A stretch of 64,000 nucleotides of DNA from assembly GCF_018531445.1 (NCBI RefSeq), contig NZ_JAHDTH010000011.1:1-64000 (forward strand). Reading direction: 5' to 3'. The position numbers were made by a program, and so were the translations under genes. A model generated the notes under the pieces. That model made no database searches, was not told the origin of the DNA, and worked only from the letters and a program-made list of their open reading frames with translations. Below, piece by piece: positions 1-64,000 of the stretch (position 1 is its first letter; each line of letters starts with the position of its first letter). This DNA comes from Pseudonocardia lacus (GTDB taxonomy: Bacteria > Actinomycetota > Actinomycetes > Mycobacteriales > Pseudonocardiaceae).

Positions 1-2
1 TG

Positions 3-236
3 GCGACGGGGGAGCTGCCGGCCCTCGCGCAGGTGGCGGTGGACGGTGCCGCGCTGGCAGCGGGGCGCGGGCAGCTGCGCGCGTCGGCGGTGCTGCTCGG
101 AGCTGCGGCTCGGCTGCGCGGCGCGGACGACCGCACCGACCCGCTGGTCCGCGGGCTCACCGACCGGGCGCGGGCGGCGCTGGGGGAGGAGCGGTTCGCC
201 GCGGCGTTCGGGCGGGGCCGGGACCCTCTGGAATAG
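3..236 (+). CDS. C-terminal end of a LuxR/AfsR-like TPR regulator (partial)
   Basis: The frame is open from the window edge and ends at TAG 234-236, so only the last 77 residues are present. The tail is alanine- and arginine-rich and helical and ends in a pattern like RAALGEERFAAAFGRGR, which is typical of the last TPR helices of large actinomycete ATPase/LuxR regulators. The DNA-binding domain is not visible; in this group it can sit at either end. It lies 28 bases upstream of the TetR gene on the same strand. Family assignment is by resemblance only. Confidence 0.55.
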   Translation, partial: ATGELPALAQVAVDGAALAAGRGQLRASAVLLGAAARLRGADDRTDPLVRGLTDRARAALGEERFAAAFGRGRDPLE

Positions 237-250
237 GAGTCAATATTCGG

Positions 251-264
251 ATAGCGTCCACTAT
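251..264. promoter_or_regulatory. Inverted repeat before the TetR gene, possible autoregulatory operator
   Basis: ATAG (251-254) and CTAT (261-264) are separated by six bases and end directly at the GTG start of the TetR gene. The surroundings (240-264) are unusually AT-rich for this window, as expected of a promoter. No Shine-Dalgarno sequence sits at normal distance from the GTG, so the transcript could be nearly leaderless. The arms are short, so this is only a candidate. Confidence 0.3.
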
Positions 265-924
265 GTGAGTTCGGAGTCCGCGGAGCGGCCCCGGCGCCTG
301 ACCCGCGCCGAGGCCAAGGCACGCACCCGGGCGCTCGTGCTCGACGCCGCGGCGCGCACGTTCGCCCGCAAGGGCTTCGCCGGGGCGTCGGTCGAGGAGA
401 TCGCCGAGGCGGCCGGGTTCTCCATCGGCGCCGTGTACTCGAACTTCGGCAGCAAGGAGCGGCTGTTCGTCGAGCTGCTCTCCGACCGGGCCAGCGGGCA
501 GGTGGCCGAGGCCGAGCGGATCCTGGCCGAGCAGGTCGAGGCCGGGCAGAGCCCGCTGCTCGCGCTCGGCCGGATGCTGACCGAGGTCGCCGACAAGGAC
601 ACCGACCTCGGGCTGCTGCAGGCCGAGTTCTGGCTCTACGCCGTGCGCAACCCCGCCGCGCTGGACACCCTGGCGGCCCGGATGCGCGAGCCCCGCGACG
701 CGCTGGCCGAGATCGTGAGCGGGGCGCTCGACCCGCGGAGCCCGGGCGCCGGGACGTCGCCCACCGCCGTCGCCACCGTCGTGATGGCCCTGTTCCACGG
801 GCTGGTCCGGCAGCGCCGGATCGACCCGGCCAGCGTGCCCGACGACCTGTTCGGCCAGGCGCTCGGATGGCTGTTCACCGGCATCGAGGCCGACCCACCA
901 CCGAGGCCGTCACCCGGCCCGTAG
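265..924 (+). CDS. TetR/AcrR family transcriptional regulator
   Basis: This 219-residue protein has a TetR N-terminal helix-turn-helix at about residues 16-62, with the typical run GFAGASVEEIAEAAGFSIGA followed by VYSNFGSKERLF. The rest is the helical ligand-binding domain. The GTG at 265 was chosen because the domain starts soon after and the frame upstream overlaps the previous gene in a non-homologous way. The P450 gene starts 14 bases downstream, so the two are almost certainly cotranscribed and the regulator probably controls the P450. The ligand is unknown. Confidence 0.88.
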   Translation: MSSESAERPRRLTRAEAKARTRALVLDAAARTFARKGFAGASVEEIAEAAGFSIGAVYSNFGSKERLFVELLSDRASGQVAEAERILAEQVEAGQSPLLALGRMLTEVADKDTDLGLLQAEFWLYAVRNPAALDTLAARMREPRDALAEIVSGALDPRSPGAGTSPTAVATVVMALFHGLVRQRRIDPASVPDDLFGQALGWLFTGIEADPPPRPSPGP

Positions 925-938
925 CCGAGGAGCGCTCC

Positions 939-2180
939 ATGACCGACACCGCAGTGCCCGACGGGACCGTGTCGTCCGGGACCGGGCCGACGATGGCCGA
1001 GCTGTTCGACCCGGCCCACCGTGCCGACCCCTACCCGGCCTACCGGCGGTGGCGCGAGCACGACCCGGTGGCCGCCGTCGACGCCGGCTTCTTCGTGCTG
1101 ACCGGCCACCGCGAGTGCTCGGAGGTGCTGCGCGACCCCCGGTTCGGGCACCTCGACGCCGAGCAGCTGACCGGCCCGGCCAACCCCGTCGCGGGCGAAC
1201 CCCCTGCCGAGCCGCGCAAGCCCTCGTTCCTCATGCTGAACCCGCCCGACCACACCCGGCTGCGCAGGCTGGTGTCCCGCGCGTTCACCCCGCGCATGAT
1301 CGACCGGCTGGCCCCGCGCATCGAGGAGATCACCGCCGGGCTGGTCGGCGCGGCGGTCGCCGCCGGCACGACCGACCTGTTGGCCGCCCTCGCGGCGCCG
1401 CTGCCGGTCATCGTGATCAGCGAGCTGCTCGGGGTGCCGGCCGACGACCATGAGCGCTTCGTCGGCTGGTCGCACGCCATGGCCCGCGGCCTCGACCCGG
1501 ACTTCCTGCTGCCCCCGCAGGTGCGCGACGAGCAGGCGCGGGCGCGCGTCGAGTTCGCGGACTACTTCCGCGAGCTCGCCGCCCGCCGCCGCGTCGAGCC
1601 CGGCGACGACCTGCTCTCGGCGCTCGTCGCGGTGACCGACGCGGGGGAGACCCTCACCGAGGACGAGTTGCTGGCCACGTGCACGCTGCTGCTGATCGCC
1701 GGCCACGAGACCACCACCAACCTCGTCGGCAACGGCGTGCTCGCGCTGTTGCGCCACCCCGAGCAGCGCGACGCGCTGGTCGCCGACCCCTCGTTGGTCG
1801 ACGGCGCGGTCGAGGAGATGCTGCGCTACGACTCACCGGTCCAGCTGACCGCACGTGCCGCGTTGGAGGACGCCACGGTCGGCGACGTCGCCGCCCCGGC
1901 CGGGACGTTCGTGCTGGCCATGATCGGCGCCGCGAACCGCGACCCGGCCGCCCACGAGGCGGCGGAGAGCTTCGACATCACCCGCCCGCCGACCCGCCAC
2001 CTGGCGTTCGGCCAGGGCATCCACTTCTGCCTCGGCTCCCCGCTGGCCCGGCTGGAGGGCCGGATCGCGCTGCGCGAGCTGATCACGCGGGCCCCGCGGA
2101 TGCGGCTGGCCGGGGAGCCGGTCTGGAAGGAGAACGTGACGCTGCGCGGACTGGCGAGCCTGCCGGTGGCGCTGGCCTGA
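939..2180 (+). CDS. Cytochrome P450 (bacterial class I type)
   Basis: This is a complete 413-residue P450. The oxygen-activating I-helix motif AGHETT is at about residues 254-259, the ExxR pair is E293/R296, and the heme loop FGQGIHFCLGSPLAR carries the cysteine ligand at about residue 364. It should act in the cytoplasm and needs a ferredoxin and reductase, none of which is adjacent. The ATG at 939 was chosen because GAGGAG lies about 9 bases upstream; a longer GTG form would overlap the TetR gene. It is probably coexpressed with, and regulated by, the preceding TetR protein. The substrate cannot be told from sequence. Confidence 0.93.
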   Translation: MTDTAVPDGTVSSGTGPTMAELFDPAHRADPYPAYRRWREHDPVAAVDAGFFVLTGHRECSEVLRDPRFGHLDAEQLTGPANPVAGEPPAEPRKPSFLMLNPPDHTRLRRLVSRAFTPRMIDRLAPRIEEITAGLVGAAVAAGTTDLLAALAAPLPVIVISELLGVPADDHERFVGWSHAMARGLDPDFLLPPQVRDEQARARVEFADYFRELAARRRVEPGDDLLSALVAVTDAGETLTEDELLATCTLLLIAGHETTTNLVGNGVLALLRHPEQRDALVADPSLVDGAVEEMLRYDSPVQLTARAALEDATVGDVAAPAGTFVLAMIGAANRDPAAHEAAESFDITRPPTRHLAFGQGIHFCLGSPLARLEGRIALRELITRAPRMRLAGEPVWKENVTLRGLASLPVALA

Positions 2181-2250
2181 CAACCGGGCCGGCGAGCCTG
2201 CGCGGCGGTCAGCGTTCGCGGCGGGGGCGCGGGACCGCCATCCTGGGCCG

Positions 2251-2709
2251 GTGGTAGCACGCACGGATACCTACAGCATCCGGTTCCCCGCGGATCCGGT
2301 GCAGGTGGCCCTGTTCCGGCACGGCCTGGACCGCTGGCTGCAGGGGTTGGAGTGGCCGGCGGAGGAGCGGGTCGACGCGCTGCTGGCGATCAGCGAGGCG
2401 TGCACCAACGTCGTCCGGCACGCCTACCCGTTCGGCGTCCCCGGCGAGGTGGAGGTCACCGGCAGGCTGGTGCTCGAACCGGAGCGGCGCCGGCTGGCGG
2501 TCACGGTGCGGGACCGGGGGGCGTGGCGGCCGGAGTCCGGCGGGGGCGGCTACGGGCTGCGGACGATGCGGGCGTGCATGGAGCGGGTGGTGATCCGCCA
2601 CGACCAGGACGGCACGGTGGTGACCCTGATCAGCAACGCGGTCCCCCCGATCGAGGCGGCGGAAGCGACGGAGAGCACCCGGAGTGTGACGAGCCGACCG
2701 CCGGGGTAG
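2251..2709 (+). CDS. RsbW-like ATP-binding protein (anti-sigma factor kinase family)
   Basis: This 152-residue protein is a single HATPase_c_2 domain. The N-box is visible as AISEACTNVVRHAYPFG near residues 46-62, followed by a G1-like VRDRGAW and a G2 stretch GGGGYGLRTMRACMERV. Such stand-alone domains are serine kinases and anti-sigma or anti-anti-sigma partners in actinomycetes. No sigma factor or STAS protein is adjacent. It starts at GTG 2251, 70 bases after the P450 gene, and is followed 8 bases later by the EcsC-like gene, with which it is probably cotranscribed. Confidence 0.8.
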   Translation: MVARTDTYSIRFPADPVQVALFRHGLDRWLQGLEWPAEERVDALLAISEACTNVVRHAYPFGVPGEVEVTGRLVLEPERRRLAVTVRDRGAWRPESGGGGYGLRTMRACMERVVIRHDQDGTVVTLISNAVPPIEAAEATESTRSVTSRPPG

Positions 2710-2717
2710 AAACGGAC

Positions 2718-3494
2718 GTGACCAGAGACCTGAAGTCGCCGGGGACCGACCGGGCCACCGAGGAGAACACCGTCGCCGAGCAGGACGGCGCCGCCGACAC
2801 GAGCGGTGAGGCGCCCGGTGGCGTGGGCGGCTGGGTACTGCGCTCGGGTGTCGAGCGCGCGTTGCGCATGCAGCACCCGCTGGTCAGCGCCCACGTCGCG
2901 GCCGCCCGCCGCAAGCACCCCGACCTGGGCCCGGCCGAGATCATCGAGCGGTTGGGCCGCCAGTACCAGGTGGCGGTCGCGGTGACCGGCGGCGCAGGCG
3001 GCGCGATCGCGATCGTCCCGGCGATCGGCACGGCCGTCTCGCTGGCGACGGCGGGCGCGGAGGCGTTCGCCGCGCTGAACGCCGCCGTCCTCTACACGCT
3101 CGCGGTGGCGGAGGTGCACGCCCTGCCGACCGACGACCCGGAGCGCCGCCGCGCCCTGGTCCTCGGGGTCGTGGTGGGTGCCGGCGGGCAGGCCGTGCTG
3201 CGCAAGGTCACCGGCCGGTCCCACGACTGGGCGGGCGACGTCACCAACCACCTGCCACTGGCCCGGCTGGGCCTGCTGGACAACGGCCTGACCCGGTGGT
3301 TCGTGAAGCGATTCGTCGTGCGCCAGGGGATGCTGGCGCTGGGCCGGGCGCTGCCGCTGGGCATCGGGGTCGTCGTCGGCGCCGTCGGCAACCTGGCGAC
3401 CGCCCGCGCGGTCGTGAGGTCGGCGCAGGCCGCCTTCGGCACGCCGCCCGCCACCTGGCCCGCCGGCGCGCCCGCACCCTCAGGCGGGCGCTGA
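2718..3494 (+). CDS. EcsC-like membrane-associated protein of unknown function
   Basis: The 258-residue product begins with a polar stretch of about 45 residues, followed by a helical region and alanine/glycine-rich hydrophobic segments at roughly residues 90-135 and 210-235. It resembles actinomycete proteins annotated as EcsC family, which have no established biochemical role outside the Bacillus EcsC locus. The GTG at 2718 is chosen because upstream sequence in this frame overlaps the ATPase gene and has shadow-like composition. Its last 15 bases overlap the convergent nitroreductase gene. Coexpression with the RsbW-like gene suggests a stress or envelope role, which is inference. Confidence 0.7.
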   Translation: MTRDLKSPGTDRATEENTVAEQDGAADTSGEAPGGVGGWVLRSGVERALRMQHPLVSAHVAAARRKHPDLGPAEIIERLGRQYQVAVAVTGGAGGAIAIVPAIGTAVSLATAGAEAFAALNAAVLYTLAVAEVHALPTDDPERRRALVLGVVVGAGGQAVLRKVTGRSHDWAGDVTNHLPLARLGLLDNGLTRWFVKRFVVRQGMLALGRALPLGIGVVVGAVGNLATARAVVRSAQAAFGTPPATWPAGAPAPSGGR

Positions 3495-3956
3495 CCGCGG
3501 CTCCAGGACCACCACCGCGGTCTCCGACGGCCGCCGCGCCGCGTAGGCGTCGAGGTGCTTGTCGATCTCGCGCCAGCGGTCCCACAGCCGCGCGCGCTCG
3601 TCGCCGGTCGCGGCGCGAGCGCGCACCGGCCGCTGCTCGCCGCCCAGGTCGACCGTCGCGTCGGGGTCGGCGAGCAGGTTGAGCCACCAGGCCGGTTCGG
3701 CCTCGTCCCAGCCGTTCATCGCCAGCGTGACCAGCCGGGGCCCGTCCGCGAAGTAGGCGACGATGACGCTGCGCGGCTGACCGCTGCGGCGCCCGGTGGT
3801 GGTGAGCCGCAGCTTGCCCGACCTGGTGTCGCGAGGCCGCGGCAACCCGGCCCGCCCCTTGAACACCCGGTAGATGCCCCGGTCCAGCGACCACACCGCG
3901 CGTATGACCCAGCGTGGCGGCAGGTACGGGTTCTTCGCTGGTTGCTCGACCGACAT
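3480..3956 (-). CDS. Deazaflavin (F420)-type nitroreductase family protein
   Basis: This 158-residue protein matches the small split-barrel family of Ddn-like, F420H2-dependent reductases of actinobacteria. The recognisable core is LRLTTTGRRSGQPRSVIVAY, followed by LVTLAMNGWDEAEPAWWLNL and a region like DPDATVDLGGEQRPVRARA. These proteins reduce nitro groups or enones with deazaflavin cofactor. The ATG at 3956 has a GGGAGG sequence 6 bases upstream. It is a single-gene unit convergent with the EcsC-like gene. The in vivo substrate is unknown. Confidence 0.82.
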   Translation of the reverse strand: MSVEQPAKNPYLPPRWVIRAVWSLDRGIYRVFKGRAGLPRPRDTRSGKLRLTTTGRRSGQPRSVIVAYFADGPRLVTLAMNGWDEAEPAWWLNLLADPDATVDLGGEQRPVRARAATGDERARLWDRWREIDKHLDAYAARRPSETAVVVLEPRSAPA

Positions 3957-4098
3957 CGCGACCTCCCGTGGGCCCCCCGGCTGCGGTGACGGGAGGACCC
4001 TAGCGACGACCGCTCGACGGCCGACAGGTCCGATCGGCCGCTGCTCAGCGTGCGGCCACCTCGCGGAGCGACGCGACTCCCGATCCCTCCAGACGCAG

Positions 4099-4119
4099 GC
4101 GAAAGCCGCTCTCGCGCCG
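4099..4119. repeat. Imperfect palindrome, member of a dispersed CGAAAGCSGCTCTCG family
   Basis: The core CGAAAGCCGCTCTCG at 4100-4114 lies immediately downstream of the stop codon of the GDT1-like gene on the minus strand. Read as minus-strand RNA the single mismatch becomes a G-U pair, so it could fold at the 3' end of the pqq operon transcript and act as a terminator or stabiliser. Nearly the same 15 bases recur at 17398-17412, and a related CTCTCGT/ACGAGAG dyad occurs at 42054-42088. Confidence 0.5.
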
Positions 4120-4120
4120 G

Positions 4121-4717
4121 TCAGCCCCGGATCGCCTCCACCGCGCTGACCACCGCCATGACCACCAGCAGCCCGGCCGCCACCCGCAGGACCCAGCGCT
4201 GCGGCACCACCCGCCGCAGCCGGTTCCCCCCGAACACCGCCAGCGCCGACACCGCCCACAGCGCCAGCAGCGCTGCGACCCCGACGGCGGCGGGATCCTC
4301 GTACCGGGCCGCGAGCGTCGCCACGATGATCTGCGTCGGGTCCCCCAGCTCGGAGAGCAGGGTGACCCCGAAGCACAACGCCACCACCCGCCAGGGCGAG
4401 GTCGCGGGGGCCGTCGCCGCGACGTCGTCATCGTCGTCGTCCTCCCGCAGCAGCAGCACGGCGCTGACGAGGAAGACGACCGCGAGCACCGCGGCCACCG
4501 GCCGTTCGGGGAGCAGCGCGACGAGGCTCCCGGCCGCCACCGCGGCGACCACCTGCACGAGGAACGCCGCGAAGACGCCGACCAGCACCAGCCGGGCCGG
4601 GTACCGGCTGGCGAGGACGAGGGTCACCAGCCCGCTGGTGTCGGCGAGTTCGGCGAGGGCGACGATGCCGAAGGTGAGGGCGATGGTGACCACGGAGTCG
4701 ACCACCGGTTCGACCAC
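4121..4717 (-). CDS. GDT1/UPF0016 (TMEM165) family cation transporter
   Basis: This 198-residue membrane protein shows the duplicated architecture of the UPF0016 family, with about six to seven hydrophobic helices and an acidic linker (six consecutive Asp at residues 93-98) between the halves. The family hallmark E-x-G-D-[KR]-[TS] is present but divergent: ELADTS (residues 23-28) in the first half and ELGDPT (123-128) in the second, so the basic residue is missing in both. Known members move Mn2+ or Ca2+ across membranes. It starts at GTG 4717, 18 bases after the CaCA-type exchanger, and is the last gene of the pqq transcription unit. The motif changes make cation specificity uncertain. Confidence 0.82.
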   Translation of the reverse strand: MVEPVVDSVVTIALTFGIVALAELADTSGLVTLVLASRYPARLVLVGVFAAFLVQVVAAVAAGSLVALLPERPVAAVLAVVFLVSAVLLLREDDDDDDVAATAPATSPWRVVALCFGVTLLSELGDPTQIIVATLAARYEDPAAVGVAALLALWAVSALAVFGGNRLRRVVPQRWVLRVAAGLLVVMAVVSAVEAIRG

Positions 4718-4735
4718 GGCGCGCCGTCCCCGCGG

Positions 4736-5872
4736 CTAGTCGTCATCGTCCGGCGCGCCGGGCACCGCGGGGGCCTCGACACCCGGCTGCTGTGCGCCCT
4801 CGTCCGCGCCGGGGGCGTCGTCGACGGGAACGAGGCCGAACACCGAGAAGCTGATCACCCAGTAGGCGACGTACCCGGCCAGCAGGACCGCCCCGTGCCA
4901 GCGCCGCAGGTGCCCGGTGAACAGCGCGTACGCGGCGAACCCGTTGATCACGACGAGGGCCGGCAGGTGCCAGCTGAAGATGTCCGGGGTGATCAGCAGC
5001 GCGCCGCCGACCAGGGCGATGATGCCGACCTTCGCGGTCACCGAGAACACGACGCTGCCGATGATGTTGCCGACGCCGATCGCGGGCGCTCCCCGCCGGG
5101 ACGGCTCGACGGTCAGGAAGAGGTCCTCCAGCGACAGCACCACGGTCGCGATCGTCGCGCCGAAGACCGTGCCGCTGATCGCGAACTCCTCCAGGATGCC
5201 CTCGGTGCCCTCCGACATGGCCCAGGCGCCCACGACGAGCCCGACCAGCGCGAGCAGCGCCAGCAGGAGCAGTGCCCACCCGGGGCGGTCGGTGCCCTTC
5301 GCCCGGCCCAGGTCGCCGGTCTCGTAGAGCACCGCGCCGCCGGTGCGCCCGCCGCCGCCCGGGCCGGTGCCCGCCCCGACGAGCTCGGGGCTCTCGACCG
5401 ACTCGCGCACCTCCGCGCCGCCGAACGTGGGCACCGCCCGCCGCGACTCCCGGTAGGCGACGTAGGCGATGAACAGCACGAACAGCCCGATGAGCACGAT
5501 CCCGGAGACGACCCCCAGCCCGCCGAGCAGCGCCGGCCCGACCAGCACCAGGGGGGCCACGGCGAAGATCGCGATGTAGTCGTTGGGGATCTCCACCCGG
5601 CTGGGGGCGATGAGGGCGCTGAGCGCGAGGACGAGGCCGGTCAGCGAGATGACGGTGCCGAAGACGACGCCGAGGGCGACGTCCTCGAGGCCCTCCAGGT
5701 TGAGCACCACGCCGAACGCGAGGTCGTCGAACTCGATGCCGGTGAACAGGATGGCCAGCAGGAACAGCGAGACGGCCAGGCCGCGGGCCGCGCCGACCAG
5801 GTAGGCGATCAGCTTCTCCGCGCTGTAGACGAGCAGCGCCGTGCCGAGGGCGAAGACGATGATGGACGTCAT
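4736..5872 (-). CDS. Sodium/calcium exchanger (CaCA) family-like cation antiporter
   Basis: The 378-residue protein has about ten to eleven hydrophobic helices in two halves joined by a hydrophilic loop (about residues 155-205) and ends in an acidic tail with four terminal Asp residues. Two inverted alpha-repeat-like segments carry acidic residues inside membrane helices: FTGIEFDDLAFG (E47, D49, D50) and TVVLSLEDLFLTVEP, the latter followed by GVGNIIGSVVFSV. This is the CaCA pattern of cation/proton or sodium exchange. The ATG at 5872 has GGGGGAG upstream. It begins 35 bases after pqqE and is followed 18 bases later by the GDT1-like gene, so it belongs to the pqq transcription unit. Substrate ion is inferred only at the level of divalent or larger cation. 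Confidence 0.82.
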   Translation of the reverse strand: MTSIIVFALGTALLVYSAEKLIAYLVGAARGLAVSLFLLAILFTGIEFDDLAFGVVLNLEGLEDVALGVVFGTVISLTGLVLALSALIAPSRVEIPNDYIAIFAVAPLVLVGPALLGGLGVVSGIVLIGLFVLFIAYVAYRESRRAVPTFGGAEVRESVESPELVGAGTGPGGGGRTGGAVLYETGDLGRAKGTDRPGWALLLLALLALVGLVVGAWAMSEGTEGILEEFAISGTVFGATIATVVLSLEDLFLTVEPSRRGAPAIGVGNIIGSVVFSVTAKVGIIALVGGALLITPDIFSWHLPALVVINGFAAYALFTGHLRRWHGAVLLAGYVAYWVISFSVFGLVPVDDAPGADEGAQQPGVEAPAVPGAPDDDD

Positions 5873-5907
5873 CCGGGTTGCTCCCCCTTGAGCGGACGGG
5901 CGGACGG

Positions 5908-7041
5908 TCAGTCGGGCACCCGGACCCGGTGGGGACGGGGGACCAGCGGCGGTTCGTCGACGCGCGCGTCCGCGTTGGCGGCGTCGACCGCCCTGGCGAC
6001 CAGGGCGTGGTCGGGCGAGAGGTGGCACACCGGGTCGGTGCGGGCGGCGTCGCCGGTCAGCTGGAACGCCTGGCAGCGGCAGCCGCCGAAGTCCACCTCG
6101 CGGCGGTCGCAGGTGCGGCACGGGTCGGGCATCCAGCCGGTGCCGCGGAAGGCGGTCATCACCGGGGCCCCGGTCCAGATCCGCTCCAGCGGGTCGACGC
6201 GCACGCTGGCCCGGGGCAGCGGCAGCGACTGGGCCGCCGGGCAGGGCAGCACGTCGCCGTTGGGCGCCACGGTGAGCTGGCGGGCGGCCCAGCCGCCCAT
6301 GCAGGGCTTCGGGTAGCGGCTGTAGTAGTCGGGGACGACGTAGATGACGTCCATGCGGTCGCGCAGCCGCTCGCGGGCGGCCCGCACGACGGCCTCGGCC
6401 GCGACGAGCTGGGCCCGGCTGGGCAGCAGCGCGTCGCGGTTGCGCCAGGCCCAGCCGTAGTACTGGGTGTTGGCCAGCTCGACGCGGTCGGCGCCCAGGT
6501 CGTCGGCCAGCGCGAGCACGTCGGCGACGCGGTCGATGTTCTGCCGGTGCAGCACCACGTTGAGGGTGAGCGGCCAGCCCAGCTCCTTGACCACGCCGGC
6601 GGCCTCGATCTTGCGCCGGAACGACGGGGTGCCGGCGATCCGGTCGGACGCCACGGGCTCGTCGGCCTGGATGCTGACCTGCACGTGGTCCAGGCCGGCC
6701 GCGCGCAGCCGCTCGGCCCTGCTCCGGGACAGCCCGAGCGCGCTGGTCACGAGGTTGGTGTAGAGGCCGAGGTCGTGGGCGGTGGCCACGATGTCGACCA
6801 GGTCGCGGCGCAGCAGCGGCTCCCCGCCGGACAGGTGGCACTGCAGGACGCCCAGGTCGCGGGCCTCGGTCAGCACCCGCTGCCACTCGTGGGTGGCCAG
6901 CTCGTCGGTGTACTCGCCCATGGCGACCGGGTTGGAGCAGTAGGCGCAGGCCAGCGGGCAGCGGTAGGTCAGCTCGGCGAGCAGCCCGAAGGGGCTGTCC
7001 ACGTTGTCCACGTTGTCCATGCTGTCCACGGGGTCAGCCAT
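5908..7041 (-). CDS. pqqE: PqqE, radical SAM enzyme of PQQ biosynthesis
   Basis: PqqE links the glutamate and tyrosine side chains of PqqA by a carbon-carbon bond. The radical SAM cluster motif CPLACAYC (CxxxCxxC) lies near residues 28-35, followed by the SAM-binding HLSGGEPLLR. The C-terminal SPASM region has the auxiliary-cluster cysteines in KPCMGGWA, VLPCPAA, PCRTCDRR and GGCRCQAF. At 377 residues it has the normal family length. The ATG at 7041 overlaps pqqD by 8 bases, which indicates translational coupling; the PqqA chaperone PqqD is therefore made with it. The N-terminus has four tandem 9-base repeats coding VDS-MDN-VDN-VDS. Identity is secure. Confidence 0.97.
   Translation of the reverse strand: MADPVDSMDNVDNVDSPFGLLAELTYRCPLACAYCSNPVAMGEYTDELATHEWQRVLTEARDLGVLQCHLSGGEPLLRRDLVDIVATAHDLGLYTNLVTSALGLSRSRAERLRAAGLDHVQVSIQADEPVASDRIAGTPSFRRKIEAAGVVKELGWPLTLNVVLHRQNIDRVADVLALADDLGADRVELANTQYYGWAWRNRDALLPSRAQLVAAEAVVRAARERLRDRMDVIYVVPDYYSRYPKPCMGGWAARQLTVAPNGDVLPCPAAQSLPLPRASVRVDPLERIWTGAPVMTAFRGTGWMPDPCRTCDRREVDFGGCRCQAFQLTGDAARTDPVCHLSPDHALVARAVDAANADARVDEPPLVPRPHRVRVPD
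6994..7029 (-). repeat. Four tandem 9-bp units within the 5' end of pqqE
   Basis: Units GCTGTCCAC (6994-7002), GTTGTCCAC (7003-7011), GTTGTCCAT (7012-7020) and GCTGTCCAC (7021-7029) follow one another without spacer. They encode the residues just ahead of the radical SAM core. The array is in frame, so copy-number change would lengthen or shorten the N-terminus without breaking the gene. Confidence 0.85.
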
Positions 7042-7315
7042 CGGCGAACTCCACGCAGCGGCGGGCGGCGAGCCGCGTCAGGAACCGCTGCACCTCGCCC
7101 TCGGGGACGCTGTCGTACCGCGCGGTCAGCGCGGTCACGATCTCGGCGACGGTGCGCCGCCCGTCGCAGAGCCCGAGGATGTCGGCGCCGGTTCCGTTGA
7201 GCACGACCACCGTCTCCGGGTGCAGCAGGACGTGGCGCTGCCGGGTGCGGTCGAAGCTGATCCGCACGTGGCGGGCCAGCCGGGGGCGCGCCGCGGCCAG
7301 GTCGACGGCCGTCAC
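7034..7315 (-). CDS. pqqD: PqqD, PqqA-binding peptide chaperone
   Basis: This 93-residue protein is of the PqqD (RRE) family, which binds the PqqA precursor and presents it to PqqE. The conserved signature is visible as [20 protein letters not shown] followed by [14 protein letters not shown], close to the classic PqqD pattern of pEg-x-VxLN and CDGxRTVaEI. It starts at GTG 7315, overlapping the pqqC stop by four bases (GTGA), and its end overlaps the start of pqqE by 8 bases. All three are thus translationally coupled. Confidence 0.95.
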
Positions 7316-8016
7316 CCGGGGTACGCCCGGTCGATGGCGTCCATCAGGCTCCACAGCACGTCGCACTTGAACGAGAGCGCGTCGATGGCGCGCGCCTGCG
7401 ACTCGGCGGTCAGGCAGTGCTCGGTGACGACCTCCAGGGCGTGCTCGCAGTCGCGGGGCGCCTGGTCGAGGCGGGCCCGGAAGTAGGCGAGGCCCCCGGC
7501 GTCGATCCAGGGGTACCAGCGCTCGAACGCGGCCAGCCGCTCGGCCATGAGGTCGGGGGCGAACAGCTCGGTCAGCGAGGACGCCACCGCCTCCACCCAC
7601 GGCCTGGTCCGGGTGAAGGTGACGTAGGCGTCGACGGCGAACCGCACCCCGGGCACCAGGTGCCGGTGGTCGCGGACCTCCTCGCGGGTCAGCCCGGCGG
7701 CCTCGGCGAGGCGCAGCCACGCCTCGATGCCACCCTCGCCGGGCTGCTGGCCGTCGTGGTCGACGATGCGGCGGATCCAGCGGCGGCGGACGTCCGGGTC
7801 GGGGCAGTTGGACAGGATCGCCGCGTCCTTGCGGGGGATGTTCTCCTGGTAGTAGAAGCGGTTGGCGATCCAGCCCCGCAGCTGGTGCGGGCCGAGCCGG
7901 CCGGCGTTCATCCGCACGTGGAACGGGTGCTGGTCGTGGTAGCGCCGCGAATGGGCGCGCAGCGCCTCGACGAAGCCGTCGTCGGTGCGTGCGGTGGTGC
8001 TCGTTCCCGCTGTCAT
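7312..8016 (-). CDS. pqqC: PqqC, pyrroloquinoline-quinone synthase
   Basis: PqqC catalyses the last, cofactor-less oxidation and ring closure that gives PQQ. The 234-residue protein shows the family sequence from [19 protein letters not shown], through [40 protein letters not shown] and [20 protein letters not shown], to [20 protein letters not shown]. Length is typical. The ATG at 8016 is preceded by a GAGGGGC element. It is separated from pqqA by 86 bases that contain a perfect 30-bp palindrome. The stop overlaps pqqD by four bases. No pqqB gene lies between pqqA and pqqC, where it is found in many operons. Confidence 0.97.
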
Positions 8017-8064
8017 GCCAGCCCCTCGGTCCGTGGTGGTGGCGAAGGGGTGGGGGCGAAGGGG

Positions 8065-8094
8065 GGGGGCGCCGGGCCCGGGCCCGGCGCCCCC
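8065..8094. terminator. Perfect 30-bp GC palindrome between pqqA and pqqC (attenuator-like)
   Basis: Bases 8065-8094 equal their own reverse complement over the full 30 bp. The left half begins with five G, continues CGCCGGGCCC and mirrors to end in five C. In the pqq transcript it would form a very stable stem 8 bases after the pqqA stop. No U-run follows, so it is better read as an RNA stabiliser or partial attenuator that keeps the tiny pqqA message abundant relative to pqqCDE. The structure is seen; the role is inferred from the known need for excess PqqA. Confidence 0.7.
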
Positions 8095-8102
8095 ACGTCG
8101 GG

Positions 8103-8198
8103 CTAGTCGTCCATCTGGGCGACGTACATCGTCACCTCGGGTGCGACTGCGATCTCGTCGAACTCGGGTGTCTCCCACACCTCCAGCGGGGACTCCAT
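8103..8198 (-). CDS. pqqA: PqqA, precursor peptide of PQQ
   Basis: This 31-codon gene is easily missed. It encodes a peptide that starts [13 protein letters not shown] and ends [11 protein letters not shown]. The conserved Glu-x-x-x-Tyr pair, whose side chains become PQQ, is E21 and Y25, inside the family-typical EVTMY. The start ATG at 8198 has a strong GAGGAGGTGG ribosome binding site 5-10 bases upstream. It lies 69 bases downstream of the PQQ dehydrogenase and upstream of pqqC. A peptidase to release the crosslinked residues is not present nearby. Confidence 0.95.
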
Positions 8199-8229
8199 CG
8201 ATCCACCTCCTCTCGTCTGCGGCAGGGCT

Positions 8230-8286
8230 CTACGCCTCGGGCAGGGCGCTACGCCTCGGGCAGGGCGCTACGCCTCGGGAAGGGCG
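8230..8286 (-). repeat. Triple 19-bp tandem repeat of the dehydrogenase stop region
   Basis: Three copies of a 19-base unit (plus-strand CTACGCCTCGGGCAGGGCG, third copy with one change) start at 8230, 8249 and 8268. The third copy is the real end of the dehydrogenase gene, coding Ala-Leu-Pro-Glu-Ala-stop; the other two repeat this ending with its TAG downstream in shifted frames. It looks like slippage duplication of the gene's 3' end. Confidence 0.9.
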
Positions 8287-9965
8287 AAGACGATCAGGGC
8301 GCTGCCGTGGCCCGCGCCGAGCATCCCGGGCAGGAAGCCCTCGGCCCAGCCGCCCCAGCCGACCGGGACGGCGACGAACTGCCGGCCGTCGACGCTGTAG
8401 GTCGTCGGGCTGCTGTGGTGGCCGCTGCCGCACTGGAACTGCCAGAGCAGCTCGCCGGTGCGCGCGTCGAGCGCGTTGAACTCACCGGACGGTTCGCCGG
8501 CGAACACGAGGTCGCCGCCGGTGGCGAGCACCGACGCGCACATCGGCAGCTCGTTGCGCCAGCGCCACTTCTCCTCGCCCTCGGCGTCGAACGCGCTGAT
8601 CGAGCCGACCATGTCCTCGATGTCGACCTGGACGCCCGCGCCCCAGTAGGGGATGGACTCCTTGAACTCGCGGCGCCGGCGCGTGGCCGTGGCCCCGACG
8701 TCCTGGACCGGCACGTAGAACAGCTCGGTCTTCGGGCTGTAGGCCGCGTGCGTCCACTCCTTGGCGCCGGCCGGGCCCGGGTAGAAGTGGACGGGCACGC
8801 CCTCCTCGTCGGGGTAGACCTTGGCCGTGACCTTGCCGTCGCGGGTGATCGCGCCCCAGGTGATCCGGTCGACGAAGGGCGTGATCCGCACCAGCGAGCC
8901 GTCGGTGCGGTCCAGGACGAAGAAGTAGCCGTTCTTGTCGAAGTGCCCCAGCAGCTTGCGCCCGTCCTTCTCGAACAGGATGCACTCGGCGATGGAGTCG
9001 TAGTCCCACACGTCGTGCGGGGTGCACTGGTAGTGCCAGCGGATCTGCCCGGAGTCGACGTCGACGGCGATGATGCTGTCGGTGTAGAGGTTGTCGCCCT
9101 CGCGCACGCCGCCGTCGAAGTCGGGCGCCGGGTTGCCGGTTCCGACGTAGAGCAGGTTGGTCTCCGCGTCGAACGTGCCGGTGAGCCAGCAGTTCGCGCC
9201 GCCGCGGGCCCAGGCCTCACCGTCGGAGGGCCAGGTCTCCGAGCCGGGTTCGCCGGGCTTGGGGACCGTGTAGCAGCGCCACTGGTGCTCGCCGCTGTCG
9301 ATGTCGAACGCGTCGAGGTGCCCGCGCACCCCGAACTCCCCGCCGGAGCTGCCCACGATCACCAGGTTCTTGACCACGAGCGGCGCTACCGTGGCGCTTT
9401 CCCCGGCCCGGACGTCGCCGTAGGTCTTGTCCCAGACCCGCTTGCCGGTGGTCGCGTCGAGCGCGAGCACGTGGGCGTTGGCGGTGACGAAGAAGACGTT
9501 GTTCTGGGCCACGGCGACGCCGCGGTTGACGTTGCCGCAGCACAGCGACACGTCGAAGGGCACGGCGTGCTTGTAGCGCCAGATCTCGGTGCCGGTCTTC
9601 GCGTCCAGGGCCCACACCCAGCCGTCCCAGCCGGCGACGAACATGACGCCGTCGACGACGATGGGCGCGGCCTCGAAGGAGTAGGTCGAGGCGCCGGCGA
9701 TGATGCCGCTGGAGCCTGCCTGGAAGACCCAGGCGGGCAGCAGGCGCTTGACGTTCTCGGTGTTGATCTGGTCCAGCGGGCTGTAGCGCTGCCCGTCGTA
9801 GGTGCCGTAGTAGGTGAGCCAGTTCTCCGGCTCGGACCGGGCGTTGAGGATGCGCTCGTAGTTGACGCTCTCGACCACCGGCGGGGCGAGTTCGTTGCCC
9901 GGGAGCTTGCCGCTGAGCTGTCCCTGGTCGATGGCCTCGCCTGCGTCGACGTACTCGACGGTCAT
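8268..9965 (-). CDS. PQQ-dependent alcohol dehydrogenase, XoxF/PedH-like (predicted lanthanide type), without signal peptide
   Basis: The 565-residue protein is an eight-bladed propeller quinoprotein. Seen motifs are YYGTYDGQRYSPLDQIN (about 52-68), the vicinal disulfide C142-C143 in LCCGNVNRG, metal ligands E210 (GGEFG) and N278 (GTGNPAP), and the catalytic loop HDVWDYDSI with D321 as catalytic base and D323 two residues later. In the family the extra Asp at this position marks lanthanide-dependent enzymes (XoxF, PedH), whereas calcium MxaF has Ala. The start ATG 9965 has GGAGGAG upstream and an in-frame TAG 15 bases before, so no longer N-terminus is possible. The N-terminus (MTVEYVDAGEAIDQ) is acidic and no signal peptide exists, although characterised relatives are periplasmic. 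It is 12 bases downstream of the cupredoxin-like gene and directly upstream of pqqA. Confidence 0.93.
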   Translation of the reverse strand: MTVEYVDAGEAIDQGQLSGKLPGNELAPPVVESVNYERILNARSEPENWLTYYGTYDGQRYSPLDQINTENVKRLLPAWVFQAGSSGIIAGASTYSFEAAPIVVDGVMFVAGWDGWVWALDAKTGTEIWRYKHAVPFDVSLCCGNVNRGVAVAQNNVFFVTANAHVLALDATTGKRVWDKTYGDVRAGESATVAPLVVKNLVIVGSSGGEFGVRGHLDAFDIDSGEHQWRCYTVPKPGEPGSETWPSDGEAWARGGANCWLTGTFDAETNLLYVGTGNPAPDFDGGVREGDNLYTDSIIAVDVDSGQIRWHYQCTPHDVWDYDSIAECILFEKDGRKLLGHFDKNGYFFVLDRTDGSLVRITPFVDRITWGAITRDGKVTAKVYPDEEGVPVHFYPGPAGAKEWTHAAYSPKTELFYVPVQDVGATATRRRREFKESIPYWGAGVQVDIEDMVGSISAFDAEGEEKWRWRNELPMCASVLATGGDLVFAGEPSGEFNALDARTGELLWQFQCGSGHHSSPTTYSVDGRQFVAVPVGWGGWAEGFLPGMLGAGHGSALIVFALPEA

Positions 9966-9977
9966 CGTCTGCTCCTC

Positions 9978-10439
9978 CTAGGGCCGGGGCTGGTCGGGGC
10001 GGTCGAGGCGGGCCTCGGGCGGGACGTCGCCCAGCACGACGATGGCCCCGGTCAGGCCCCGGCCCTCGTCGTTGCCGGTCGGCGAGCTGAACCAGTAGTA
10101 GCCCGGGCCGTCGAGGTTGAGCGTCGCCCGCCCGCGCGAGTGGTTGACCAGCCAGATGAACTTCCGGTCGCCGTTGCTCGGCAGCAGCGCGCAGTGGGTG
10201 TTGAGGTCGTCGTTGATGAGTTCGAGGTCGACGTCGCCGCCGTGCGGCAGGACCAGGATCGCGGGATCCCAGCTCAGCTCGTCGGGCCGGATCCGGATGG
10301 TCGCCGCCATCCGGCCGTCCTCCTTCTCGGTCGCCTGGCCGATGTTGCCGGTACCCAGCATCCGGCCGATCGTGGCCTTGTTCTGCCCGTTCAAGCCGAG
10401 CTTGTCCACCAGGTCCGCCCGTTCCTGCGCGGTCGTCAC
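9978..10439 (-). CDS. Cupredoxin-like PQQ-associated protein without a full copper site
   Basis: The 153-residue product has an N-terminal polar region (about 1-45) and a cupredoxin-type beta-sandwich with VLPHGGDVDLELINDD, NTHCALLP and a C-terminal hairpin GYYWFSSPTGNDEGRGLTGA. In copper cupredoxins this last hairpin holds Cys, His and Met ligands; here Cys is replaced (YYWFSS), no His follows, and Met is Leu, leaving H82/C83 alone. So a normal type 1 copper centre is unlikely. There is no signal peptide. The GTG at 10439 has GAGGAGGTGG 6 bases upstream. It is first in the operon, directly ahead of the PQQ dehydrogenase, and resembles the MSMEG_3727-type PQQ-associated family (recalled name, not checked). 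Role in electron transfer or cofactor loading is inference. Confidence 0.78.
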   Translation of the reverse strand: MTTAQERADLVDKLGLNGQNKATIGRMLGTGNIGQATEKEDGRMAATIRIRPDELSWDPAILVLPHGGDVDLELINDDLNTHCALLPSNGDRKFIWLVNHSRGRATLNLDGPGYYWFSSPTGNDEGRGLTGAIVVLGDVPPEARLDRPDQPRP

Positions 10440-10537
10440 AGGGCTCCACCTCCTCGTCGAGATTTCCCGGATAGTCCCTCGTCCAACTTCCGCGTCCGGT
10501 GCGATCTGGGGAACTGTGCAATCGCCATGAATGGCAC

Positions 10538-10553
10538 GACTGATCGATCGGTC
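10538..10553. promoter_or_regulatory. 16-bp near-palindrome upstream of the PQQ operon, operator candidate
   Basis: GACTGATCGATCGGTC differs from its reverse complement only at one symmetric pair. It sits about 100 bases upstream of the first gene of the PQQ operon in the 259-base gap (10440-10698) that separates it from katG. The gap is less GC-rich than the genes and must contain the operon promoter, but no convincing -35/-10 pair could be picked. Confidence 0.4.
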
Positions 10554-10698
10554 CGATCCGCCCTGATGGCGTCGTCCGATTCGTGGAAGCAGATTGTGAT
10601 GCGGGACTCTACGACGGTCGATTTGGGTCGACAAGGTGCGCGTCGGGGGTGCGCCGCTCACCCGGCGGCAGCTACCGCTCGCACCCGCTACGGCACCG

Positions 10699-12939
10699 CT
10701 ACCGGGCGCGGGGCAGGTCGTAGCGGTCGAGCTCCATCACCCTCGCCCACGCCCGCACGAAGTCGTGCACGAACTTCTCGCCCGCGTCGTCGCTCGCGTA
10801 GACCTCGGCCACGGCCCGCAGCTCGGCGTGCGAACCGAAGACGAGGTCGACGCGGCTGCCCGTCCAGCGCAGCGCCCCGGTGTCGCGGTCGCGGCCCTCG
10901 AACGTCGTCGCCTCCTTCGAGGTCGGCGTCCAGACCGTGGCCATGTCGAGCAGGTTGACGAAGAAGTCGGTGGTCAGCGTGCCGGGCGTGTCGGTGAACA
11001 CGCCCAGGGGCGAACCCCCGGTGTTCGCGCCCAGCACCCGCATGCCGCCCACCAGCACGGTCATCTCGGGCACGCCCAGGCCCAGCAGGTCGGCCCGGTC
11101 GACCAGCAGCCGCTCGGACCGCTCCCCGGCGCCGTTGGCACGGTGGTTGTCGGCACAGTAGTTGCGGAACCCGTCGGCGACCGGCTCCAGCTCGGCGAAG
11201 AAGGCCGCGTCGGTCTGCTCGGCCGTGGCGTCGGTGCGCCCGGGTGTGAAGGGCACCCGGACGTGGTGACCGGCGTCGGCGGCCGCCCGTTCGACGGCGG
11301 CGCACCCGCCGAGCACGATCAGGTCGGCCAGCGAGACCCGCACGTCGTCGTCGCGGGAGCCGTTGAAGGACCGCTGGACGCCCTCCAGCGCGCCCAGCAC
11401 CCTGGCCAGCGCGTCGGGGTCGTTGACCGCCCAGCCGCGCTGGGGCTCCAGGCGCACGCGGGCGCCGTTCGCCCCGCCGCGCCGGTCGCTGGTGCGGAAC
11501 GTCGACGCCGACGCCCACGCGGCGCGGACGAGGTCGGGCACCGGCAGCCCGCAGTCCAGGACCCGCGCCTTCAGCTCGTCGACGTCGGCATCCCCGACGA
11601 GGTCGTGGTCCACGGCGGGGACCGGGTCCTGCCAGATCAGTGCCTCGCCGGGCACGAGCGGGCCCAGGTAGCGCGGGAGCGGGCCCATGTCGATGTGGGT
11701 GAGCTTGAACCAGGCGCGGGCGAACGCGTCGGCGAGCTGGTCGGGGTGCTCCAGGAACCGCCGGGAGACCACCTCGTAGTCGGGGTCGAACCGCAGCGCG
11801 AGGTCGGTGGTCAGGATGGTCGGGGCGTGCGTCCTGGACGGGTCGTGGGCGTCGGGCACGGTGCCGGCGCCGCCGCCGTCGGCCGGGATCCACTGCCACA
11901 GCCCGGCCGGGCTCAGCTCCAGGTCCCACTCGAAGCCGAACAGGTTCTCCAGGAAGCTGTTGTCCCAGGTCGTCGGGGTGGGCGTCCAGGTGCCCTCCAG
12001 CCCGCTGGCGATGGTGTCGCCGGCCTTGCCGGTGCCGTGGCCGCCCCGCCAGCCCAGGCCCTGCTCCTCCAGCGGGGCGCCCTCGGGCTCGGGGCCCAGG
12101 AAGCGCTCCGGGTCGGCGACGCCGTGGGTCTTGCCGAAGCTGTGCCCGCCGGCGATGAGCGCGACGGTCTCGGTGTCGTCGAACCCCATCCGCCGGAACG
12201 TCTGGCGGATGTCGCGGGCCGAGGTGAGGGGGTCGGGGACGGTGTTGGGGCCCTCCGGGTTGACGTAGATCAGGCCCATCTGGTCGGCGGCGAGCGGGCG
12301 GTGCAGCTCGCGCACGCCGCTGTGGCGCTCATCGCCGAGCCAGGCGCGCTCGGGGCCCCAGTAGAGGTCGTCGCCGCGGTAGACGTCGGCCCGGCCGCCG
12401 CCGAAGCCGAAGGTCCGCAGGCCCATGGACTCCAGGGCGCGGTTGCCGGCGAACACCATCAGGTCGGCCCAGGAGACCGTGCGGCCGTACTTGCGCTTGA
12501 CCGGCCAGAGCAGCCTGCGCGCCTTGTCCAGGTTGCGGTTGTCGGGCCAGCTGTTCAGGGGGGCGAAGCGCAGCATGCCCGCGGCCGGGCCGCCGCGGCC
12601 GTCGGCGACGCGGTAGGTCCCCGCGCAATGCCACACCATCCGCACGATCAGCGGCCCGTAGTGCCCGAAGTCGGCCGGCCACCACGGCTGGGAGGTCGTC
12701 AGGACCTCGTCGACGTCGCGGGCCAGCGCGTCGAGGTCGACGGTCAGGAACTCCGCGGCGTAGTCGAAGTCCGGGCCCATCGGGTCGGCCGCGCCCGGGT
12801 CGGCGCGCAGGGCGCCCAGGTCGAGCCGGTCGGGCCACCAGTCGTGCTCGGCCGAGGCGCGGGCGGGGCGGGTGCGGGGCTGGGCCGGGGCGGGCAGGCC
12901 CAGGCCGCCCCCGCTGGCCTTGTCCGTCGCGTCAGGCAC
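10699..12939 (-). CDS. katG: KatG, bifunctional catalase-peroxidase
   Basis: KatG removes hydrogen peroxide and has peroxidase activity with a single heme. The 746-residue sequence is full length with both halves. Distal residues R100, W103 and H104 occur in [11 protein letters not shown], the covalent adduct partners W103, Y225 (LIYVNPEGP) and M251 (RRMGFDD) are all present, and the proximal H266 is in [15 protein letters not shown] replaces the common WHSAG. The GTG start at 12939 has AGAGGAG upstream. It follows the GAF-LytTR regulator gene by 12 bases, so the two form one unit, and it precedes the PQQ operon on the same strand, which may matter if that oxidation system makes peroxide. Confidence 0.97.
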
Positions 12940-12951
12940 GGGACTCCTCTC

Positions 12952-14352
12952 TCAGATGCCCAGGGCGCGGCGCACGGCGGGCGCATTGCGCCGCGACACC
13001 GGCACCATCCCGCCCGCCGGCTCGTCCATGACCAGCGACAGCTCGCCCTTCACCCCGCGCTCGACCTCCCGGACCCGGGCCAGGTTGACCACGTACTGGC
13101 GGTGCACCCGCAGGAAGCCGGCGCCGGCCAGCTCGCCGTCGAGCTTGTCCAGGCTCGCCGACGCCGACCGCAACCGCCCCTGGTCGGTGAACAGCCACAC
13201 GTCGTTGCCCTCCGCCTCGGCGTAGCAGACCTCCGGCAGGTGCAGCAGCACCATCCGGTTGTCGCGCACCGCGACCACCCGGTGCTGCGGCGACCTGGGG
13301 CTCGCCGGCGCGTCGGGCTGGGACAGCTGCGCCCCGTCGGTCGTGCCGAACCACACCAGGTTGCCGATCAGGTGCCCGGAGGAGAAGACGGGCCGGATGC
13401 TGATCGAGGTCGGTTCGGCGGCGAGGTGGGTGAAGACCTGCGTCGAGCCGACCCAGTCGGGGTCGCGGGCCGCCTGCCGGGTGGCGTAGCGGGCGGCCCC
13501 GATCAGCTCCGGCAGCCCCGCGTTCCACCGCACCGTCGGGTCGACCGCGGGGGTGGACGCCGGCACGCCCATGAGCACGCTCGCCGTGTCGTCGGCGATC
13601 ACCACCTTGCCGGCGGTGTCCAGCGCGGCGACCGGGCAGCTGGAGCGCGCCCTGGCCTGGGTGAAGGACGCGACCAGCTCCGCGCCGCTGTTGCGGGCGC
13701 GCGTGCGCAGCAGGCACTGGGTCTTGGTGGCCGCGTTGGCCAGCCAGCCGACCGCGGCCGCCGGGAGCTGGCTGCGCCAGCAGGAGATGTTCAGGACCGC
13801 GATCGGCTCCTTGGTGACCACGTCGCGCACCGCGATGCCCGCGCAGGCCCAGCTGTGGAACGCCCGGCACCAGTGCTCCGCGCCCCGGATCAGCACCGGG
13901 CCGTGCGCCTCCAGCGCCGTGCCCATGCCGTTCGTCCCGGCCGCGCTCTCCGACCAGCAGAACCAGGGCGCCAGGTTCGCGCCCGACGCCTTGGCCAGGG
14001 TGGCGTCGTCGCCCCACTCGGCCAGGATGCGGCCGGTGGAGTCGGTGACGGTGACGACGCCGGCGAGGGCGCGCACCTCCTGCGCCACGGCGGCGGCGCG
14101 GTAGCCCAGCTCGGCGAAGACGACGTCGTGCTCGGGGGTGTGGTCGATCTCCGCGACGGCGATCGGGGCCCCGCTCAGGTGCGGGTCGACCCGGTAGCGC
14201 TCCCGACAGCGGTGCCAGGAGATCGCCACCACCGGCCGCACCCCCGGGACCTGGTCGTCGCCCTGCACGAACCGCTCCCACGCCGCCAGCACGGAGCTCC
14301 TGCCCCGGCCGTGGACCGCCGCCGTGGGTTCACGCCGTTGTACACCCGTCAT
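12952..14352 (-). CDS. GAF domain and LytTR DNA-binding transcriptional regulator
   Basis: The product (466 residues from ATG 14352) has an N-terminal part like that of AcoR-type activators: VVAISWHRCRERYRVDPH then a GAF-like sensor with WGDDATLAKASGANLAPWFC, SAAGTNGMGTAL and GAEHWCRAFHSWACAGIAV. Instead of a sigma-54 ATPase it ends in a LytTR domain (about 360-466; KLDGELAGAGFLRVHRQYVV and VKGELSLVMDEPAGGMVPVS). Cysteine-rich GAF domains of this group often sense small molecules or redox state. The gene is directly upstream of katG, which it likely controls. A longer start at 14427 is possible; 14352 was taken because AGAGGCGG lies upstream and the extension is arginine-rich and unlike the family. 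Confidence 0.82.
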   Translation of the reverse strand: MTGVQRREPTAAVHGRGRSSVLAAWERFVQGDDQVPGVRPVVAISWHRCRERYRVDPHLSGAPIAVAEIDHTPEHDVVFAELGYRAAAVAQEVRALAGVVTVTDSTGRILAEWGDDATLAKASGANLAPWFCWSESAAGTNGMGTALEAHGPVLIRGAEHWCRAFHSWACAGIAVRDVVTKEPIAVLNISCWRSQLPAAAVGWLANAATKTQCLLRTRARNSGAELVASFTQARARSSCPVAALDTAGKVVIADDTASVLMGVPASTPAVDPTVRWNAGLPELIGAARYATRQAARDPDWVGSTQVFTHLAAEPTSISIRPVFSSGHLIGNLVWFGTTDGAQLSQPDAPASPRSPQHRVVAVRDNRMVLLHLPEVCYAEAEGNDVWLFTDQGRLRSASASLDKLDGELAGAGFLRVHRQYVVNLARVREVERGVKGELSLVMDEPAGGMVPVSRRNAPAVRRALGI

Positions 14353-14563
14353 GGTGGAGAACCGCCTCTGGCCCATCCCGAACGCCGGTCGGCGTGCGCG
14401 CGATCCGCGTCGGACGCCGCTGGTCACAGCCCGCCGGTGGGCGGGCTGGCACCGGGTCGCGTGTGTTCTGCTGCATCACCCGTACCGGGCTGTGTCTCAG
14501 TCCGGTTCCGCCACCCTAGGAAAGATCCGGCGCGCTGTGCACCCCTATCCCGGGAGGAGTGGA

Positions 14564-14683
14564 GTGAAGATCGAGGGGCGAACGGCGCAGTACATGCGGC
14601 GGTTTGCCGCTGAACGGGGGATCGTTCCTGCTTGTGACATGATCGGCTATTCCGGTCTCGCTGCACGGATCATGGGGAATTGA
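14564..14683 (+). CDS. Possible small protein, 39 residues, unknown
   Basis: A GTG at 14564 is preceded by GGGAGGAG with 4-5 bases spacing and opens a frame of 39 codons ending at TGA 14681-14683. The predicted peptide starts VKIEGRTAQYMRRFAAERG and contains one Cys. Codon third positions are less GC-biased than those of neighbouring genes, which argues against a long-established gene. Its end runs into an inverted repeat ahead of the FAD oxidoreductase, so it could be a leader peptide. No homolog is recognised. Confidence 0.3.
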   Translation: MKIEGRTAQYMRRFAAERGIVPACDMIGYSGLAARIMGN

Positions 14684-14704
14684 TCAGTACATTGTCGATC
14701 AATT
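14678..14704. promoter_or_regulatory. 8-bp inverted repeat upstream of FAD oxidoreductase, operator candidate
   Basis: AATTGATC (14678-14685) and GATCAATT (14697-14704) are perfect inverted copies separated by 11 bases, in the most AT-rich part of this intergenic region and about 190 bases before the FAD gene start. Spacing of the arms by about two helical turns (19 bases centre to centre) suits a dimeric regulator. Confidence 0.45.
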
Positions 14705-14892
14705 GGGTTGATGATCGGGATGGTCGTCGTTTATTACGCTTGGTCGGAGTGGTGATGTCGTCGCGTCCCGGGGATCGGGCTCTCCGGTGGTGCCTCGCGT
14801 GGGTGCCCCCGGCGGCGCAGCGCGGGCTGCGACGGCGGGGCGCGCTGCGAGGTGCGGTGGACGGGCGTGCGGGGGCGACGGAGCATGGCGGG

Positions 14893-16059
14893 GTGTCCGC
14901 TGCGCGCGAGTTGCCCGACCGGACCGAGGTCGTCGTGATCGGGGGTGGGGCGATCGGCACGAGCATCGCCTTCCACCTGGCCGAGGCGGGGGTGCGCGAT
15001 GTCGTGCTGCTCGAACGCGACGAGCTCGGGCACGGGTCGACGTGCAAGGCGGCGGGGGGAGTGCGGGCGCAGTTCTCCGACCGGATCAACATCGAGTTGG
15101 GTGCGCGCAGCCTGGAGGCGTTCGGCCGGTTCGGTGAGCGGCCGGGCCAGGAGATCGACCTGCACCGGGTCGGGTACCTGTTCCTGCTGTCCTCGGCGCG
15201 GGACGTGGCCGCGTTCGAGGCCGACGTCGCGCTGCAGAACGACCTCGGCGTCGCCAGCCGCATGATCGACGTGGCCGAGGCGGCGGCGCTGTCGCCGCTG
15301 ATCGCGACCGACGGGTTGCTGGCCGCGGCGTTCTCGCCCGACGACGGTCACTGCACGCCGGAGTCGGTGGTGCTCGGGTACGCGAGCGCCGCCCGCCGGC
15401 ACGGGGCGACGCTGCTCACCGGCGTGACGGTGACCGGGATCGACGTCGAGGGCGGTGAGGCGCGGACCGTGCGCACCAACCGCGGGCCGATCACCGCGGG
15501 GACGGTGGTCTGCGCGGCCGGGGCGTGGTCGCGGGTGGTCGGCGAGATGGTCGGCACCGACCTGCCCGTGACGCCGCTGCGGCGGCAGATCCTGTTCACC
15601 GAGCCGATCCCGGACCTGCCGCCGGTGGTGCCGTTCACGATCGACTTCGCCACCACCTACTACTTCCACCGGGAGGGCCGGGGGCTGCTGCTGGGCATGT
15701 CCGACCCGGACCAGGAGCCGGGCTTCGAGCTGGCCTACTGCCCGCGGTGGCTGCCGCGCCTGGGCGCGGCGATGGGCGCGCGCACGCCCGGCCTGCTGGA
15801 CGTGGGGCTCGGCAACGGCTGGGCCGGGCTCTACGAGGTCACGCCCGACCACAACGCCCTGATCGGCCGGTCGTCGACCACCCAGAACGTCCTGTACGCC
15901 ACCGGCTTCTCCGGGCACGGCTTCCTGCAGGCCCCCGCGGTCGGCGAGGTGGTGCGCGACCTGCACCTCGACCGGCCGCCGTTCGTCGACGTCACCCCGC
16001 TGTCCGCGGACCGCTTCCAGGGCGCGGCCGGCGGGCGCCCCGAGGCGCGCATCGTGTGA
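14893..16059 (+). CDS. FAD-dependent oxidoreductase, sarcosine oxidase beta / DAO family
   Basis: This 388-residue DAO-family flavoprotein has the Rossmann motif VVVIGGGAIGTSIAFHLAEA at about residues 13-32 and the FAD-site pattern GHGSTCKAAGGVRAQFS. The C-terminal part has NGWAGLYEVTPDHNALIG and ATGFSGHGFLQAPAVGE, typical of sarcosine, dimethylglycine or amino acid oxidases. It would oxidise a secondary or primary amine to imine with release of H2O2 or transfer to a partner. The GTG at 14893 has GGAG 9 bases upstream; upstream sequence in frame is not family-like. It stands alone and faces the 16082-16651 gene. Substrate unknown. Confidence 0.85.
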   Translation: MSAARELPDRTEVVVIGGGAIGTSIAFHLAEAGVRDVVLLERDELGHGSTCKAAGGVRAQFSDRINIELGARSLEAFGRFGERPGQEIDLHRVGYLFLLSSARDVAAFEADVALQNDLGVASRMIDVAEAAALSPLIATDGLLAAAFSPDDGHCTPESVVLGYASAARRHGATLLTGVTVTGIDVEGGEARTVRTNRGPITAGTVVCAAGAWSRVVGEMVGTDLPVTPLRRQILFTEPIPDLPPVVPFTIDFATTYYFHREGRGLLLGMSDPDQEPGFELAYCPRWLPRLGAAMGARTPGLLDVGLGNGWAGLYEVTPDHNALIGRSSTTQNVLYATGFSGHGFLQAPAVGEVVRDLHLDRPPFVDVTPLSADRFQGAAGGRPEARIV

Positions 16060-16081
16060 CGTGCGTGACCCGCCCGGGTGG

Positions 16082-16651
16082 TCAGGGCAGCGGCAGGTGG
16101 TCGCGGTAGCCGAGCAGCACGGCGGCGAGGTCGGCTGCGGCCTGGGCGTCCTGGACGGTGTCGCCCTCCACGGCGGTGCGCCGCAGCAGGTGGGCGGCGT
16201 CGAGCAGGGGGCCGACGAGCAGGGGGGCGCCGGCCCGGTCGGCGACGTGGGCGGCGCGCTGGAGGCGGTCGGCGACCAGCACCATGTCGCTGGGGGAGGC
16301 GATGACGTGGGTGGTCAGGTCGATGGCCCGCAGGTGCGCCTCGGTGGAGTCGTCCGGGCGGGTGGCGAGGCGGGCCAGTTCGTGCTCGGCGTCGGCGAGG
16401 TGCTGGCTCAGCTGCAGGTGCTCGAGGTCGAGGCGGGAGCGCGACTCCGGGTCGAGCTGGTGCAGGTCGGCGGCGTCGACGAGGAGCTGGTGGGCGTCGA
16501 CGGCGAGGCGCTGGGCCTCGACCAGGCCGGCGAGGGCGGCGCGGACCGTGTCGGGGTGGCCGTCCCGCTGGGCGTTCATGACGTCGAGGAGGTGGTCCTG
16601 CGCGGCCCGGTAGGCGGCGGTGAAGCGGTCGCGGGCAGCGTCGAGTTCCAC
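16082..16651 (-). CDS. Conserved helical protein of unknown function
   Basis: The 189-residue product is almost entirely alpha-helical with heptad-like stretches (MELDAARDRFTAAYRAAQDH, and LDLEHLQLSQHLADAEHELA), no signal peptide, no membrane segment and no cysteine. Codon use matches real genes of this window. It has a GTG start at 16651 and lies downstream of the AhpD-like gene, from which it is separated by 169 bases and a terminator-like hairpin, so it may have its own promoter. No family is recognised. Confidence 0.6.
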   Translation of the reverse strand: MELDAARDRFTAAYRAAQDHLLDVMNAQRDGHPDTVRAALAGLVEAQRLAVDAHQLLVDAADLHQLDPESRSRLDLEHLQLSQHLADAEHELARLATRPDDSTEAHLRAIDLTTHVIASPSDMVLVADRLQRAAHVADRAGAPLLVGPLLDAAHLLRRTAVEGDTVQDAQAAADLAAVLLGYRDHLPLP

Positions 16652-16801
16652 GCCCCGAGCGTACGTCGGGCCTCCACGGGGTTCCGCGCCCGCTCGGCGG
16701 TCAGGGCACCGAATTCGCTCCGCCGCCGGTCAGCGCAGGCGGCGAACTCGTCGCAGCCCGACCGCAGTCGCGTTCTCGCTGCTGGCCGTCGCCTTCGGGA
16801 A

Positions 16802-16817
16802 CCCGGCGGCCGCCGGG
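16802..16817 (-). terminator. Perfect 16-bp palindrome just after the AhpD-like gene, terminator-like
   Basis: CCCGGCGGCCGCCGGG (16802-16817) begins 3 bases beyond the stop codon of the AhpD-like gene on the minus strand. It would form a strong stem at the transcript end. No U-run follows, as is usual in high-GC actinomycetes. Confidence 0.5.
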
Positions 16818-16820
16818 AGG

Positions 16821-17360
16821 TCAGAGCCGGGCGGCGGGCAGCCCGTCCGGTCCGGCGGCGGGGTCGGAGTCGATCCGCAGCGCGGTCATCATCCGGGCCA
16901 GGCCGAGGTAGTGCCCGGCGGTCAGGGCGATCTCGACGACCTCGCGCTCGGAGAACTCCGCGGCCAGCGCGGCGTACTCCTCGTCGGTGACCTCGCCGTC
17001 GCGCACGAACGCCCGCGTGAACACGAGCGCGGCGCGCTGCCCCGCGTCGAACGGGTCGAGGTCGCCGCGGTCCAGTGCCTCGATCTGCCCGTCGGTGGCG
17101 CCGGCCGCCTTCGCGATGGGGACGTGCTGCTCCCACTCGTACCGGGCCGCGAGCCGCCCGACCTGCAGGATGACCAGCTCGCGCAGCAGCGGGTCGATCG
17201 CGAGGTCGGACAGGATGGCCCCGCCGAGCTTCAGCCAGGGCCGGTAGGCGGTCTCGGCGTGCACGAGCAGCTGGAACACGTGCAGCGCCGGCATCTTGGC
17301 GTGGGTCGAGGCGACGGCGGGCGGGGCGGTCTCGGCGGTGAGGTAGCTGACGCGGGCCAT
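16821..17360 (-). CDS. Carboxymuconolactone decarboxylase / AhpD-like family protein
   Basis: The 179-residue protein shows the CMD fold pattern: LRELVILQVGRLAARYEWEQ, HVPIAKAAGATDGQIEAL, RAALVFTRAFVRDGEVTDEE and VVEIALTAGHYLGLARMM. The AhpD CxxC thiol pair is absent; the position corresponds to YEWEQH, as in many actinomycete members whose function is unknown. The ATG at 17360 fits the domain start. It is divergent from the FAD oxidoreductase at 17551 and shares a promoter region with tandem palindromes. Confidence 0.85.
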   Translation of the reverse strand: MARVSYLTAETAPPAVASTHAKMPALHVFQLLVHAETAYRPWLKLGGAILSDLAIDPLLRELVILQVGRLAARYEWEQHVPIAKAAGATDGQIEALDRGDLDPFDAGQRAALVFTRAFVRDGEVTDEEYAALAAEFSEREVVEIALTAGHYLGLARMMTALRIDSDPAAGPDGLPAARL

Positions 17361-17396
17361 GCCCGTGACCCTACGGTCCGGGCGCCCCGTGACCGC

Positions 17397-17447
17397 GGAC
17401 GAAAGCGGCTCTCGTCCAACCAGATCGCACGAGAGCCGCTCTCGTCC
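17397..17447. repeat. Pair of CGAGAGC-type palindromes in a divergent promoter region
   Basis: Two dyads lie side by side: one centred in CGAAAGCGGCTCTCG (17398-17412) and one in ACGAGAGCCGCTCTCGT (17429-17445). They also pair with each other: AGCGGCTCTCGT at 17404-17415 is the inverted copy of 17429-17440 with a 13-base loop. The location between two divergent starts (17360 and 17551) suits an operator, while the similarity to 4099-4119 and 42054-42088 suggests a dispersed repeat element. Confidence 0.6.
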
Positions 17448-17550
17448 GCCCCGGGCGCGTTCCGGCGGGCCCGTGCACGTCACACCCGAACGCTTCCGCG
17501 GGGTGACAAGGTCGATTGACGACGGCGGGTCCGCCTCGTAGAGAGATCGG

Positions 17551-19047
17551 GTGGACGAGTCGCAGCACGTGGAGAACCCGGAGAGCTACTTCCGCGGCGG
17601 GAGGGACCTGTTCACCGACGGCGGCCAGCGGGACCGGCCGCGGTCGCCCGCTCCCGCCGCGCCGTCGGTCCCCACGATCGTCGAGCCCGCCCGGGAGACG
17701 CCGGTCCACGAGGAGACCGACGTGCTCGTGGTCGGCGGCGGCCCGGCGGGGACGGCGGCGGCGCTCGCGGCGCGGCGGCTCGGGCAGCGGGTGACGCTGG
17801 TCGAGCGCTACGGCGACCTGGGCGGGCTCTCGGCGGGCGGGCTGGTCATCTGGATCGACCGGATGACCGACTGGGAGGGCACGCCGGTCATCGCCGGCAT
17901 CGGGGCCGAGCTGCTGGAGCGGCTGCCCGAGGGCGCGCTGGCCGGGCCGGGCCCGGAGCTGTGGGGCTCCACCGACCCCGAGCAGGTCGCGCACTGGCGC
18001 GAGCGGCTGTCGGCGTTCCGGGACACCGTGTGCCGTTCGCCGATGATCGACCCGGAATGGCTCAAGATCGTCTCCCACGAGGCGCTCGTCGGCGAGGGCG
18101 TGCGGGTGCTGCTGCACTCCTGGGTCGTCGCCGCCATCACCGACGGCGAGGGCGGCGAGGGCGGTGGAGGCACGGTGCGGGGCGCGATCTTCGAGAGCAA
18201 GCAGGGGCGGCGGGCGATCCTGGCCAAGGTGGTCGTGGACGCCACCGGCGACCTCGACGTCGTCGCCCAGGCCGGGGGCGCGTTCGTCACCGACGCGCTG
18301 AAGGACGGCACCGGCGGCAACGTGCAGCACACCATCAACACCGCCTTCACCTGGACCGGCGTGGACATGAACCGGTGGCTGGAGTTCAAGCGCGCCGACC
18401 CGGCCGGGCACCAGGCCCTGATGAACCGCGGCCGCGAGCTGCTCGGCTACCTCGACACCCCGCACGTCGGCTGGCGCGACGACGTCGTGGTGTTCATGGG
18501 GCCGCGCATGTCCGGCTACAGCGGCATCGACGTCGAGGACCTCAGCACCGTCGAGCTGGAGTCGCGCCGGCGCATGGTCGCCCACCTGGACTTCTTCCGC
18601 CGCGAGGCGCCCGGGTTCGAGGGTGCGTGGATCATGCTGGCGGCCCCGCAGATCGGGGTGCGGATGACCCGGCGCCTCGCCGGGCTGCACCCGATCACGA
18701 CCGACGAGTGGCGGGCCGGGGTCCGCCACCCCGACGAGATCGGGGTGTCGCCATCGCCGTCGCAGAAGTTCGCGACGATCTCGGTGCCCTACCGGGCGCT
18801 GGTGCCGCGCCGGCTCGACGGCGTGGTCGTCGGCGGTCGGCACGTCGCCAGCGACGCCCCGACGCAGGCCTTCATGCGCGAGATCCCGCAGTGCTGGATG
18901 ACCGGCCAGGCGGCCGGGACCGCCGCGGCCCTCGCGGCCGGCACCGGCACCGCGCTCCGCGCGCTCGACGTCGAGGAGGTCCGCCGGGAGCTGCGCGGCC
19001 AGGGCGCGTTCCTGCACGGGCAGCCGACGGCCGCCGCGGTGCGCTGA
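17551..19047 (+). CDS. FAD-dependent oxidoreductase (FAD_oxidored / FumC-like flavoprotein)
   Basis: The 498-residue flavoprotein has the dinucleotide-binding start VLVVGGGPAGTAAALAARRL (about residues 58-77) with the Rossmann glutamate in VTLVERYGDLGGLSAGG, a second conserved segment VVVDATGDLDVVAQAGG, and the C-terminal FAD motif LDGVVVGGRHVASDAPTQAF and MTGQAAGTAAALA. This matches the PF12831-type FAD-dependent oxidoreductases, which have diverse substrates. The first 50 residues are polar and variable. The start is GTG 17551. The gene is alone and convergent with the giant sensor gene, whose end is 3 bases away. Confidence 0.83.
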   Translation: MDESQHVENPESYFRGGRDLFTDGGQRDRPRSPAPAAPSVPTIVEPARETPVHEETDVLVVGGGPAGTAAALAARRLGQRVTLVERYGDLGGLSAGGLVIWIDRMTDWEGTPVIAGIGAELLERLPEGALAGPGPELWGSTDPEQVAHWRERLSAFRDTVCRSPMIDPEWLKIVSHEALVGEGVRVLLHSWVVAAITDGEGGEGGGGTVRGAIFESKQGRRAILAKVVVDATGDLDVVAQAGGAFVTDALKDGTGGNVQHTINTAFTWTGVDMNRWLEFKRADPAGHQALMNRGRELLGYLDTPHVGWRDDVVVFMGPRMSGYSGIDVEDLSTVELESRRRMVAHLDFFRREAPGFEGAWIMLAAPQIGVRMTRRLAGLHPITTDEWRAGVRHPDEIGVSPSPSQKFATISVPYRALVPRRLDGVVVGGRHVASDAPTQAFMREIPQCWMTGQAAGTAAALAAGTGTALRALDVEEVRRELRGQGAFLHGQPTAAAVR

Positions 19048-19050
19048 CCG

Positions 19051-22000
19051 TCAGGTCTGCCCGGTCAGGCCGGCGAGCGCGAGCGCGCGGGCGACCGGTC
19101 CGGTGGTGTCGTGGTCGAGGGTCAGGGCGCGCCCGCTCTCGCGGGCGCGGGCCAGCAACTCCAGGACCAGCCCGATGCCGGCGCTGGGCAGGTAGGTGGT
19201 GGCGCGCAGGTCGAGCACGAGCGGGGTGCCCGGGTCGGCGGTGTCGACCTCGTGCAGCAGTTGCTCGCGCAGCGCGCCGATGGTGGCGAGGTCGATGCCG
19301 TCGTGCAGGGCGAGCCGCAGCCCACCGGGTTCGCGGTGCACGCGCAGGGTCGCCGCGCTGGGCTCGGCCCGCGGTGCGGGCGGGGGCACCGCGGGCCCGG
19401 CCCGGTCTAGCGGCGGCGGGCCGAGGGTGAACGCCACGGTGGTGCCGGCGTCCGGGCCGCTGTGGTCGATCGAGACGTCGCGCCCGAGCGACCGGATGAC
19501 GTCGAGGCCGCGGCCCCGGTAGCCGCGGTCCGCCGGCGGGGGCCGCCAGCGGCCGTGGTCGGTGACGGTGGCCCGGACGGCGCCGTCGGCGCGGAACCGC
19601 AGCGAGAAGTCGAGGTCGCCGGGCCCGCCGTCGCGGTAGGCGTGCTCCACGGCGTTGGCGAGGGCCTCGCCCAGGGCCAGCTGCAGGTCCTCGACGTGGT
19701 CGGGGTGCAGCCCGGTGGCGCCCGCCCACTCCTCGACGGTGCGCCGGATGCCGGTGAGCAGGTCGGGCTGCGCCGGGTGGTGGGCGTGCAGGGCGGGTGG
19801 GAGGTGGCGGGCGGCGACGACGGCGATGTCGTCGTGGCCGAGCCCCTGCGGGACGAGCTGGTCGAGCACCGACGTGGCCAGCTGGTCGGGGCTGACGCCG
19901 TGCAGCGGGCGGGCGGTGCCGGCGAGGCGGGCGATGCCGTCGTCGATGACCTCGCCGCGGCGCTCGACGAGCCCGTCGGTGTAGAGCAGGACGGTGTCGC
20001 CGGGGGCGAACTCGCGCGTCGCCGACCGGTACAGCTGCGGGGTCCGCTCGGCCGTACCGCCGGGGCCCGCCGTGTAGGCGCCCAGCAGCGGGCCGGTGGT
20101 GCCCAGGACGGTGACCGCGCCGTCGTGGCCGAGCAGCAGCGGCGGCGGGTGCCCGGCGCCCGCCCACCGGATCCGCCCGGCGTCGGTGTCGATGACCAGG
20201 CAGACCGCGGTCGACCCGCGCGCCCCGGGCACCCGCGCGGTGTAGTCGTTGAGCCTGGTCAGGGCCTGGGCGGGGTCGGCGTCGGGGCCGAGCATGGTCA
20301 GGATGGCGGCCAGGCCGGAGCGCAGCTGCCCCATCACCGCCGCGGCGGGCGCGCCCTGCCCGACGACGTCGCCGACGACCACGGCCACCCGGTGCGGGGC
20401 CAGCACCAGCACGTCGTACCAGTCGCCGCCGGCCTGCACCCCGGCCACGCCGGGCAGGTAGCGGGTGGCCAGCGCGAGGTGCTCCAGCGGGGGCGGGGCG
20501 GTGGGCAGCAGGCTGCGCTGCAGGGTGTCGGCGAGCCGGGCGCGGGCGTCGGCGAGCGCGGCCCGCTCGAACGCCTGCGCGGCCTGGGCGGCCAGGGTGG
20601 CCGCGAAGCTGCGTTCGTCGTCGGGGAACTCGCGCGGGGTGGTGAACGCGAGTGCGAGCACGCCGACCGTGCGGTCGGCGTGGCGCAGCGGCACCGCGGC
20701 GCCGGCCCGGACCGGGTCGTCGCCGACGGCGACGCCGTCGGGGTGGTGGCGCAGCACCTGCGCGGGCTCGCCCCGCCACACCGGCCGCCCGGTGCGGGCC
20801 GCCTCGGCGGCGATGGTGGCGGAGTCGGTGTCCAGGACGGCGTAGCGGCCGGCGGGGAAGCCGGTGAGGCCGTCGTGGTGGACGAGCTCGAGCCGCGAGG
20901 GCTGGTCGGCGCGCGGCACGTAGATCCCGATCCCGGCCGCCTGCATGCCGTCGCGGACGGCGGCGGCCAGCGCGGCGGCGGCCTGGGGCACCGTGGCCGC
21001 GGCGGCGAGCGCCGTGGCGGCGGTGTTGAGCTGGTGCTCGCGCTGGGCGACCCGCTCGGACTCCAGCGCGACCGCGATCCGGCGGCCCAGCTCGTCGACC
21101 AGTTCGACGTCGAGCCGGTCGAACCGCCCTGTCGGCCCGTCGGCGTCCACCGCCGTGCGCGGGTGGGCGACCACGAGCGCGCCCACCAGGCGGCCCAGCA
21201 CGGTCAGCGGGGCCAGCAGGGCGGCGCCCAGGTCCGGGTGCGCCCGGTCCGCCCGGTCGGCGCGGTCGTCGTCGAGCGCCGCGGGCAGCACCACGGTCGG
21301 CGCGGGATCGAGTACGAGGGCCCCGCCCCGCAGGTGGGCGTCGCGCAGGCCCGCCGGGACGAGGAACGGCGCCGGCGCCAGCATCGCCGTGGCGAGCTCC
21401 GGGCGATCGGGGTGCGCGGCGGCGAGCGGGTGCAGGTGGCCGTCCGGGCCGACGCGGGCGACCACGACGACGTCGCCGAACACCGGAGCGGCCAGGTCGA
21501 CGATCTTCTGCAGCCGCGCCCGCAGCCGGGCAGCCGAGCCGTCCGGGGCGCTGAGCAGCCGGCCGGCCTCGGCCAGCAGTCGGTCGTGGCTGGCCGTGCG
21601 GTGGGCGGTGGTGACGTCGCGGGCGACGCCGATCACCATGGGCGCCGCATCGGGCCGGTCGGGGTCGGGCAGCGTGGCCGCGGAGGTCTCCACCCACAGC
21701 TGGCGGCCGTCGCGGTGGCGCATGGGGAGCACGTGCCGGCCCCGGCCGCCGGCCTGCACCTCGGCCAGCGCCGCGGCGACCCGGGCGTGGCCGTCGGGGT
21801 CGGTGGTCCGGTCCGGCCACCAGGGGTGCGGCGGCGGGTAGGGCAGGCCGTCGTGGCCGTAGCCGAGCAGGTCGTGGAATCCGTCGTTGACCTGGACGAC
21901 CCGCCCGGCGCCGTCGACGACGAACAGGCCGTCCTGCAGCGCGCTCAGCAGCGTCCCGCGCCAGGCCGCCTCCCGCTGGCGCAGCCGGGACAGCGCCAGC

Positions 22001-24198
22001 GTCGAGCGGACCCTGGCCAGCAGCTCGGCGGCGCTGAACGGCTTGACCAGGTAGTCGTCCGCGCCCGCGGCCAGCCCCTCGACGACGGCGTCCTGCCCGG
22101 CGCGGGCGGAGAGCACGATCACCGGGACCCCGGCGGTGGCCGGCGCCGCGCGCAGCGCGGCCACCAGGGCGAACCCGTCGAGGTCCGGCATCATCACGTC
22201 CGTGATGACCAGGTCGGGCGGGTCCTCGCGGGCCGCGGCGAGCGCCGCGGCACCGTCGTTCACGACCCGCAGCGCGTAGCTGCCGGACAGCAGCCGCGCC
22301 AGGTACTCGCGCATGTCGGCGTTGTCGTCGGCGATCAGCAACCGAGGCGGGGGACCGGTCGCCCCGGCGGCCGGCTCGACCGGCAGGGCCGGGTCGGTGG
22401 GCGCGTCCATCCAGCGCAGCGCCTCGGCGACGAACGACTCGGTGACCGACGACCCGCCCGCGTCCCCGGCCCTGGCCGGCTCGGTGTTGCCGAGCTGGTC
22501 GGTGGGCAGGTGGGCGGAGCCCAGCGGGAGCCGGACGGTGAAGGTGCTGCCCACGTCGACCGCCGAGGCCGCGGTGACCGTGCCGCCGTGCAGCCCGACC
22601 AGGTCGCGCACCAGCGCCAGGCCGATGCCGGAGCCCTCGGCCGACCGGCCCCGGGCCCCGCGGACCTGGTGGAACCGGTCGAACAGCAGTTCCAGCTCGG
22701 CGGCGGGCACCCCGATGCCGGTGTCGCTGACCTGCAGCTGCACCTCCGCGCCGGTGCGGTGCAGCCGCACCCCGATCGTGCCGGTGAAGGTGAACTTGAC
22801 CGCGTTCGACAGCAGGTTGGAGACGATCTTCTCCCAGGAGTCGCGGTCGACCCAGACCGGCTCGCCGGGCTCGTCGATCCGCACCTCCAGCCGCAGGCCG
22901 GCGCGCTCGATCGCGGCGCGGAACATCCCGGTCAGCTCCGCGGTGAACGCGGCGAGGTCGGTCGGGACGAACCGGGCCCGCGTCCGCCCGGCCTGCAGCC
23001 GGGAGAAGTCCAGCAGGGTGTTGACCAGCCGCCCCAGCCGCAGCCCGTTGCGGTGCGCGACGTCGATCTCGGCCCGCCAGCGCTCCGGCTCCATCCGCTC
23101 GGCGGCGCGCAGCTGCTCCAGCGGCCCCATGATCAGGGTGAGCGGGGTGCGGAACTCGTGGCTCACGCCGGTGAAGAACTCCGTCTTGGCCCGGTCCAGC
23201 TCGGCGAGGGCCTCCGCCCGGCGCCGCTCCGCCTCGTAGGCGCTCGCGGTGACCAGCGCCGAGCTGATCTGCCCGGCCAGCAGCTCGACGAACCCGCGGT
23301 AGCGCTCGTCGAACGCCCGGAACGGGTTGAGCCCGACCACCAGGAAGCCGCGGGGGCGGTCCTCGCCGGGCGCGCCGGTCAGCGGCGTGAGCACCGCCGC
23401 GGCCGGTGGCAGTGCCCACGCCCCGGTCGGCAGGTCCGCGAACCGCGCGGGCAGGTCGGCCACGACCTCCGCGCGCCCGGCCAGCACCTCGCCCAGCGGC
23501 CAGCCCCGCTCGCCGTCGCCCGCCTCGACCCGCGACGGGGCGGCGGGTGCGCCCGCCTCGATCCCGCTCGCGCACGCCAACCGCGCGCCCCCGGTCTCGT
23601 CGAACAGGTAGGTCACGCTGAACGGCAGGTCGTGGCGGTTGGCCGCCAGCCGCTGCCGCACCGCGGCGAGCACCTCGGCCTCCGTGCGCGCCGCCGCCAG
23701 CGCCGCGGCCAGGTCGCGCAGGGTGGCCATCCGCCGCTCGGACAGCACGCGGTCGGTGTTCTCGGTGACCACGCACAGCATCCCGCTGACCCGGTCGTCC
23801 TCGGCCAGCGGGCTGTAGGAGAACGTGTGGTAGGTCTCCTCGGGGTAGCCGGCGCGCTCCAGGAACAGCAGCAGGTCCTCGTCCCAGGTGGCCCGCCCGG
23901 TCGCCAGCACCGACTCGATCCGCGGACCGATGTCGCCCCAGATCTCCGCCCACACCTCGCGGGCCGACCGCCCCAGCGCCCAGGGGTGCTTCGCGCGCAG
24001 TGTGTCGCGCCGGTAGGCGTCGTTGTAGAACATCGTCAGCTGCGGGCCCCACGCCATCCACATGGGGAACCGCGAGGTCAGCAGGATCCGCACGGCCGCC
24101 GACAGGCCCGCCGGCCAGTCCGCCACCGGCCCCAGCGGGGTCGCCGCCCAGTCGAGCTCGTCGACCCGGCGCGCCAGCTCGCCGGACGGCTCAGGCAT
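19051..24198 (-). CDS. Giant hybrid sensor kinase with SpoIIE phosphatase, RsbW-like kinase and STAS domains
   Basis: The 1,715-residue soluble protein contains, in order: PAS-like sensor (about 10-150), GAF (155-320), HisKA with H347 in SHEFRTPLTL, HATPase (N-box NLLSNAVKFT near 466), receiver domain with phospho-acceptor D667 in ITDVMMPDLDG, a second PAS (about 750-860), two GAF regions (about 880-1040 and 1060-1220), SpoIIE/PP2C phosphatase (GGDWYD at about 1257-1262, GHDDIAVV near 1455), RsbW-like HATPase (LGEALANAVEHAY near 1510) and a C-terminal STAS domain (1615-1715) whose LPSAGIG keeps the Ser aligned with the SpoIIAA phosphosite. It thus joins a two-component phosphorelay to a whole partner-switch. 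No membrane segment is seen, so it acts in the cytoplasm. Target sigma factor is not in the window. The ATG at 24198 starts right before the first PAS. Confidence 0.93.
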   Translation of the reverse strand: MPEPSGELARRVDELDWAATPLGPVADWPAGLSAAVRILLTSRFPMWMAWGPQLTMFYNDAYRRDTLRAKHPWALGRSAREVWAEIWGDIGPRIESVLATGRATWDEDLLLFLERAGYPEETYHTFSYSPLAEDDRVSGMLCVVTENTDRVLSERRMATLRDLAAALAAARTEAEVLAAVRQRLAANRHDLPFSVTYLFDETGGARLACASGIEAGAPAAPSRVEAGDGERGWPLGEVLAGRAEVVADLPARFADLPTGAWALPPAAAVLTPLTGAPGEDRPRGFLVVGLNPFRAFDERYRGFVELLAGQISSALVTASAYEAERRRAEALAELDRAKTEFFTGVSHEFRTPLTLIMGPLEQLRAAERMEPERWRAEIDVAHRNGLRLGRLVNTLLDFSRLQAGRTRARFVPTDLAAFTAELTGMFRAAIERAGLRLEVRIDEPGEPVWVDRDSWEKIVSNLLSNAVKFTFTGTIGVRLHRTGAEVQLQVSDTGIGVPAAELELLFDRFHQVRGARGRSAEGSGIGLALVRDLVGLHGGTVTAASAVDVGSTFTVRLPLGSAHLPTDQLGNTEPARAGDAGGSSVTESFVAEALRWMDAPTDPALPVEPAAGATGPPPRLLIADDNADMREYLARLLSGSYALRVVNDGAAALAAAREDPPDLVITDVMMPDLDGFALVAALRAAPATAGVPVIVLSARAGQDAVVEGLAAGADDYLVKPFSAAELLARVRSTLALSRLRQREAAWRGTLLSALQDGLFVVDGAGRVVQVNDGFHDLLGYGHDGLPYPPPHPWWPDRTTDPDGHARVAAALAEVQAGGRGRHVLPMRHRDGRQLWVETSAATLPDPDRPDAAPMVIGVARDVTTAHRTASHDRLLAEAGRLLSAPDGSAARLRARLQKIVDLAAPVFGDVVVVARVGPDGHLHPLAAAHPDRPELATAMLAPAPFLVPAGLRDAHLRGGALVLDPAPTVVLPAALDDDRADRADRAHPDLGAALLAPLTVLGRLVGALVVAHPRTAVDADGPTGRFDRLDVELVDELGRRIAVALESERVAQREHQLNTAATALAAAATVPQAAAALAAAVRDGMQAAGIGIYVPRADQPSRLELVHHDGLTGFPAGRYAVLDTDSATIAAEAARTGRPVWRGEPAQVLRHHPDGVAVGDDPVRAGAAVPLRHADRTVGVLALAFTTPREFPDDERSFAATLAAQAAQAFERAALADARARLADTLQRSLLPTAPPPLEHLALATRYLPGVAGVQAGGDWYDVLVLAPHRVAVVVGDVVGQGAPAAAVMGQLRSGLAAILTMLGPDADPAQALTRLNDYTARVPGARGSTAVCLVIDTDAGRIRWAGAGHPPPLLLGHDGAVTVLGTTGPLLGAYTAGPGGTAERTPQLYRSATREFAPGDTVLLYTDGLVERRGEVIDDGIARLAGTARPLHGVSPDQLATSVLDQLVPQGLGHDDIAVVAARHLPPALHAHHPAQPDLLTGIRRTVEEWAGATGLHPDHVEDLQLALGEALANAVEHAYRDGGPGDLDFSLRFRADGAVRATVTDHGRWRPPPADRGYRGRGLDVIRSLGRDVSIDHSGPDAGTTVAFTLGPPPLDRAGPAVPPPAPRAEPSAATLRVHREPGGLRLALHDGIDLATIGALREQLLHEVDTADPGTPLVLDLRATTYLPSAGIGLVLELLARARESGRALTLDHDTTGPVARALALAGLTGQT

Positions 24199-24395
24199 CG
24201 TCGCGCGGCGTGGCGAGGCCGGCGCAGCGGCGCCGGGTGGCCGGCTGGCGGTGCATCCTCGCTCCTCGACGTCGTGGTCGGTCGCGCGCGACGCCCGGGC
24301 GGACGTGGGACCGGGCGCCGACGATCATCGGGACCGGGCGGCGCCCAGCTTAGGGGAGACGGCGCCACCCGGCCTGCGCAGCCGGGCGCCGGGGT

Positions 24396-25223
24396 TCAGC
24401 CGAAGTCGGTGCTCGTGCTCAGCTCGCGCCAGGTGTCGAGCTCGGCGCGCCGGGCGTCGAGGATCGCGTCCGCGGACGCGACGGCGTCCGATCCGAGCAG
24501 CAGCAGCGCGGGCGGTTCGGGGGCCGCCACCGCGGCGATGACGGCCTCGGCCGCCTTCGCCGGGTCGCCGGGCTGGGTGCCGTGGACGGTGTCGTTCTCC
24601 TTGCGGCGCCTTCCCGCCGTGTCGGCGTAGTCGGCGATCGCCTCGGCGGACTGGGTGAGCGAGCGGCCGGCGAAGTCGGTGCGGAAGCCGCCGGGCTCGA
24701 CCGACAGCGCCGTGATGCCCAGCGGCAGCAGCTCCTTGCGCAGCGACCCGGTCATCGCCTCCAGGGCGGCCTTCGTGGCGGCGTAGTAGCCCGAGCCGGG
24801 CGGGCAGGCCTGGGCGCCGATCGAGGAGATGTTGACGATCGTGCCGGCGCGGCGGGCGCGCATGTCCGGGAGCACCGCCTTGATCATGGCGACGGCGCCG
24901 TGGAAGTTGGTGGCGAACAGCCGCTGGACGTCGGTGTCGTCGGCCTCCTCGACGGCGGCGCGGTAGCCGTAGCCGGCGTTGTTGACCAGGACGTCGACGC
25001 CGCCGAAGCGCTCGCGCGTGCGGCGCACGGCGTCGTCGACCTGATCGGGGTCGGTGACGTCGAGCGCGAGCCCGAGCGCCGACTCGGGGTGGGCCTCGAC
25101 CAGGTCGCGCACGGCGCCGGCGTCGCGGGCGGTGACCGCGGCCCGGTGCCCGGCGGCCAGCACGGCCTCGGCGAGCGCGCGACCGAGCCCGGTGGAGCAG
25201 CCGGTGATCAACCAGGTGGACAT
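24396..25223 (-). CDS. Short-chain dehydrogenase/reductase (classical SDR)
   Basis: This 275-residue enzyme has the NAD(P) motif TGCSTGLG at about residues 7-14, DVTD, NNAGYG, the catalytic Ser in NISSIGAQ and the YYAATK active site. The sequence layout (long C-terminus after VEPGGFRTDFAGRSL) is that of classical SDRs acting on alcohols, sterols or quinones. The ATG at 25223 has GAGGAGG upstream. It follows the R2lox gene by 64 bases on the same strand and is probably cotranscribed, which suggests oxidation of a product made by that oxidase. Confidence 0.9.
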   Translation of the reverse strand: MSTWLITGCSTGLGRALAEAVLAAGHRAAVTARDAGAVRDLVEAHPESALGLALDVTDPDQVDDAVRRTRERFGGVDVLVNNAGYGYRAAVEEADDTDVQRLFATNFHGAVAMIKAVLPDMRARRAGTIVNISSIGAQACPPGSGYYAATKAALEAMTGSLRKELLPLGITALSVEPGGFRTDFAGRSLTQSAEAIADYADTAGRRRKENDTVHGTQPGDPAKAAEAVIAAVAAPEPPALLLLGSDAVASADAILDARRAELDTWRELSTSTDFG

Positions 25224-25287
25224 GCGGGGGCCTCCTCGGCGGTGGGGGAGCGGGTCGGCCCAGCATGCTCCTCGGTGGCCGCGCCGC

Positions 25288-26235
25288 TCACTCGATGTGG
25301 CGCAGCTCCTCGGGTTCGAACTCCTCCACCCCGCTGGCGTCGACGTCGGTGGTGCGCATGGTCCGGGCGACGGCGAGCGCCTCGAGCCTGCGCTTGACCA
25401 GTCCCCGCTGGAACTCGTCGTCGAAGCCTGCCGCCGCGCGGGCGTCGGTCTCGGCGGCGCCGTAGGCACCGGTCAGGCCGGCGGTGAGCTCCTCCCAGCG
25501 CCGCTCGACCCACGGCCACAGCTCCGGGTTCTCGGCGATGATGCGCCGGCCGAGGTAGGTGCCGTAGGCGATGTGGCGGCGCTCGTCGCGCTGGGTGAGC
25601 TTGAGCCCCGCCTCCAGGCCGGGCAGCTTCTCCAGGAACCGGAACGTCTGCTCCCAGCGGCGGTAGCCGGCGATCGCCGCGACGCCCTCGACGAGCTGGT
25701 TGTAGATGATCGTCGCGTCCAGGATCGCCCGCGGCGACCGGTCGGTGTCCAGCCGGCGCATCACCTCGGTGAGCTGGCCGTCGAAGACGCCGAGGCGGTT
25801 CGGTCCCAGCGCGGCCTGCTGCTCGCGGACGAGGTCGTCGAGGGAGGCCGGGTCCAGCCCGACGGCGTCGAACCACCGGCGGAACATCTCGGTGTGCTTG
25901 GCCTCCTCCATCGCGAACATCGACAGGTACATCGTGTCCTCGAGGCGGCCGAGGTCGGACATGCAGCGCAGCAGCGGGACGATGTCCAGCGTCACGGCCT
26001 CCTCGCCGACCATGAACCCGCGGGCGGACAGCGCGACCCGCGTGCGCTGGCCCTGCGACATCTCCTGCCAGTCGATCGCGTCCTGGGAGAAGTCGATGTC
26101 GGCCGGGTCCCAGAACAGCTTCTTGGACTTCTCCCAGAGCCGCCAGGGCACCGACGCGTAGTCGAGGCCGCGCGTGGACCGGTAGCGCCCGATCTCCGTC
26201 TCCTGGATCTTGCCGCCGGCCAGGGGTTCGGTCAT
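25288..26235 (-). CDS. R2-like ligand-binding oxidase (R2lox, Mn/Fe)
   Basis: The 315-residue ferritin-like protein carries all R2lox metal ligands: E78 (GEEAVT), E111 and H114 (MEEAKHTEMF), E183 (YNQLVEGVA), E218 and H221 (RDERRHIAYG). The residues that form the Val-Tyr ether crosslink in the family are V81 and Y178. Offsets to the known M. tuberculosis residue numbers are constant (+10, then +16), which makes the match secure. R2lox assembles a Mn/Fe site, binds a long-chain fatty-acid-like ligand and has two-electron oxidase chemistry; its physiological substrate is unknown. The ATG 26235 has GAGGAG upstream. The SDR follows 64 bases later. Confidence 0.93.
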   Translation of the reverse strand: MTEPLAGGKIQETEIGRYRSTRGLDYASVPWRLWEKSKKLFWDPADIDFSQDAIDWQEMSQGQRTRVALSARGFMVGEEAVTLDIVPLLRCMSDLGRLEDTMYLSMFAMEEAKHTEMFRRWFDAVGLDPASLDDLVREQQAALGPNRLGVFDGQLTEVMRRLDTDRSPRAILDATIIYNQLVEGVAAIAGYRRWEQTFRFLEKLPGLEAGLKLTQRDERRHIAYGTYLGRRIIAENPELWPWVERRWEELTAGLTGAYGAAETDARAAAGFDDEFQRGLVKRRLEALAVARTMRTTDVDASGVEEFEPEELRHIE

Positions 26236-26277
26236 CGGGTCTCCTCATGGGGCCGTGTCGCCACGCGTTGGAGCTGC

Positions 26278-26287
26278 GTTCTAGAAC
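26278..26287. promoter_or_regulatory. 10-bp palindrome GTTCTAGAAC upstream of R2lox
   Basis: GTTCTAGAAC is a perfect palindrome 43 bases ahead of the R2lox start and 64 bases from the KstR-like site. It contains two everted TAGAAC half-sites, the same hexamer as in the KstR-like operator, so one regulator may read both. Confidence 0.4.
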
Positions 26288-26350
26288 CAACCCGGCCATT
26301 AGACGTCCCCGGGCGGGCGCACGGCAACCGGCCGGCGGACCGTTGACGAC

Positions 26351-26364
26351 TAGAACGTGTTCCA
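26351..26364. promoter_or_regulatory. KstR-like operator TAGAACGTGTTCCA
   Basis: The 14 bases fit the KstR consensus TnnAACnnGTTnnA at all fixed positions. A TTGACG hexamer (26343-26348) that could be the -35 box precedes it by two bases, so a bound protein would block the promoter of the phosphotransferase gene starting at 26411. KstR is the TetR repressor of cholesterol catabolism in mycolic-acid actinomycetes; related acyl-CoA-sensing TetR proteins use similar sites. Confidence 0.5.
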
Positions 26365-26410
26365 CCCATCCTGTGTGCCGTCGACGACGACACCGGACCG
26401 GGGAGGGCTC

Positions 26411-27538
26411 GTGACCCAGGCGCCACCACCGGAGGGGATGAAGCTCCGGCGCTCCAGCCGCGACCCGCGCGAGGTCCCGGACCGGCTTGCCGCCTGGCTG
26501 GGCACCGTGCTCCCGCCCGGCGCCGACCCGGTGGTCGCGGTGCGCGGCGGCCTCGACGCCAACGGGCTGTCGTCGGAGACCCTGCTCGTCGACATCACCT
26601 GGTCCGCCGACGGCCGGCGCGAGCTCGGCCGGTACGTGGCCCGCGTCGCCCCCACCCCCGAGGACGTGCCGGTCTTCCCGACCTACGCGATGCGCGCCCA
26701 GTACGACACGATCCGGATCGTCGGCGAGCGCAGCGACGTGCCGGTGCCCGGGGTGCGCTGGCTGGAGCCGACCGGGCGGGTGCTCGGCAGCCCGTTCTTC
26801 CTGATGGACCGCGTCGAGGGCGTCGTCCCGCAGGACGTGCTGCCCTACAGCTTCGGCGACAACTGGCTGTTCGACGCCACCGCCGAGCAGCAGCGCGCCC
26901 TGCAGGACCGCACCGTCGAGGTCCTGGCGACGCTGCACGCCATCCCCGACGCCCCGACGACCTTCGCGTTCCTCGACCCCGACCACCCCGGCGGCTCGGC
27001 GCTGGCGCGCAACCTCGCCCGCACCGCCGCGTGGTACGAGTTCGCCGCGGCCGGCGTCGGCCGCTCACCGCTCGTCGAACGCGCGCTGGCCTGGCTGCGC
27101 TCGGCCCTGCCCGACCCCGACGAGACGGTGCTCAGCTGGGGCGACTCGCGGATCGGGAACGTGCTCTACCGCGACTTCGCACCGGTCGGCGTCCTGGACT
27201 GGGAGATGGCCACCGTCGGCCCGCGCGAGCTGGACGTCAGCTGGCTGGTCTTCGCGCACCGGGTGTTCGAGTCCCTCAGCGCCATGCTGGGGCTGCCCGG
27301 CATGCCCGATTTCCTGCGCGAGGACGACGTCGTGGCCGAGTACGAACGCCTCACCGGCGCCCGCCTCGACGACCTGACCTGGTACCACGTCCACAACTCG
27401 GCCCGGTGGGGCATCGTGTTCCTGCGCACCGGCGCGCGGCAGATCCACTTCGGGGAGATCGAGCGCCCGGACGACGTCGAGTCGCTGATGCACAACCGGA
27501 CGCTGATGGAGGCGCTGCTGGCCGAGGTGGGCGCCTGA
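26411..27538 (+). CDS. Phosphotransferase family protein (APH fold, ACAD10/11-like)
   Basis: The 375-residue protein is an aminoglycoside-phosphotransferase-fold kinase. The catalytic loop is LSWGDSRIGNVLY and the metal-binding motif VLDWEMATVG. Homologs of this type act on hydroxyacyl-CoA or other small alcohols and often accompany acyl-CoA dehydrogenases and lipid genes. The GTG 26411 has GGGAGGG upstream; earlier codons in frame lie inside the promoter region. It overlaps the next gene by one base (TGATG), so the two are translationally coupled. Control by a KstR-like repressor is suggested by the operator upstream. Confidence 0.88.
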   Translation: MTQAPPPEGMKLRRSSRDPREVPDRLAAWLGTVLPPGADPVVAVRGGLDANGLSSETLLVDITWSADGRRELGRYVARVAPTPEDVPVFPTYAMRAQYDTIRIVGERSDVPVPGVRWLEPTGRVLGSPFFLMDRVEGVVPQDVLPYSFGDNWLFDATAEQQRALQDRTVEVLATLHAIPDAPTTFAFLDPDHPGGSALARNLARTAAWYEFAAAGVGRSPLVERALAWLRSALPDPDETVLSWGDSRIGNVLYRDFAPVGVLDWEMATVGPRELDVSWLVFAHRVFESLSAMLGLPGMPDFLREDDVVAEYERLTGARLDDLTWYHVHNSARWGIVFLRTGARQIHFGEIERPDDVESLMHNRTLMEALLAEVGA

Positions 27539-28635
27539 TGGTCGGACCGCTGGACGAGTTCCCCGTCCACCAGGTCGCGCTGCCCGTCGAGTGGGCCGGC
27601 ACCAGCGACCGCAACTTCTACGACCGCTGCTACCTCAACGCGCACGACCGCGGCGACGTCGTCGTGATCACCGGCGCGGGCTGGTACCCGAACCTGGGGA
27701 CCAAGGACGCGTTCCTGCTGGTCCGCCGCGGCGACGTGCAGACGGCCGTGCACCTGTCCGACGCGATCGACGGCGACCGGCTGCGGCAGCGGGTCGGCGG
27801 CTACCGGATCGAGGTCGTCGAGCCGCTGCGCCGGCTGCGGGTCGTGCTGGAGGAGACCGAGGGCGTCGCCGCCGACCTCACCTGGACGGGCTCGTTCCCG
27901 GTGCTGCACGAGCCGCCGCACGTCATGCGGACCGGCAGCCGGGTGACCCTGGACGCCCAGCGGTTCGCCCAGGTCGGCGTGTGGGAGGGGGAGGTCTCGG
28001 TCGACGGTGAGCGGATCGCCGTGACCCCCGAGCGCTGGGTCGGCACGCGCGACCGGTCCTGGGGCATCCGGCCGGTCGGCGAGGCGGTGCCCGCCGGGCG
28101 CCCGACGGACCCGCCCTTCGACGGCATGTGGTGGCTGTACGTGCCGGTGCGCTTCGACGGGTTCGCCGTCGTGCTGATCCTGCAGGAGGACCCCGACGGC
28201 CGGCGCACCCTCAACGACTGCTCGCGCATCTGGCCCGACGGGCGCGTCGAGCAGCTCGGCTGGCCCCGCGTGGCGATCACCTACGCGCCCGGGACGCGCG
28301 TGCCCACCAGCGCCTCGATCGCCTGCACGACACCGGACGGCGAACCACTGGTGATCGAGGTCGAGGCGAGCATGGGGGTGCCGCTGCACATCGGCGCCGG
28401 GTACGGCGGCGACCCCGACTGGACGCACGGGACGTGGCGGGGCGAGGGCTTCGCCGAGCGCGTGACCTACGACCTCACCGACGACGCCGTCGCCGCCCGG
28501 CTGCCGTTCGGCGTCGTCGACCACGTCGCCCGGGCCACCTGCGACGGGCACGAGGGGTGGGGCCTGTTCGAGCACGCTGCGCTGGGCCGCCACGACCCCA
28601 GCGGCTTCCCCGACTGGTTCGCCGTCGCCCCGTGA
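27538..28635 (+). CDS. Conserved protein of unknown function, beta-rich, coupled to the phosphotransferase
   Basis: The 365-residue product starts MVGPLDEFPVHQVALPVEWA followed by TSDRNFYDRCYLNAHDRGD and is rich in beta strands and tryptophan (WVGTRDRSWGIRPVG, DGMWWLYVPVRFDGF). The sequence order is like that of actinomycete proteins with a lipocalin-like double-barrel (AttH/CrtC-like) organisation found near lipid and steroid genes; this is recollection of pattern, not a search. No signal peptide or membrane segment is present. Its ATG overlaps the stop of the phosphotransferase gene, so both work in one process. Confidence 0.75.
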   Translation: MVGPLDEFPVHQVALPVEWAGTSDRNFYDRCYLNAHDRGDVVVITGAGWYPNLGTKDAFLLVRRGDVQTAVHLSDAIDGDRLRQRVGGYRIEVVEPLRRLRVVLEETEGVAADLTWTGSFPVLHEPPHVMRTGSRVTLDAQRFAQVGVWEGEVSVDGERIAVTPERWVGTRDRSWGIRPVGEAVPAGRPTDPPFDGMWWLYVPVRFDGFAVVLILQEDPDGRRTLNDCSRIWPDGRVEQLGWPRVAITYAPGTRVPTSASIACTTPDGEPLVIEVEASMGVPLHIGAGYGGDPDWTHGTWRGEGFAERVTYDLTDDAVAARLPFGVVDHVARATCDGHEGWGLFEHAALGRHDPSGFPDWFAVAP

Positions 28636-28729
28636 GCCTCGATCCCCCGCCCGCGTTCGGCTAGTGTCATCCGTCCGCCGGTCGTCGCGCCGGCGCAGCG
28701 GGCCGGTGCGCGCTCGGGGGAGGTGCTGC

Positions 28730-29554
28730 GTGAAGGCGCGGTCGTTGGTCTTCGACCTGTTCGGCGACTACCTGCGCTACCGCGGCGGGGAGGTGCGGCT
28801 GCGGGCCCTGGTGTCGCTGATGGGGTGCTTCGAGGTGCCCGAGCCGACCGTGCGCGTGGCGGTGACGCGGATGCGCAAGGAGGGCTGGCTGGCCAGCAGG
28901 CGCGACGGTCGGGAGACCGTGTACGCGCTCACCGGCGCCGCGTGGGCGCTGCTCGACGAGGGGCGCGAGCGCATCTTCCACCGGGCGCAGGGCCCGTGGG
29001 ACGGGCAGTGGCACATGGTGCTCTACTCCGTCCCGGAGACCGAGCGCGCGGTGCGCGAGCAGTTGCGCAAGAAGCTGGCGTGGTTCGGGTTCGGCCCGTT
29101 CTCCGCGGGGGTGTGGCTGAGCCCGCACGACCGCGCCGGGCGGGTCCGCGAGGCGTTCGCCGGCGAGCCCGCCGTCCGGCTCGACGTGTTCCGGTCGCGC
29201 TCGGAGGGCGCGCGGTCCGACCGCGACATCGCGGCCCGGGCCTGGGACCTCCCCGAGCTGGACCGGGCCTACGCCGACCTGCTCGCCACCTACCGCCCCC
29301 GCCTCGCCGACTACCGGGCCGGTGCGCTGCGGGGGGCCGACGCGCTGGTCGAGCGGATGCGGCTGGTCCACGACTACCGGCGCTTCCCGTTCCGCGACCC
29401 CGACCTCCCCCCGGAGCTGCTGCCGGCCGGGTGGGGCGGGCGGGCGGCCCACGAGGTGTTCCTGCAGGCCCACGGCCTGCTGCGGGGGCCGGCCGAGGCC
29501 TGCGTGGACGCGCTCACCCGCTCCGCCGCCGTCCCCGACCAGGAGGCAGGCTGA
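28730..29554 (+). CDS. PaaX-like transcriptional regulator
   Basis: The 274-residue protein matches PaaX family regulators: N-terminal winged helix (LVFDLFGDYLRYRGGEVRLR, then PEPTVRVAVTRMRKEGWLAS) and the PaaX effector domain with WHMVLYSVPETERAVREQLR, KLAWFGFGPFSAGVWLSPHD. PaaX repressors respond to aryl-CoA thioesters. The GTG 28730 has GGGGGAGG upstream. It is followed after 94 bases by a flavin monooxygenase and an aryl ligase, whose likely aryl-CoA intermediate is a plausible effector. Confidence 0.9.
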   Translation: MKARSLVFDLFGDYLRYRGGEVRLRALVSLMGCFEVPEPTVRVAVTRMRKEGWLASRRDGRETVYALTGAAWALLDEGRERIFHRAQGPWDGQWHMVLYSVPETERAVREQLRKKLAWFGFGPFSAGVWLSPHDRAGRVREAFAGEPAVRLDVFRSRSEGARSDRDIAARAWDLPELDRAYADLLATYRPRLADYRAGALRGADALVERMRLVHDYRRFPFRDPDLPPELLPAGWGGRAAHEVFLQAHGLLRGPAEACVDALTRSAAVPDQEAG

Positions 29555-29648
29555 CGCCGGAGGGACCGCGACTAGTTACGTGCGCTGGACGGTCGTTCGC
29601 GCGGCGTTGTAGCGTGATCGGGCAGATCGTGGAAGGAGCCTGGTCCCG

Positions 29649-31229
29649 ATGCGGATCGCCGTCGTGGGGGGCGGTCCGGGTGGGCTGTTCCTCGCCCTCC
29701 TGGTCCGGCGGGCCGCCCCGGCCGTCGAGGTCACCGTGTTCGAGCGCAACCGCGCCGACGACACGTTCGGCTTCGGCGTGGTGTTCTCCGACCGCACGCT
29801 GGCCGGCATCCACGAGGCCGACCCGGTGCTGCGTCGGGCGCTGACCGAGCACGGCCGGCACTGGGACGAGATCGAGGTCCGGATCAAGGGCGAGCGCATC
29901 CGCTGCGGCGGCAACGGCATGGCCGCCGTCGTGCGCCGCACCCTGCTGTCGCTGCTGCAGGCCCGCGCCCACGAGGTCGGCGCCGACCTGCGCTTCGCCA
30001 CCGAGGTCACCCTGGACGACCTCACCGGCTACGACCTGGTCGTCGCCGCCGACGGCACCGGGTCGACGATCCGCGAGCAGGTCGGGGTCGACCTGGGCAC
30101 CGAGGTCGACACGGCGACGGCGAAGTTCATCTGGTTCGGCACCGACCACCTGTTCGACGGGCTGACGTTCGTGCACGAGCGCAGCCCGGACGGCGTGTTC
30201 GCGGTGCACGGCTACCCGATCTCCGGCCCCGGCGACGGCCCGGTGTCCACGTTCATCGTGGAGACCGACGAGGCGACCTGGCGCCGCGCCGGCCTCGACG
30301 GGTTCGACGCCTCCCAGCCGCCCGGCACCAGCGACCAGGTGACGAAGGACTACCTGGAGCAGCTGTTCGCCGACCAGATCGACGGCCGGCGGCTGCTGGT
30401 CAACAACAGCCGCTGGGGCAGCTTCCGCACCCGCCGCACCCGCCGCTGGCACACCACCGTCCCGCGCCCCGTCGCGTTCCTGGGCGACGCCGTGCACACC
30501 GCGCACTTCTCGGTCGGGTCGGGCACGAAGATGGCGATGGAGGACGCCGTCGCGCTGGCCCGCGCGATCACCGCGACGCCGGACGACCTCCCCGCCGCGC
30601 TGGAGGCGTACGAGCGGGCCGCGCAGCCGTCCGTGCGCAGGATCCAGGACTCGGCCCGGCCGAGCCTGGCCTGGTGGGAGCACTTCGGCCGCTACCACGA
30701 CGAGTTCGAGCCCTGGCAGTTCGCCTACCACTTCCTCTCCCGCAGCATCACCGACTCCCGGCTCGCCCGGCGCGACCCGGCGTTCGTCGCGGCCAGCCAC
30801 CGCGGCTGGGTCGCCGCGCACGGGGCCGAGCCGCTGGACACGCCGTTCGCCCGGGGCGGCTGGTCCGCGCCCGGCCGGCTGGTGGACCTGCAGGCGGTCG
30901 ACGGCGTGCCGACCGCGGTGGCCGGCGGCCTCCCGCTCGCGGCCGGGCCGGCACCGGGCCCGTGGGGCGCGCTGGTCGCTGCCCCGGAGACCGAGGACGG
31001 GTTGGCGGAGGTGTTCGCCCGGCTCACCGACCTCGGGGAGCGGTCACCGGTGCTGGTCGCGGTGCACGGCGGCACCCCGCTCACCCGGACCCTGGTGTGC
31101 GAGCGGGCCCGCCTGCACGACCGGCTGCCCGCGCTGCTGGTCGACACCGGCGACGGGGAGGGCCTGCGCGACCGCGCCCTCACCACGGTGCTGTCCGGGC
31201 GGGCCGACCTCGTCGGAGCACCCGCATGA
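29649..31229 (+). CDS. FAD-dependent monooxygenase, salicylyl-CoA 5-hydroxylase-like
   Basis: The 526-residue protein has the p-hydroxybenzoate hydroxylase layout: RIAVVGGGPGGLFLALLVRR at the N-terminus, DG-type motif in LVVAADGTGSTIREQ, and GD motif VAFLGDAVHTAHFSVGSGTK. The segments GFGVVFSDRTL and WDEIEVRIKGERIRCGGNG resemble salicylyl-CoA 5-hydroxylase and 2-aminobenzoyl-CoA monooxygenase. Those enzymes carry a C-terminal OYE domain; here only about 125 residues follow the flavin domain, too short for it. With the ligase 46 bases downstream it likely hydroxylates an aryl-CoA such as salicylyl-CoA to gentisyl-CoA. Substrate is inference. Confidence 0.82.
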   Translation: MRIAVVGGGPGGLFLALLVRRAAPAVEVTVFERNRADDTFGFGVVFSDRTLAGIHEADPVLRRALTEHGRHWDEIEVRIKGERIRCGGNGMAAVVRRTLLSLLQARAHEVGADLRFATEVTLDDLTGYDLVVAADGTGSTIREQVGVDLGTEVDTATAKFIWFGTDHLFDGLTFVHERSPDGVFAVHGYPISGPGDGPVSTFIVETDEATWRRAGLDGFDASQPPGTSDQVTKDYLEQLFADQIDGRRLLVNNSRWGSFRTRRTRRWHTTVPRPVAFLGDAVHTAHFSVGSGTKMAMEDAVALARAITATPDDLPAALEAYERAAQPSVRRIQDSARPSLAWWEHFGRYHDEFEPWQFAYHFLSRSITDSRLARRDPAFVAASHRGWVAAHGAEPLDTPFARGGWSAPGRLVDLQAVDGVPTAVAGGLPLAAGPAPGPWGALVAAPETEDGLAEVFARLTDLGERSPVLVAVHGGTPLTRTLVCERARLHDRLPALLVDTGDGEGLRDRALTTVLSGRADLVGAPA

Positions 31230-31275
31230 GAACCGCACCAAGGACCCGCACGAGGAACAGTGAGGTCGGTTGAGG

Positions 31276-32970
31276 ATGGCGACCCGGACCACTGCGATCA
31301 GCGACCACACGGTGCCCTGGCCCGACGACGTCGCCGCCGACTACGTCGCGAAGGGCTACTGGGCCGGGGTGGCGCTGGGCAGCCTGCTGCGCGAGGTCGC
31401 CGACGGCCGGCCGGACTCGCCCGCACTGGTCGACGCGGCCGACGGGCTGCGGCTCAGCCACGCCGAGCTGGTCGAGCGCGCCGACGCCGCGGCCGCCCGG
31501 CTGCTCGAGCTGGGCATGGCGCCGGGGGAGCGGATCGTCGTGCAGCTGGGCAACGGGTGGGAGTTCGTGGTGCTCACCCTGGCCTGCCTGCGGGCCGGGA
31601 TCGTGCCGGTGATGGCGCTGCCCGCGCACCGGCGCACCGAGCTGGCCCACCTCGCCCGCCACGCCGAGGCCACCGCCATCGCCGTGCCCGACGTGCTGCG
31701 CGACTTCGACCACCAGGCGTTGGCCCACGACCTCGCCGACGACGTCCGCGCCGTCACCGGCGGGCCGTGGCACGTCCTCGTCGCGGGTGGGGCCGTCGCG
31801 GCCGGGAGCGTCGACCTGCGCGCGCTCTGCGGCCCGGGGCAGGACCCCGCCGCCGACCGCGCCCGGCTCGACGCGCTCGTGCCGGGCAGCCGCGAGGTGG
31901 CGGTCTTCCTGCTGTCGGGCGGCACGACCGGGCTGCCGAAGCTGATCGCGCGCACCCACGACGACTACGCCTACAACGCCCGGCGCAGCGCCGAGGTGGC
32001 CGGCGTCGACGCCGACACGGCCTACCTGGTCAGCCTGCCGGCCGGGCACAACTTCCCGCTGGCCTGCCCGGGCATCCTGGGGACGCTGCTGGCCGGCGGC
32101 CGGGTCGTGCTGCTGCCCTCGCCGGAGCCGGCCCGGGCGTTCGCGACGATCGCGGCCGAGGGCGTCACGCACACCGCCGTGGTGCCGGCGGTGGCCGCGC
32201 GGTGGCTCGACCACGCGACCGAGCACGGCGCCGCCGACCTCGCCTCGCTGCGGGTGCTGCAGGTCGGCGGCGCCCGGCTGGCCGACGAGCTGGCCCGCAA
32301 GGTGCGCCCGGTGCTCGGCACCGCGCTGCAGCAGGTGTTCGGGATGGCCGAGGGCCTGCTCAACTACACCCGCCTCGACGACCCCGACGACGTCGTGTGC
32401 ACCACCCAGGGCCGGCCGATGTCCCCCGCCGACGAGGTCCGCCTCGTCGACGAGCTCGACCGCGACGTCCCCGACGGCGAGCCGGGCTCGCTGCTGACCC
32501 GCGGCCCCTACACCCCGCGCGGCTACTACAAGGCCGCCGAGCAGAACGCCCGCGCCTTCACCGACGGCTGGTACCGCTCGGGCGACGTCTGCCGGCGCAC
32601 CCCGGAGGGCAACCTGGTCGTCGAGGGCCGCGACAAGGACATGATCAACCGCGCCGGCGAGAAGATCTCCGCCGAGGAGGTCGAGAACCTGGTCTACCAG
32701 CTGCCCGCCGTCGCCCAGGTCGCCGCCGTGGCCATGCCCGACCCGCGGCTCGGGGAGCGGGTGTGCCTCTACGTCGTCCCCCGCCCGGGCGCGACCGTCA
32801 CCCTCGACGAGGTCCGGGCGGCGATGGAGGCGATCGGCGTGGCCCGGTTCAAGCTGCCCGAGCACCTCGTCGTCGTCGACGAGCTGGCCGCCACCAAGGT
32901 GGGCAAGATTGACAAGAAGGCGCTGCGCGCCGACATCGCCGCCCGCCTCGGTGCCGCCACCCGGGCCTGA
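31276..32970 (+). CDS. Aryl-AMP/CoA ligase (salicylate or 2,3-dihydroxybenzoate adenylation family)
   Basis: This 564-residue member of the ANL superfamily has motif A3 LLSGGTTGLPKLIARTHDDY, A5 region QQVFGMAEGLLNYTRLD, A7 YRSGDVCRRTPEG, and the A10 lysine in KVGKIDKKALRADI. It is closest in pattern to DhbE/EntE-type and SdgA-type salicylate ligases (PAGHNFPLACPGILGTL). It would adenylate an aromatic acid as the first step for the adjacent monooxygenase. ATG 31276 is preferred over TTG 31270 because GAGG lies at 31262-31265. No carrier-protein gene is present, so a catabolic role is more likely than siderophore assembly. Confidence 0.88.
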   Translation: MATRTTAISDHTVPWPDDVAADYVAKGYWAGVALGSLLREVADGRPDSPALVDAADGLRLSHAELVERADAAAARLLELGMAPGERIVVQLGNGWEFVVLTLACLRAGIVPVMALPAHRRTELAHLARHAEATAIAVPDVLRDFDHQALAHDLADDVRAVTGGPWHVLVAGGAVAAGSVDLRALCGPGQDPAADRARLDALVPGSREVAVFLLSGGTTGLPKLIARTHDDYAYNARRSAEVAGVDADTAYLVSLPAGHNFPLACPGILGTLLAGGRVVLLPSPEPARAFATIAAEGVTHTAVVPAVAARWLDHATEHGAADLASLRVLQVGGARLADELARKVRPVLGTALQQVFGMAEGLLNYTRLDDPDDVVCTTQGRPMSPADEVRLVDELDRDVPDGEPGSLLTRGPYTPRGYYKAAEQNARAFTDGWYRSGDVCRRTPEGNLVVEGRDKDMINRAGEKISAEEVENLVYQLPAVAQVAAVAMPDPRLGERVCLYVVPRPGATVTLDEVRAAMEAIGVARFKLPEHLVVVDELAATKVGKIDKKALRADIAARLGAATRA

Positions 32971-32971
32971 C

Positions 32972-34078
32972 CTACCCGGCGGCCAGGTCCTGCACCCCCG
33001 CCACCGGCTCCGGCCGCGCGCTCGTCGTGGTGAGCTCCACCCACGTCCGTTCCCCGGCGGCCCGCTGCACCGACTCCATGACGTCGAGCACGTGCAGCCC
33101 GAGCTCGTCGCCCGCGCGGTGGGGGCGGCCGTCGGCGAGCGCGAGGGCCAGGTCGGCGACGCCGTAGCCGCGCCCGGAGTCGCGCAGCCCGGCGGTGGTC
33201 CCGATGTCGACCCAGCCGTCCTGCGGGGCGCTCGCCGAGTGCAGCGCGACCGGGCCGGCGAAGTTGTTCGGGTCGGGCACCGAGAGCGAGCCCCCGGTGC
33301 CGTGGACCTCGATGCGCGGCAGCTCCGCCGCCCACACGTCGAAGCTCATGACCATCGTGGACAGCGCGCCGGAGGCGTGCTGCAGGATCCCGGCGATGGT
33401 GGAGTCGACCTCCACGTCGACGCTCTCCCCGGCGCGCGGGCCGGTGCCGATGGTGCGGGTCGCGGACGGGCGGGTGGAGGCGCCGGTCACGCGCACGACC
33501 GGGCCCAGCAGGTGCACCAGGGCCGAGAGGTAGTACGGGCCCATGTCGAGCAGCGGGCCGCCGCCGGGCTGGTAGTAGAAGTCGGGGGCGGGGTGCCAGC
33601 GCTCGTGGCCGGGAGTGGTCATGAACGCCGTGGCCGAGTGCGGGGTGCCGATGCGCCCGGCGTCGACGGCGGCGCGCGCGGTCTGGATCCCGGTGCCGAG
33701 CACCGTGTCGGGTGCGCAGCCCACTCGCAGCCCGGCCGCGGCGGCGGCCTTCACCACCTCGCGGCCCTCGGCCACGGTCAGGGCCAGCGGCTTCTCCACG
33801 TAGACGTGCTTGCCCGCGGCGATGGCGGCCAGCGCCAGGTCGGCGTGCGAGGCCGGCAGGGTCAGCAGCAGCACGAGGTCGACGTCGTCGGCGTCGAGCA
33901 GTTGCGGCAGCGCGAGTGCCCGGGCCCCGGGGTGCCGGGCGGCCAGCGCCGCGGCCCGCTCGCCGTCGACGTCGCAGACCGCGGTGACGCGCAGCTGCGG
34001 CAGCCGGGACAGCGACGTCGAGTACTGGCCCGAGATGAACCCGGCCCCGACGATCCCGACCCTCAGCGCGCCGCCCAC
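32972..34078 (-). CDS. Gfo/Idh/MocA family sugar oxidoreductase (ThuB-like)
   Basis: The 368-residue NAD(P)-dependent dehydrogenase begins with the Rossmann motif RVGIVGAGFISGQY and has the family catalytic EKP in GKHVYVEKPLALTVAEG, followed by GGGPLLDMGPYYLSAL. Paired with ThuA, such proteins oxidise carbon 3 of sugars (ThuB in trehalose catabolism of rhizobia). The start is ambiguous: GTG 34078 (GGGGG upstream, overlapping the ThuA gene by 16 bases) is used here; a CTG at 34066 would remove four residues. Its last base is two bases from the end of the convergent ligase gene. Confidence 0.88.
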   Translation of the reverse strand: MGGALRVGIVGAGFISGQYSTSLSRLPQLRVTAVCDVDGERAAALAARHPGARALALPQLLDADDVDLVLLLTLPASHADLALAAIAAGKHVYVEKPLALTVAEGREVVKAAAAAGLRVGCAPDTVLGTGIQTARAAVDAGRIGTPHSATAFMTTPGHERWHPAPDFYYQPGGGPLLDMGPYYLSALVHLLGPVVRVTGASTRPSATRTIGTGPRAGESVDVEVDSTIAGILQHASGALSTMVMSFDVWAAELPRIEVHGTGGSLSVPDPNNFAGPVALHSASAPQDGWVDIGTTAGLRDSGRGYGVADLALALADGRPHRAGDELGLHVLDVMESVQRAAGERTWVELTTTSARPEPVAGVQDLAAG

Positions 34079-34758
34079 AGCAACCCCCGCTCGATGATCG
34101 TGGTGACGGTGTCGTCGCGCAGGACGTCCATGTTGTGCCCCGGGGTGCAGACGAACACCCGGCCGCGCCCCCATTCGCGCGTCCAGATCGCCGGCGAGGT
34201 GACCGGCCGGTGCCACGGGTCCCACTCCCGCGCGGCCAGCGTGGTGGTGGCCAGCACGTCGTTGTAGGCGTCGGTGAGCACCCAGTACTGCTCGGTGACC
34301 AGGTCGAAGTCGGCGATCCCCGCGGTGATCGGGTGGTCGGCCGCCTCCGGGAGGACCTCGACCCGGTAGGGGATGAAGTAGTCCGACTGCTGCCCGACGC
34401 GCTCGTGCTCGGCCTTGGGCGGGTGGCAGGCGAACTGGCCGCCCACCAGGTGCAGGTAGTCGGCCGCGTTGCGGTAGGAGTCGGCGATGCCGCCGTGCCA
34501 GCCGGCCAGGCCGGTGCCGTTCGCGACCGCGGCCGTCAGCCCGGCGAGCTCGTCCTTCTCGATCGTGCTCATCGTCATGCACTGCATGACGAGGTCGACC
34601 CCGGCCATGTACTCGGCCTCGGCGTACACCTTCGGCGAACTCTCGATCCGCACCGCGAAGCCGTTCGCCTCCAGGTGCGGGACGAACCGGTCGGTGGCCT
34701 CGACCGGCTGGTGTCCCTCCCAGCCACCGCGCACCACCAACGCCGTCCGTTCCGTCAC
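34063..34758 (-). CDS. ThuA domain-containing protein
   Basis: The 231-residue protein is of the ThuA family (class I glutamine amidotransferase-like fold). Visible segments are ALVVRGGWEGHQPVEATDRF, LTAAVANGTGLAGWHGGIAD, HLVGGQFACHPP and PAIWTREWGRGRVFVCTPGH. The family works with Gfo/Idh dehydrogenases on 3-keto-disaccharides. It follows the second permease gene by 13 bases and overlaps the dehydrogenase gene, so it is part of the sugar ABC operon. The exact sugar is not known. Confidence 0.88.
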   Translation of the reverse strand: MTERTALVVRGGWEGHQPVEATDRFVPHLEANGFAVRIESSPKVYAEAEYMAGVDLVMQCMTMSTIEKDELAGLTAAVANGTGLAGWHGGIADSYRNAADYLHLVGGQFACHPPKAEHERVGQQSDYFIPYRVEVLPEAADHPITAGIADFDLVTEQYWVLTDAYNDVLATTTLAAREWDPWHRPVTSPAIWTREWGRGRVFVCTPGHNMDVLRDDTVTTIIERGLLWAAR

Positions 34759-34771
34759 GGATGTTCCTCCC

Positions 34772-35680
34772 TCACTTCGTGAACCCGGCTGCCAGCCCGG
34801 ACAGCAGCTGGCGCCGTCCGATGATGTAGAGCGCGAGGATGGGCAGCGTCGTGAGCACCACCGACGCGAGCACCGCGGGGATGTTGATCGTGTACTGGCC
34901 CTGGAAGGTCCACAGCGCCAGCGGCAGCACCCGCAGCTCGGGGCTCTGGGTCAGCACCAGCGGCAGCAGGAACGCGTTCCACACGGTCAGCGCCTGGTAG
35001 ATGCTCACGGTGACGAGCGCCGGGCGGGTCAGCGGGAAGGCCAGCCGCCACATCGTGCCCCACTCGGTCGCGCCGTCGAGCCGCATCGACTCGAACAGCT
35101 CCTTGGGCACGTCGCGGATGAAGTTGCCCAGGATGAGCACGGTCAGCGGGATGGCGAACGCGATGGAGGGCAGGATCAGCGCGAGCAGGCTGTCGTAGAG
35201 GTGCAGCCGGATGATGATCAGGTAGACCGGGATGATGGTGGCCTGCAGCGGGATCGCCAGGCCCATCAGGAACACGCCGTTGACCACCCGCAGGAACCGC
35301 CCCTGCCCCCCGCGCACGATCGCGAACGCGGCCATGAACGAGACCAGCACGGCGGGCACGGTCGTCCCCACGGTGATGATCACCGAGTTCAGGAAGTAGC
35401 GCAGGAAGCCGGACTCGATCACCAGGCGGTAGTTCGCCAGGGTCGGCTCCGCCGGGGGCGCCATCGGGTTCGTGCGGAAGTAGCTGGACTGGGCCTTGAA
35501 GCTGGTGATGACGATCCAGTAGACCGGCACGATGATGATCGCCAGCCAGATCCAGCCGGCCACGCCGGCGAGGTAGTTCGGGCGCTCGGCCGAGACGGCG
35601 CGGCGGCGGGTCGGTGCGGGGCGGCCGGCGCCCGGGCCCGCGGTCGCGGCGGGGGCCGGCAGCTGGGTGCTGGTCGACAT
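34772..35680 (-). CDS. Carbohydrate ABC transporter permease (MalG-like)
   Basis: The 302-residue inner membrane protein has six predicted helices after a polar N-terminal tail of about 35 residues. The EAA loop that contacts the ATPase reads ELFESMRLDGATEWGTMWRL, matching CUT1-family permeases. It starts one base after the end of the partner permease gene. It is predicted to import a mono- or oligosaccharide with the binding protein at 36566-37909. No ATPase gene is adjacent; actinomycetes commonly use a shared MsiK/UgpC-type ATPase. Confidence 0.92.
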   Translation of the reverse strand: MSTSTQLPAPAATAGPGAGRPAPTRRRAVSAERPNYLAGVAGWIWLAIIIVPVYWIVITSFKAQSSYFRTNPMAPPAEPTLANYRLVIESGFLRYFLNSVIITVGTTVPAVLVSFMAAFAIVRGGQGRFLRVVNGVFLMGLAIPLQATIIPVYLIIIRLHLYDSLLALILPSIAFAIPLTVLILGNFIRDVPKELFESMRLDGATEWGTMWRLAFPLTRPALVTVSIYQALTVWNAFLLPLVLTQSPELRVLPLALWTFQGQYTINIPAVLASVVLTTLPILALYIIGRRQLLSGLAAGFTK

Positions 35681-35681
35681 C

Positions 35682-36569
35682 TCAGGCGCCCTCCAGCTGG
35701 CTCGCCGTCGGGTCCTTGCCGCCCAGCCGGCGCAGGGCCAGCGCCAGCGCCAACCCGACCAGGACCAGGATCGTGGCGATCACGCTGGCCGGACCCATCA
35801 GGTTGCCGCGGAAGCCGCGCAGGTACATGTCGACCGCGAGCGCCCGGGTCGCGTCGGCGGGACCGCCGGCGGTGAGCACGAAGATGAGATCGAAGAACGT
35901 CAGCGACCCGACCACCATCAGCGTCGATGAGGTGATCAGCGTGTACTTGAGCTGCGGCAGCGTGATCGCGAAGAACTGGCGCACCCGGCCGGCGCCGTCG
36001 ATGCGCGCGGCCTCGTAGAGCGACACCGGGATCTGGCGCACCGCGCTCTGGTAGACCAGCGAGTGGAACGGGATGAACTGCCAGGACACCACGAACACCA
36101 CGGTGCCCAGCGCCAGCACCGGCTCGCCGAGCCAGTTCTGCACCAGCCACGGCACGCCCAGCCCGGCGCCGAGGCCGAAGTTCGGGTCCAGCAGGGCCTT
36201 GTAGGCGATCGCGATGGCCGCCGAGCTGAGCAGAAGCGGCAGGAAGTACAGCACCGCGAGGAACGCGCGGTAGCGGTGGCCGCGCGCCAGGAAGGTCCCG
36301 ATGAGGATGCTCACCGGGGTCTGCACCAGCCAGGACAGCGCCATGATCAGGAACGTGACCCAGAGGGCGTGCGGCAGCCCGGGGTCGGCCAGCACCGACG
36401 TCCAGCTGTCCAGGCCGGCCGGCATGATCTCGCCGAGGCCGTCCCAGCTGGTGAAGCTGAGCGCGACCACGGCCAGCAGCGGCAGGATGCCGAACGCGGC
36501 GAAGAACAGCAGGGCGGGCAGCACCAGCCAACCGAGCGAACGCTGCCCGCCCCCGACCGCCGAGGTCAC
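35682..36569 (-). CDS. Carbohydrate ABC transporter permease (MalF-like)
   Basis: The 295-residue membrane protein shows the CUT1 permease pattern with LYEAARIDGAGRVRQFFAIT as EAA loop and helices such as LGWLVLPALLFFAAFGILPL. Its GTG start at 36569 overlaps the stop codon of the binding-protein gene by four bases (GTGA). It forms a heterodimer with the MalG-like protein encoded next. Confidence 0.92.
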   Translation of the reverse strand: MTSAVGGGQRSLGWLVLPALLFFAAFGILPLLAVVALSFTSWDGLGEIMPAGLDSWTSVLADPGLPHALWVTFLIMALSWLVQTPVSILIGTFLARGHRYRAFLAVLYFLPLLLSSAAIAIAYKALLDPNFGLGAGLGVPWLVQNWLGEPVLALGTVVFVVSWQFIPFHSLVYQSAVRQIPVSLYEAARIDGAGRVRQFFAITLPQLKYTLITSSTLMVVGSLTFFDLIFVLTAGGPADATRALAVDMYLRGFRGNLMGPASVIATILVLVGLALALALRRLGGKDPTASQLEGA

Positions 36570-37909
36570 GACGTCTGCGTAGCGTTCATGTTCGCCACCC
36601 ACTGCTCGGGGGTGATCGTCAGGCCGAAGAGCTGCTCGATGTTGGTGAGCAGGACGTCGGCGGTGGCCGGGGGCAGCGCCTGGTCCCAGGACTGCGCGAA
36701 GACCGGAGCGTTCGAGCTCAGGTCGTAGACGAACTGCAGGAACTCCTCGTCGGCCGCCCCGGCGAACTTCGCGTCGGCGCCGTTGACGATCGGCACGCTG
36801 CCGGCCTTGGTGATCCAGTTGTCGGCGTCGGCGTCGGTCAGCAGGCCGTTGGCGAAGTAGTTCTTCGCGATGGTCTTCTCCTCCTCGGTGGCCGAGGAGT
36901 TCAGCGCCAGGTAGGACGCCGGGTTGCCGACGGCGAACGCGGGGTCGCCGACCCCGCCCTCGACCTCCGGGAAGGTCGTGAACCCGAGGTGCCCGCCGGG
37001 GACGAAGTCGCCGCCGTCCTCCTTCATGCCGCCGTAGGTCCAACTGCCGTGCAGCATCATCGCGGCCTTGCCGGTGTAGAGCAGGGCCTGGTCGGCGTTG
37101 GAGTCGGCGGTGACCGACTGGAAGCCGTTGACGAAGCCGCCGGCGCGGATGAAGTCCTGGATCTTGGTGAGCGCCTCGGTGACGGCCGGGTGCGACCAGC
37201 CGTCCTTCTCGCCGCCGGCGATGGTCTCGAACACCTCGGACCCGCCGATGCGGTCGAGCAGGTACTCCAGCCACATCATGCTGGTCCAGCGCGACTGCCC
37301 GCCCAGCGACATCGGCGCGATGCCGGCGTTGTTGAACACCGGCACGAGCGCCATCAGCTCGTTCCACGTCGTCGGGGGCTGGGCGCCGACCTGGGCGAAC
37401 AGGTCCTTGTTGTAGTAGAAGACGATCGGCGAGACGTTCTCGCACGGCACGGCGTAGATCCGCCCGTCGATGGTGGCGGCGCCGAACGACGGGGCGAAGC
37501 GCTTGTCCTTGACGGCGGGGTTCTCGGCGAACCAGTCGGTCAGGTCGTCGACCTGGCCGTTGCGGACGTACTCGCGCAACCCGCCACCGCCCCAGGTCCA
37601 GATCATCGTCGGGGCCTGGTCGGCGCCGATCGCCGTCTTGATCTTGGCCTTGTAGGCGTCGTTCTGGAAGAACGTCAGCGCCAGCTTCCCGTCCGGGTTC
37701 GCGGCGTTGAACGCCTCCACCCCGGCCTGGCGGATGCCTTCCTGGGGCTGGGTGGACAGGTACCAGATGCTGGCCTCGCCGGCCCTGGCCTGCCCCGGGC
37801 CCGCCGTCCCGCACGAGGCGAGCGCGCTCATCCCGAGCGGCGCGGCGAGCGCCATCGTCAGGAAGGACCGTCGGGAAACACGGTGTCGATCTACACGGTG
37901 ACGATCCAC
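36566..37909 (-). CDS. Sugar ABC transporter substrate-binding lipoprotein (Tat-type signal)
   Basis: The 447-residue solute-binding protein of the CUT1 class has a twin-arginine-like signal SRRSFLTMALAAPLGMSALA and a lipobox ending in C33 (ALASC). The mature part has DLTDWFAENPAVKDKRFAPS and DGRIYAVPCENVSPIVFYYN, typical of sugar-binding proteins. GTG 37909 was chosen because GGAG stands six bases upstream. The first residues contain a duplicated VDRHR. It heads the operon of two permeases, ThuA and Gfo/Idh, and is divergent from the LacI regulator. Confidence 0.92.
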   Translation of the reverse strand: MDRHRVDRHRVSRRSFLTMALAAPLGMSALASCGTAGPGQARAGEASIWYLSTQPQEGIRQAGVEAFNAANPDGKLALTFFQNDAYKAKIKTAIGADQAPTMIWTWGGGGLREYVRNGQVDDLTDWFAENPAVKDKRFAPSFGAATIDGRIYAVPCENVSPIVFYYNKDLFAQVGAQPPTTWNELMALVPVFNNAGIAPMSLGGQSRWTSMMWLEYLLDRIGGSEVFETIAGGEKDGWSHPAVTEALTKIQDFIRAGGFVNGFQSVTADSNADQALLYTGKAAMMLHGSWTYGGMKEDGGDFVPGGHLGFTTFPEVEGGVGDPAFAVGNPASYLALNSSATEEEKTIAKNYFANGLLTDADADNWITKAGSVPIVNGADAKFAGAADEEFLQFVYDLSSNAPVFAQSWDQALPPATADVLLTNIEQLFGLTITPEQWVANMNATQTS

Positions 37910-37966
37910 GTTGATCTCCGTTACGCCCGGGCCGCACCGCTGCGGCCGCCGCTTCCGACCTGCGGG

Positions 37967-37980
37967 CTGTTCGCAAACAG
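37967..37980. promoter_or_regulatory. LacI-type operator candidate upstream of the sugar ABC operon
   Basis: CTGTTCGCAAACAG has 5-bp inverted arms (CTGTT/AACAG) around a CGCA centre. The half-site TTCGCAAAC recurs at 37992-38000. Position, 58 bases upstream of the binding-protein start and between it and the divergent LacI gene, fits repression by that regulator. Confidence 0.5.
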
Positions 37981-38068
37981 CTCCGATACCTTTCGCAAAC
38001 CGGCCTGCGTTGCGACCATAGGAGTCGGTCGGCACGGCCGTCAACGGCCAACTTCCGGTACGGAGTAG

Positions 38069-38082
38069 TCGAAAAGTTTCGA
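38069..38082. promoter_or_regulatory. Second dyad (TCGAAA-AG-TTTCGA) before the LacI gene
   Basis: Perfect 6-bp arms are separated by two bases, 52 bases upstream of the upstream-most LacI start. It lies in a local AT-rich stretch that must carry the LacI promoter, so autoregulation is plausible. Confidence 0.45.
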
Positions 38083-38134
38083 GAATCAGCCGTTCGGCGG
38101 GTTAGGCTGTCGACCACCGGGCCCGGGTACCGCG

Positions 38135-39220
38135 GTGCCCCTGTGCGAGGAGGCACCCCTGCCCAGACCGGGACGGGCCGCGGGTCACCGGCCGGCCGGA
38201 CGAACCACTCTCGCCCAGGTCGCCGCGTCGGCCGGGGTGTCCGTGCCGACCGTGTCCAAGGTCGTCAACGGCCGCGACGACGTCGCCCCCGGCACCCGGG
38301 CGCTCGTCGAGGAGGCGCTGCGCCGCCACGGCTACGTGCCGCCCTCCACGCGGCGCTCCGCCGCCGTCGCGTCGACGACGGTCGAACTGCTCATCCGGGG
38401 GCCGTTCACCGGCTACGTCGCCGAGGTGATCGACGGGGTCGTCCGGGCCGGCGTCGAGACCGGCACGGCGATCGTCGTCGGCTCGCTCGACGACCACCGC
38501 CGGCCCGCGGTCGGGCCGCGGGAGTGGGCCCGGCGCCTGGTCGCCGACGGCCGGGCCGGCGTCATCGTCGTGACCGGCTCGCTCACCCCGGCGCACATCG
38601 ACGCCCTCGCCGCGGCCGCCGTGCCGCTGGTCGTGATCGACCCGCTGGACGCGCCGAGCGTCGAGGTGACCAGCGTGGGCTCGACGAACTTCGCCGGCGG
38701 GCTGAGCGCCTGCCGGCACCTGACCGACCTCGGGCACACCCGCATCGCCTACGTCGGCGGCCCCCCGAACTCCGGCTGCAACCAGGCCCGCCTGCACGGC
38801 TACCGGGCCGCGCTGGAGGCGGCCGGCGTCGCGGCCCGTCCCGAGCTCGTGCTCCACGAGGAGTTCGGCTACGAGGCCGGCCGCCGCGCCGGCGGCCGGC
38901 TGCTCGACCTGCCCGAGCCACCCACCGCGGTGGTCGGCGGCAGTGACACGATCGCGATCGGCGTCATCGAGGCCGCCCGCGTGCGGGGCCTGCGGGTGCC
39001 CGACGACCTCAGCGTCACCGGCTTCGACGACACCGAGCTGGCCACGGTCGCCTCGCCCCCGCTCACCGCGATCCGCCAGCCGCTGCGGGAGATGGGCCGC
39101 GTCGCGCTGAAGTCGGTCCTGCAGATGGCGGCGGGAACCGCGCTCGACTCCCACCACGTCGAGCTGGCCACGGAGCTGATCGTGCGGGGCACGACGGCCC
39201 CGCCGCCCGGCCCGGGGTGA
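38135..39220 (+). CDS. LacI family transcriptional regulator
   Basis: The product has the N-terminal LacI helix-turn-helix (TTLAQVAASAGVSVPTVSKV then VNGRDDVAPGTRALVEEALR) and a periplasmic-binding-protein-like sensor with GVIVVTGSLTPAHIDALAAA and DDLSVTGFDDTELA. It is divergent from the sugar ABC operon and most likely its repressor, released by the sugar. The start is uncertain: GTG 38135 lacks a ribosome binding site, whereas an in-frame CTG at 38159 follows a perfect AGGAGG (38148-38153) at 5 bases. The shorter protein would be 353 residues and keep the whole DNA-binding domain. Confidence 0.93.
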   Translation: MPLCEEAPLPRPGRAAGHRPAGRTTLAQVAASAGVSVPTVSKVVNGRDDVAPGTRALVEEALRRHGYVPPSTRRSAAVASTTVELLIRGPFTGYVAEVIDGVVRAGVETGTAIVVGSLDDHRRPAVGPREWARRLVADGRAGVIVVTGSLTPAHIDALAAAAVPLVVIDPLDAPSVEVTSVGSTNFAGGLSACRHLTDLGHTRIAYVGGPPNSGCNQARLHGYRAALEAAGVAARPELVLHEEFGYEAGRRAGGRLLDLPEPPTAVVGGSDTIAIGVIEAARVRGLRVPDDLSVTGFDDTELATVASPPLTAIRQPLREMGRVALKSVLQMAAGTALDSHHVELATELIVRGTTAPPPGPG

Positions 39221-39273
39221 CCACGGCCGCTGATCGGGCGCGCCCGTCCGCGGGCAGGGGACTCGCGCACCGC

Positions 39274-39999
39274 TCAAGCGGCCAGGTTCAGCAGCAGCCC
39301 GGTCAGCTCGACCGGCATGGTGATCATGCAGTCGTGCCCGGTCGGTAGCTCCCGCACGTCGGACGGCTCACCGTTGGGCTGCAGGGGCGGGACCGGGCGG
39401 CGCACGAGGCCCTCCGGCGCGACGGTGTTGTGGATGTGCGTGCGGGGGATCTTGCGCGCGGCCGGGTGGTCCAGGTGGACCCGCTGCTGCAGGCACAGCA
39501 CCGGCATGTCCGACAGGATCGTGCGCAGCCACGCGACGTCGGCGGGGTCGGTGACGCCGAACAGGCCGTGCGGGGCGGGCAGCTCGGGCATCGGCGGCAC
39601 CCGCCAGCCGTCGGCCGAGCTGCGGGCCAGGTCGATCGCGTGCTGGTTCACCGGCATCACGTCGACCGCCGTCTCGCCGTCCTCGGGCACCATCGCGTCG
39701 AGGTAGACCAGGCGCGCGATCCGGTCCGGGACCGTGTCGGCCACCGAGGACACGACCAGCCCCGCGTAGCTGTGGCCGACCAGGACCACCTCGGTGAGGT
39801 CCAGGTACTCGATCAGCGACACGACGTCGGCGACGTGCGTGTCCAGCCCGACGTCGGGCCCCAGCAGGTGCCGACGGTCGCCGTAGCCGGTCAGCGACGG
39901 GGCGAGCACCCGGTGCCCGGCCGCCTCCAGCGGCGGGACCACCCGGTCCCAGGCCCGGCCGTCGTGCCAGGCGCCGTGCACCAGCAGGTAAGTCGTCAT
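39274..39999 (-). CDS. Alpha/beta hydrolase
   Basis: The 241-residue enzyme begins MTTYLLVHGAWHDGRAWDRV with the oxyanion-hole HGAWHD, has the nucleophile elbow VLVGHSYAGLV (Ser near residue 77) and the catalytic His in LPTGHDCMI. It belongs to the small esterase group related to plant salicylate-binding and methylesterase proteins. It is divergent from an HxlR regulator, which probably controls it. Substrate unknown. Confidence 0.88.
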   Translation of the reverse strand: MTTYLLVHGAWHDGRAWDRVVPPLEAAGHRVLAPSLTGYGDRRHLLGPDVGLDTHVADVVSLIEYLDLTEVVLVGHSYAGLVVSSVADTVPDRIARLVYLDAMVPEDGETAVDVMPVNQHAIDLARSSADGWRVPPMPELPAPHGLFGVTDPADVAWLRTILSDMPVLCLQQRVHLDHPAARKIPRTHIHNTVAPEGLVRRPVPPLQPNGEPSDVRELPTGHDCMITMPVELTGLLLNLAA

Positions 40000-40042
40000 C
40001 GTGGGTGGACCTTCGTTCGTCGGCGGTTACGATCCGTGTGTC

Positions 40043-40059
40043 GGTTCCCTTCCGGAACC
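40043..40059. promoter_or_regulatory. GGTTCC-N5-GGAACC dyad between hydrolase and HxlR genes
   Basis: Perfect 6-bp arms with 5-base spacer lie 44 bases ahead of the hydrolase start. It is a candidate HxlR operator together with the dyad at 40099-40114. Confidence 0.45.
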
Positions 40060-40098
40060 GGCTCCGATCGTGATCGTCCGACGTGCCCCAGGCAATAA

Positions 40099-40114
40099 GG
40101 CACATTCCCGTGCC
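40099..40114. promoter_or_regulatory. GGCAC-N6-GTGCC dyad upstream of HxlR gene
   Basis: Perfect 5-bp arms flank ATTCCC, 20 bases before the HxlR start codon, next to an AT-rich CAATAAGG stretch that may be part of a promoter. Confidence 0.4.
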
Positions 40115-40134
40115 CCGGTTCCGCGGAGGTAACC

Positions 40135-40485
40135 GTGCAGGTCCAGTGCGACCAGCCCCGTGCGCGCGAAGTGCTCGGCCTCGTCGGCGACAAGTGGTCG
40201 CTGCTGGTCGTGCGCAGCCTGCGGGACGGGCCGCGCCGCTTCACCGAGATCAAGCGCGAGATCGACGGCGTCAGCCAGCGGATGCTCACCGTCACGCTGC
40301 GCGGCCTGGAGCGCGACGGCATCCTCACCCGCACCGTGGTCGCCGTCATGCCGCCCCACGTCAGCTACGAGCTCACGGCGATGGGCACGGCGCTGCGCGA
40401 GGCCGCGGCGCCGCTGCTGGAGTGGAGCGTCGCGCACCTGGCCCGGATCGACGCCGCCCGCGCCGACTACGACGCGCGCCCGTGA
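40135..40485 (+). CDS. HxlR family transcriptional regulator
   Basis: The 116-residue winged-helix protein has the HxlR signature: LGLVGDKWSLLVVRSLRDGP, RRFTEIKREIDGVSQRMLTV, LRGLERDGILTRTV and VSYELTAMGTALREA. A Cys at position 5 in VQCDQ corresponds to the redox- or quinone-sensing Cys seen in several family members. GTG 40135 has GGAGG upstream. It is divergent from the hydrolase and followed 52 bases later by a reductase gene. Confidence 0.93.
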   Translation: MQVQCDQPRAREVLGLVGDKWSLLVVRSLRDGPRRFTEIKREIDGVSQRMLTVTLRGLERDGILTRTVVAVMPPHVSYELTAMGTALREAAAPLLEWSVAHLARIDAARADYDARP

Positions 40486-40537
40486 GTGCGCAAGAACGGT
40501 CGGGCGCCGGGGCCCGGCGGTCCGCCACGCTGGTCCC

Positions 40538-41110
40538 ATGACCGGGACGACACCCAAGACCGTCTACTACACCGCGACCACCCTGGACGGCTACATCGCC
40601 GACGCCGAGGACTCGTTGGACTGGTTGTTCGTGCAGGACATCGACCAGGACGGCCCGATGAACTACAACGCGTTCATCGCCGACGTCGGAGCACTGGTCA
40701 TGGGCGCGACGACCTACGAGTGGATCCGCGCGCGGATCGCCGAGGGCCGGGAGAAGTGGAGCTACAGCGTGCCGACCACCGTCGTCACCCACCGCGACCT
40801 GCCGGCGGTCGAGGGCGCCGACCTGCGCTTCGCCTCCGGCGACGTCGCCGCCGTGCACGCCGACCTGGTGGCCGCCGCGGGCGGGCGCGACGTGTGGGTC
40901 GTCGGCGGCGGCGACCTGGCCGGGCAGTTCGCCGACGCCGGGTTGCTCGACGAGATCGTCGCGGCGATCGCCCCGGTCACGCTGGGGGAGGGGCGGGCGA
41001 TCTTCCCGCGGCGGTACGCGCTGCGCCTGCTCGACGTGGCCCGCAACGGCGACTTCGCGTGCGCCCGCTACGCGGTGGTCGGCCCCCGCACCACGGACTG
41101 GTCGGGGTGA
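40538..41110 (+). CDS. Dihydrofolate reductase family (RibD C-terminal) protein
   Basis: The 190-residue protein starts VYYTATTLDGYIADAEDSLD and has VMGATTYEWI, DVWVVGGGDLAGQFADAGLL and VTLGEGRAIFPRRYALRLLD, the pattern of the small YyaP/RibD-like reductases that bind NADPH. The function of such stand-alone proteins is mostly unknown. It overlaps the following AraC gene by four bases (GTGA), so both are made together. Confidence 0.88.
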   Translation: MTGTTPKTVYYTATTLDGYIADAEDSLDWLFVQDIDQDGPMNYNAFIADVGALVMGATTYEWIRARIAEGREKWSYSVPTTVVTHRDLPAVEGADLRFASGDVAAVHADLVAAAGGRDVWVVGGGDLAGQFADAGLLDEIVAAIAPVTLGEGRAIFPRRYALRLLDVARNGDFACARYAVVGPRTTDWSG

Positions 41111-42027
41111 CCGGCCGCGACCGCCTCCGCGAGCTCCTCGACGCCGTCCTCGACGAGGAGCACCGGTCGCTGGCCGCGATGGCCGACGGCGCGTACTCCT
41201 CGCCGTTCCACTTCAGCCGCAGGCTGACCCGCGACACCGGCGAGCCGCCCGTGCAGATGCGCCGGCGCGTGGCGCTCGAACGCGCCGCGTGGCAGCTCGC
41301 CCACGGCGCCACCGTCACCGACGCCGCGTTCGCCGCCGGCTACGGCTCGGTCGAGGGCTTCGCGCGCGCGTTCGCCCGGGCGTACGGCTACCCGCCCAGC
41401 GCGACCCCCACCGGGCCGGCACCCGGCTCGGCGCACTGGCTGCCGGCCCCGAACGGCATCCACTTCCACGCCCCCGACGGGCTGTGGATCGAGGGACCCG
41501 TCCAGGCGTCGTCGGGTGAGGTCACCGTGCTGCTGGTGCACCACGACGTGCAGGACGTGCGCGCGCTCGTCGAACTGGCCAAGGGCCTGGACCCGGCCGA
41601 GTACCTGCGCGAGCGCATGCCGGGGCTGGTGCTGCTGGAGTGGGCGGGGCCGGAGGGGTCGATCGCGGCGCTGCTCAACCGGGCGGTGGGCACCTACGAG
41701 ATCTGGTTGGCCTCGGTCGAGGGGGCCGACCACCCGGGGCGGCTGCGCGACGACGACGATCCGGTCGGGTTGAGCGCCCGGCTCGATGCCGTCGTGCCGC
41801 GCTGGTTGGCGTTCGTGAGCGACGTCGAGCGGCGGCGGGCGTGGGGGGACCGGGTGGTCGACGCGTTGTGCGATCCCCCGGAGAGCTTCGTGCTCGGGAG
41901 CGTGCTGGCGCACGTGCTCACGTACTCGGCGCAGCGGAGGGGGCTGGCGCGGACGTTGTTGCGGGAGGCCGGGGTCGGGGTCGATGACGGGGACCCCATC
42001 GAGTGGTTGCGGCGGCACGCGCCGTGA
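41107..42027 (+). CDS. AraC family regulator with a DinB-like C-terminal domain
   Basis: The first 95 residues of this 306-residue protein are an AraC-type double helix-turn-helix (YSSPFHFSRRLTRDTGEPPV, GATVTDAAFAAGYGSVEGFA, RAFARAYGYPPS). The remainder is not an effector domain known to me but ends with SVLAHVLTYSAQRRGLARTL, like the DinB four-helix metal-binding fold, and includes VTVLLVHHDVQDVRALVELA. It is coupled to the RibD-like reductase by a four-base overlap and ends before a strong hairpin. Confidence 0.85.
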   Translation: MTGRDRLRELLDAVLDEEHRSLAAMADGAYSSPFHFSRRLTRDTGEPPVQMRRRVALERAAWQLAHGATVTDAAFAAGYGSVEGFARAFARAYGYPPSATPTGPAPGSAHWLPAPNGIHFHAPDGLWIEGPVQASSGEVTVLLVHHDVQDVRALVELAKGLDPAEYLRERMPGLVLLEWAGPEGSIAALLNRAVGTYEIWLASVEGADHPGRLRDDDDPVGLSARLDAVVPRWLAFVSDVERRRAWGDRVVDALCDPPESFVLGSVLAHVLTYSAQRRGLARTLLREAGVGVDDGDPIEWLRRHAP

Positions 42028-42053
42028 GCTGAGCCTGCCGAAGGTGTGCGACA

Positions 42054-42088
42054 GTGACTCTCGTTGCGCCTGGTTGGACGAGAGTCAC
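42054..42088. terminator. Inverted repeat between convergent genes, bidirectional terminator and repeat family member
   Basis: GTGACTCTCGT (42054-42064) and ACGAGAGTCAC (42078-42088) are perfect 11-bp arms with a 13-base loop ending in CTGGTTGG. It lies between the ends of the AraC gene (42027) and the ABC ATPase gene (42116). The loop and inner arms match the element at 17404-17440 read on the other strand, which also has a 13-base loop containing CTGGTTGG. Confidence 0.65.
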
Positions 42089-42115
42089 CGTCGCTCGGCC
42101 CGGACCGGGCACCAC

Positions 42116-43780
42116 CTACGTCAGGAGCTTGGGGCCGGCGCCCTGGCCCGTCGGCGTGCCGACCGGGATGGCGGCGAGCAGTTCCTTCGTGTACTCGTGC
42201 TGCGGGTCGCGGAACAGCGCGTCCGGTGACCCGCTCTCCACGATCCGACCCGCCTTCATGACGTGCACGTGGTGGCACAGGATGCGGACGACGGCGAGGT
42301 CGTGGCTGATGAAGACGTAGCTGAGGCCCAGCCGGCGCTGCAGCTCGACGAGCAGGTCGAGGATCTGGGCCTGGACGAGCACGTCGAGGGCCGAGACCGC
42401 CTCGTCGAGGATCACGACCTCGGGGTCGAGGGCCAGTGCCCGGGCGATCGCGACGCGCTGGCGCTGGCCGCCGGAGAGTTCGTGGGGGTAGCGGTCGGCG
42501 AGGTCGGGGTCCAGGGCGACCTGGGTCAGCAGCTCGGACACCCGGGCGTCCTGCTCCGCGCGGGTGCCGATCCGGTGCACCTCCAGCGGCTCGCGGACGG
42601 TGTCGCCGACCGTGTAGCGGGGGTCGAGCGCGGCGTAGGGGTTCTGGAAGACCGGCTGGACCCGGCGGCGGAACGCGAACAGGTCGCGCCCGGCCAGGCC
42701 GGTGACCTCGCGGTCGTCGAAGACGATGTCGCCGGAGGTGCTCGGTTCGAGCATCAGCAGCATCTTCGCGGTGGTGGACTTGCCCGAGCCGCTCTCGCCG
42801 ACGATGCCGACGGTGCGCCCGCGCGGCACCGAGAACGAGACGTCGTCGACCGCGGCGAAGCGCGAGCGGCGGCCGAACGCGCCGTTGCGCACGGCGTACT
42901 CCTTGCGCAGGCCCGTCACCTCGATGACCGGCGCAGCGTCGGTGAGCGTCTCGGCGCCGACCAGCGACTCGGTGGCCATGCCGGGGGCGGCGTCGAGGAG
43001 CCTGCGCGTGTAGTCGTTGCGCGGGTCGTTGAGCACCTCCGCCGTCGGGCCGCTCTCGACGACGGCGCCGCGGTGCATCACCACGACGCGGTCGGCGCGC
43101 TCGGCGGCGAGCGCGAGGTCGTGGGTGACGAGCAGGACGGCCGTGCCCATCGAGGTGGTCAGCTCGTCGAGCAGGTCGAGGACGATCTTCTGCACGGTCA
43201 CGTCGAGGGCCGAGGTGGGCTCGTCGGCGATGAGCAACTGGGGCCGGCAGGCCAGGCCCATCGCGATCAGCACCCGCTGGCGCATGCCGCCGGAGAACTC
43301 GTGCGGGTACTGCCGGTAGCGCTGGCGGGGGTCGGGGATGCCGACCGCGTCGAGCAGTTCGACGGCGCGGTCGCGGGCCGCGCGGCCGCCGGCCACGCCG
43401 TGGATCCGGAAGATCTCCGAGATCTGCTTGCCGACGGGCAGCAGCGGGTTGAGGTTGGACATCGGGTCCTGCGGGACCAGGCCGATCCGCCTGCCCCGCA
43501 CGGCGTTCATCCGCCGCTCGGGCAGGGCGAGCAGGTCGGTGCCGTCGAAGTCGATCGAGCCGGCGGTCACGTGGCCGTTCGCGGCCAGCAGCCCGTTGAT
43601 CGCCGAGGCCAGCGTCGACTTGCCGGACCCGCTCTCGCCGACGATGGCGACGGTCTCGCCGCGGCGGACCGCGAGGTCCGCGCCGCGCACCGCCTCGACG
43701 GGTCCGCGGTCGGTGGTGAACGCGACGGTCAGGCCGGCGATCGCCAGCAGGGGGCGGTCGTCGTCGGGCGTGGCGGTCAT
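42116..43780 (-). CDS. Fused double ATPase of a peptide/opine-type ABC transporter (DppD-DppF-like)
   Basis: The 554-residue protein holds two complete ABC ATPase domains. Each has Walker A (GESGSGKST), a signature (FSGGMRQRV in the first, LSGGQRQRV in the second), Walker B (LLIADEPTSALD and VVILDEAVSALD) and the oligopeptide-family C-terminal extension (HEYTKELL). In many bacteria DppD and DppF are separate. In the second Walker B, DEA replaces DEP. It is the last gene of the operon and energises the permeases encoded upstream. Confidence 0.95.
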   Translation of the reverse strand: MTATPDDDRPLLAIAGLTVAFTTDRGPVEAVRGADLAVRRGETVAIVGESGSGKSTLASAINGLLAANGHVTAGSIDFDGTDLLALPERRMNAVRGRRIGLVPQDPMSNLNPLLPVGKQISEIFRIHGVAGGRAARDRAVELLDAVGIPDPRQRYRQYPHEFSGGMRQRVLIAMGLACRPQLLIADEPTSALDVTVQKIVLDLLDELTTSMGTAVLLVTHDLALAAERADRVVVMHRGAVVESGPTAEVLNDPRNDYTRRLLDAAPGMATESLVGAETLTDAAPVIEVTGLRKEYAVRNGAFGRRSRFAAVDDVSFSVPRGRTVGIVGESGSGKSTTAKMLLMLEPSTSGDIVFDDREVTGLAGRDLFAFRRRVQPVFQNPYAALDPRYTVGDTVREPLEVHRIGTRAEQDARVSELLTQVALDPDLADRYPHELSGGQRQRVAIARALALDPEVVILDEAVSALDVLVQAQILDLLVELQRRLGLSYVFISHDLAVVRILCHHVHVMKAGRIVESGSPDALFRDPQHEYTKELLAAIPVGTPTGQGAGPKLLT

Positions 43781-43808
43781 CGGGCCGGCTTTCTGGTCGG
43801 GGGCGCGC

Positions 43809-44717
43809 TCACCGGACGCGGGTCCGGACGTTGAGGACGTCGCGCAGGCTGTCGCCGAGGAAGTTCACCGCGAGGACGATGGTGACCATGGCCAGGCCGG
43901 GCCCGGCGGCGATCCACCACTGGTAGAAGTTCGCCGAGCCCTCGGTGATCATCGCGCCCCACTCGGGGGAGGGCGGCAGCGCGCCGAGGCCGAGGAAGCT
44001 CAGCGAGGCGACCAGGATGATGATCATGCCGAGGTCCATGGTCGCGGAGACCAGCACCGGGGTCATGGCGTGCGGGAGCACGTGCTTGCGCAGGGTGGTG
44101 AGGCGGCTCATCCCGATCGCGCGCGCGGACATGACGTACTCCCGCTCCTTGATCGAGAGGATCTGACCGCGGATGAGCCGGGCGTAGATGGGCCACCAGA
44201 CCACGACGATCGCCAGGAACGAGTTGGTCAGGCCGGGCCCGAGCGCGGCGGCCACCGCCATCGCCAGCAGGATGCTGGGGAAGGCCATGGTGATGTCGGC
44301 CAGGCGCATCAGCACGGAGTCGACGATGCCGCCGTAGAAGCCGGCGACGGCCCCGATGACGCAGCCGACGAGCGCGGCGATGCTGATCGTGGCCAGGGCG
44401 ATCGGCAGCGACAGCCGCGCCCCGTGCAGCACCCGGGACAGGACGTCGCGGCCCAGGGTGTCGGTGCCCAGCAGGAACTCGCCCGACGGTGGGCTGAGCC
44501 GGGGCCCGGCCACCGCGTACGGGTCGTAGGGCGCGATCACACCGGCGAACGCGATCACCAGGACCCACAGCGCGACCACCGCGGCGCCGAGGACGATCGA
44601 GGGCGTGCGGAACCGGCGCAGCCGCAGGCGCACCGGGACGCTCGCGCCCGGCGGTGTCCCGCCGGGCCCGTCCGGTCCCACGGCCGGGGTGCCCGTCGGG
44701 GCGGCGGCCAGCGTCAT
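43809..44717 (-). CDS. ABC transporter permease (DppC-like)
   Basis: The 302-residue membrane protein begins with a polar proline-rich tail of about 35 residues, followed by the DppC N-terminal domain (FAGVIAPYDPYAVAGPRLSP, HPLGT-like FLLGTDTLGRDVLSRVLHGA) and five to six helices. The EAA loop reads EYVMSARAIGMSRLTTLRKH. Its ATG overlaps the DppB-like stop by four bases. Confidence 0.94.
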   Translation of the reverse strand: MTLAAAPTGTPAVGPDGPGGTPPGASVPVRLRLRRFRTPSIVLGAAVVALWVLVIAFAGVIAPYDPYAVAGPRLSPPSGEFLLGTDTLGRDVLSRVLHGARLSLPIALATISIAALVGCVIGAVAGFYGGIVDSVLMRLADITMAFPSILLAMAVAAALGPGLTNSFLAIVVVWWPIYARLIRGQILSIKEREYVMSARAIGMSRLTTLRKHVLPHAMTPVLVSATMDLGMIIILVASLSFLGLGALPPSPEWGAMITEGSANFYQWWIAAGPGLAMVTIVLAVNFLGDSLRDVLNVRTRVR

Positions 44718-45727
44718 GAGAGCCTCACTCGGGGGTCGACGACGGCGTAGGCGATGTCGGTGACCAGGTTGGCGACCAGGAAGATGCAGCCGCCGACGAG
44801 GCAGACCCCGGTGATCGCGGGGAAGTCCAGCGCCCGGGACGACTCGACGGCGTAGGTCCCGATGCCGTTCCAGGAGAAGATCGTCTCGATCAGCACCGCG
44901 CCCATGATCAGCAGGCCGACCGAGACGCCGACGATCGTGATGACGGGTGTGATCGCGTTGCGCAGGACGTGCCGGTTCAGCACCTGGCCGCGGGTCATGC
45001 CCTTGGCCCGGGCGGTGCGGGCGTAGTCCGAGCCCTGCTCCTCCAGCATCTGCGAGCGCACGATGCGGATCACCGTGCCCAGCAGCGCCAGGCTCATGAT
45101 CAGCGCGGGCATGAGCAGGTGCCCGAACGCGTCGACGAACAGCGGCCAGTCGCCGGCCAGCAGGGCGTCGACGGTGTAGAAGCCGGTGGCGTCCGGCGGC
45201 GGGATGACGCGCGCGGACAGCCGCCCCGGTCCGGCGGCGACCCCGAGGCTGGCGTAGAAGATGAACAGGAAGATCAGCCCGACCCAGAACACCGGCAGCG
45301 ACGACCCGAGCAGCGCCAGCACCCGCACCACGCTGTCGACGATCCGGCCCCGCATGCGGGCGGCCAGCACCCCGAGCAGGGTCCCGATGACGATCGCGAA
45401 CACCAGGGCCATGGCCGCGAGCTCGAGCGTGGCCGGGAGGCGGTCGGCGAGGTCCGAGCCGACCGGCGCCTTCGTGCGGAACGACGTGCCCATGTCGCCC
45501 TGCAGCAGGTTCGCGATGTAGAGGAAGTACTGCTCGGGCAGGCTCTTGTCGAGCCCCCACCGCTCGGTGGCCGCGCGGACGATGTCGGGGTTGCCGAGGT
45601 TGCGCTCGCCGACGATCGAGGCGAGCGGGTTGTCGGCGACGGCGTGCGAGAGCAGGAACGCGATGGTCACGATCCCCCACAGCAGCAGGGGCATCAGGGC
45701 CAGGCGCTTGGCGACGAATCGGATCAT
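44714..45727 (-). CDS. ABC transporter permease (DppB-like)
   Basis: The 337-residue membrane protein starts MIRFVAKRLALMPLLLWGIV, typical of DppB/OppB, and has SDYARTARAKGMTRGQVLNR as EAA loop and DPRVRLS at the end. The ATG 45727 was chosen over longer forms because the family begins at this point. A 15-bp-stem hairpin lies between this gene and the upstream binding-protein gene. Confidence 0.94.
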   Translation of the reverse strand: MIRFVAKRLALMPLLLWGIVTIAFLLSHAVADNPLASIVGERNLGNPDIVRAATERWGLDKSLPEQYFLYIANLLQGDMGTSFRTKAPVGSDLADRLPATLELAAMALVFAIVIGTLLGVLAARMRGRIVDSVVRVLALLGSSLPVFWVGLIFLFIFYASLGVAAGPGRLSARVIPPPDATGFYTVDALLAGDWPLFVDAFGHLLMPALIMSLALLGTVIRIVRSQMLEEQGSDYARTARAKGMTRGQVLNRHVLRNAITPVITIVGVSVGLLIMGAVLIETIFSWNGIGTYAVESSRALDFPAITGVCLVGGCIFLVANLVTDIAYAVVDPRVRLS

Positions 45728-45769
45728 CAGCTCAGGTCCACGGGGTCGGGTGGTGGTGGGCCGGGGGGT

Positions 45770-45800
45770 GGTGCGGGGGTGGCCGGGCCACCCCCGCACC
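45770..45800. terminator. Very stable intercistronic hairpin after the binding-protein gene
   Basis: Perfect 15-bp arms (45770-45784 and 45786-45800, GGTGCGGGGGTGGCC and its complement) are separated by a single G. In the minus-strand transcript the structure begins 5 bases after the stop codon of the substrate-binding protein. It can protect the upstream message from 3' decay and reduce read-through to the permeases, giving an excess of binding protein. Confidence 0.75.
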
Positions 45801-45805
45801 GCGGG

Positions 45806-47419
45806 TCACCCCGCGTTGAACTTGATGCGGGTCAGGTCCAGGTTGCGGGTGATGTCCAGGTTGTTGCCGGTCACGTCGGCCGAGCTGGCCAACAGGTACT
45901 GCGGGTTCACCACGGGCAGGATGATGGCGTCGTTGTACATCAGCTTCGCCAGCTCGGTGTAGGAGGCGGTGCGCTCCGCGCCGGTCTGCGACAGCGCCGC
46001 CACCGCCAGCTGCTGCTGCTGGGGGTTGACCGGCACGCCGGCCCGCTCGGCCCAGACCGAGCCCTCGATGAGCCCGAAGTACTGGAAGTACTGGATCGAG
46101 TCCGGGTGGTCCGGGGCGAAGTAGACGGCCGTCACCGGGATGCCCTCACCGAGGCGGTCGGCCCAGGCCTGGTACTCCAGGGGCTGCAGGTCGAGCTGGA
46201 TCCCGACGCCGCCCAGCGACTGCTGGATCGACTGCATCATGGTGGCGAAGTTGACGCCGTAGATCGTGAAGGTCGGGAAGACGGCCTGCAGGGTGAGCCC
46301 GCCGCCGTGGCCGGCCTCGGCGAGCAGCGCCTTGGCGCCCTCCGGGTCGTACTCGGGCAGGGGCAGGCCCTCGGTGCCCTCGAAGCCGTTGGGCACGCCG
46401 GTGGCCTGCTTCTCGCCGTTGCCGGCCACGGTCGCGTCGATCACCGACGTGTAGTCGATCGCTTTGCGGACCGCCTCGCGCACCCGCGGGTCCTGCAGCG
46501 CCTCGCCGCCGGCCTTGCCGGGGGACAGCGCGATGTAGACGAAGTTCGGCGAGGGCACGACCTCGGTGGTGAGGTTCGGGGCGTTCTCGATCTGGCCCAG
46601 CGCGTCGAAGCTCAGCTGCATGGCCACGTCGATGTCGCCCTGCTGGAGCTGCTGGAGCTGGGCGGAGGAGTCCGTCACCTCCTTGATGGTGACGTCGGTG
46701 AAGTTCGGCTTCTCGCCCCAGTACTTGTCGTTGGCCTTCAGCACCAGCTGCGAGCCCTCGGCGTAGGAGTCGAGCACGTACTGCCCGCTGCCCGCCGAGT
46801 TGCTCAGGAACCACTGCTCGGCCTGGTCGGAGGAGGCCGCGTTCGCGTCCGCGGTGGCGCCGTTCTCGGCGGCGACGTCGGAGTTGATGATGCCGGTGTA
46901 GCCGGCGGAGACGATGTTGAAGAACGCCGAGTTCGGCAGTTCCGAGGTCGCCACCACGGTGCGGGCGTCGGGGGCCTCGACCTTGGTGATGCCGGCCATG
47001 AAGTAGCTGGGCGAGCCGGCCAGGTTCTTCAGCCGCTCCCACGACCACACGACGTCCTTGGCCTCCACGGGCGAGCCGTCGGAGAACACGGCGTCGGCGC
47101 GCAGCGTGAAGGTGAACTGGGTGTTGTCCGCGTTCGCCTCCCACTTCTCGGCCAGCAGCGGCTCGAGCTCCCCCTCGGGCGTGGCGTGCAGCAGCGACTC
47201 GTAGACCGCCGCGTTGTAGATCTGGCAGGTGTCGCACAGCGAGCGCGAGATGTCGAGCGTGGTGACGTCCATGGCCCGGCCGAGGATGATCCCGGTGCGT
47301 TCCTGGGTGGCCGGCGCGGCGCTCGAACAGGCGGCCAGCCCGATCGCGACCGCCATGGCGGCGGCGGCTCGTGCGACGACCCGGGACTTCCTGGCTCTGC
47401 GCAGGGGGATGGGGCTCAT
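45806..47419 (-). CDS. Peptide/opine ABC transporter substrate-binding lipoprotein (SBP family 5)
   Basis: The 537-residue protein has a basic N-terminus, hydrophobic signal and lipobox GLAAC with C31 as lipidation site. The family-5 signature is seen in YNAAVYESLLHATPEGELEP, LLAEKWEANADNTQFTFTLR and DGSPVEAKDVVWSWERL. It binds peptides, opines, or similar amines for the DppBC-like permeases. It starts 43 bases after the aminotransferase gene. Ligand unknown; the aminotransferase hints at an amine or amino acid. Confidence 0.93.
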   Translation of the reverse strand: MSPIPLRRARKSRVVARAAAAMAVAIGLAACSSAAPATQERTGIILGRAMDVTTLDISRSLCDTCQIYNAAVYESLLHATPEGELEPLLAEKWEANADNTQFTFTLRADAVFSDGSPVEAKDVVWSWERLKNLAGSPSYFMAGITKVEAPDARTVVATSELPNSAFFNIVSAGYTGIINSDVAAENGATADANAASSDQAEQWFLSNSAGSGQYVLDSYAEGSQLVLKANDKYWGEKPNFTDVTIKEVTDSSAQLQQLQQGDIDVAMQLSFDALGQIENAPNLTTEVVPSPNFVYIALSPGKAGGEALQDPRVREAVRKAIDYTSVIDATVAGNGEKQATGVPNGFEGTEGLPLPEYDPEGAKALLAEAGHGGGLTLQAVFPTFTIYGVNFATMMQSIQQSLGGVGIQLDLQPLEYQAWADRLGEGIPVTAVYFAPDHPDSIQYFQYFGLIEGSVWAERAGVPVNPQQQQLAVAALSQTGAERTASYTELAKLMYNDAIILPVVNPQYLLASSADVTGNNLDITRNLDLTRIKFNAG

Positions 47420-47462
47420 CGGGGTGTCTCCTCTGTCGTACCGGGGTCGGGGGGAGTGGGGG

Positions 47463-48728
47463 TCACGAGCCGGCCCGGAGGGCGGCCGCGGTCTCGGCGA
47501 GGGCGCTGTCGGTCAGCTCCAGCACCTCGTCGATCACCTCGACGGTGTGCGCGGTCGACAGGAACATGTTGTGCCAGGGGTGCAGCAGGACCCCGCGCCG
47601 CACGGCGGCGTCGGTGAACGCGAACGCCGTCTTCTTGTCGGGGTCGTCGGCGAAGACCAGCAGCGGCATCTGCACCGGGCCGGTCAGGCTCAGCGCCAGC
47701 CCGTGCCGGCGGCCCTGGGCCTCCAGCCCGGCCTTGAACCGCTCGCCCGGCACCCGCATCACGGCGGGCGCGTCGATCTCGACGGCCTGGCGCACCGTGG
47801 CGATCGCGGCGGCCATCGGCACCGCCGAGTACCAGAACGAGCCGGTCACGTAGACCTCGGAGGCGGCATCGGCCAGCGCGTCGGTCCCGACCAGCGCGGA
47901 GATCGCGTAGCCGTTGCCCAGCGCCTTGGAGAAGGCGGTCATGTCGGGCCGCACGCCGAGGCCCTCCCAGGCCCCGTGCACGTCGAGCCGGAAGCCGCTG
48001 CGGACCTCGTCGAGGATGAGCACGGCGCCGATGCGGGTGGCCAGCTCGCGGACCGCCCGGGCGAACGCCGGGTCGACGTCCTCCTGGGCGACGAACGAGT
48101 CGTGCCGGAACGGGGCGACGATGATCGCGGCGACGTCGCCGTCGTGGGCAGCGGCCGCGGCCTCCAGCGAGGCGACGTCGTTGTACTCGAACTCGACGAT
48201 GTTGGCCCGGTCCTGCGGGGTCACCCCGGCCGACCGGGGGGTGAACCAGTCGTTCGCGCCGTGGTAGGCGACGGCGGCCTTGAGCAGCTTCGTGCGGCCG
48301 GTGGCCACGCGCGCGACGCGCACCGCCGTCGACGTGGCGTCGGTGCCGTTCTTGGCGAACATCGCCCAGTCGGCGTGGTGGATCGTCGAGGTCAGCAGCT
48401 CGGCCAGCTCGACCATCCGCGGGCTCGGGCCCGACAGCGTGTCGCCCAGCGCGAGCTGGCGGGCGGCGGCCTCGTCGACGACCGGGTTGCGGTGGCCCAG
48501 CAGCATCGGGCCGAAGGCGCAGAGGAAGTCGACGTAGCGGTTGTCGTCCGCGTCCCAGGCGTGTGCGCCCTCGCCGCGGGCCCAGAACTGCGGGAACGAC
48601 GGCGGCATCGTCCGGTCGTTGACGAGCATGTGGCCGTACATGCCGCCGGGGATGACCTTCGCCGCCCTGTCGCGCAGCTCCCGGTCGAGGCGGGTCAGCC
48701 GCACAGGGGGGTCGGCAGCCAGAGTCAC
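47463..48728 (-). CDS. Class III aminotransferase (glutamate-1-semialdehyde aminomutase-like)
   Basis: The 421-residue PLP enzyme has the class III pattern with VDFLCAFGPMLLGHRNPVVD, the cofactor Asp D240 in LILDEVRSGFRL and the Schiff-base lysine K268 in TAFSKALGNGYAISA. It is like the GSA-aminomutase/omega-transaminase branch; a heme role is unlikely because no hem genes are near. GTG 48728 has GAGGAG upstream; an earlier in-frame start would lie in the promoter. It heads the ABC operon, so it likely transaminates the imported compound. Control by the divergent TetR protein is probable. Confidence 0.9.
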   Translation of the reverse strand: MTLAADPPVRLTRLDRELRDRAAKVIPGGMYGHMLVNDRTMPPSFPQFWARGEGAHAWDADDNRYVDFLCAFGPMLLGHRNPVVDEAAARQLALGDTLSGPSPRMVELAELLTSTIHHADWAMFAKNGTDATSTAVRVARVATGRTKLLKAAVAYHGANDWFTPRSAGVTPQDRANIVEFEYNDVASLEAAAAAHDGDVAAIIVAPFRHDSFVAQEDVDPAFARAVRELATRIGAVLILDEVRSGFRLDVHGAWEGLGVRPDMTAFSKALGNGYAISALVGTDALADAASEVYVTGSFWYSAVPMAAAIATVRQAVEIDAPAVMRVPGERFKAGLEAQGRRHGLALSLTGPVQMPLLVFADDPDKKTAFAFTDAAVRRGVLLHPWHNMFLSTAHTVEVIDEVLELTDSALAETAAALRAGS

Positions 48729-48789
48729 GGGGTCTCCTCGGGACGGGGGATGGTGCAGGAGCATAGGATTTAGTTCGAATGTTCGATAT

Positions 48790-48799
48790 ACCTTAAGGT
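48790..48799. promoter_or_regulatory. Palindrome ACCTTAAGGT in AT-rich divergent promoter region
   Basis: This perfect 10-bp palindrome lies in the most AT-rich stretch of the window (about 48765-48815), 62 bases upstream of the aminotransferase start and 139 bases before the TetR start. A repeated GTTCGA lies next to it (from 48770). Both divergent promoters must be here, so it is a candidate TetR operator. Confidence 0.45.
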
Positions 48800-48937
48800 C
48801 AGATTATCTCCGTGTGAAGTGCCACCGGGGCGGCTTGCGCGACCGCGCCGCCGTCGCGACAGACTCACTCCGAGTGGTCACTGCGTGTGCTCACTCCGAC
48901 CGCACACACCCCACCCGGGGCCAAGCCGAGGAGACCC

Positions 48938-49531
48938 ATGCCGAAGATCGTCGACCACGACCAGCGCAGGCAAGAGGTGCTCGCGGCGACGTGGCGGGTG
49001 ATCGCCCGGGTCGGGCTGGACGCGACGACGATCCGCCGCATCGCCGACGAGGCCGGCCACTCGGTCGGGGTGCTCACGCACTACTTCAGGGACAAGGCCG
49101 ACATCCTCAGCTCGGCCCACCTGCTGGCCTTCGCCAGGGCCCGCGCCCGCATCGCCGAGGCGACCGAGGGGCGCTCCAGCATGGAGGCGCTGCGGCTGGC
49201 CCTGCTGGAGGCGCTCCCGCTCGACGACGAGCGGCTGCTGGAGGCCCACGTCGACGTCAGCTTCCTCGGTCACACGGTCGGCAACGCCCACCTGCGCCAG
49301 ATCCGCAGCGCGTCCAACGCCAGCTCGCGCGCGATGTGGGGCTCGTTCGTGGCCCGGGCCCAGGACTGCGGCGAGATGCGCCGCGACGAGGACGCCGGCT
49401 TCATCGTCGACGAGATCCAGGCGCTGATCGAGTCGCTGTCGATCCAGGCGATCATCGACCCGGAGCGGATGACCCCGGAGCACCAGTCCGCGCTGGTGTC
49501 GAGGTTCCTGTCGCGGCTGTCGGCCACGTAG
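48938..49531 (+). CDS. TetR family transcriptional regulator (BetI-like)
   Basis: The 197-residue protein has a TetR helix-turn-helix (VIARVGLDATTIRRIADEAG, HSVGVLTHYFRDKADILSSA) and a BetI-like C-terminal part (AHLRQIRSASNASSRAMWGS). The ATG 48938 is preceded by GAGGAG. It is divergent from the aminotransferase-ABC operon and probably represses it. Its last 80 bases overlap the 3' end of the convergent PucR-type gene. Confidence 0.92.
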   Translation: MPKIVDHDQRRQEVLAATWRVIARVGLDATTIRRIADEAGHSVGVLTHYFRDKADILSSAHLLAFARARARIAEATEGRSSMEALRLALLEALPLDDERLLEAHVDVSFLGHTVGNAHLRQIRSASNASSRAMWGSFVARAQDCGEMRRDEDAGFIVDEIQALIESLSIQAIIDPERMTPEHQSALVSRFLSRLSAT

Positions 49532-50732
49532 GGGCGCCGCGTCGCAGGTCGAGCGCGTCGGCCACCGCGATCGCCAGTACCAGCTCGGGCAGGCGGGCCC
49601 GGAAGCCGGCGCCGAGCAGCTCGTCGAGCCGGTCGAGCCGGTAGCGCACGGTGCGTTCGGAGACGCCGAGCGCCTTCGCCGTCAACCGCGTGTTGAGACC
49701 CGACCGGGAGTACGCCACCAGCGTCCGGCCCAGCTCGCCCGAGCGCGCTCCCGCGGCGAGCAGCGGGCGCAGCTCGTGCTCGGCGAACAGCCGGGCCGTC
49801 GTCTCGTCATCGAGCGCGACGGCCAGGAAGGCGACCTCGGCGTAGCCGAGCGCCGAGCCGGCCGGGACCGTCAGCCGGCGCGCCCACACCGACGCCGCCT
49901 GCCGGGCCTGCCGGTGGCTGGTCGCGAAACCCGGGGCGCCCACCGCGGGCGAGCCCAGCGCGAACCGCCCCGCCGGGGCGGCGTCCAGCGCCGAGCGGAG
50001 CGCGTCGCCGCCCGCCCGGTCGCCGACCGCGAACCACGCCCACGTCTGGTCCTCCCCGGCCGGGACGACCAGCACCTCGGCGTCCAGGGCGCGCGCGGTG
50101 GCGCCCAGCGTGGGCCGGACGTCGTCGGACCCCCAGGCGACCACGGCGACGTGCGTGCGCCCGAGCCGGTAGCCGAGCTCCACCTCCGGCACCGACCCGC
50201 CGTCGAGGACCTGCCCCACCAGCCCGCGCAGCCGGTCGTCGCGCCGGCCGCGCTGCTCGCGCTCGGCCCGCGCGTACACCCGCCCGGCGGTGGAGGACAG
50301 GTGGTCGAAGTAGGAGAACAGCCGCTCGGACACGGCGCGCAGCAGCGCGGCCTGTTCGGCGCGCGGGCGGCGCAGCCCGGTCAGCACGCCGATCACCGAC
50401 TCCCACACGGCCTGGTGGGTGAGGTGGTAGCTGCGGTCGAGCACCTCCCACGGCAGGCCGTTGCGCCCCGCGGCCACCGACTCCGCGACCAGTTCCACCG
50501 GGAACCCGGCGTGACTGCCCTCGTCGACGGCGAGCAGCGCCCCGTCGACCACCACCGACAGCGCCGCCCACCCGGCGTCCTGGAAGTCGCTGGCGTCGAT
50601 CGCGTAGTACTCCGGGGCGGCGGTGCGCAGCAGCTGGGCGAAGCGGCGGGCGATCGACTCGCGCTCGGCGTGCAGGACGGCGACGAGCGCGGTCAGCGAG
50701 GGGTGCGCGTCCGTTCGGCGGTCCCTCTGCAT
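49452..50732 (-). CDS. PucR/CdaR family transcriptional regulator
   Basis: The 426-residue protein ends with the PucR-type helix-turn-helix (LVAYSRSGLNTRLTAKALGV, SERTVRYRLDRLDELLG at about 350-385), preceded by a GGDEF-like central domain and an N-terminal RsbRD/PucR helical region (FAQLLRTAAPEYYAIDASDF). The last 40 residues are Pro/Thr/Ala-rich and unlike the family; they are encoded in the 80-base overlap with the TetR gene. It starts 9 bases after the PfkB kinase gene, so it is the last gene of the P450-ferredoxin-aldolase-kinase operon and likely its regulator. Confidence 0.9.
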   Translation of the reverse strand: MQRDRRTDAHPSLTALVAVLHAERESIARRFAQLLRTAAPEYYAIDASDFQDAGWAALSVVVDGALLAVDEGSHAGFPVELVAESVAAGRNGLPWEVLDRSYHLTHQAVWESVIGVLTGLRRPRAEQAALLRAVSERLFSYFDHLSSTAGRVYARAEREQRGRRDDRLRGLVGQVLDGGSVPEVELGYRLGRTHVAVVAWGSDDVRPTLGATARALDAEVLVVPAGEDQTWAWFAVGDRAGGDALRSALDAAPAGRFALGSPAVGAPGFATSHRQARQAASVWARRLTVPAGSALGYAEVAFLAVALDDETTARLFAEHELRPLLAAGARSGELGRTLVAYSRSGLNTRLTAKALGVSERTVRYRLDRLDELLGAGFRARLPELVLAIAVADALDLRRGAPTWPTAATGTSTPARTGAPGSSAPGR

Positions 50733-50741
50733 CTGGGCAGC

Positions 50742-51716
50742 CTAAGGCGGCGAGATGCCGATCTCCTCGGTCCGGTCGGCCCAGTAGGCGATCGTGGTGG
50801 GCAGGTCGACGATGCCGGCGTCCGAGCCGAGGCCGGTGGCGACCAGGCCCGCGGCGGCCGTGCCGAGCGCGGCGGCGACGCGGACCTCCCAGCCCTGGTG
50901 CAGGCCGACCAGCAGGCCGGCGACGAACGCGTCGCCGCAACCGGTGGTGTCGACGACGTCGCAGGCGAACGCGGGCAGCTGTTCGGCCCCGCCCTCGCCG
51001 ACGATGAGCGAGCCCTCGCCGCCCATGGTCGCGATGACGGTGTCGACGCCGCGCTCGCGCACGGCCCTGGCGGCCTTCTCCAGGTCGTCGGTCCCGGCCA
51101 GGCCGCGGAGCTGGTCGTCGTTGGGCAGGAAGTAGTCGACCCAGGGCAGCAGGTCGGAGAGCCGGTCGAGCACGGCCGGGTCGGTGGCCGACCCGAGCAC
51201 GTCGACCGACGTGGTCGTGCCGTGCTCGCGGGCGTGGCGCAGCAGCGCGACCCCCGCCTCCGCTGCGAACGGGCCGAGCGCCTCGGGGGCGCCGAGGTGC
51301 ACGAAGTCGGCGTCCGCGACCAGGTCGAGGTCGACGTCGGCGGCGGTCAGCGTCGCGGTGGCGCCGGGCAGGTGCAGGGCGGGGCGCTCGCCGTTGGGGC
51401 GGATCGGCAGCACGGTCGCCGAGGTCGCCAGGCCCGGGCGCACGACCAGCCGCGACGCGTCGACGCCGTGCTGGTCGAGCAGCATGCGCAGCAGTTGCCC
51501 GTTCGTGTCGTCGCCGACCGCCCCGATCGAGGTGACCCGGGCGCCGAGCTTGGCCAGGTCGACGGCCGTGCCCGCGGCGGTCCCGGCGGCGGTGATCCGC
51601 AGCTGCTCGACGAGGGCGCCGCCCTGGCCGGGCGGGATGGTGGTGACCGGGCGCACCAGCACGTCGACGATGTGCGGGCCGACGCAGACGACCCGGGGAC
51701 CCAGCGGTGCGATCAC
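50742..51716 (-). CDS. PfkB family carbohydrate kinase
   Basis: The 324-residue ribokinase-family protein has the start VVCVGPHIVDVLVRPVTTIP, the substrate region RITAAGTAAGTAVDLAKLGA, and the ATP-site motif VVDTTGCGDAFVAGLLVGLH with the catalytic Asp. It phosphorylates a sugar or sugar derivative. Its GTG overlaps the aldolase stop by four bases, so kinase and aldolase probably act in sequence on the same sugar. Confidence 0.93.
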   Translation of the reverse strand: MIAPLGPRVVCVGPHIVDVLVRPVTTIPPGQGGALVEQLRITAAGTAAGTAVDLAKLGARVTSIGAVGDDTNGQLLRMLLDQHGVDASRLVVRPGLATSATVLPIRPNGERPALHLPGATATLTAADVDLDLVADADFVHLGAPEALGPFAAEAGVALLRHAREHGTTTSVDVLGSATDPAVLDRLSDLLPWVDYFLPNDDQLRGLAGTDDLEKAARAVRERGVDTVIATMGGEGSLIVGEGGAEQLPAFACDVVDTTGCGDAFVAGLLVGLHQGWEVRVAAALGTAAAGLVATGLGSDAGIVDLPTTIAYWADRTEEIGISPP

Positions 51717-52366
51717 GACGACGTCCTCTCGTAGGCGGCCGAGGCGACCTCGGCCAGGTCCGAATCGGACAGCGCCCGCGGCCTGCCCATCGATGCGGCG
51801 GTGACCTGCAGGCGGCACAACCACTCCAGCAGCAGCGCCCGGTCGAAGGCCTGCTCCAGCGAGGCGCCGTAGGTGATCGCGCCGTGGTTCTGCATCAGCG
51901 CGGCGTTGCGGCCCTCCAGGGCGGCCAGCACGTTGCGGGCGAGCTGGTCGGTGCCGTAGCGGGCGTAGGCGGCCACCCGGACGGGGCCGCCGAGCCGGAC
52001 GATGTAGTAGTGCAGCGCGGGCAGCACGTCGACGACCGTCGACACCGCCACGCTGGCCAGGCCGTGGTGGTGCACCACGGCCCGCGCCCCGGTCTCGCGG
52101 TAGATCCGCAGGTGCATGCCGGTCTCGGTGGACGGTCGGGGCCCGTCGGGCCGGCTGACGATCGTCCCGTCGAGGTCCAGGACGCACACGTCCTCGGGGC
52201 GGATGCGGTCGTAGTCGATCGAGGAGGGCGAGACCGCGACCAGGTCGCCGTGCCGGACGCTGATGTTGCCGGCGGTGCCCTCCACCAGCCCGTCGCTGAT
52301 GAGCCGCAGCCCCCCGTCGATCACCGCCCGGACCGCGCTGTCCATGGATGGATCCATAGTGCTCAC
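51713..52366 (-). CDS. Class II aldolase/adducin family protein (L-fuculose-phosphate aldolase-like)
   Basis: The 217-residue zinc aldolase shows LVEGTAGNISVRHGDLVAVS, SPSSIDYDRIRPEDVCVLD, catalytic E81 in PSTETGMHLRIYRET, zinc ligands H99 and H101 in VVHHHGLA, and the third His in MQNHGAITYG. Members cleave or epimerise phosphorylated deoxy- or pentose sugars. The GTG 52366 overlaps the ferredoxin stop by four bases; an ATG four codons later is possible. It is coupled to a PfkB kinase downstream and a ferredoxin upstream. Confidence 0.92.
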   Translation of the reverse strand: MSTMDPSMDSAVRAVIDGGLRLISDGLVEGTAGNISVRHGDLVAVSPSSIDYDRIRPEDVCVLDLDGTIVSRPDGPRPSTETGMHLRIYRETGARAVVHHHGLASVAVSTVVDVLPALHYYIVRLGGPVRVAAYARYGTDQLARNVLAALEGRNAALMQNHGAITYGASLEQAFDRALLLEWLCRLQVTAASMGRPRALSDSDLAEVASAAYERTSS

Positions 52367-52686
52367 CCCTGCGACTCGGGAACGTGGACGGTGATGCCGT
52401 CGAGATCGTCTGCCATCGTGATCTGGCAGGCGAGCCTGCTGCCAGCGGTCACCGGCGTGAGAAGTCCCTCCAACATGATCTCCTCGTCTTCCGACGGGGT
52501 AGGCAGGCGCGCCCGGAAGGGCTCGTCTACGACGACGTGGCAGGTGCCGCAGGTGGCGTAGCCGCCGCAGTCGCCGATGATCCCCGGCACGAGGTTGTCG
52601 ACCGCGGCCTGCTTGAGCGTCTGCCCGTTGGGCACGTCGAGGACCGTCTCGGCGCTCCCGGCGCCGACGAACCGTGCCTCGGGCAC
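52363..52686 (-). CDS. [2Fe-2S] ferredoxin, adrenodoxin/putidaredoxin type
   Basis: This 107-residue protein has the cluster cysteines C40, C46, C49 (CGGYATCGTC) and C87 (LACQI), spacing C-x5-C-x2-C-x37-C, typical of ferredoxins that serve class I P450s. It is encoded 32 bases downstream of a P450 gene and is the probable electron donor to it. No ferredoxin reductase gene is in the window. It overlaps the aldolase gene by four bases, so electron carrier and sugar enzymes are made together. Confidence 0.95.
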   Translation of the reverse strand: MPEARFVGAGSAETVLDVPNGQTLKQAAVDNLVPGIIGDCGGYATCGTCHVVVDEPFRARLPTPSEDEEIMLEGLLTPVTAGSRLACQITMADDLDGITVHVPESQG

Positions 52687-52718
52687 TCAGACCACCACCA
52701 CGATGGTCACGGTCGCGC

Positions 52719-54020
52719 TCATGCGGCCGCCACCTGCCGCACCACCACGGGGATCGCCGCGCGCCGGCGGATGCCGGAGCCCGGCACCCAGCCGGTGTCC
52801 GTGGTGGCCACGTGCACCTCCACGGTCGCCGCGGTCAGCGCCCGCAGGGCGACCTCGCCCAGCATCCGGGCCGCGTTGCGCCCCGGGCAGATGCGCGCGC
52901 CGCCGCCGAACGCGGTCCCGAGCCGCGGCGCGCGGTCGAGCCGGTAGCGGCCGGGGTCGTCGTGGACCTCGGGGTCGCGGTTGCCGGCGATCCAGACCAT
53001 CGTGATCGGCGTGCCCGCCGGGATGCGCAGGCCCGCGTGCTCCACGTCGGCGTGCGCCATGCGGGTGGTCAGCATGAGCGGCGCGGACAGGCGCACGCCC
53101 TCGGTGAACGCCGCCGGCACCAGCGACGGGTCCCGTCGCACGCGCTCGACGTCGGCGGGGTCGGCGTACAGGTGGTGGACCGCGTTGGCCAGCGCCACCC
53201 CGACGGTGTGGAAGCCGTCGAAGAAGTTGGCCGCGACGAACGCGCCCAGCTCCGCGGGGCCGCCGGGGAGGTCGACGCCGTCGAGGCCGCGGGCGAGGTC
53301 GGCGAGCAGGGCGTTGTCGCCGTGCTCCCAGGCCCGCGCCACGGTCCGCCCGACGAGGTCCATGTACTCCGCGGTCGCCGCGAGCATCCGCGCCCGGTCG
53401 TCGACGGTGGGCGCGAACAGGAACATCCGGTTCATCTCGTGCATCAGGTGCTGCACGCGCGCGGCCGTCCCGACGGGGATGCCCAGCTGCCCGGTCCAGA
53501 ACCGCGTGACGTACGGCCCGGCGACGTCCCGGGCCAGGTCGACCGGCCCACCGGCCGCCACCACCTCGGCGAGCACCTCGGCGATCACCCGCTCGGCGCG
53601 TCCCGCCGCCCCCATCACCGCCCGCGGCACCAGGTGCCGGCCCACGACCCGGCGGACGCCGGCGTGCAGCGGCGGGTTCATGGTGAAGACCTGGTTGCGC
53701 AGGAAGGCGTCGAACGCCCCCGCCCCGCCCGGTTCCGCCCCGGTCGCGCGCCGCACGCGCTCGCCCGACCGCCCGGTCAGGAACTCGACCGGCGTCGCGC
53801 CGACCTCGGCGTGCTGGGCCAGCGCCCGCATCGCCGCGTGCCCGACGACGACGAGCCCGCCGCCGTCGCTGTCGCGGAGCACGCGGACATCGCGCTCGAA
53901 CAATCCCTCCGAAGCGGCGACCAGGTCGGCCGCCCACACGTCGGGGGGTACGAGGTCGGACAGGGCCGGGAGGTCGCTGATCGAGGGGGGCAGGTCAGTT
54001 GCCCCGGGGGACCTGCGCAT
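52719..54020 (-). CDS. Cytochrome P450 with atypical I-helix, partner of the adjacent ferredoxin
   Basis: The 433-residue protein has ExxR as E307/R310 (FTEGVRLS) and the heme loop FGGGARICPGRNAARML with ligand C378. The I-helix segment (about 261-275) reads FVAANFFDGFHTVGV: where most P450s have A-G-x-D/E-T, this one has D-G-F-H-T, so the acid before the Thr is a His. That may change the proton relay or signal an unusual reaction. It is the first gene of an operon with ferredoxin, class II aldolase, PfkB kinase and PucR regulator. No clear ribosome binding site precedes ATG 54020. Substrate unknown; a sugar or sugar ether is suggested by the neighbours. Confidence 0.9.
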   Translation of the reverse strand: MRRSPGATDLPPSISDLPALSDLVPPDVWAADLVAASEGLFERDVRVLRDSDGGGLVVVGHAAMRALAQHAEVGATPVEFLTGRSGERVRRATGAEPGGAGAFDAFLRNQVFTMNPPLHAGVRRVVGRHLVPRAVMGAAGRAERVIAEVLAEVVAAGGPVDLARDVAGPYVTRFWTGQLGIPVGTAARVQHLMHEMNRMFLFAPTVDDRARMLAATAEYMDLVGRTVARAWEHGDNALLADLARGLDGVDLPGGPAELGAFVAANFFDGFHTVGVALANAVHHLYADPADVERVRRDPSLVPAAFTEGVRLSAPLMLTTRMAHADVEHAGLRIPAGTPITMVWIAGNRDPEVHDDPGRYRLDRAPRLGTAFGGGARICPGRNAARMLGEVALRALTAATVEVHVATTDTGWVPGSGIRRRAAIPVVVRQVAAA

Positions 54021-54345
54021 GCGTCACCGCTTTCGTGATGTTGACGTGGGATGAGCCTCGTTGGCCGCGGGGGGTGCGTGGGTGCCGTGATCCGGCAGGG
54101 GGGTGCGGGTGCGTTGCCGGATGCGGCAGTGGGGGCGCGCCGCAATGCGCGATCAGGGCGTCCTCCGCAGCGCGGGGTGGGTGCGGGTGGGTGTCCTCGC
54201 AGCGCTGAGTGGGCGCTGCAGCCCTGGCGGGGTGCTCGCAGCGCGCCGGCGCGCTGCGACGCCCCACCCCACGCTGCGACGCCCCACCCACCGCCGCGCC
54301 GCGGGGGTATGGGATCTCCGGCGCCCTGCTCGTACGGTCGGGGGC
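54021..54345. repeat. 325-bp divergent intergenic region rich in direct and inverted repeats
   Basis: The region separates the P450 (minus) and DapA-like (plus) genes. CGCTGCGACGCCCCACCC occurs twice in tandem (54252-54269, 54272-54289), and GGGTGGG-TGTCC-TCGCAGCG type inverted copies lie at about 54186-54204 and 54228-54243. Nested hairpins include the perfect 20-bp palindrome at 54238-54257 and GCAGCGC/GCGCTGC at 54199-54219. No gene or clear promoter box was recognised; the repeats could be regulator sites or a small dispersed element. Confidence 0.65.
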
Positions 54346-55305
54346 GTGGACCCCGCCGAAGCCGTGCCCGCCCCGCCGAGCGCCGTGATCCCCCGGGACG
54401 GGCTGCGCGGTGTCCTGCCGGTGGCGCCCACCGTGTTCGCCGACGACGAGTCGCTCGACCTGGACGGGCAGCGCCGGGTCGCGGAGTTCCTGGTCGACGC
54501 GGGCGCGGCGGCGATCTGCGTGCTGGCCAACTTCTCCGAGCAGTTCTCGCTGACCGACGCCGAGCGCGTGCAGGTGCTCGACGCCACGCTGGAGCAGGTC
54601 GCCGGCCGCGTCCCGGTGATCGTGACGACCAGCTCCTACAGCGCGCGCGTCGCCCGCGACCGCACCCGGGACGCGCTGGAGCGCGGGGCGGGGATGGTCA
54701 TGCTGATGCCGCCGTTCTTCGGCGCGACGATGGCCGTGGGCGAGGACGGCGTGCTCGACTTCTTCCGCCGCGTCGCCGACGGGCTCGAGATCGAGGTCAT
54801 GGTCCAGGACGCGCCGATGAGCCCCACCGCGCTCCCGGTGCCGCTGCTCGCCCGGCTGGCCAGGGAGGTGCCGCAGGTCCGGCACGCCAAGATCGAGGTG
54901 GCGCGCGCGGCCGGCAAGGTCAGGGCCCTGCGCGAGGCCGCGGGCGCCGACCTGCCCGGGCTCTACGACGGCGAGGAGGCCGTCACGTTGGTCCCCGACC
55001 TCGACGCCGGCGTCCTGGCCACCATGTCCTCGGCGACCATCCCGGAGGTGCTGGCCGGCGTCGTCGCCGACTACCACGCCGGCGACCGCGACAGTGCGGT
55101 CGCCGGGTGGGAGCGGGTCCTGCCGTTGATCCACTACGAGAACCGGCAGTGCGGCCTGGCCGCGGCCAAGATCGTGCTCGCGGAGGGCGGTGTCATCGCC
55201 TCGGCGCGCACGCGGGCCCCGTTCCCGCAGGTCGGGCCGGCGACGCGCGCCGAGCTGCTGGAGCTGGCCCGCAGCCGCGACGCGCTCGCCCTGCGCTGGG
55301 CCTGA
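54346..55305 (+). CDS. Dihydrodipicolinate synthase/KDG aldolase family protein (DapA-like)
   Basis: The 319-residue TIM-barrel lyase has the Schiff-base lysine near K182 in VRHAKIEVARAAG and the substrate loop TTSSYSARVARDRTRDALER. The catalytic Tyr-Asn of true DapA (LYNVP) is replaced by VQDAP at about residues 153-157. Such variants are not lysine enzymes; they are usually 2-keto-3-deoxy-sugar-acid dehydratases or aldolases. The GTG 54346 is chosen at the family start. Eda and KdgK genes follow within 14 bases, supporting a sugar-acid role. Confidence 0.85.
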   Translation: MDPAEAVPAPPSAVIPRDGLRGVLPVAPTVFADDESLDLDGQRRVAEFLVDAGAAAICVLANFSEQFSLTDAERVQVLDATLEQVAGRVPVIVTTSSYSARVARDRTRDALERGAGMVMLMPPFFGATMAVGEDGVLDFFRRVADGLEIEVMVQDAPMSPTALPVPLLARLAREVPQVRHAKIEVARAAGKVRALREAAGADLPGLYDGEEAVTLVPDLDAGVLATMSSATIPEVLAGVVADYHAGDRDSAVAGWERVLPLIHYENRQCGLAAAKIVLAEGGVIASARTRAPFPQVGPATRAELLELARSRDALALRWA

Positions 55306-55319
55306 CCGGGGGGAGTGGC

Positions 55320-55931
55320 ATGGACCTGCGGGGACGGCTCGCCGAGCACCCGGTGCTGGCGATCGTGCGCGGCGACGACGCCGACGCGGCGCTGCGCACG
55401 GTGCTGGCGCTGGCCGAGGAGGGCATCGGGCTGGTCGAGGTGTCGCTGACCACGGCCGGGGCGTTCGGGGTGATCGAGCGCGCGGTGGCCGAGCTGGGCG
55501 AGCGGGTGGGCGCCGGCACCGTGCTCACCCGCGACGACGCCGTCCGCGCCCGCGACGCCGGGGCCGCGTTCGCGCTCACCCCGGCGCTCGGGCCCGGCGT
55601 GGACGCGGCGCTGGAGCTGGGGCTGCCGGTGGTGGCCGGGGCGTTCACCCCGACCGAGGTGCTGGCCGCGGTGCGCGCGGGTGCCGCGGCCGTGAAGGTC
55701 TTCCCGGCCAGCGTGCACGGCCCGGCGTACCTGCGCGCGCTGCGCGACCCGTTCCCGGGCGTCGACCTGGTCCCGGTCGGCGGGGTCGGCGTCGGGGACG
55801 TGCGCCCCTACCTCGACGCCGGGGCGCTGGCCGTCGGGGCGGGCGGTCCGCTGGTGGGCGACGCCGCCCGCGGCGGCGACCTGGCCGCGCTGCGCGAGCG
55901 GGCGCGCGCCTTCCTGGCGGCCGCCGGATGA
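55320..55931 (+). CDS. eda: 2-dehydro-3-deoxy-phosphogluconate aldolase (KDPG/KDPGal aldolase)
   Basis: The 203-residue class I aldolase shows the Eda signature: VLAIVRGDDADAALRTVLAL, VEVSLTTAGAFGVIERAVAE, VGAGTVLTRDDAVRARDAG, and the Schiff-base lysine in AAVKVFPASVHGPAYLRAL. It cleaves KDPG or KDPGal to pyruvate and glyceraldehyde 3-phosphate. It is followed by a KDG kinase with a four-base overlap (ATGA), which would supply its substrate. Confidence 0.93.
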   Translation: MDLRGRLAEHPVLAIVRGDDADAALRTVLALAEEGIGLVEVSLTTAGAFGVIERAVAELGERVGAGTVLTRDDAVRARDAGAAFALTPALGPGVDAALELGLPVVAGAFTPTEVLAAVRAGAAAVKVFPASVHGPAYLRALRDPFPGVDLVPVGGVGVGDVRPYLDAGALAVGAGGPLVGDAARGGDLAALRERARAFLAAAG

Positions 55932-56839
55932 CCCCGGTCGACGTCCTGACGTTCGGCGAGGCGATGGTGGCGGTGCGCGCCGACGGGCCGGTGCGCCTGG
56001 GCGGCGCGGCCCGGCTCTCGATCGCCGGCGCCGAGTCGAACGTCGCGATCGGGTTGGCCCGGCTCGGGCACGCGGTGCGCTTCGCCGGGCGGGTCGGGTC
56101 GGACGAGAGCGGGGCGCTGGTCGAGCGCACCCTGCGGGCCGAGGGCGTCGCGCTGGCGCTGCGCCCCGATCCGGACGCGGCCACCGGGCTGGTGCTGTTC
56201 GAGCAGCGCCTGCCCGACCTGACCCGGGTGGAGTACCACCGCGCCGGCTCGGCCGGTTCCCGGCTGGAACCCGACGACCTGACCGCCGCGCTGGCCGCGG
56301 GGGCCCGGCTGCTGCACGTCACGGGGGTGACCGCGGCGCTCGGTCCGGGGCCGCTCGACGCCGTGCGCCGCGCCGTGGCCCACTCCGGCTGGCGGGTCTG
56401 CCTGGACGTCAACCACCGGGCCCGGCTGTGGTCGGCGGCCGCGGCCGCGGCGGCGCTGGGCCCGCTGGCCCGGCGGGTCGACGTCGTGGTCGGCTCGCCG
56501 GAGGAGTTGGAGCTGGTGGGCGGGGTGGGCGCGCTGCGCGACGCCGGGTGCGAGGTCGTGGTCAAGCTGGGGGCCGAGGGCGCCCGCGCGCTCACCGCCG
56601 ACGGCGAGCACGCCGCCCCCGGGCACCGGGTGGGCGTCGTCGACTCGGTGGGCGCGGGCGACGCCTTCACCGCCGGCTACCTCTCCGCCCTGCTCGACGG
56701 CCTCGCCGTGCCCGGCCGGCTGGCCCGGGGCAACGCGGTGGGCGCCTTCGCCGTCGCCACCCGCGGCGACTGGGAGGGCCTCCCCACCCGCGCCGAGCTC
56801 GACCTGCTGGGACTGCCCGGCGGAGCGGCCCTGCGCTGA
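55928..56839 (+). CDS. kdgK: 2-keto-3-deoxygluconate kinase-like PfkB kinase
   Basis: The 303-residue ribokinase-family protein begins VDVLTFGEAMVAVRADGPVR and has IAGAESNVAIGLARLGHAVR and the active-site motif VVDSVGAGDAFTAGYLSAL. With Eda directly upstream it most likely phosphorylates 2-keto-3-deoxygluconate or -galactonate. The exact sugar acid cannot be told from sequence. Confidence 0.88.
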   Translation: MTPVDVLTFGEAMVAVRADGPVRLGGAARLSIAGAESNVAIGLARLGHAVRFAGRVGSDESGALVERTLRAEGVALALRPDPDAATGLVLFEQRLPDLTRVEYHRAGSAGSRLEPDDLTAALAAGARLLHVTGVTAALGPGPLDAVRRAVAHSGWRVCLDVNHRARLWSAAAAAAALGPLARRVDVVVGSPEELELVGGVGALRDAGCEVVVKLGAEGARALTADGEHAAPGHRVGVVDSVGAGDAFTAGYLSALLDGLAVPGRLARGNAVGAFAVATRGDWEGLPTRAELDLLGLPGGAALR

Positions 56840-56872
56840 CCGCTCCCTCCGCCTACCCGAACCGCCGGCCGG

Positions 56873-57148
56873 TCACGCCGCCGCGGCGGTCGGCTCGGTC
56901 GCGCCCCCGACGACGGCCAGCGCCAGCCGCAGCAGGTCGGGGTCGGCGTCGAGGACGCGGGCGATCTCGTCGCCCAGGACCAGGCCCGCCGCCCGGTTGC
57001 GCGGGTTGGCGCGCAGCTCGCGGACCGCCCCGACCGCGTCGGGCGAGGCGGCGAGGCGGGGGAGGAGCCGGCGCCACAGCCGGACCGCCGCCGGGTCGCG
57101 CCTGCGCCGGCCCGTGGCCAGCGCGGTCCCCACCGTGAACGTGTCCAT
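56873..57148 (-). CDS. Small protein of unknown function
   Basis: The 91-residue product (MDTFTVGTALATGRRRRDPA and on) is arginine- and leucine-rich, helical, without signal or cysteine. AGGGGGAT lies upstream of ATG 57148 at normal spacing, and codon use matches real genes. It lies 63 bases downstream of the LuxR-type regulator gene on the same strand and may be cotranscribed. No family is recognised. Confidence 0.55.
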   Translation of the reverse strand: MDTFTVGTALATGRRRRDPAAVRLWRRLLPRLAASPDAVGAVRELRANPRNRAAGLVLGDEIARVLDADPDLLRLALAVVGGATEPTAAAA

Positions 57149-57211
57149 CGTCGATCCCCCTGTGCTCGGCTCCCCCACGGAGAAGGGCCGCCGGCGGGAG
57201 CGCCTGATACG

Positions 57212-59998
57212 TCAGCGCGCCGCGGATCGGGCCAGCAGGGTGGTGCGGGCCGCCTGGTAGGGGCAGCCCGCGTCGGCGAAACGGCCGACCAGCGCCGGCA
57301 ACCGCGACGGGTCGCCGGCCGCGATCGCGGCGGCCCGCTCGATGATCGCCAGCGCGACCGGGTTGGCCCGGGCGGCGTGCGCGGCCGGCTCGACGCGGTC
57401 GAGGGCGTCGGGACGGCCGGCGAGGACGGCGGACTCCACCCACAGCGCCGCGTACCAGGGCAGCCACAGGATCGAGTTCGCGTTGTCCCAGTGGTCGCCG
57501 ACCAGGTCGGCGGACAGCCGCTGCGTCGCCGCCTCGGGGCGGCCGGCGTGCAGGTCGGCCAGCGCGTCGAGGGTCGGGCGCCACCCGCCGTCGCGGCCCG
57601 CTCCGGTGTTCGACGTCCCCAGCAGGCCGTCGGTGATGGCGACCCAGTGCCGGTGCTGGTCGGCGTCGCCCAGCACCGCGTGCGCCGTGGCGACGCAGTA
57701 GGCCCCGACGGCGAGGTTGCTGGCCACCGGCCGGCCCGCCCTGGCCCAGTCGCGCTCCATCGACCGGCCGCGGGCGAGCGCCCCGGCGAAGTCGCCGGCC
57801 ATCGTGTCGACCTCCGCCCGGCGCCCGAGGCCGATGTGGCGCTCCTCGCGGTAGAACGGCAGCGCGGCCACGGCGTCGGCGTAGCGGCGGGCCGCGGGCA
57901 GGTCGCCGACGGCCAGGTTCAGGTGGCAGGCCATGTGCGTGGCGTCGTAGAACTCGAAGCCGGTCAGCGCGTCGACGGGCAGCGGGGCCAGCAGTTCCAG
58001 CCGGGCGCGCAGCGCGGCCAGCGCCGCGGCCAGGTCGCGGTCGGCGAGCTCGACCACGATGAGCTGGTCGAGGACCATGTTGCGCAGCAGGGGGTCGCCG
58101 GCGGCCTCGGCCAGCGCGAGCGCCGCGTCGGTGTGCGCCCGCGAGTGCGCGGTGGCCCCGGGCGCCCACCCCTCGGCCATCGCGATGGTCGCCGACGCCG
58201 CCGGGCCGCCGCGGCTGGTCCGGCGCGCCCGCTCCAGCAGGCCCGGCGCCAGGTCGGCCGGCACGGCCCCGCCCATGATGCCGCTGCAGCGCAGCGGGTA
58301 CATGGCCGCCGTCGCCAGGTCGCAGGCGGCGAGGTCCGGGTCGTCGGTGACGCCGGCCGCCCGTTCGAGCAGCGCGACGGCCTCCTCGCCGACGTTGCGC
58401 GTGGCCGCGGCGCCCGCGGCCAGCCGCAGCCGGTGGTGCCGCTCGGCCGCGGTGCCCGCCAGTGCCGCGGCCCACTCGTGGGAGCGCTGCGCCTCCCCGG
58501 GGTGTCCGCGCTGGTAGGACACCGCGCCGAGCAGGTCGGCGAGCTCGACGGCGGCGGGGTGGCGCGACGGGTCCGCCCCCGCCCAGCTCATTGCGGCCCG
58601 GGCGTCGTCGAGCACGGCGTCGACGGCGGCGCACCAGGCGTCCTCGTCGCGCGCGTCGCCCTCCCGGACCGCGCGCATCAGCGCCGACAGGCGCTCGCGC
58701 ACCCAGCCCAGGTGGGCGGCGCGCAGCCGCACGCCCTCGTCGCCGTCGCTGTCGTTGTCGTTGTCGTTGTCGCGGTGCAGCTCGGCGGCGTACTGGCGGA
58801 TGGTCTCCAGCACCCGGTAGCGGGTGGGGGAGCCGGCGCGCACCGAGACCAGGTTCCAGTCCGCGAGCCGGCCCAGCGCGTCCAGCACGTCCGCCCGCGG
58901 CCGGCCGGTCACGGCGGCGAGCGCGTCGGCGTCGAACCTCGCCGCGAACACCGCCGCGGCCCGCAGTGCCTCCCGCTCGTCGTCGGTGAGCAGGGCGTAG
59001 CTCCAGTCGATCGCGGCGCGCAGCGAGCGGTGCCGGCCGTCGCCGCGGCCGCGGACCGACAGCAGCGGCAGGTGCGCGTCCAGGGCGCCGGACAACCCGT
59101 CCAGCCCGAGCCCGGGGACCCGGGCCGCGGCCAGCTCGATGGCCAGGGCCATGCCGTCCAGCGCCCGGCAGATGCCGCGCACGGTGGCCCGTTCCCGCGC
59201 GGTCGCCGGCTCGGCGGCGCCCGCCGCGCTCATCCGGGCGGTGAACAACGCGACCGCGTCGCCGCCGTCGGCCCCGTCGTCGCTGCCGCCGGTGGACAGG
59301 CCGGGCACGGCGAACACCCGCTCGAACGCCAGCATCAGCCGGATCCGGCTGGTGGCCAGCACCCGCACCGACGGGCACGCGGTGAGGATCCGCTCCACGC
59401 ACGCGCGCACGCCGTCGAGCAGGTGCTCGCAGTTGTCCACGACGAGCAGCAGCTCGCGCCCGCCCAGCGCGGCGAGCAGCGCCTGCTCGCGGCTGGCGCC
59501 GGCCCGCTCCGGCACCCCGACGGCGTCGGCGACCGCGGCGGTGACCAGGGTCGGGTCGACGACCGCCACCAGATCGACGAACACCGCGCCGTCGCGGTGC
59601 TCGGCGGCCAGCCGGTGCGCCACGGCCAGCGCGAGGCGGGTCTTGCCCACCCCGCCCGGGCCGGTGGCGGTGACCAGCCGGTCGCGGCCGACGGCGGCGG
59701 CGAGCGCGTCGAGCTCGTGGACCCGCCCGACGAACGGGGTCAGTGGTGTCGGCAGCGGCGACGGCTGCGGCGGGTGCGTCCCGACGGGCGGAGCCGGACC
59801 GGCGAGACGGGCGAGGGCGCGCCGGTCCTCGGCGCCGAGCTTGCGCAGCAGCGCCGAGACGTGGCTCTCCACGGTGCGCACGGAGACGACGAGCTGCTCG
59901 GCGATCTCGCCGTTGGACAGCCGCTGCCGCAGCAGCGCGAGCACCTCGGCCTCGCGCGCGGTCAGCTCCGCGCCCACCACCCCCACCGGCCGGTCCAC
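57212..59998 (-). CDS. LuxR-type ATPase regulator with N-terminal HTH (AfsR/LAL-like)
   Basis: The 928-residue protein starts with a LuxR/GerE helix-turn-helix (about 8-65; ELTAREAEVLALLRQRLSNG, EIAEQLVVSVRTVESHVSAL), then a STAND ATPase with Walker A TGPGGVGKT (112-120) and Walker B LLLVVDNCEHLLDGV, and a TPR-like C-terminal half. N-terminal placement of the HTH is the reverse of classical LAL proteins. A low-complexity Asp-Asn run near residue 412 comes from a hexanucleotide repeat. It starts at GTG 59998, divergent from the OsmC gene with a strong 12-bp dyad between them, and likely regulates that operon or itself. Confidence 0.9.
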   Translation of the reverse strand: MDRPVGVVGAELTAREAEVLALLRQRLSNGEIAEQLVVSVRTVESHVSALLRKLGAEDRRALARLAGPAPPVGTHPPQPSPLPTPLTPFVGRVHELDALAAAVGRDRLVTATGPGGVGKTRLALAVAHRLAAEHRDGAVFVDLVAVVDPTLVTAAVADAVGVPERAGASREQALLAALGGRELLLVVDNCEHLLDGVRACVERILTACPSVRVLATSRIRLMLAFERVFAVPGLSTGGSDDGADGGDAVALFTARMSAAGAAEPATARERATVRGICRALDGMALAIELAAARVPGLGLDGLSGALDAHLPLLSVRGRGDGRHRSLRAAIDWSYALLTDDEREALRAAAVFAARFDADALAAVTGRPRADVLDALGRLADWNLVSVRAGSPTRYRVLETIRQYAAELHRDNDNDNDSDGDEGVRLRAAHLGWVRERLSALMRAVREGDARDEDAWCAAVDAVLDDARAAMSWAGADPSRHPAAVELADLLGAVSYQRGHPGEAQRSHEWAAALAGTAAERHHRLRLAAGAAATRNVGEEAVALLERAAGVTDDPDLAACDLATAAMYPLRCSGIMGGAVPADLAPGLLERARRTSRGGPAASATIAMAEGWAPGATAHSRAHTDAALALAEAAGDPLLRNMVLDQLIVVELADRDLAAALAALRARLELLAPLPVDALTGFEFYDATHMACHLNLAVGDLPAARRYADAVAALPFYREERHIGLGRRAEVDTMAGDFAGALARGRSMERDWARAGRPVASNLAVGAYCVATAHAVLGDADQHRHWVAITDGLLGTSNTGAGRDGGWRPTLDALADLHAGRPEAATQRLSADLVGDHWDNANSILWLPWYAALWVESAVLAGRPDALDRVEPAAHAARANPVALAIIERAAAIAAGDPSRLPALVGRFADAGCPYQAARTTLLARSAAR
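58745..58774. repeat. (GTCGTT)n microsatellite inside the LuxR-type gene
   Basis: Three perfect GTCGTT units (58751-58768) with degenerate units on both sides encode the run Asp-Asn-Asp-Asn-Asp-Asn in the linker between the ATPase and TPR parts. Units are multiples of three, so slippage would change linker length only. Confidence 0.85.
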
Positions 59999-60020
59999 CG
60001 ACCCATCTTGGCAGCCGGCA

Positions 60021-60047
60021 GCGCCTGCGTGGTTTCCACGCAGGCGC
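60021..60047. promoter_or_regulatory. 12-bp-arm perfect dyad between the LuxR-type and OsmC genes
   Basis: GCGCCTGCGTGG (60021-60032) and CCACGCAGGCGC (60036-60047) are perfect inverted copies around TTT. It lies 23 bases upstream of the LuxR-type start and 102 bases before the OsmC start. It can be an operator for the divergent regulator or, if transcribed, a leader hairpin of the regulator mRNA. Confidence 0.6.
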
Positions 60048-60148
60048 CCGCTCCCGTGCTCCGCACGGATGCCGGCAGCGTCGGCGCGATCGACAGTGGG
60101 CGGGTCAGCGACACCGACACCCGACACCGACACCAACGGGAGACCCCG

Positions 60149-60712
60149 ATGACGATCACCGACGACACCCGGCGCAACGGCGTGGACACCGCGGCGCTGT
60201 TCGCCACGCTCGACGCGGTCAAGGCGAACCCCGAGATCGCGAAGTTCCGCTTCCGCGCCACCAACACCTGGGTCAGCGGCACGCACAGCCGCTCGACCAT
60301 CGACGGCTTCCACGGCGCCCTGCAGGAGATGGCCCACGTCGAGCCGCGCACCTACGACGCCGACCACCCCGCGGTGCTCGTCGGCGGCGACAACGGCCCG
60401 ACCCCGGTGGAGTACCTGCTGCACGCGCTGGCGGCCTGCCTGACCGCCGGCATCGCGAACGTCGCCGCCGCGCGCGGGATCACCCTCACCGAGGTCTCGT
60501 CCACCGTGGAGGGCGACATCGACCTGATGGGGCTGCTCGGCCTGGACCCGCAGACCCGCAACGGCTTCCAGGGCATCACCGTCGCGCTGCGACTGCGCGG
60601 TGCCGACCCGGCGCGCCTGCGCGACGTCGTGGAGCGGTCGAGGGCGCGCTCGGCGGTGTTCGACGTCGTCACCAACGGGGTGCCGGTCGCCATCGACGTG
60701 GACGCCGGCTGA
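60149..60712 (+). CDS. OsmC family protein
   Basis: The 187-residue protein has the OsmC/Ohr fold pattern with NGPTPVEYLLHALAACLTAG holding the peroxidatic-type Cys and ITLTEVSSTVEGDIDLMGLL. The first family Cys/Glu context is KFRFRATNTWVSGTHSRSTI. Such proteins reduce organic or lipid hydroperoxides or take part in sulfur metabolism. The ATG 60149 has GGGAGA upstream. It overlaps the next gene (TGATG), and a CGACAC-rich repeat precedes it. Confidence 0.9.
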   Translation: MTITDDTRRNGVDTAALFATLDAVKANPEIAKFRFRATNTWVSGTHSRSTIDGFHGALQEMAHVEPRTYDADHPAVLVGGDNGPTPVEYLLHALAACLTAGIANVAAARGITLTEVSSTVEGDIDLMGLLGLDPQTRNGFQGITVALRLRGADPARLRDVVERSRARSAVFDVVTNGVPVAIDVDAG

Positions 60713-61914
60713 TGCGCGAGCACCCCCTGCCGGGCACCCGCCCCGACCGCGACCGCTACGACGTGGTCGTCGTCGGGGCCCGGGCCGCGGGCGCGGCGGT
60801 GGCGATGCTGCTGGCCGGGGCCGGGCTCTCGGTACTGGCCGTGGACCGCGGCCGCTACGGCAGCGACACCCCCTCGACGCACGCGCTGATGCGCGGCGGC
60901 GTCGCCCAGCTGACCCGCTGGGGGCTCCTCGACCGGCTCGTCGACCTCGGCACGCCCGCGGTCCACCGGACCGTCTTCCACTACGCGCACGGCGAGATCA
61001 TCGTGCCGATCACGCCCGGCGCCGGGGTCGAGGCCCTCTACGCGCCCCGGCGCACGGTGCTCGACCCGGTCCTGGTCGACGCCGCGGTCGCGGCGGGCGC
61101 CGAGGTGCGCCACGGCGTCGCCGTCACCGGGCTGCTCGTGGACGACCACGGCCGGGTCGGCGGTGTCCGGGCCCGCACGCGGGCCGGCACCGTCCCGATC
61201 GCGGCGCGCCTGGTGATCGGCGCCGACGGCGTGCGTTCCACGGTGGCCGCGGCCGTGCGCGCGCAGGACCTGCACCGGGGCGCGCACGGCTCCGCGGTCG
61301 TCTACGGCTACTGGGCCGGCGTCGAGGCCGCCGGATACGAGTGGGCCTACCGCGGCGGCGTCGGCGCCGGCTTCATCCCGACCAACGGCGGCGAGGTGTG
61401 CGTGTTCGCCGGCGGCCCGCCGGAGCGCATCCGCCGCGGCGGACCGGCGGTGCTCGCCGACGTGCTGGCCCGGGCCAGCCCGGGCATGGCCGCCCGGCTG
61501 GGCGCGGGCGCGCGACGGGGGGTCGTCCGCACCCAGCCGGGCCGTCCCGGTCACCTGCGCCGGGCGCACGGGCCGGGGTGGGCGCTGGTCGGCGACGCCG
61601 GCTCGTGGAAGGACCCGCTCACTGCCCACGGCCTGACCGACGCCCTGCGCGACGCGGAGCTGCTGGCCCGGGCCGTCGCCGTCGGGTTCGGCGACGACCG
61701 GGCCGAGGACAGCGCCCTCGCCGGCTACCAGGAGGTGCGCGACCGGCTGGCGCTGCCGCTGCTGGCGGTGTCCGACGAGATCGCCGGGTGCGGCTGGGCG
61801 GACGACGAGGTCCCCGCCCTGCTGCTGCGGCTCTCGCGGGTGATGTCGGCCGGGGTCGAGGTCGTCACGGGGCTGCCGGACGACCGGCTGGTCGCCTCGG
61901 GCGTGCCGACCTGA
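60712..61914 (+). CDS. FAD-dependent oxidoreductase (geranylgeranyl reductase/monooxygenase-like)
   Basis: The 400-residue flavoprotein has the dinucleotide motif DVVVVGARAAGAAVAMLLAG at about residues 17-36 and the second FAD motif WALVGDAGSWKDPLTAHGLT. The DG motif is in LVIGADGVRSTVAAAV. It fits the PHBH-like/GGR superfamily with unknown substrate. It is translationally coupled to the OsmC gene, suggesting a joint redox role. ATG 60712. Confidence 0.88.
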   Translation: MREHPLPGTRPDRDRYDVVVVGARAAGAAVAMLLAGAGLSVLAVDRGRYGSDTPSTHALMRGGVAQLTRWGLLDRLVDLGTPAVHRTVFHYAHGEIIVPITPGAGVEALYAPRRTVLDPVLVDAAVAAGAEVRHGVAVTGLLVDDHGRVGGVRARTRAGTVPIAARLVIGADGVRSTVAAAVRAQDLHRGAHGSAVVYGYWAGVEAAGYEWAYRGGVGAGFIPTNGGEVCVFAGGPPERIRRGGPAVLADVLARASPGMAARLGAGARRGVVRTQPGRPGHLRRAHGPGWALVGDAGSWKDPLTAHGLTDALRDAELLARAVAVGFGDDRAEDSALAGYQEVRDRLALPLLAVSDEIAGCGWADDEVPALLLRLSRVMSAGVEVVTGLPDDRLVASGVPT

Positions 61915-61941
61915 CCAGCCGTGCCGACCTGACCCGGCGGG

Positions 61942-62145
61942 CTACCGGCGCCCGCGGCTCTGCCAGTAGCCGGGGCCGGGGGTGTCGACGGTGTGCCGCC
62001 TGCTCCTGGCGTTCCAGGACCAGCGGCCGGCGCCGAGCCCCCAGCTGATGCCGCCGGCGCCGACGTGCAGCCGCAACGGGCCCAGCCGGTAGGTCTTGCG
62101 CAGGTGGTGGCGCGGGTGGAAGCGGGGCAGCAGGCGGAAGCCCAT
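61942..62145 (-). CDS. Small DUF4236-like protein
   Basis: This 67-residue protein begins MGFRLLPRFHPRHHLRKTYR and continues with LGPLRLHVGAGGISWGLGAG, then a tail ending near VDTPGPGYWQSRGRR. The order (MGFRF, LG-P-RLN, GxSxGxG, TVxTPGxGxxW) recalls DUF4236 proteins. AGGAG lies 7 bases upstream of ATG 62145. It is downstream of and on the same strand as the Rossmann protein gene but separated by a 59-base gap. Function unknown. Confidence 0.7.
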   Translation of the reverse strand: MGFRLLPRFHPRHHLRKTYRLGPLRLHVGAGGISWGLGAGRWSWNARSRRHTVDTPGPGYWQSRGRR

Positions 62146-62204
62146 CGATCACTCCTTCGTCGTCGGAGGAGGAATGCCCCGATCGTGGACCGGTCAACCA
62201 CCGC

Positions 62205-63668
62205 TCACATGCGGGCGGTGGTGTAGCCGAGCACCGCGGCGAGGCCGAGGGAGCTGCGCGGGGCGTACGGGGTGCGCCACAGACCGCCGTGCACCGCCCC
62301 CTCGGCCTCGTGCTGCCACGGGTGGGCGTGGACGGCCGGTTCCGCGGTGAGGTCGTGCACGAGCAGCGCGGCCATGAGCGCGTTCGCCGTCGTCGGCTCG
62401 AAGACCTCGACGGCGAAGCGGTGGGCGCCGGCGAACGCGGCGGCCAGCGCCTTGTTCTTGAGCACCGAGCTGGTGCGGCTGGACGGGGCCACGTGGAAGG
62501 AGACCGTCGCCCCGGCGGCGCGCTCGACCGCGGCCCGCCAGCGCTGGATGCGCTTCGCGAGGGCGTAGTTCGGGCCCTGGGCCGGCACCAGCGCGTCGCA
62601 GATCCCGGGGCTCGCCCCCGGCTGGTAGGTCCGGTGCAGCAGCCGCCCCCGGGTCGCCCAGCGCAGCGGCCGGCCCAGGAGCTTGGCGGTGCGGGAGCGC
62701 TCGGCGTAGGCCCGCACCGAGTGCTCGACGGCCCCGGCCGGGACCGCGAACACGTCGGTCGGGGTGGCCAGGAACGCCAGCGCCAGGTCGGGGCGCGCCG
62801 AGCGCAGCCGTTGGGCGAGCACGTCCGCCGCGACCGAGGTGCGCACGTGCGTGCCGCCGTCGGCGTAGAGGTAGTTGCCCAGGACCAGCCGCCCCGGCCG
62901 GGCCAGCAGCCACTCGGCCACCGCCGGGACGTCGACCAGCAGGTCGACGCCCGCGGCGCGGGCCGGTCCGGGCTCGCGGACCGGCGCGAGCAGCAGGCCG
63001 GCGCTCTCCCGGGCCAGGCGGGCGGTCCGCTCCCAGAGGGCCGGGCGCGGCAGGTCGACGGCGGCGACCGTCGCGCCCCACCGCAGCAGCGTCGGCAGCG
63101 GGCCCATCTCGGCGCCGGCGCCGAGCACGGCGACGGTCCGCCCGGGCAGCGCCAGCCACCCCGGGTTGTCGATCACCGTCCGGACCGCCTCGGCGGCCGA
63201 GGGCTCCATGACCCCGGCGCCGACCCACCGCTCCAGCTGGGCGCGCAGCGCGTCCCCGGTCAGCTGCCGGCCCTGGTAGGGGATCGCCAGGCGCTCGACG
63301 GGCCGGCCCGTGCCGCGCACCTCGACGGTGCCCAGCGGCCGGTCGGGGCCGCCGGTCAGCAGGGTGCGCAGCCCGACGTCGGCGCCGTCGCGCACGACCA
63401 CCATCCGGTCGGTGACCGACGCCAACCCGGCCTCGGCCATCGTGAGCCAGTCGCCAGGCGCGCCGAGGCCGGCCTCGACCTGGCGGCGGAAGTGCCCGAT
63501 GTACTGGCTGCGCCAGGCCGTCTCGCGCTCGGCGGCCCGCGCGCCGGCCGGGTCGACCGGGCGCAGCGCGTCGGCCAGGACGGCCCGCCCGAAGGCGGTG
63601 GTGCTGCGCCGCCCCGACGCGTCGGCGGGGAAGGCGATCCCGTGCGGCTCGCTGCTCACCGGACCCAT
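62205..63668 (-). CDS. Conserved protein of unknown function with a central NAD(P)-binding-like motif
   Basis: The 487-residue product has a glycine-rich TVAVLGAGAEMGPLPTLLRW near residues 190-209 with a following acidic strand end (VAAVDLPRP), which looks like a Rossmann nucleotide site. Other conserved-looking runs are WLTMAEAGLASVTDRMVVVR, LVLGNYLYADGGTHVRTSVA and FHVAPSSRTSSVLKNKALAA. No membrane segment is evident. ATG 63668 is preceded by GGCGGA. It is divergent from the partial alpha-hydroxy-acid dehydrogenase gene. I do not recognise a characterised family. Confidence 0.7.
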   Translation of the reverse strand: MGPVSSEPHGIAFPADASGRRSTTAFGRAVLADALRPVDPAGARAAERETAWRSQYIGHFRRQVEAGLGAPGDWLTMAEAGLASVTDRMVVVRDGADVGLRTLLTGGPDRPLGTVEVRGTGRPVERLAIPYQGRQLTGDALRAQLERWVGAGVMEPSAAEAVRTVIDNPGWLALPGRTVAVLGAGAEMGPLPTLLRWGATVAAVDLPRPALWERTARLARESAGLLLAPVREPGPARAAGVDLLVDVPAVAEWLLARPGRLVLGNYLYADGGTHVRTSVAADVLAQRLRSARPDLALAFLATPTDVFAVPAGAVEHSVRAYAERSRTAKLLGRPLRWATRGRLLHRTYQPGASPGICDALVPAQGPNYALAKRIQRWRAAVERAAGATVSFHVAPSSRTSSVLKNKALAAAFAGAHRFAVEVFEPTTANALMAALLVHDLTAEPAVHAHPWQHEAEGAVHGGLWRTPYAPRSSLGLAAVLGYTTARM

Positions 63669-63733
63669 CGTCGTCTGTCCGCCGGGAAGGCGCAGCACCG
63701 CCGGCTCACCCGGTGCACGAGGTCGCGGTCACT

Positions 63734-63747
63734 CGTGGAGATCCACG
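63734..63747. promoter_or_regulatory. CGTGGA-GA-TCCACG dyad in the last divergent promoter region
   Basis: Perfect 6-bp arms with 2-base centre lie between the starts at 63668 (minus) and 63798 (plus), about 51 bases before the plus-strand start. It is an operator candidate for either gene. Confidence 0.4.
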
Positions 63748-63797
63748 GGCCGCCGCGCGTCGTAGCATCGCCGCAGGCGCGAGGGGGGAGGCACGTC

Positions 63798-64000
63798 ATG
63801 GTGGAGCGGACGACGGTCCGGGCCGGGCTGCGCACGCTGCGCGAGATCGAGCGGACCGGCCTGGCCGGGATGGACCCCGTCATCGTCGAGTTCCTGCAGG
63901 GCGGGTCGGGCGCGGAGATCACCCTGCGGCGCAACCGCTCGGCCTTCGACCGCATCCGCTTCGTGCCCCGCGTCATGTCCGGGCGGCCCTACCCGTCGAC
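63798..64000 (+). CDS. FMN-dependent alpha-hydroxy-acid dehydrogenase / lactate 2-monooxygenase-like (partial, 5' end)
   Basis: Only the first 67 codons are in the window. The N-terminus has GMDPVIVEFLQGGSGAEITL followed by RRNRSAFDRIRFVPRVMSG, the substrate-helix and strand pattern of FMN-linked L-2-hydroxyacid oxidases (family: YF..GAGDE.TLR.NR.AFDR..L.PRVL). GGGGGGAGG stands 6-14 bases before ATG 63798. The catalytic His and FMN site lie beyond the window, so exact activity is not known. Confidence 0.8.
   Translation, partial: MVERTTVRAGLRTLREIERTGLAGMDPVIVEFLQGGSGAEITLRRNRSAFDRIRFVPRVMSGRPYPS

Follow-up and report, generated by a model that had tools for sequence, protein, structure and literature searches.

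Can a PQQ dehydrogenase with a lanthanide-type metal site, the characterised relatives of which are exported enzymes, work in the cytosol, and where would its cofactor and metal come from? The question is raised by a gene in a 64,000-nucleotide stretch of the Pseudonocardia lacus genome (hereafter, the window; Table 1), for which the original prediction described a lanthanide-type site and no export signal. The encoded protein belongs to the PQQ dehydrogenase, methanol/ethanol family (TIGR03075; 629 bits against a cut-off of 480) and is the single member over the cut-off in this genome; several genomes in a sample of 200 from the same family carry two copies.

Table 1. The dehydrogenase gene and its neighbours (window coordinates)
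Feature	Position	Strand	Remarks
GDT1-family cation/proton antiporter	4121..4717	-	PF01169; after the CaCA gene
Divergent Na/Ca-exchanger (CaCA) family protein	4736..5896	-	PF01699; first gene after pqqE
pqqE	5908..7041	-	TIGR02109, 509 bits
pqqD	7034..7312	-	TIGR03859, 81 bits
pqqC	7312..8016	-	TIGR02111, 325 bits
pqqA precursor peptide	8103..8198	-	31 aa; ExxxY motif, which we take to be that of PqqA
PQQ dehydrogenase, methanol/ethanol family, lanthanide-type site	8268..9965	-	565 aa; E210, N278, D321, D323; Cys pair 142-143
MSMEG_3727-family (TIGR04339/PF23509) partner	9978..10439	-	cupredoxin fold predicted; lacks most copper ligands
katG catalase-peroxidase	10699..12939	-	TIGR00198, 1054 bits
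LytTR regulator with DhaR-like N-terminal part	12952..14427	-	PF04397; adjoins katG

The best 80 of 180 homologous stretches, nearly all actinobacterial and encoding dehydrogenases 73-94% identical to the query, were taken as the 80 loci to which the counts below refer. The gene for the MSMEG_3727-family partner lies upstream of the dehydrogenase gene in all 80; what had been taken for a single oddity is a widespread, conserved module. The dehydrogenase clade is found in Streptomyces, Amycolatopsis, Pseudonocardia and other actinobacterial lineages, and in the phylogenetic tree, 31 rows form a clade (support 100/99) that is separate from the XoxF and from the PedH/ExaF clades; the outgroup branches are long, and the exact join of the clade is uncertain. 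Among the 200 same-family genomes, 53 encode the dehydrogenase and 52 the partner. The exception (G433) combines a signal-bearing enzyme of 40% identity (L151, G433:C201:36000-43500) with the lack of a partner gene, and the sequence perhaps comes from a contaminant contig. A plasmid of Halococcus dombrowskii (NZ_CP095007.1, 15768-17486; L132/L136) encodes a haloarchaeal quinoprotein on a long tree branch, with an HDIWDYDS loop, the Lys and the Cys pair, no signal-like N-terminus and ferredoxin genes nearby, which is perhaps a second, separate cytosolic case. We also observed a partial quinoprotein with a WDYD loop and 36% identity to the query (L108, G220:C144:5843-6622) as well as an open reading frame that begins as a LytTR regulator and continues as a second copy of the dehydrogenase, of which the C-terminal two thirds are present (L154, G364:C2:126000-129500); it may be a degenerate duplication or have been created in assembly.

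Residues 320-323 of the dehydrogenase read WDYD, with a further Asp at position +2 from the catalytic one (D-x-D). In phmmer alignments, D321 and D323 pair with both aspartates of the WDFD loop of PedH; the corresponding loop of 1flg, which we take to be the Ca-type ethanol dehydrogenase of P. aeruginosa, is WDFS. The Asp/Ser position is occupied by serine in PedE and by aspartate in PedH (excerpt of PMC5487730). Because C142, C143, E210, N278, D321 and D323 are invariant in 81/81 aligned sequences (the query plus the best 80 of 180 homologs), the site is more than a chance resemblance; a WDYD motif scan caught 79 of the 80 loci, and the remaining one (L062) has WDYD as well. The predicted extra-Asp loop was thus borne out by the alignment, and the lanthanide-type site extends to the whole clade; for Ln dependence itself, the motif is the argument. 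D-x-D has been assumed to report directly on Ln binding, and the same motif occurs in a membrane glucose dehydrogenase predicted to be metal-promiscuous (both from an excerpt of PMC11996626). The motif is no proof of Ln dependence; judging from the residues, we lean somewhat towards Ln as the probable native metal.

The cofactor supply is encoded next to the enzyme: in the window, the dehydrogenase gene is followed by pqqA, pqqC, pqqD and pqqE. Among the best 80 loci, pqqA was matched in 67, with 64 of these matches located on the same strand at most 400 nt after the dehydrogenase gene, and pqqC, pqqD and pqqE in 61 each, a shortfall that is due in part to short contigs. Loss of pqqB can be rejected as this gene resides on a separate contig of the window's genome (L085, G000:C439:19871-20752; 389 bits). 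In six loci (L013, L018, L020, L024, L029 and L033), the interval from pqqA to pqqC is too short to hold pqqB. In a sample of 296 genomes, PqqC scored over the cut-off in nine, namely, eight with the clade dehydrogenase and G161, whose quinoprotein (L106) has a Tat-like N-terminus; PQQ synthesis is almost dedicated to the clade dehydrogenase in this sample.

A cation transporter also accompanies the module. Among 86 other loci surveyed, 67 include pqqE, and 64 of these extend at least 1.2 kb beyond it; in 52 of the 64, a transporter gene lies within 1.3 kb of pqqE on either strand, MntP-like in 38 and CaCA in 14 (counted at 40% identity or more). In the other 12, pqqE has neither type of gene beside it, though in two of these (L019 and L080) an MntP-like gene is present at another place in the same stretch. 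The GDT1-family gene was matched also in L063, beside the exchanger, and in L079.

We then searched genomes with models built from proteins of the loci (A5 for MntP-like, A6 for CaCA), scoring a part of all candidates in each genome (11 or 17 MntP-like, 10 exchanger). Six genomes of the 296-genome sample, all among the eight with the dehydrogenase, gave MntP-like scores of 157-289 bits, and the next-best score among the matches listed was 85 bits; the model was built partly from G098, G109 and G130 and is independent of G184, G237 and G248. There was no MntP-like match in the window's genome (G000), which has the exchanger in its place, in G065, where the dehydrogenase is present and none of the three transporters lies beside pqqE (L149), or in G290, 75% complete, whose partner gene sits at the edge of a contig. 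In the 200 same-family genomes (E limits of 1e-10 for MntP-like and 1e-20 for CaCA; 17 and 10 candidates scored per genome), a strong MntP-like match was detected in 21 (best scores 216-289 bits) and a strong CaCA match in 33 (286-600 bits; in two pieces in G377 and G440, with one internal stop in G345), with an overlap of two and a union of 52. A strong transporter match is present in 52/52 genomes with the partner gene vs 0/148 without it, where the best scores among the matches listed were 67 (MntP-like) and 75 bits (CaCA); the hypergeometric probability of this association is nominal only, being made too small by kinship. The transporter and partner genes are at most 15 kb apart in 43 of the 52 genomes, 236 kb apart in one and on different contigs in eight, where an assembly gap could hide the linkage.

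Both transporters are divergent. The MntP-like proteins, which contain a doubled SLDN-type motif, reached 34-60 bits in 4/4 proteins scanned with the MntP model NF008546 (cut-off 214), and the exchangers of the window and of L067 reached 81 and 76 bits, respectively, with the calcium/sodium antiporter model TIGR00367 (cut-off 180); repeat 2 of the exchanger has Glu-Asp where NCX_Mj has Pro-Glu. The association of a divergent MntP-like or Na/Ca-exchanger-like transporter with the module is new here, and the mutual replacement of two unrelated types of cation transporters suggests that the module has a metal need. For the Ln uptake that the original prediction called for, the associated cation transporter is a candidate. 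Its known relatives in the MntP and CaCA families are exporters of Mn2+ or Ca2+, so the transporter does not by itself explain how a cytosolic Ln enzyme would be fed.

The naming of these transporter families for Ca2+ and Mn2+, together with the presence of D-x-D in the membrane glucose dehydrogenase, lends some weight to a reading in which the enzyme is likewise cytosolic and contains Ca2+ or another divalent metal, D323 is a relic of an earlier ancestor with an Ln-type site and the ion moved by the transporter is Ca2+ or Mn2+. We consider this unlikely: D323 has stayed invariant across the 81 sequences at the identities given above, the scanned MntP-like proteins fall far short of the MntP cut-off, and cells usually hold free Ca2+ in the cytosol at a very low level.

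The katG gene, which in the window lies upstream of the partner gene, was matched in 59 of the best 80 loci, directly upstream and on the same strand in 50; in L019, L031, L038 and L050, it is found downstream instead, and hence the linkage survives reordering. The LytTR regulator, a candidate sensor of substrate or of quinone/peroxide, was matched in 61 of the 80 loci (50 at 60% identity or more; 45 directly before katG). The window also encodes a 1715-aa single chain (19051-24198, minus strand) that contains HisKA, HATPase, receiver, PAS, GAF, SpoIIE phosphatase and STAS domains. No peroxidase-family (PF00141) match was obtained in the four of four distant dehydrogenase genomes searched (G098, G109, G237 and G248), which makes katG an accessory rather than an obligatory part.

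These data bear on an oxidase reading, under which O2 would reoxidise the reduced PQQ in the cytosol and the neighbouring KatG would remove the resulting H2O2. The frequent linkage of katG points in this direction, as does a soluble PQQ glucose dehydrogenase that is reported to make H2O2 and to be stabilised or protected by catalase (excerpt of PMC11130540), an observation that would fit a protective role of KatG. The four genomes that yielded no peroxidase match argue to the contrary, and we regard the oxidase reading as improbable. Moreover, PqqC itself makes H2O2, so the presence of KatG could be explained otherwise. Still more doubtful is the possibility that the MntP-like and exchanger genes maintain the Mn/Ca balance under oxidative stress around KatG instead of serving the metal site of the dehydrogenase: Mn homeostasis is tied to peroxide stress, and katG often shares a locus with the transporters, but MntP-like genes accompany the module in the same four genomes.

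As to location, the original prediction placed an in-frame TAG 15 bases before the dehydrogenase ATG. This proved correct, and the TAG terminates the upstream MSMEG_3727-family gene, which in the window is in the same reading frame as the dehydrogenase gene. Readthrough into a partner-dehydrogenase fusion can be dismissed given that this frame is shared in only 20 of the best 80 loci. A Shine-Dalgarno-like GGAGG between the TAG and the ATG makes the latter the likely start, and an SD-like 4-mer occurs between the stop and the ATG in 78 of the 80 loci. An upstream in-frame stop is present in 80/80 loci, within 10 codons in 24, and in 68 any start codon before the aligned one lies within 6 codons of it. 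An alternative upstream start with a signal was likewise rejected: among the 12 loci with possible starts more than 6 codons upstream, none has a strongly hydrophobic N-terminus, and inspection by eye indicated that 11 read across the partner gene and one (L046) encodes a slightly longer N-terminus.

We compared Kyte-Doolittle 12-residue means over the first 45 residues, which in the homologs were counted from the most distant start available. The highest mean in the query is 0.46, with no strongly hydrophobic stretch; the best 80 of 180 homologs have a top value of 1.47 and a median of 0.78, and 13 of the 14 proteobacterial control relatives reach 1.37-2.64, so that the overlap is slight (1.47 vs 1.37 and 1.43 for two exported controls). 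The low value of L129 (0.61) is uninformative as its annotated start falls inside the conserved domain; controls L125, L131 and L135, unannotated or with the gene cut at the stretch end, were left out of the alignment. By hydropathy, then, the claimed lack of a visible export signal holds for the query and for all 80 homologs. Outside the clade, N-termini of the export type are present in most relatives, among them six quinoproteins from the sampled genomes (types assigned by eye: lipoprotein-like in L104 and L105, Tat-like in L106 and L153, Sec-like in L151, membrane-anchored in L152), with no partner-family match in their fetched stretches; L107, L108 and L109 are fragments with unreadable N-termini, and L154 is a fragment joined to regulator sequence.

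The clade enzymes contain on average 8 cysteines (range 4-12), compared to 2-5 in the 14 proteobacterial relatives, and besides the invariant pair, six cysteines of the query are conserved in 61-77 of the 81 rows; the non-clade quinoproteins L104-L106 have 7 each, so the count is supporting evidence only. The vicinal pair, presumably a disulfide in the exported relatives, is invariant in the clade although the cytosol is reducing, which we count against a cytosolic reading. The clade-wide lack of a visible export signal nevertheless makes the cytosol the best reading, and we consider this location, as far as can be judged from the proteins themselves, very likely. Non-classical export, or co-export with a partner that bears a signal, such that the enzyme would work outside the membrane like its characterised, exported relatives, could account for the retained Cys pair but is highly improbable because neither the dehydrogenase nor the partner encoded next to it in 80/80 loci (12-residue hydropathy of at most 1.33 in the first 40 residues of 81 sequences) has a strongly hydrophobic N-terminus, other quinoproteins in the same genome samples do have export-type ones, and the dehydrogenase carries the six further, mostly conserved cysteines.

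The partner matches TIGR04339 at 287 bits (cut-off 75) and is predicted to adopt the cupredoxin fold of type 1 blue-copper proteins, in which the copper ligands are a Cys, two His and a Met. In a weak alignment with pseudoazurin (E 0.29), Ser and Leu occupy the places of the ligand Cys and Met, the C-terminal His is absent, and H82 is the sole residue on a copper-ligand position; when solved structures were searched with a profile of the partner, no hit was significant (best E 0.29). On account of the missing ligands, we rejected the partner as a blue-copper electron acceptor, and no dedicated c-type cytochrome was detected among the nine neighbouring cluster proteins scanned; nor did an unusual electron acceptor of the kind anticipated by the original prediction emerge. 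The most likely role of the partner is metal/PQQ loading or that of a small subunit.

Taken together, we propose, with a probability of about 0.58, that the dehydrogenase is the catalytic component of a self-contained cytosolic quinoprotein module that has a metal site of the lanthanide type and provides for its cofactor and metal itself. In such a module, PqqB-E (with pqqB encoded elsewhere in the genome) would make PQQ from PqqA in the cytosol, where it would be loaded into an alcohol or aldehyde dehydrogenase whose site would bind Ln3+, perhaps facultatively Ca2+. The associated transporter, a divergent Na/Ca-exchanger homolog in the window and mostly an MntP-like protein in other lineages, would set the cytosolic supply or balance of the metal; the cupredoxin-fold partner lacking a blue-copper site would load metal or PQQ or act as a small subunit; and KatG, where present, may clear H2O2 formed when reduced PQQ meets O2. 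A bolder version, an actinobacterial cytosolic lanthanoenzyme in which cofactor synthesis, an apo-cupredoxin-fold loader, the dehydrogenase and a dedicated Ln3+ transporter of a divergent MntP-like/exchanger subfamily form one module, is put forward tentatively, at somewhat less than even odds. If true, it would imply rare-earth catalysis inside the gram-positive cytoplasm, extending Ln biology to gram-positive bacteria, and would give cells a reason to take rare earths into the cytoplasm; it would also point to candidates for Ln transport and for metal/PQQ loading. Being compact and present in named culturable strains, the module is directly testable.

In a gram-negative methylotroph, Ln is imported into and stored in the cytoplasm (excerpt of PMC7391723), and the reason for cytoplasmic import has been stated to be unknown (excerpt of PMC11845868). 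Among actinobacteria, a PQQ methanol dehydrogenase gene has been noted in Pseudonocardia (excerpt of PMC4269115), and an isolate yielded a xoxF5-like amplicon, by name in another group than the clade analysed here (excerpt of PMC5606694). In the open-access, as distinct from subscription, literature, the titles and abstract openings among the matches listed mention neither a signal-less or cytosolic Ln-type PQQ dehydrogenase nor an associated MntP/CaCA transporter. XoxF shares the fold and the D+2 site with the dehydrogenase and belongs to a separate clade; it acts with XoxG/XoxJ and is periplasmic, and on the latter ground its absence from the gram-positive metagenome-assembled genomes of one study was judged unsurprising (excerpt of PMC10875860). 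The module transporters share Pfam family matches with MntP and the CaCA exchangers but are divergent, far below the model cut-offs, and the partner, whose closest known counterparts are cupredoxins (pseudoazurin, auracyanin and CupA), differs in the copper ligands as aligned with pseudoazurin.

The best sequence match of the dehydrogenase is PedH/ExaF (P. putida PedH, PDB 6zcv/6zcw), which is also the best structure match, tied with XoxF (6dam), and shares with the dehydrogenase the metal/PQQ residues, including the extra Asp (excerpt of PMC5487730, on PedH), and the Cys pair. The dehydrogenase differs from PedH/ExaF in the lack of a visible signal peptide, the separate clade and its own partner and transporter genes; furthermore, residue 344 is Lys in the dehydrogenase and Arg in 14/14 proteobacterial relatives.

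The MSMEG_3726/MSMEG_3727 cassette of M. smegmatis likewise has one PQQ alcohol dehydrogenase within a pqq cassette (excerpts of PMC3023750 and PMC6529628). MSMEG_3726 is described as the sole PQQ-dependent alcohol dehydrogenase of this bacterium (PMC3023750), the cassette is listed as MSMEG_3721-3727 (PMC6529628), and MSMEG_3729 is called katG (PMC7716392), all according to excerpts. From the mycofactocin requirement, it has been argued that PQQ-dependent reactions do not step in during growth on ethanol under the conditions used (excerpt of PMC6529628). The excerpted cassette papers are silent on the metal type, the missing signal and the transporter. The likeness is drawn from the family name and these papers: as in the MSMEG_3726/3727 cassette, a TIGR04339 partner, from the family named after MSMEG_3727, is encoded beside the dehydrogenase and the pqq genes.
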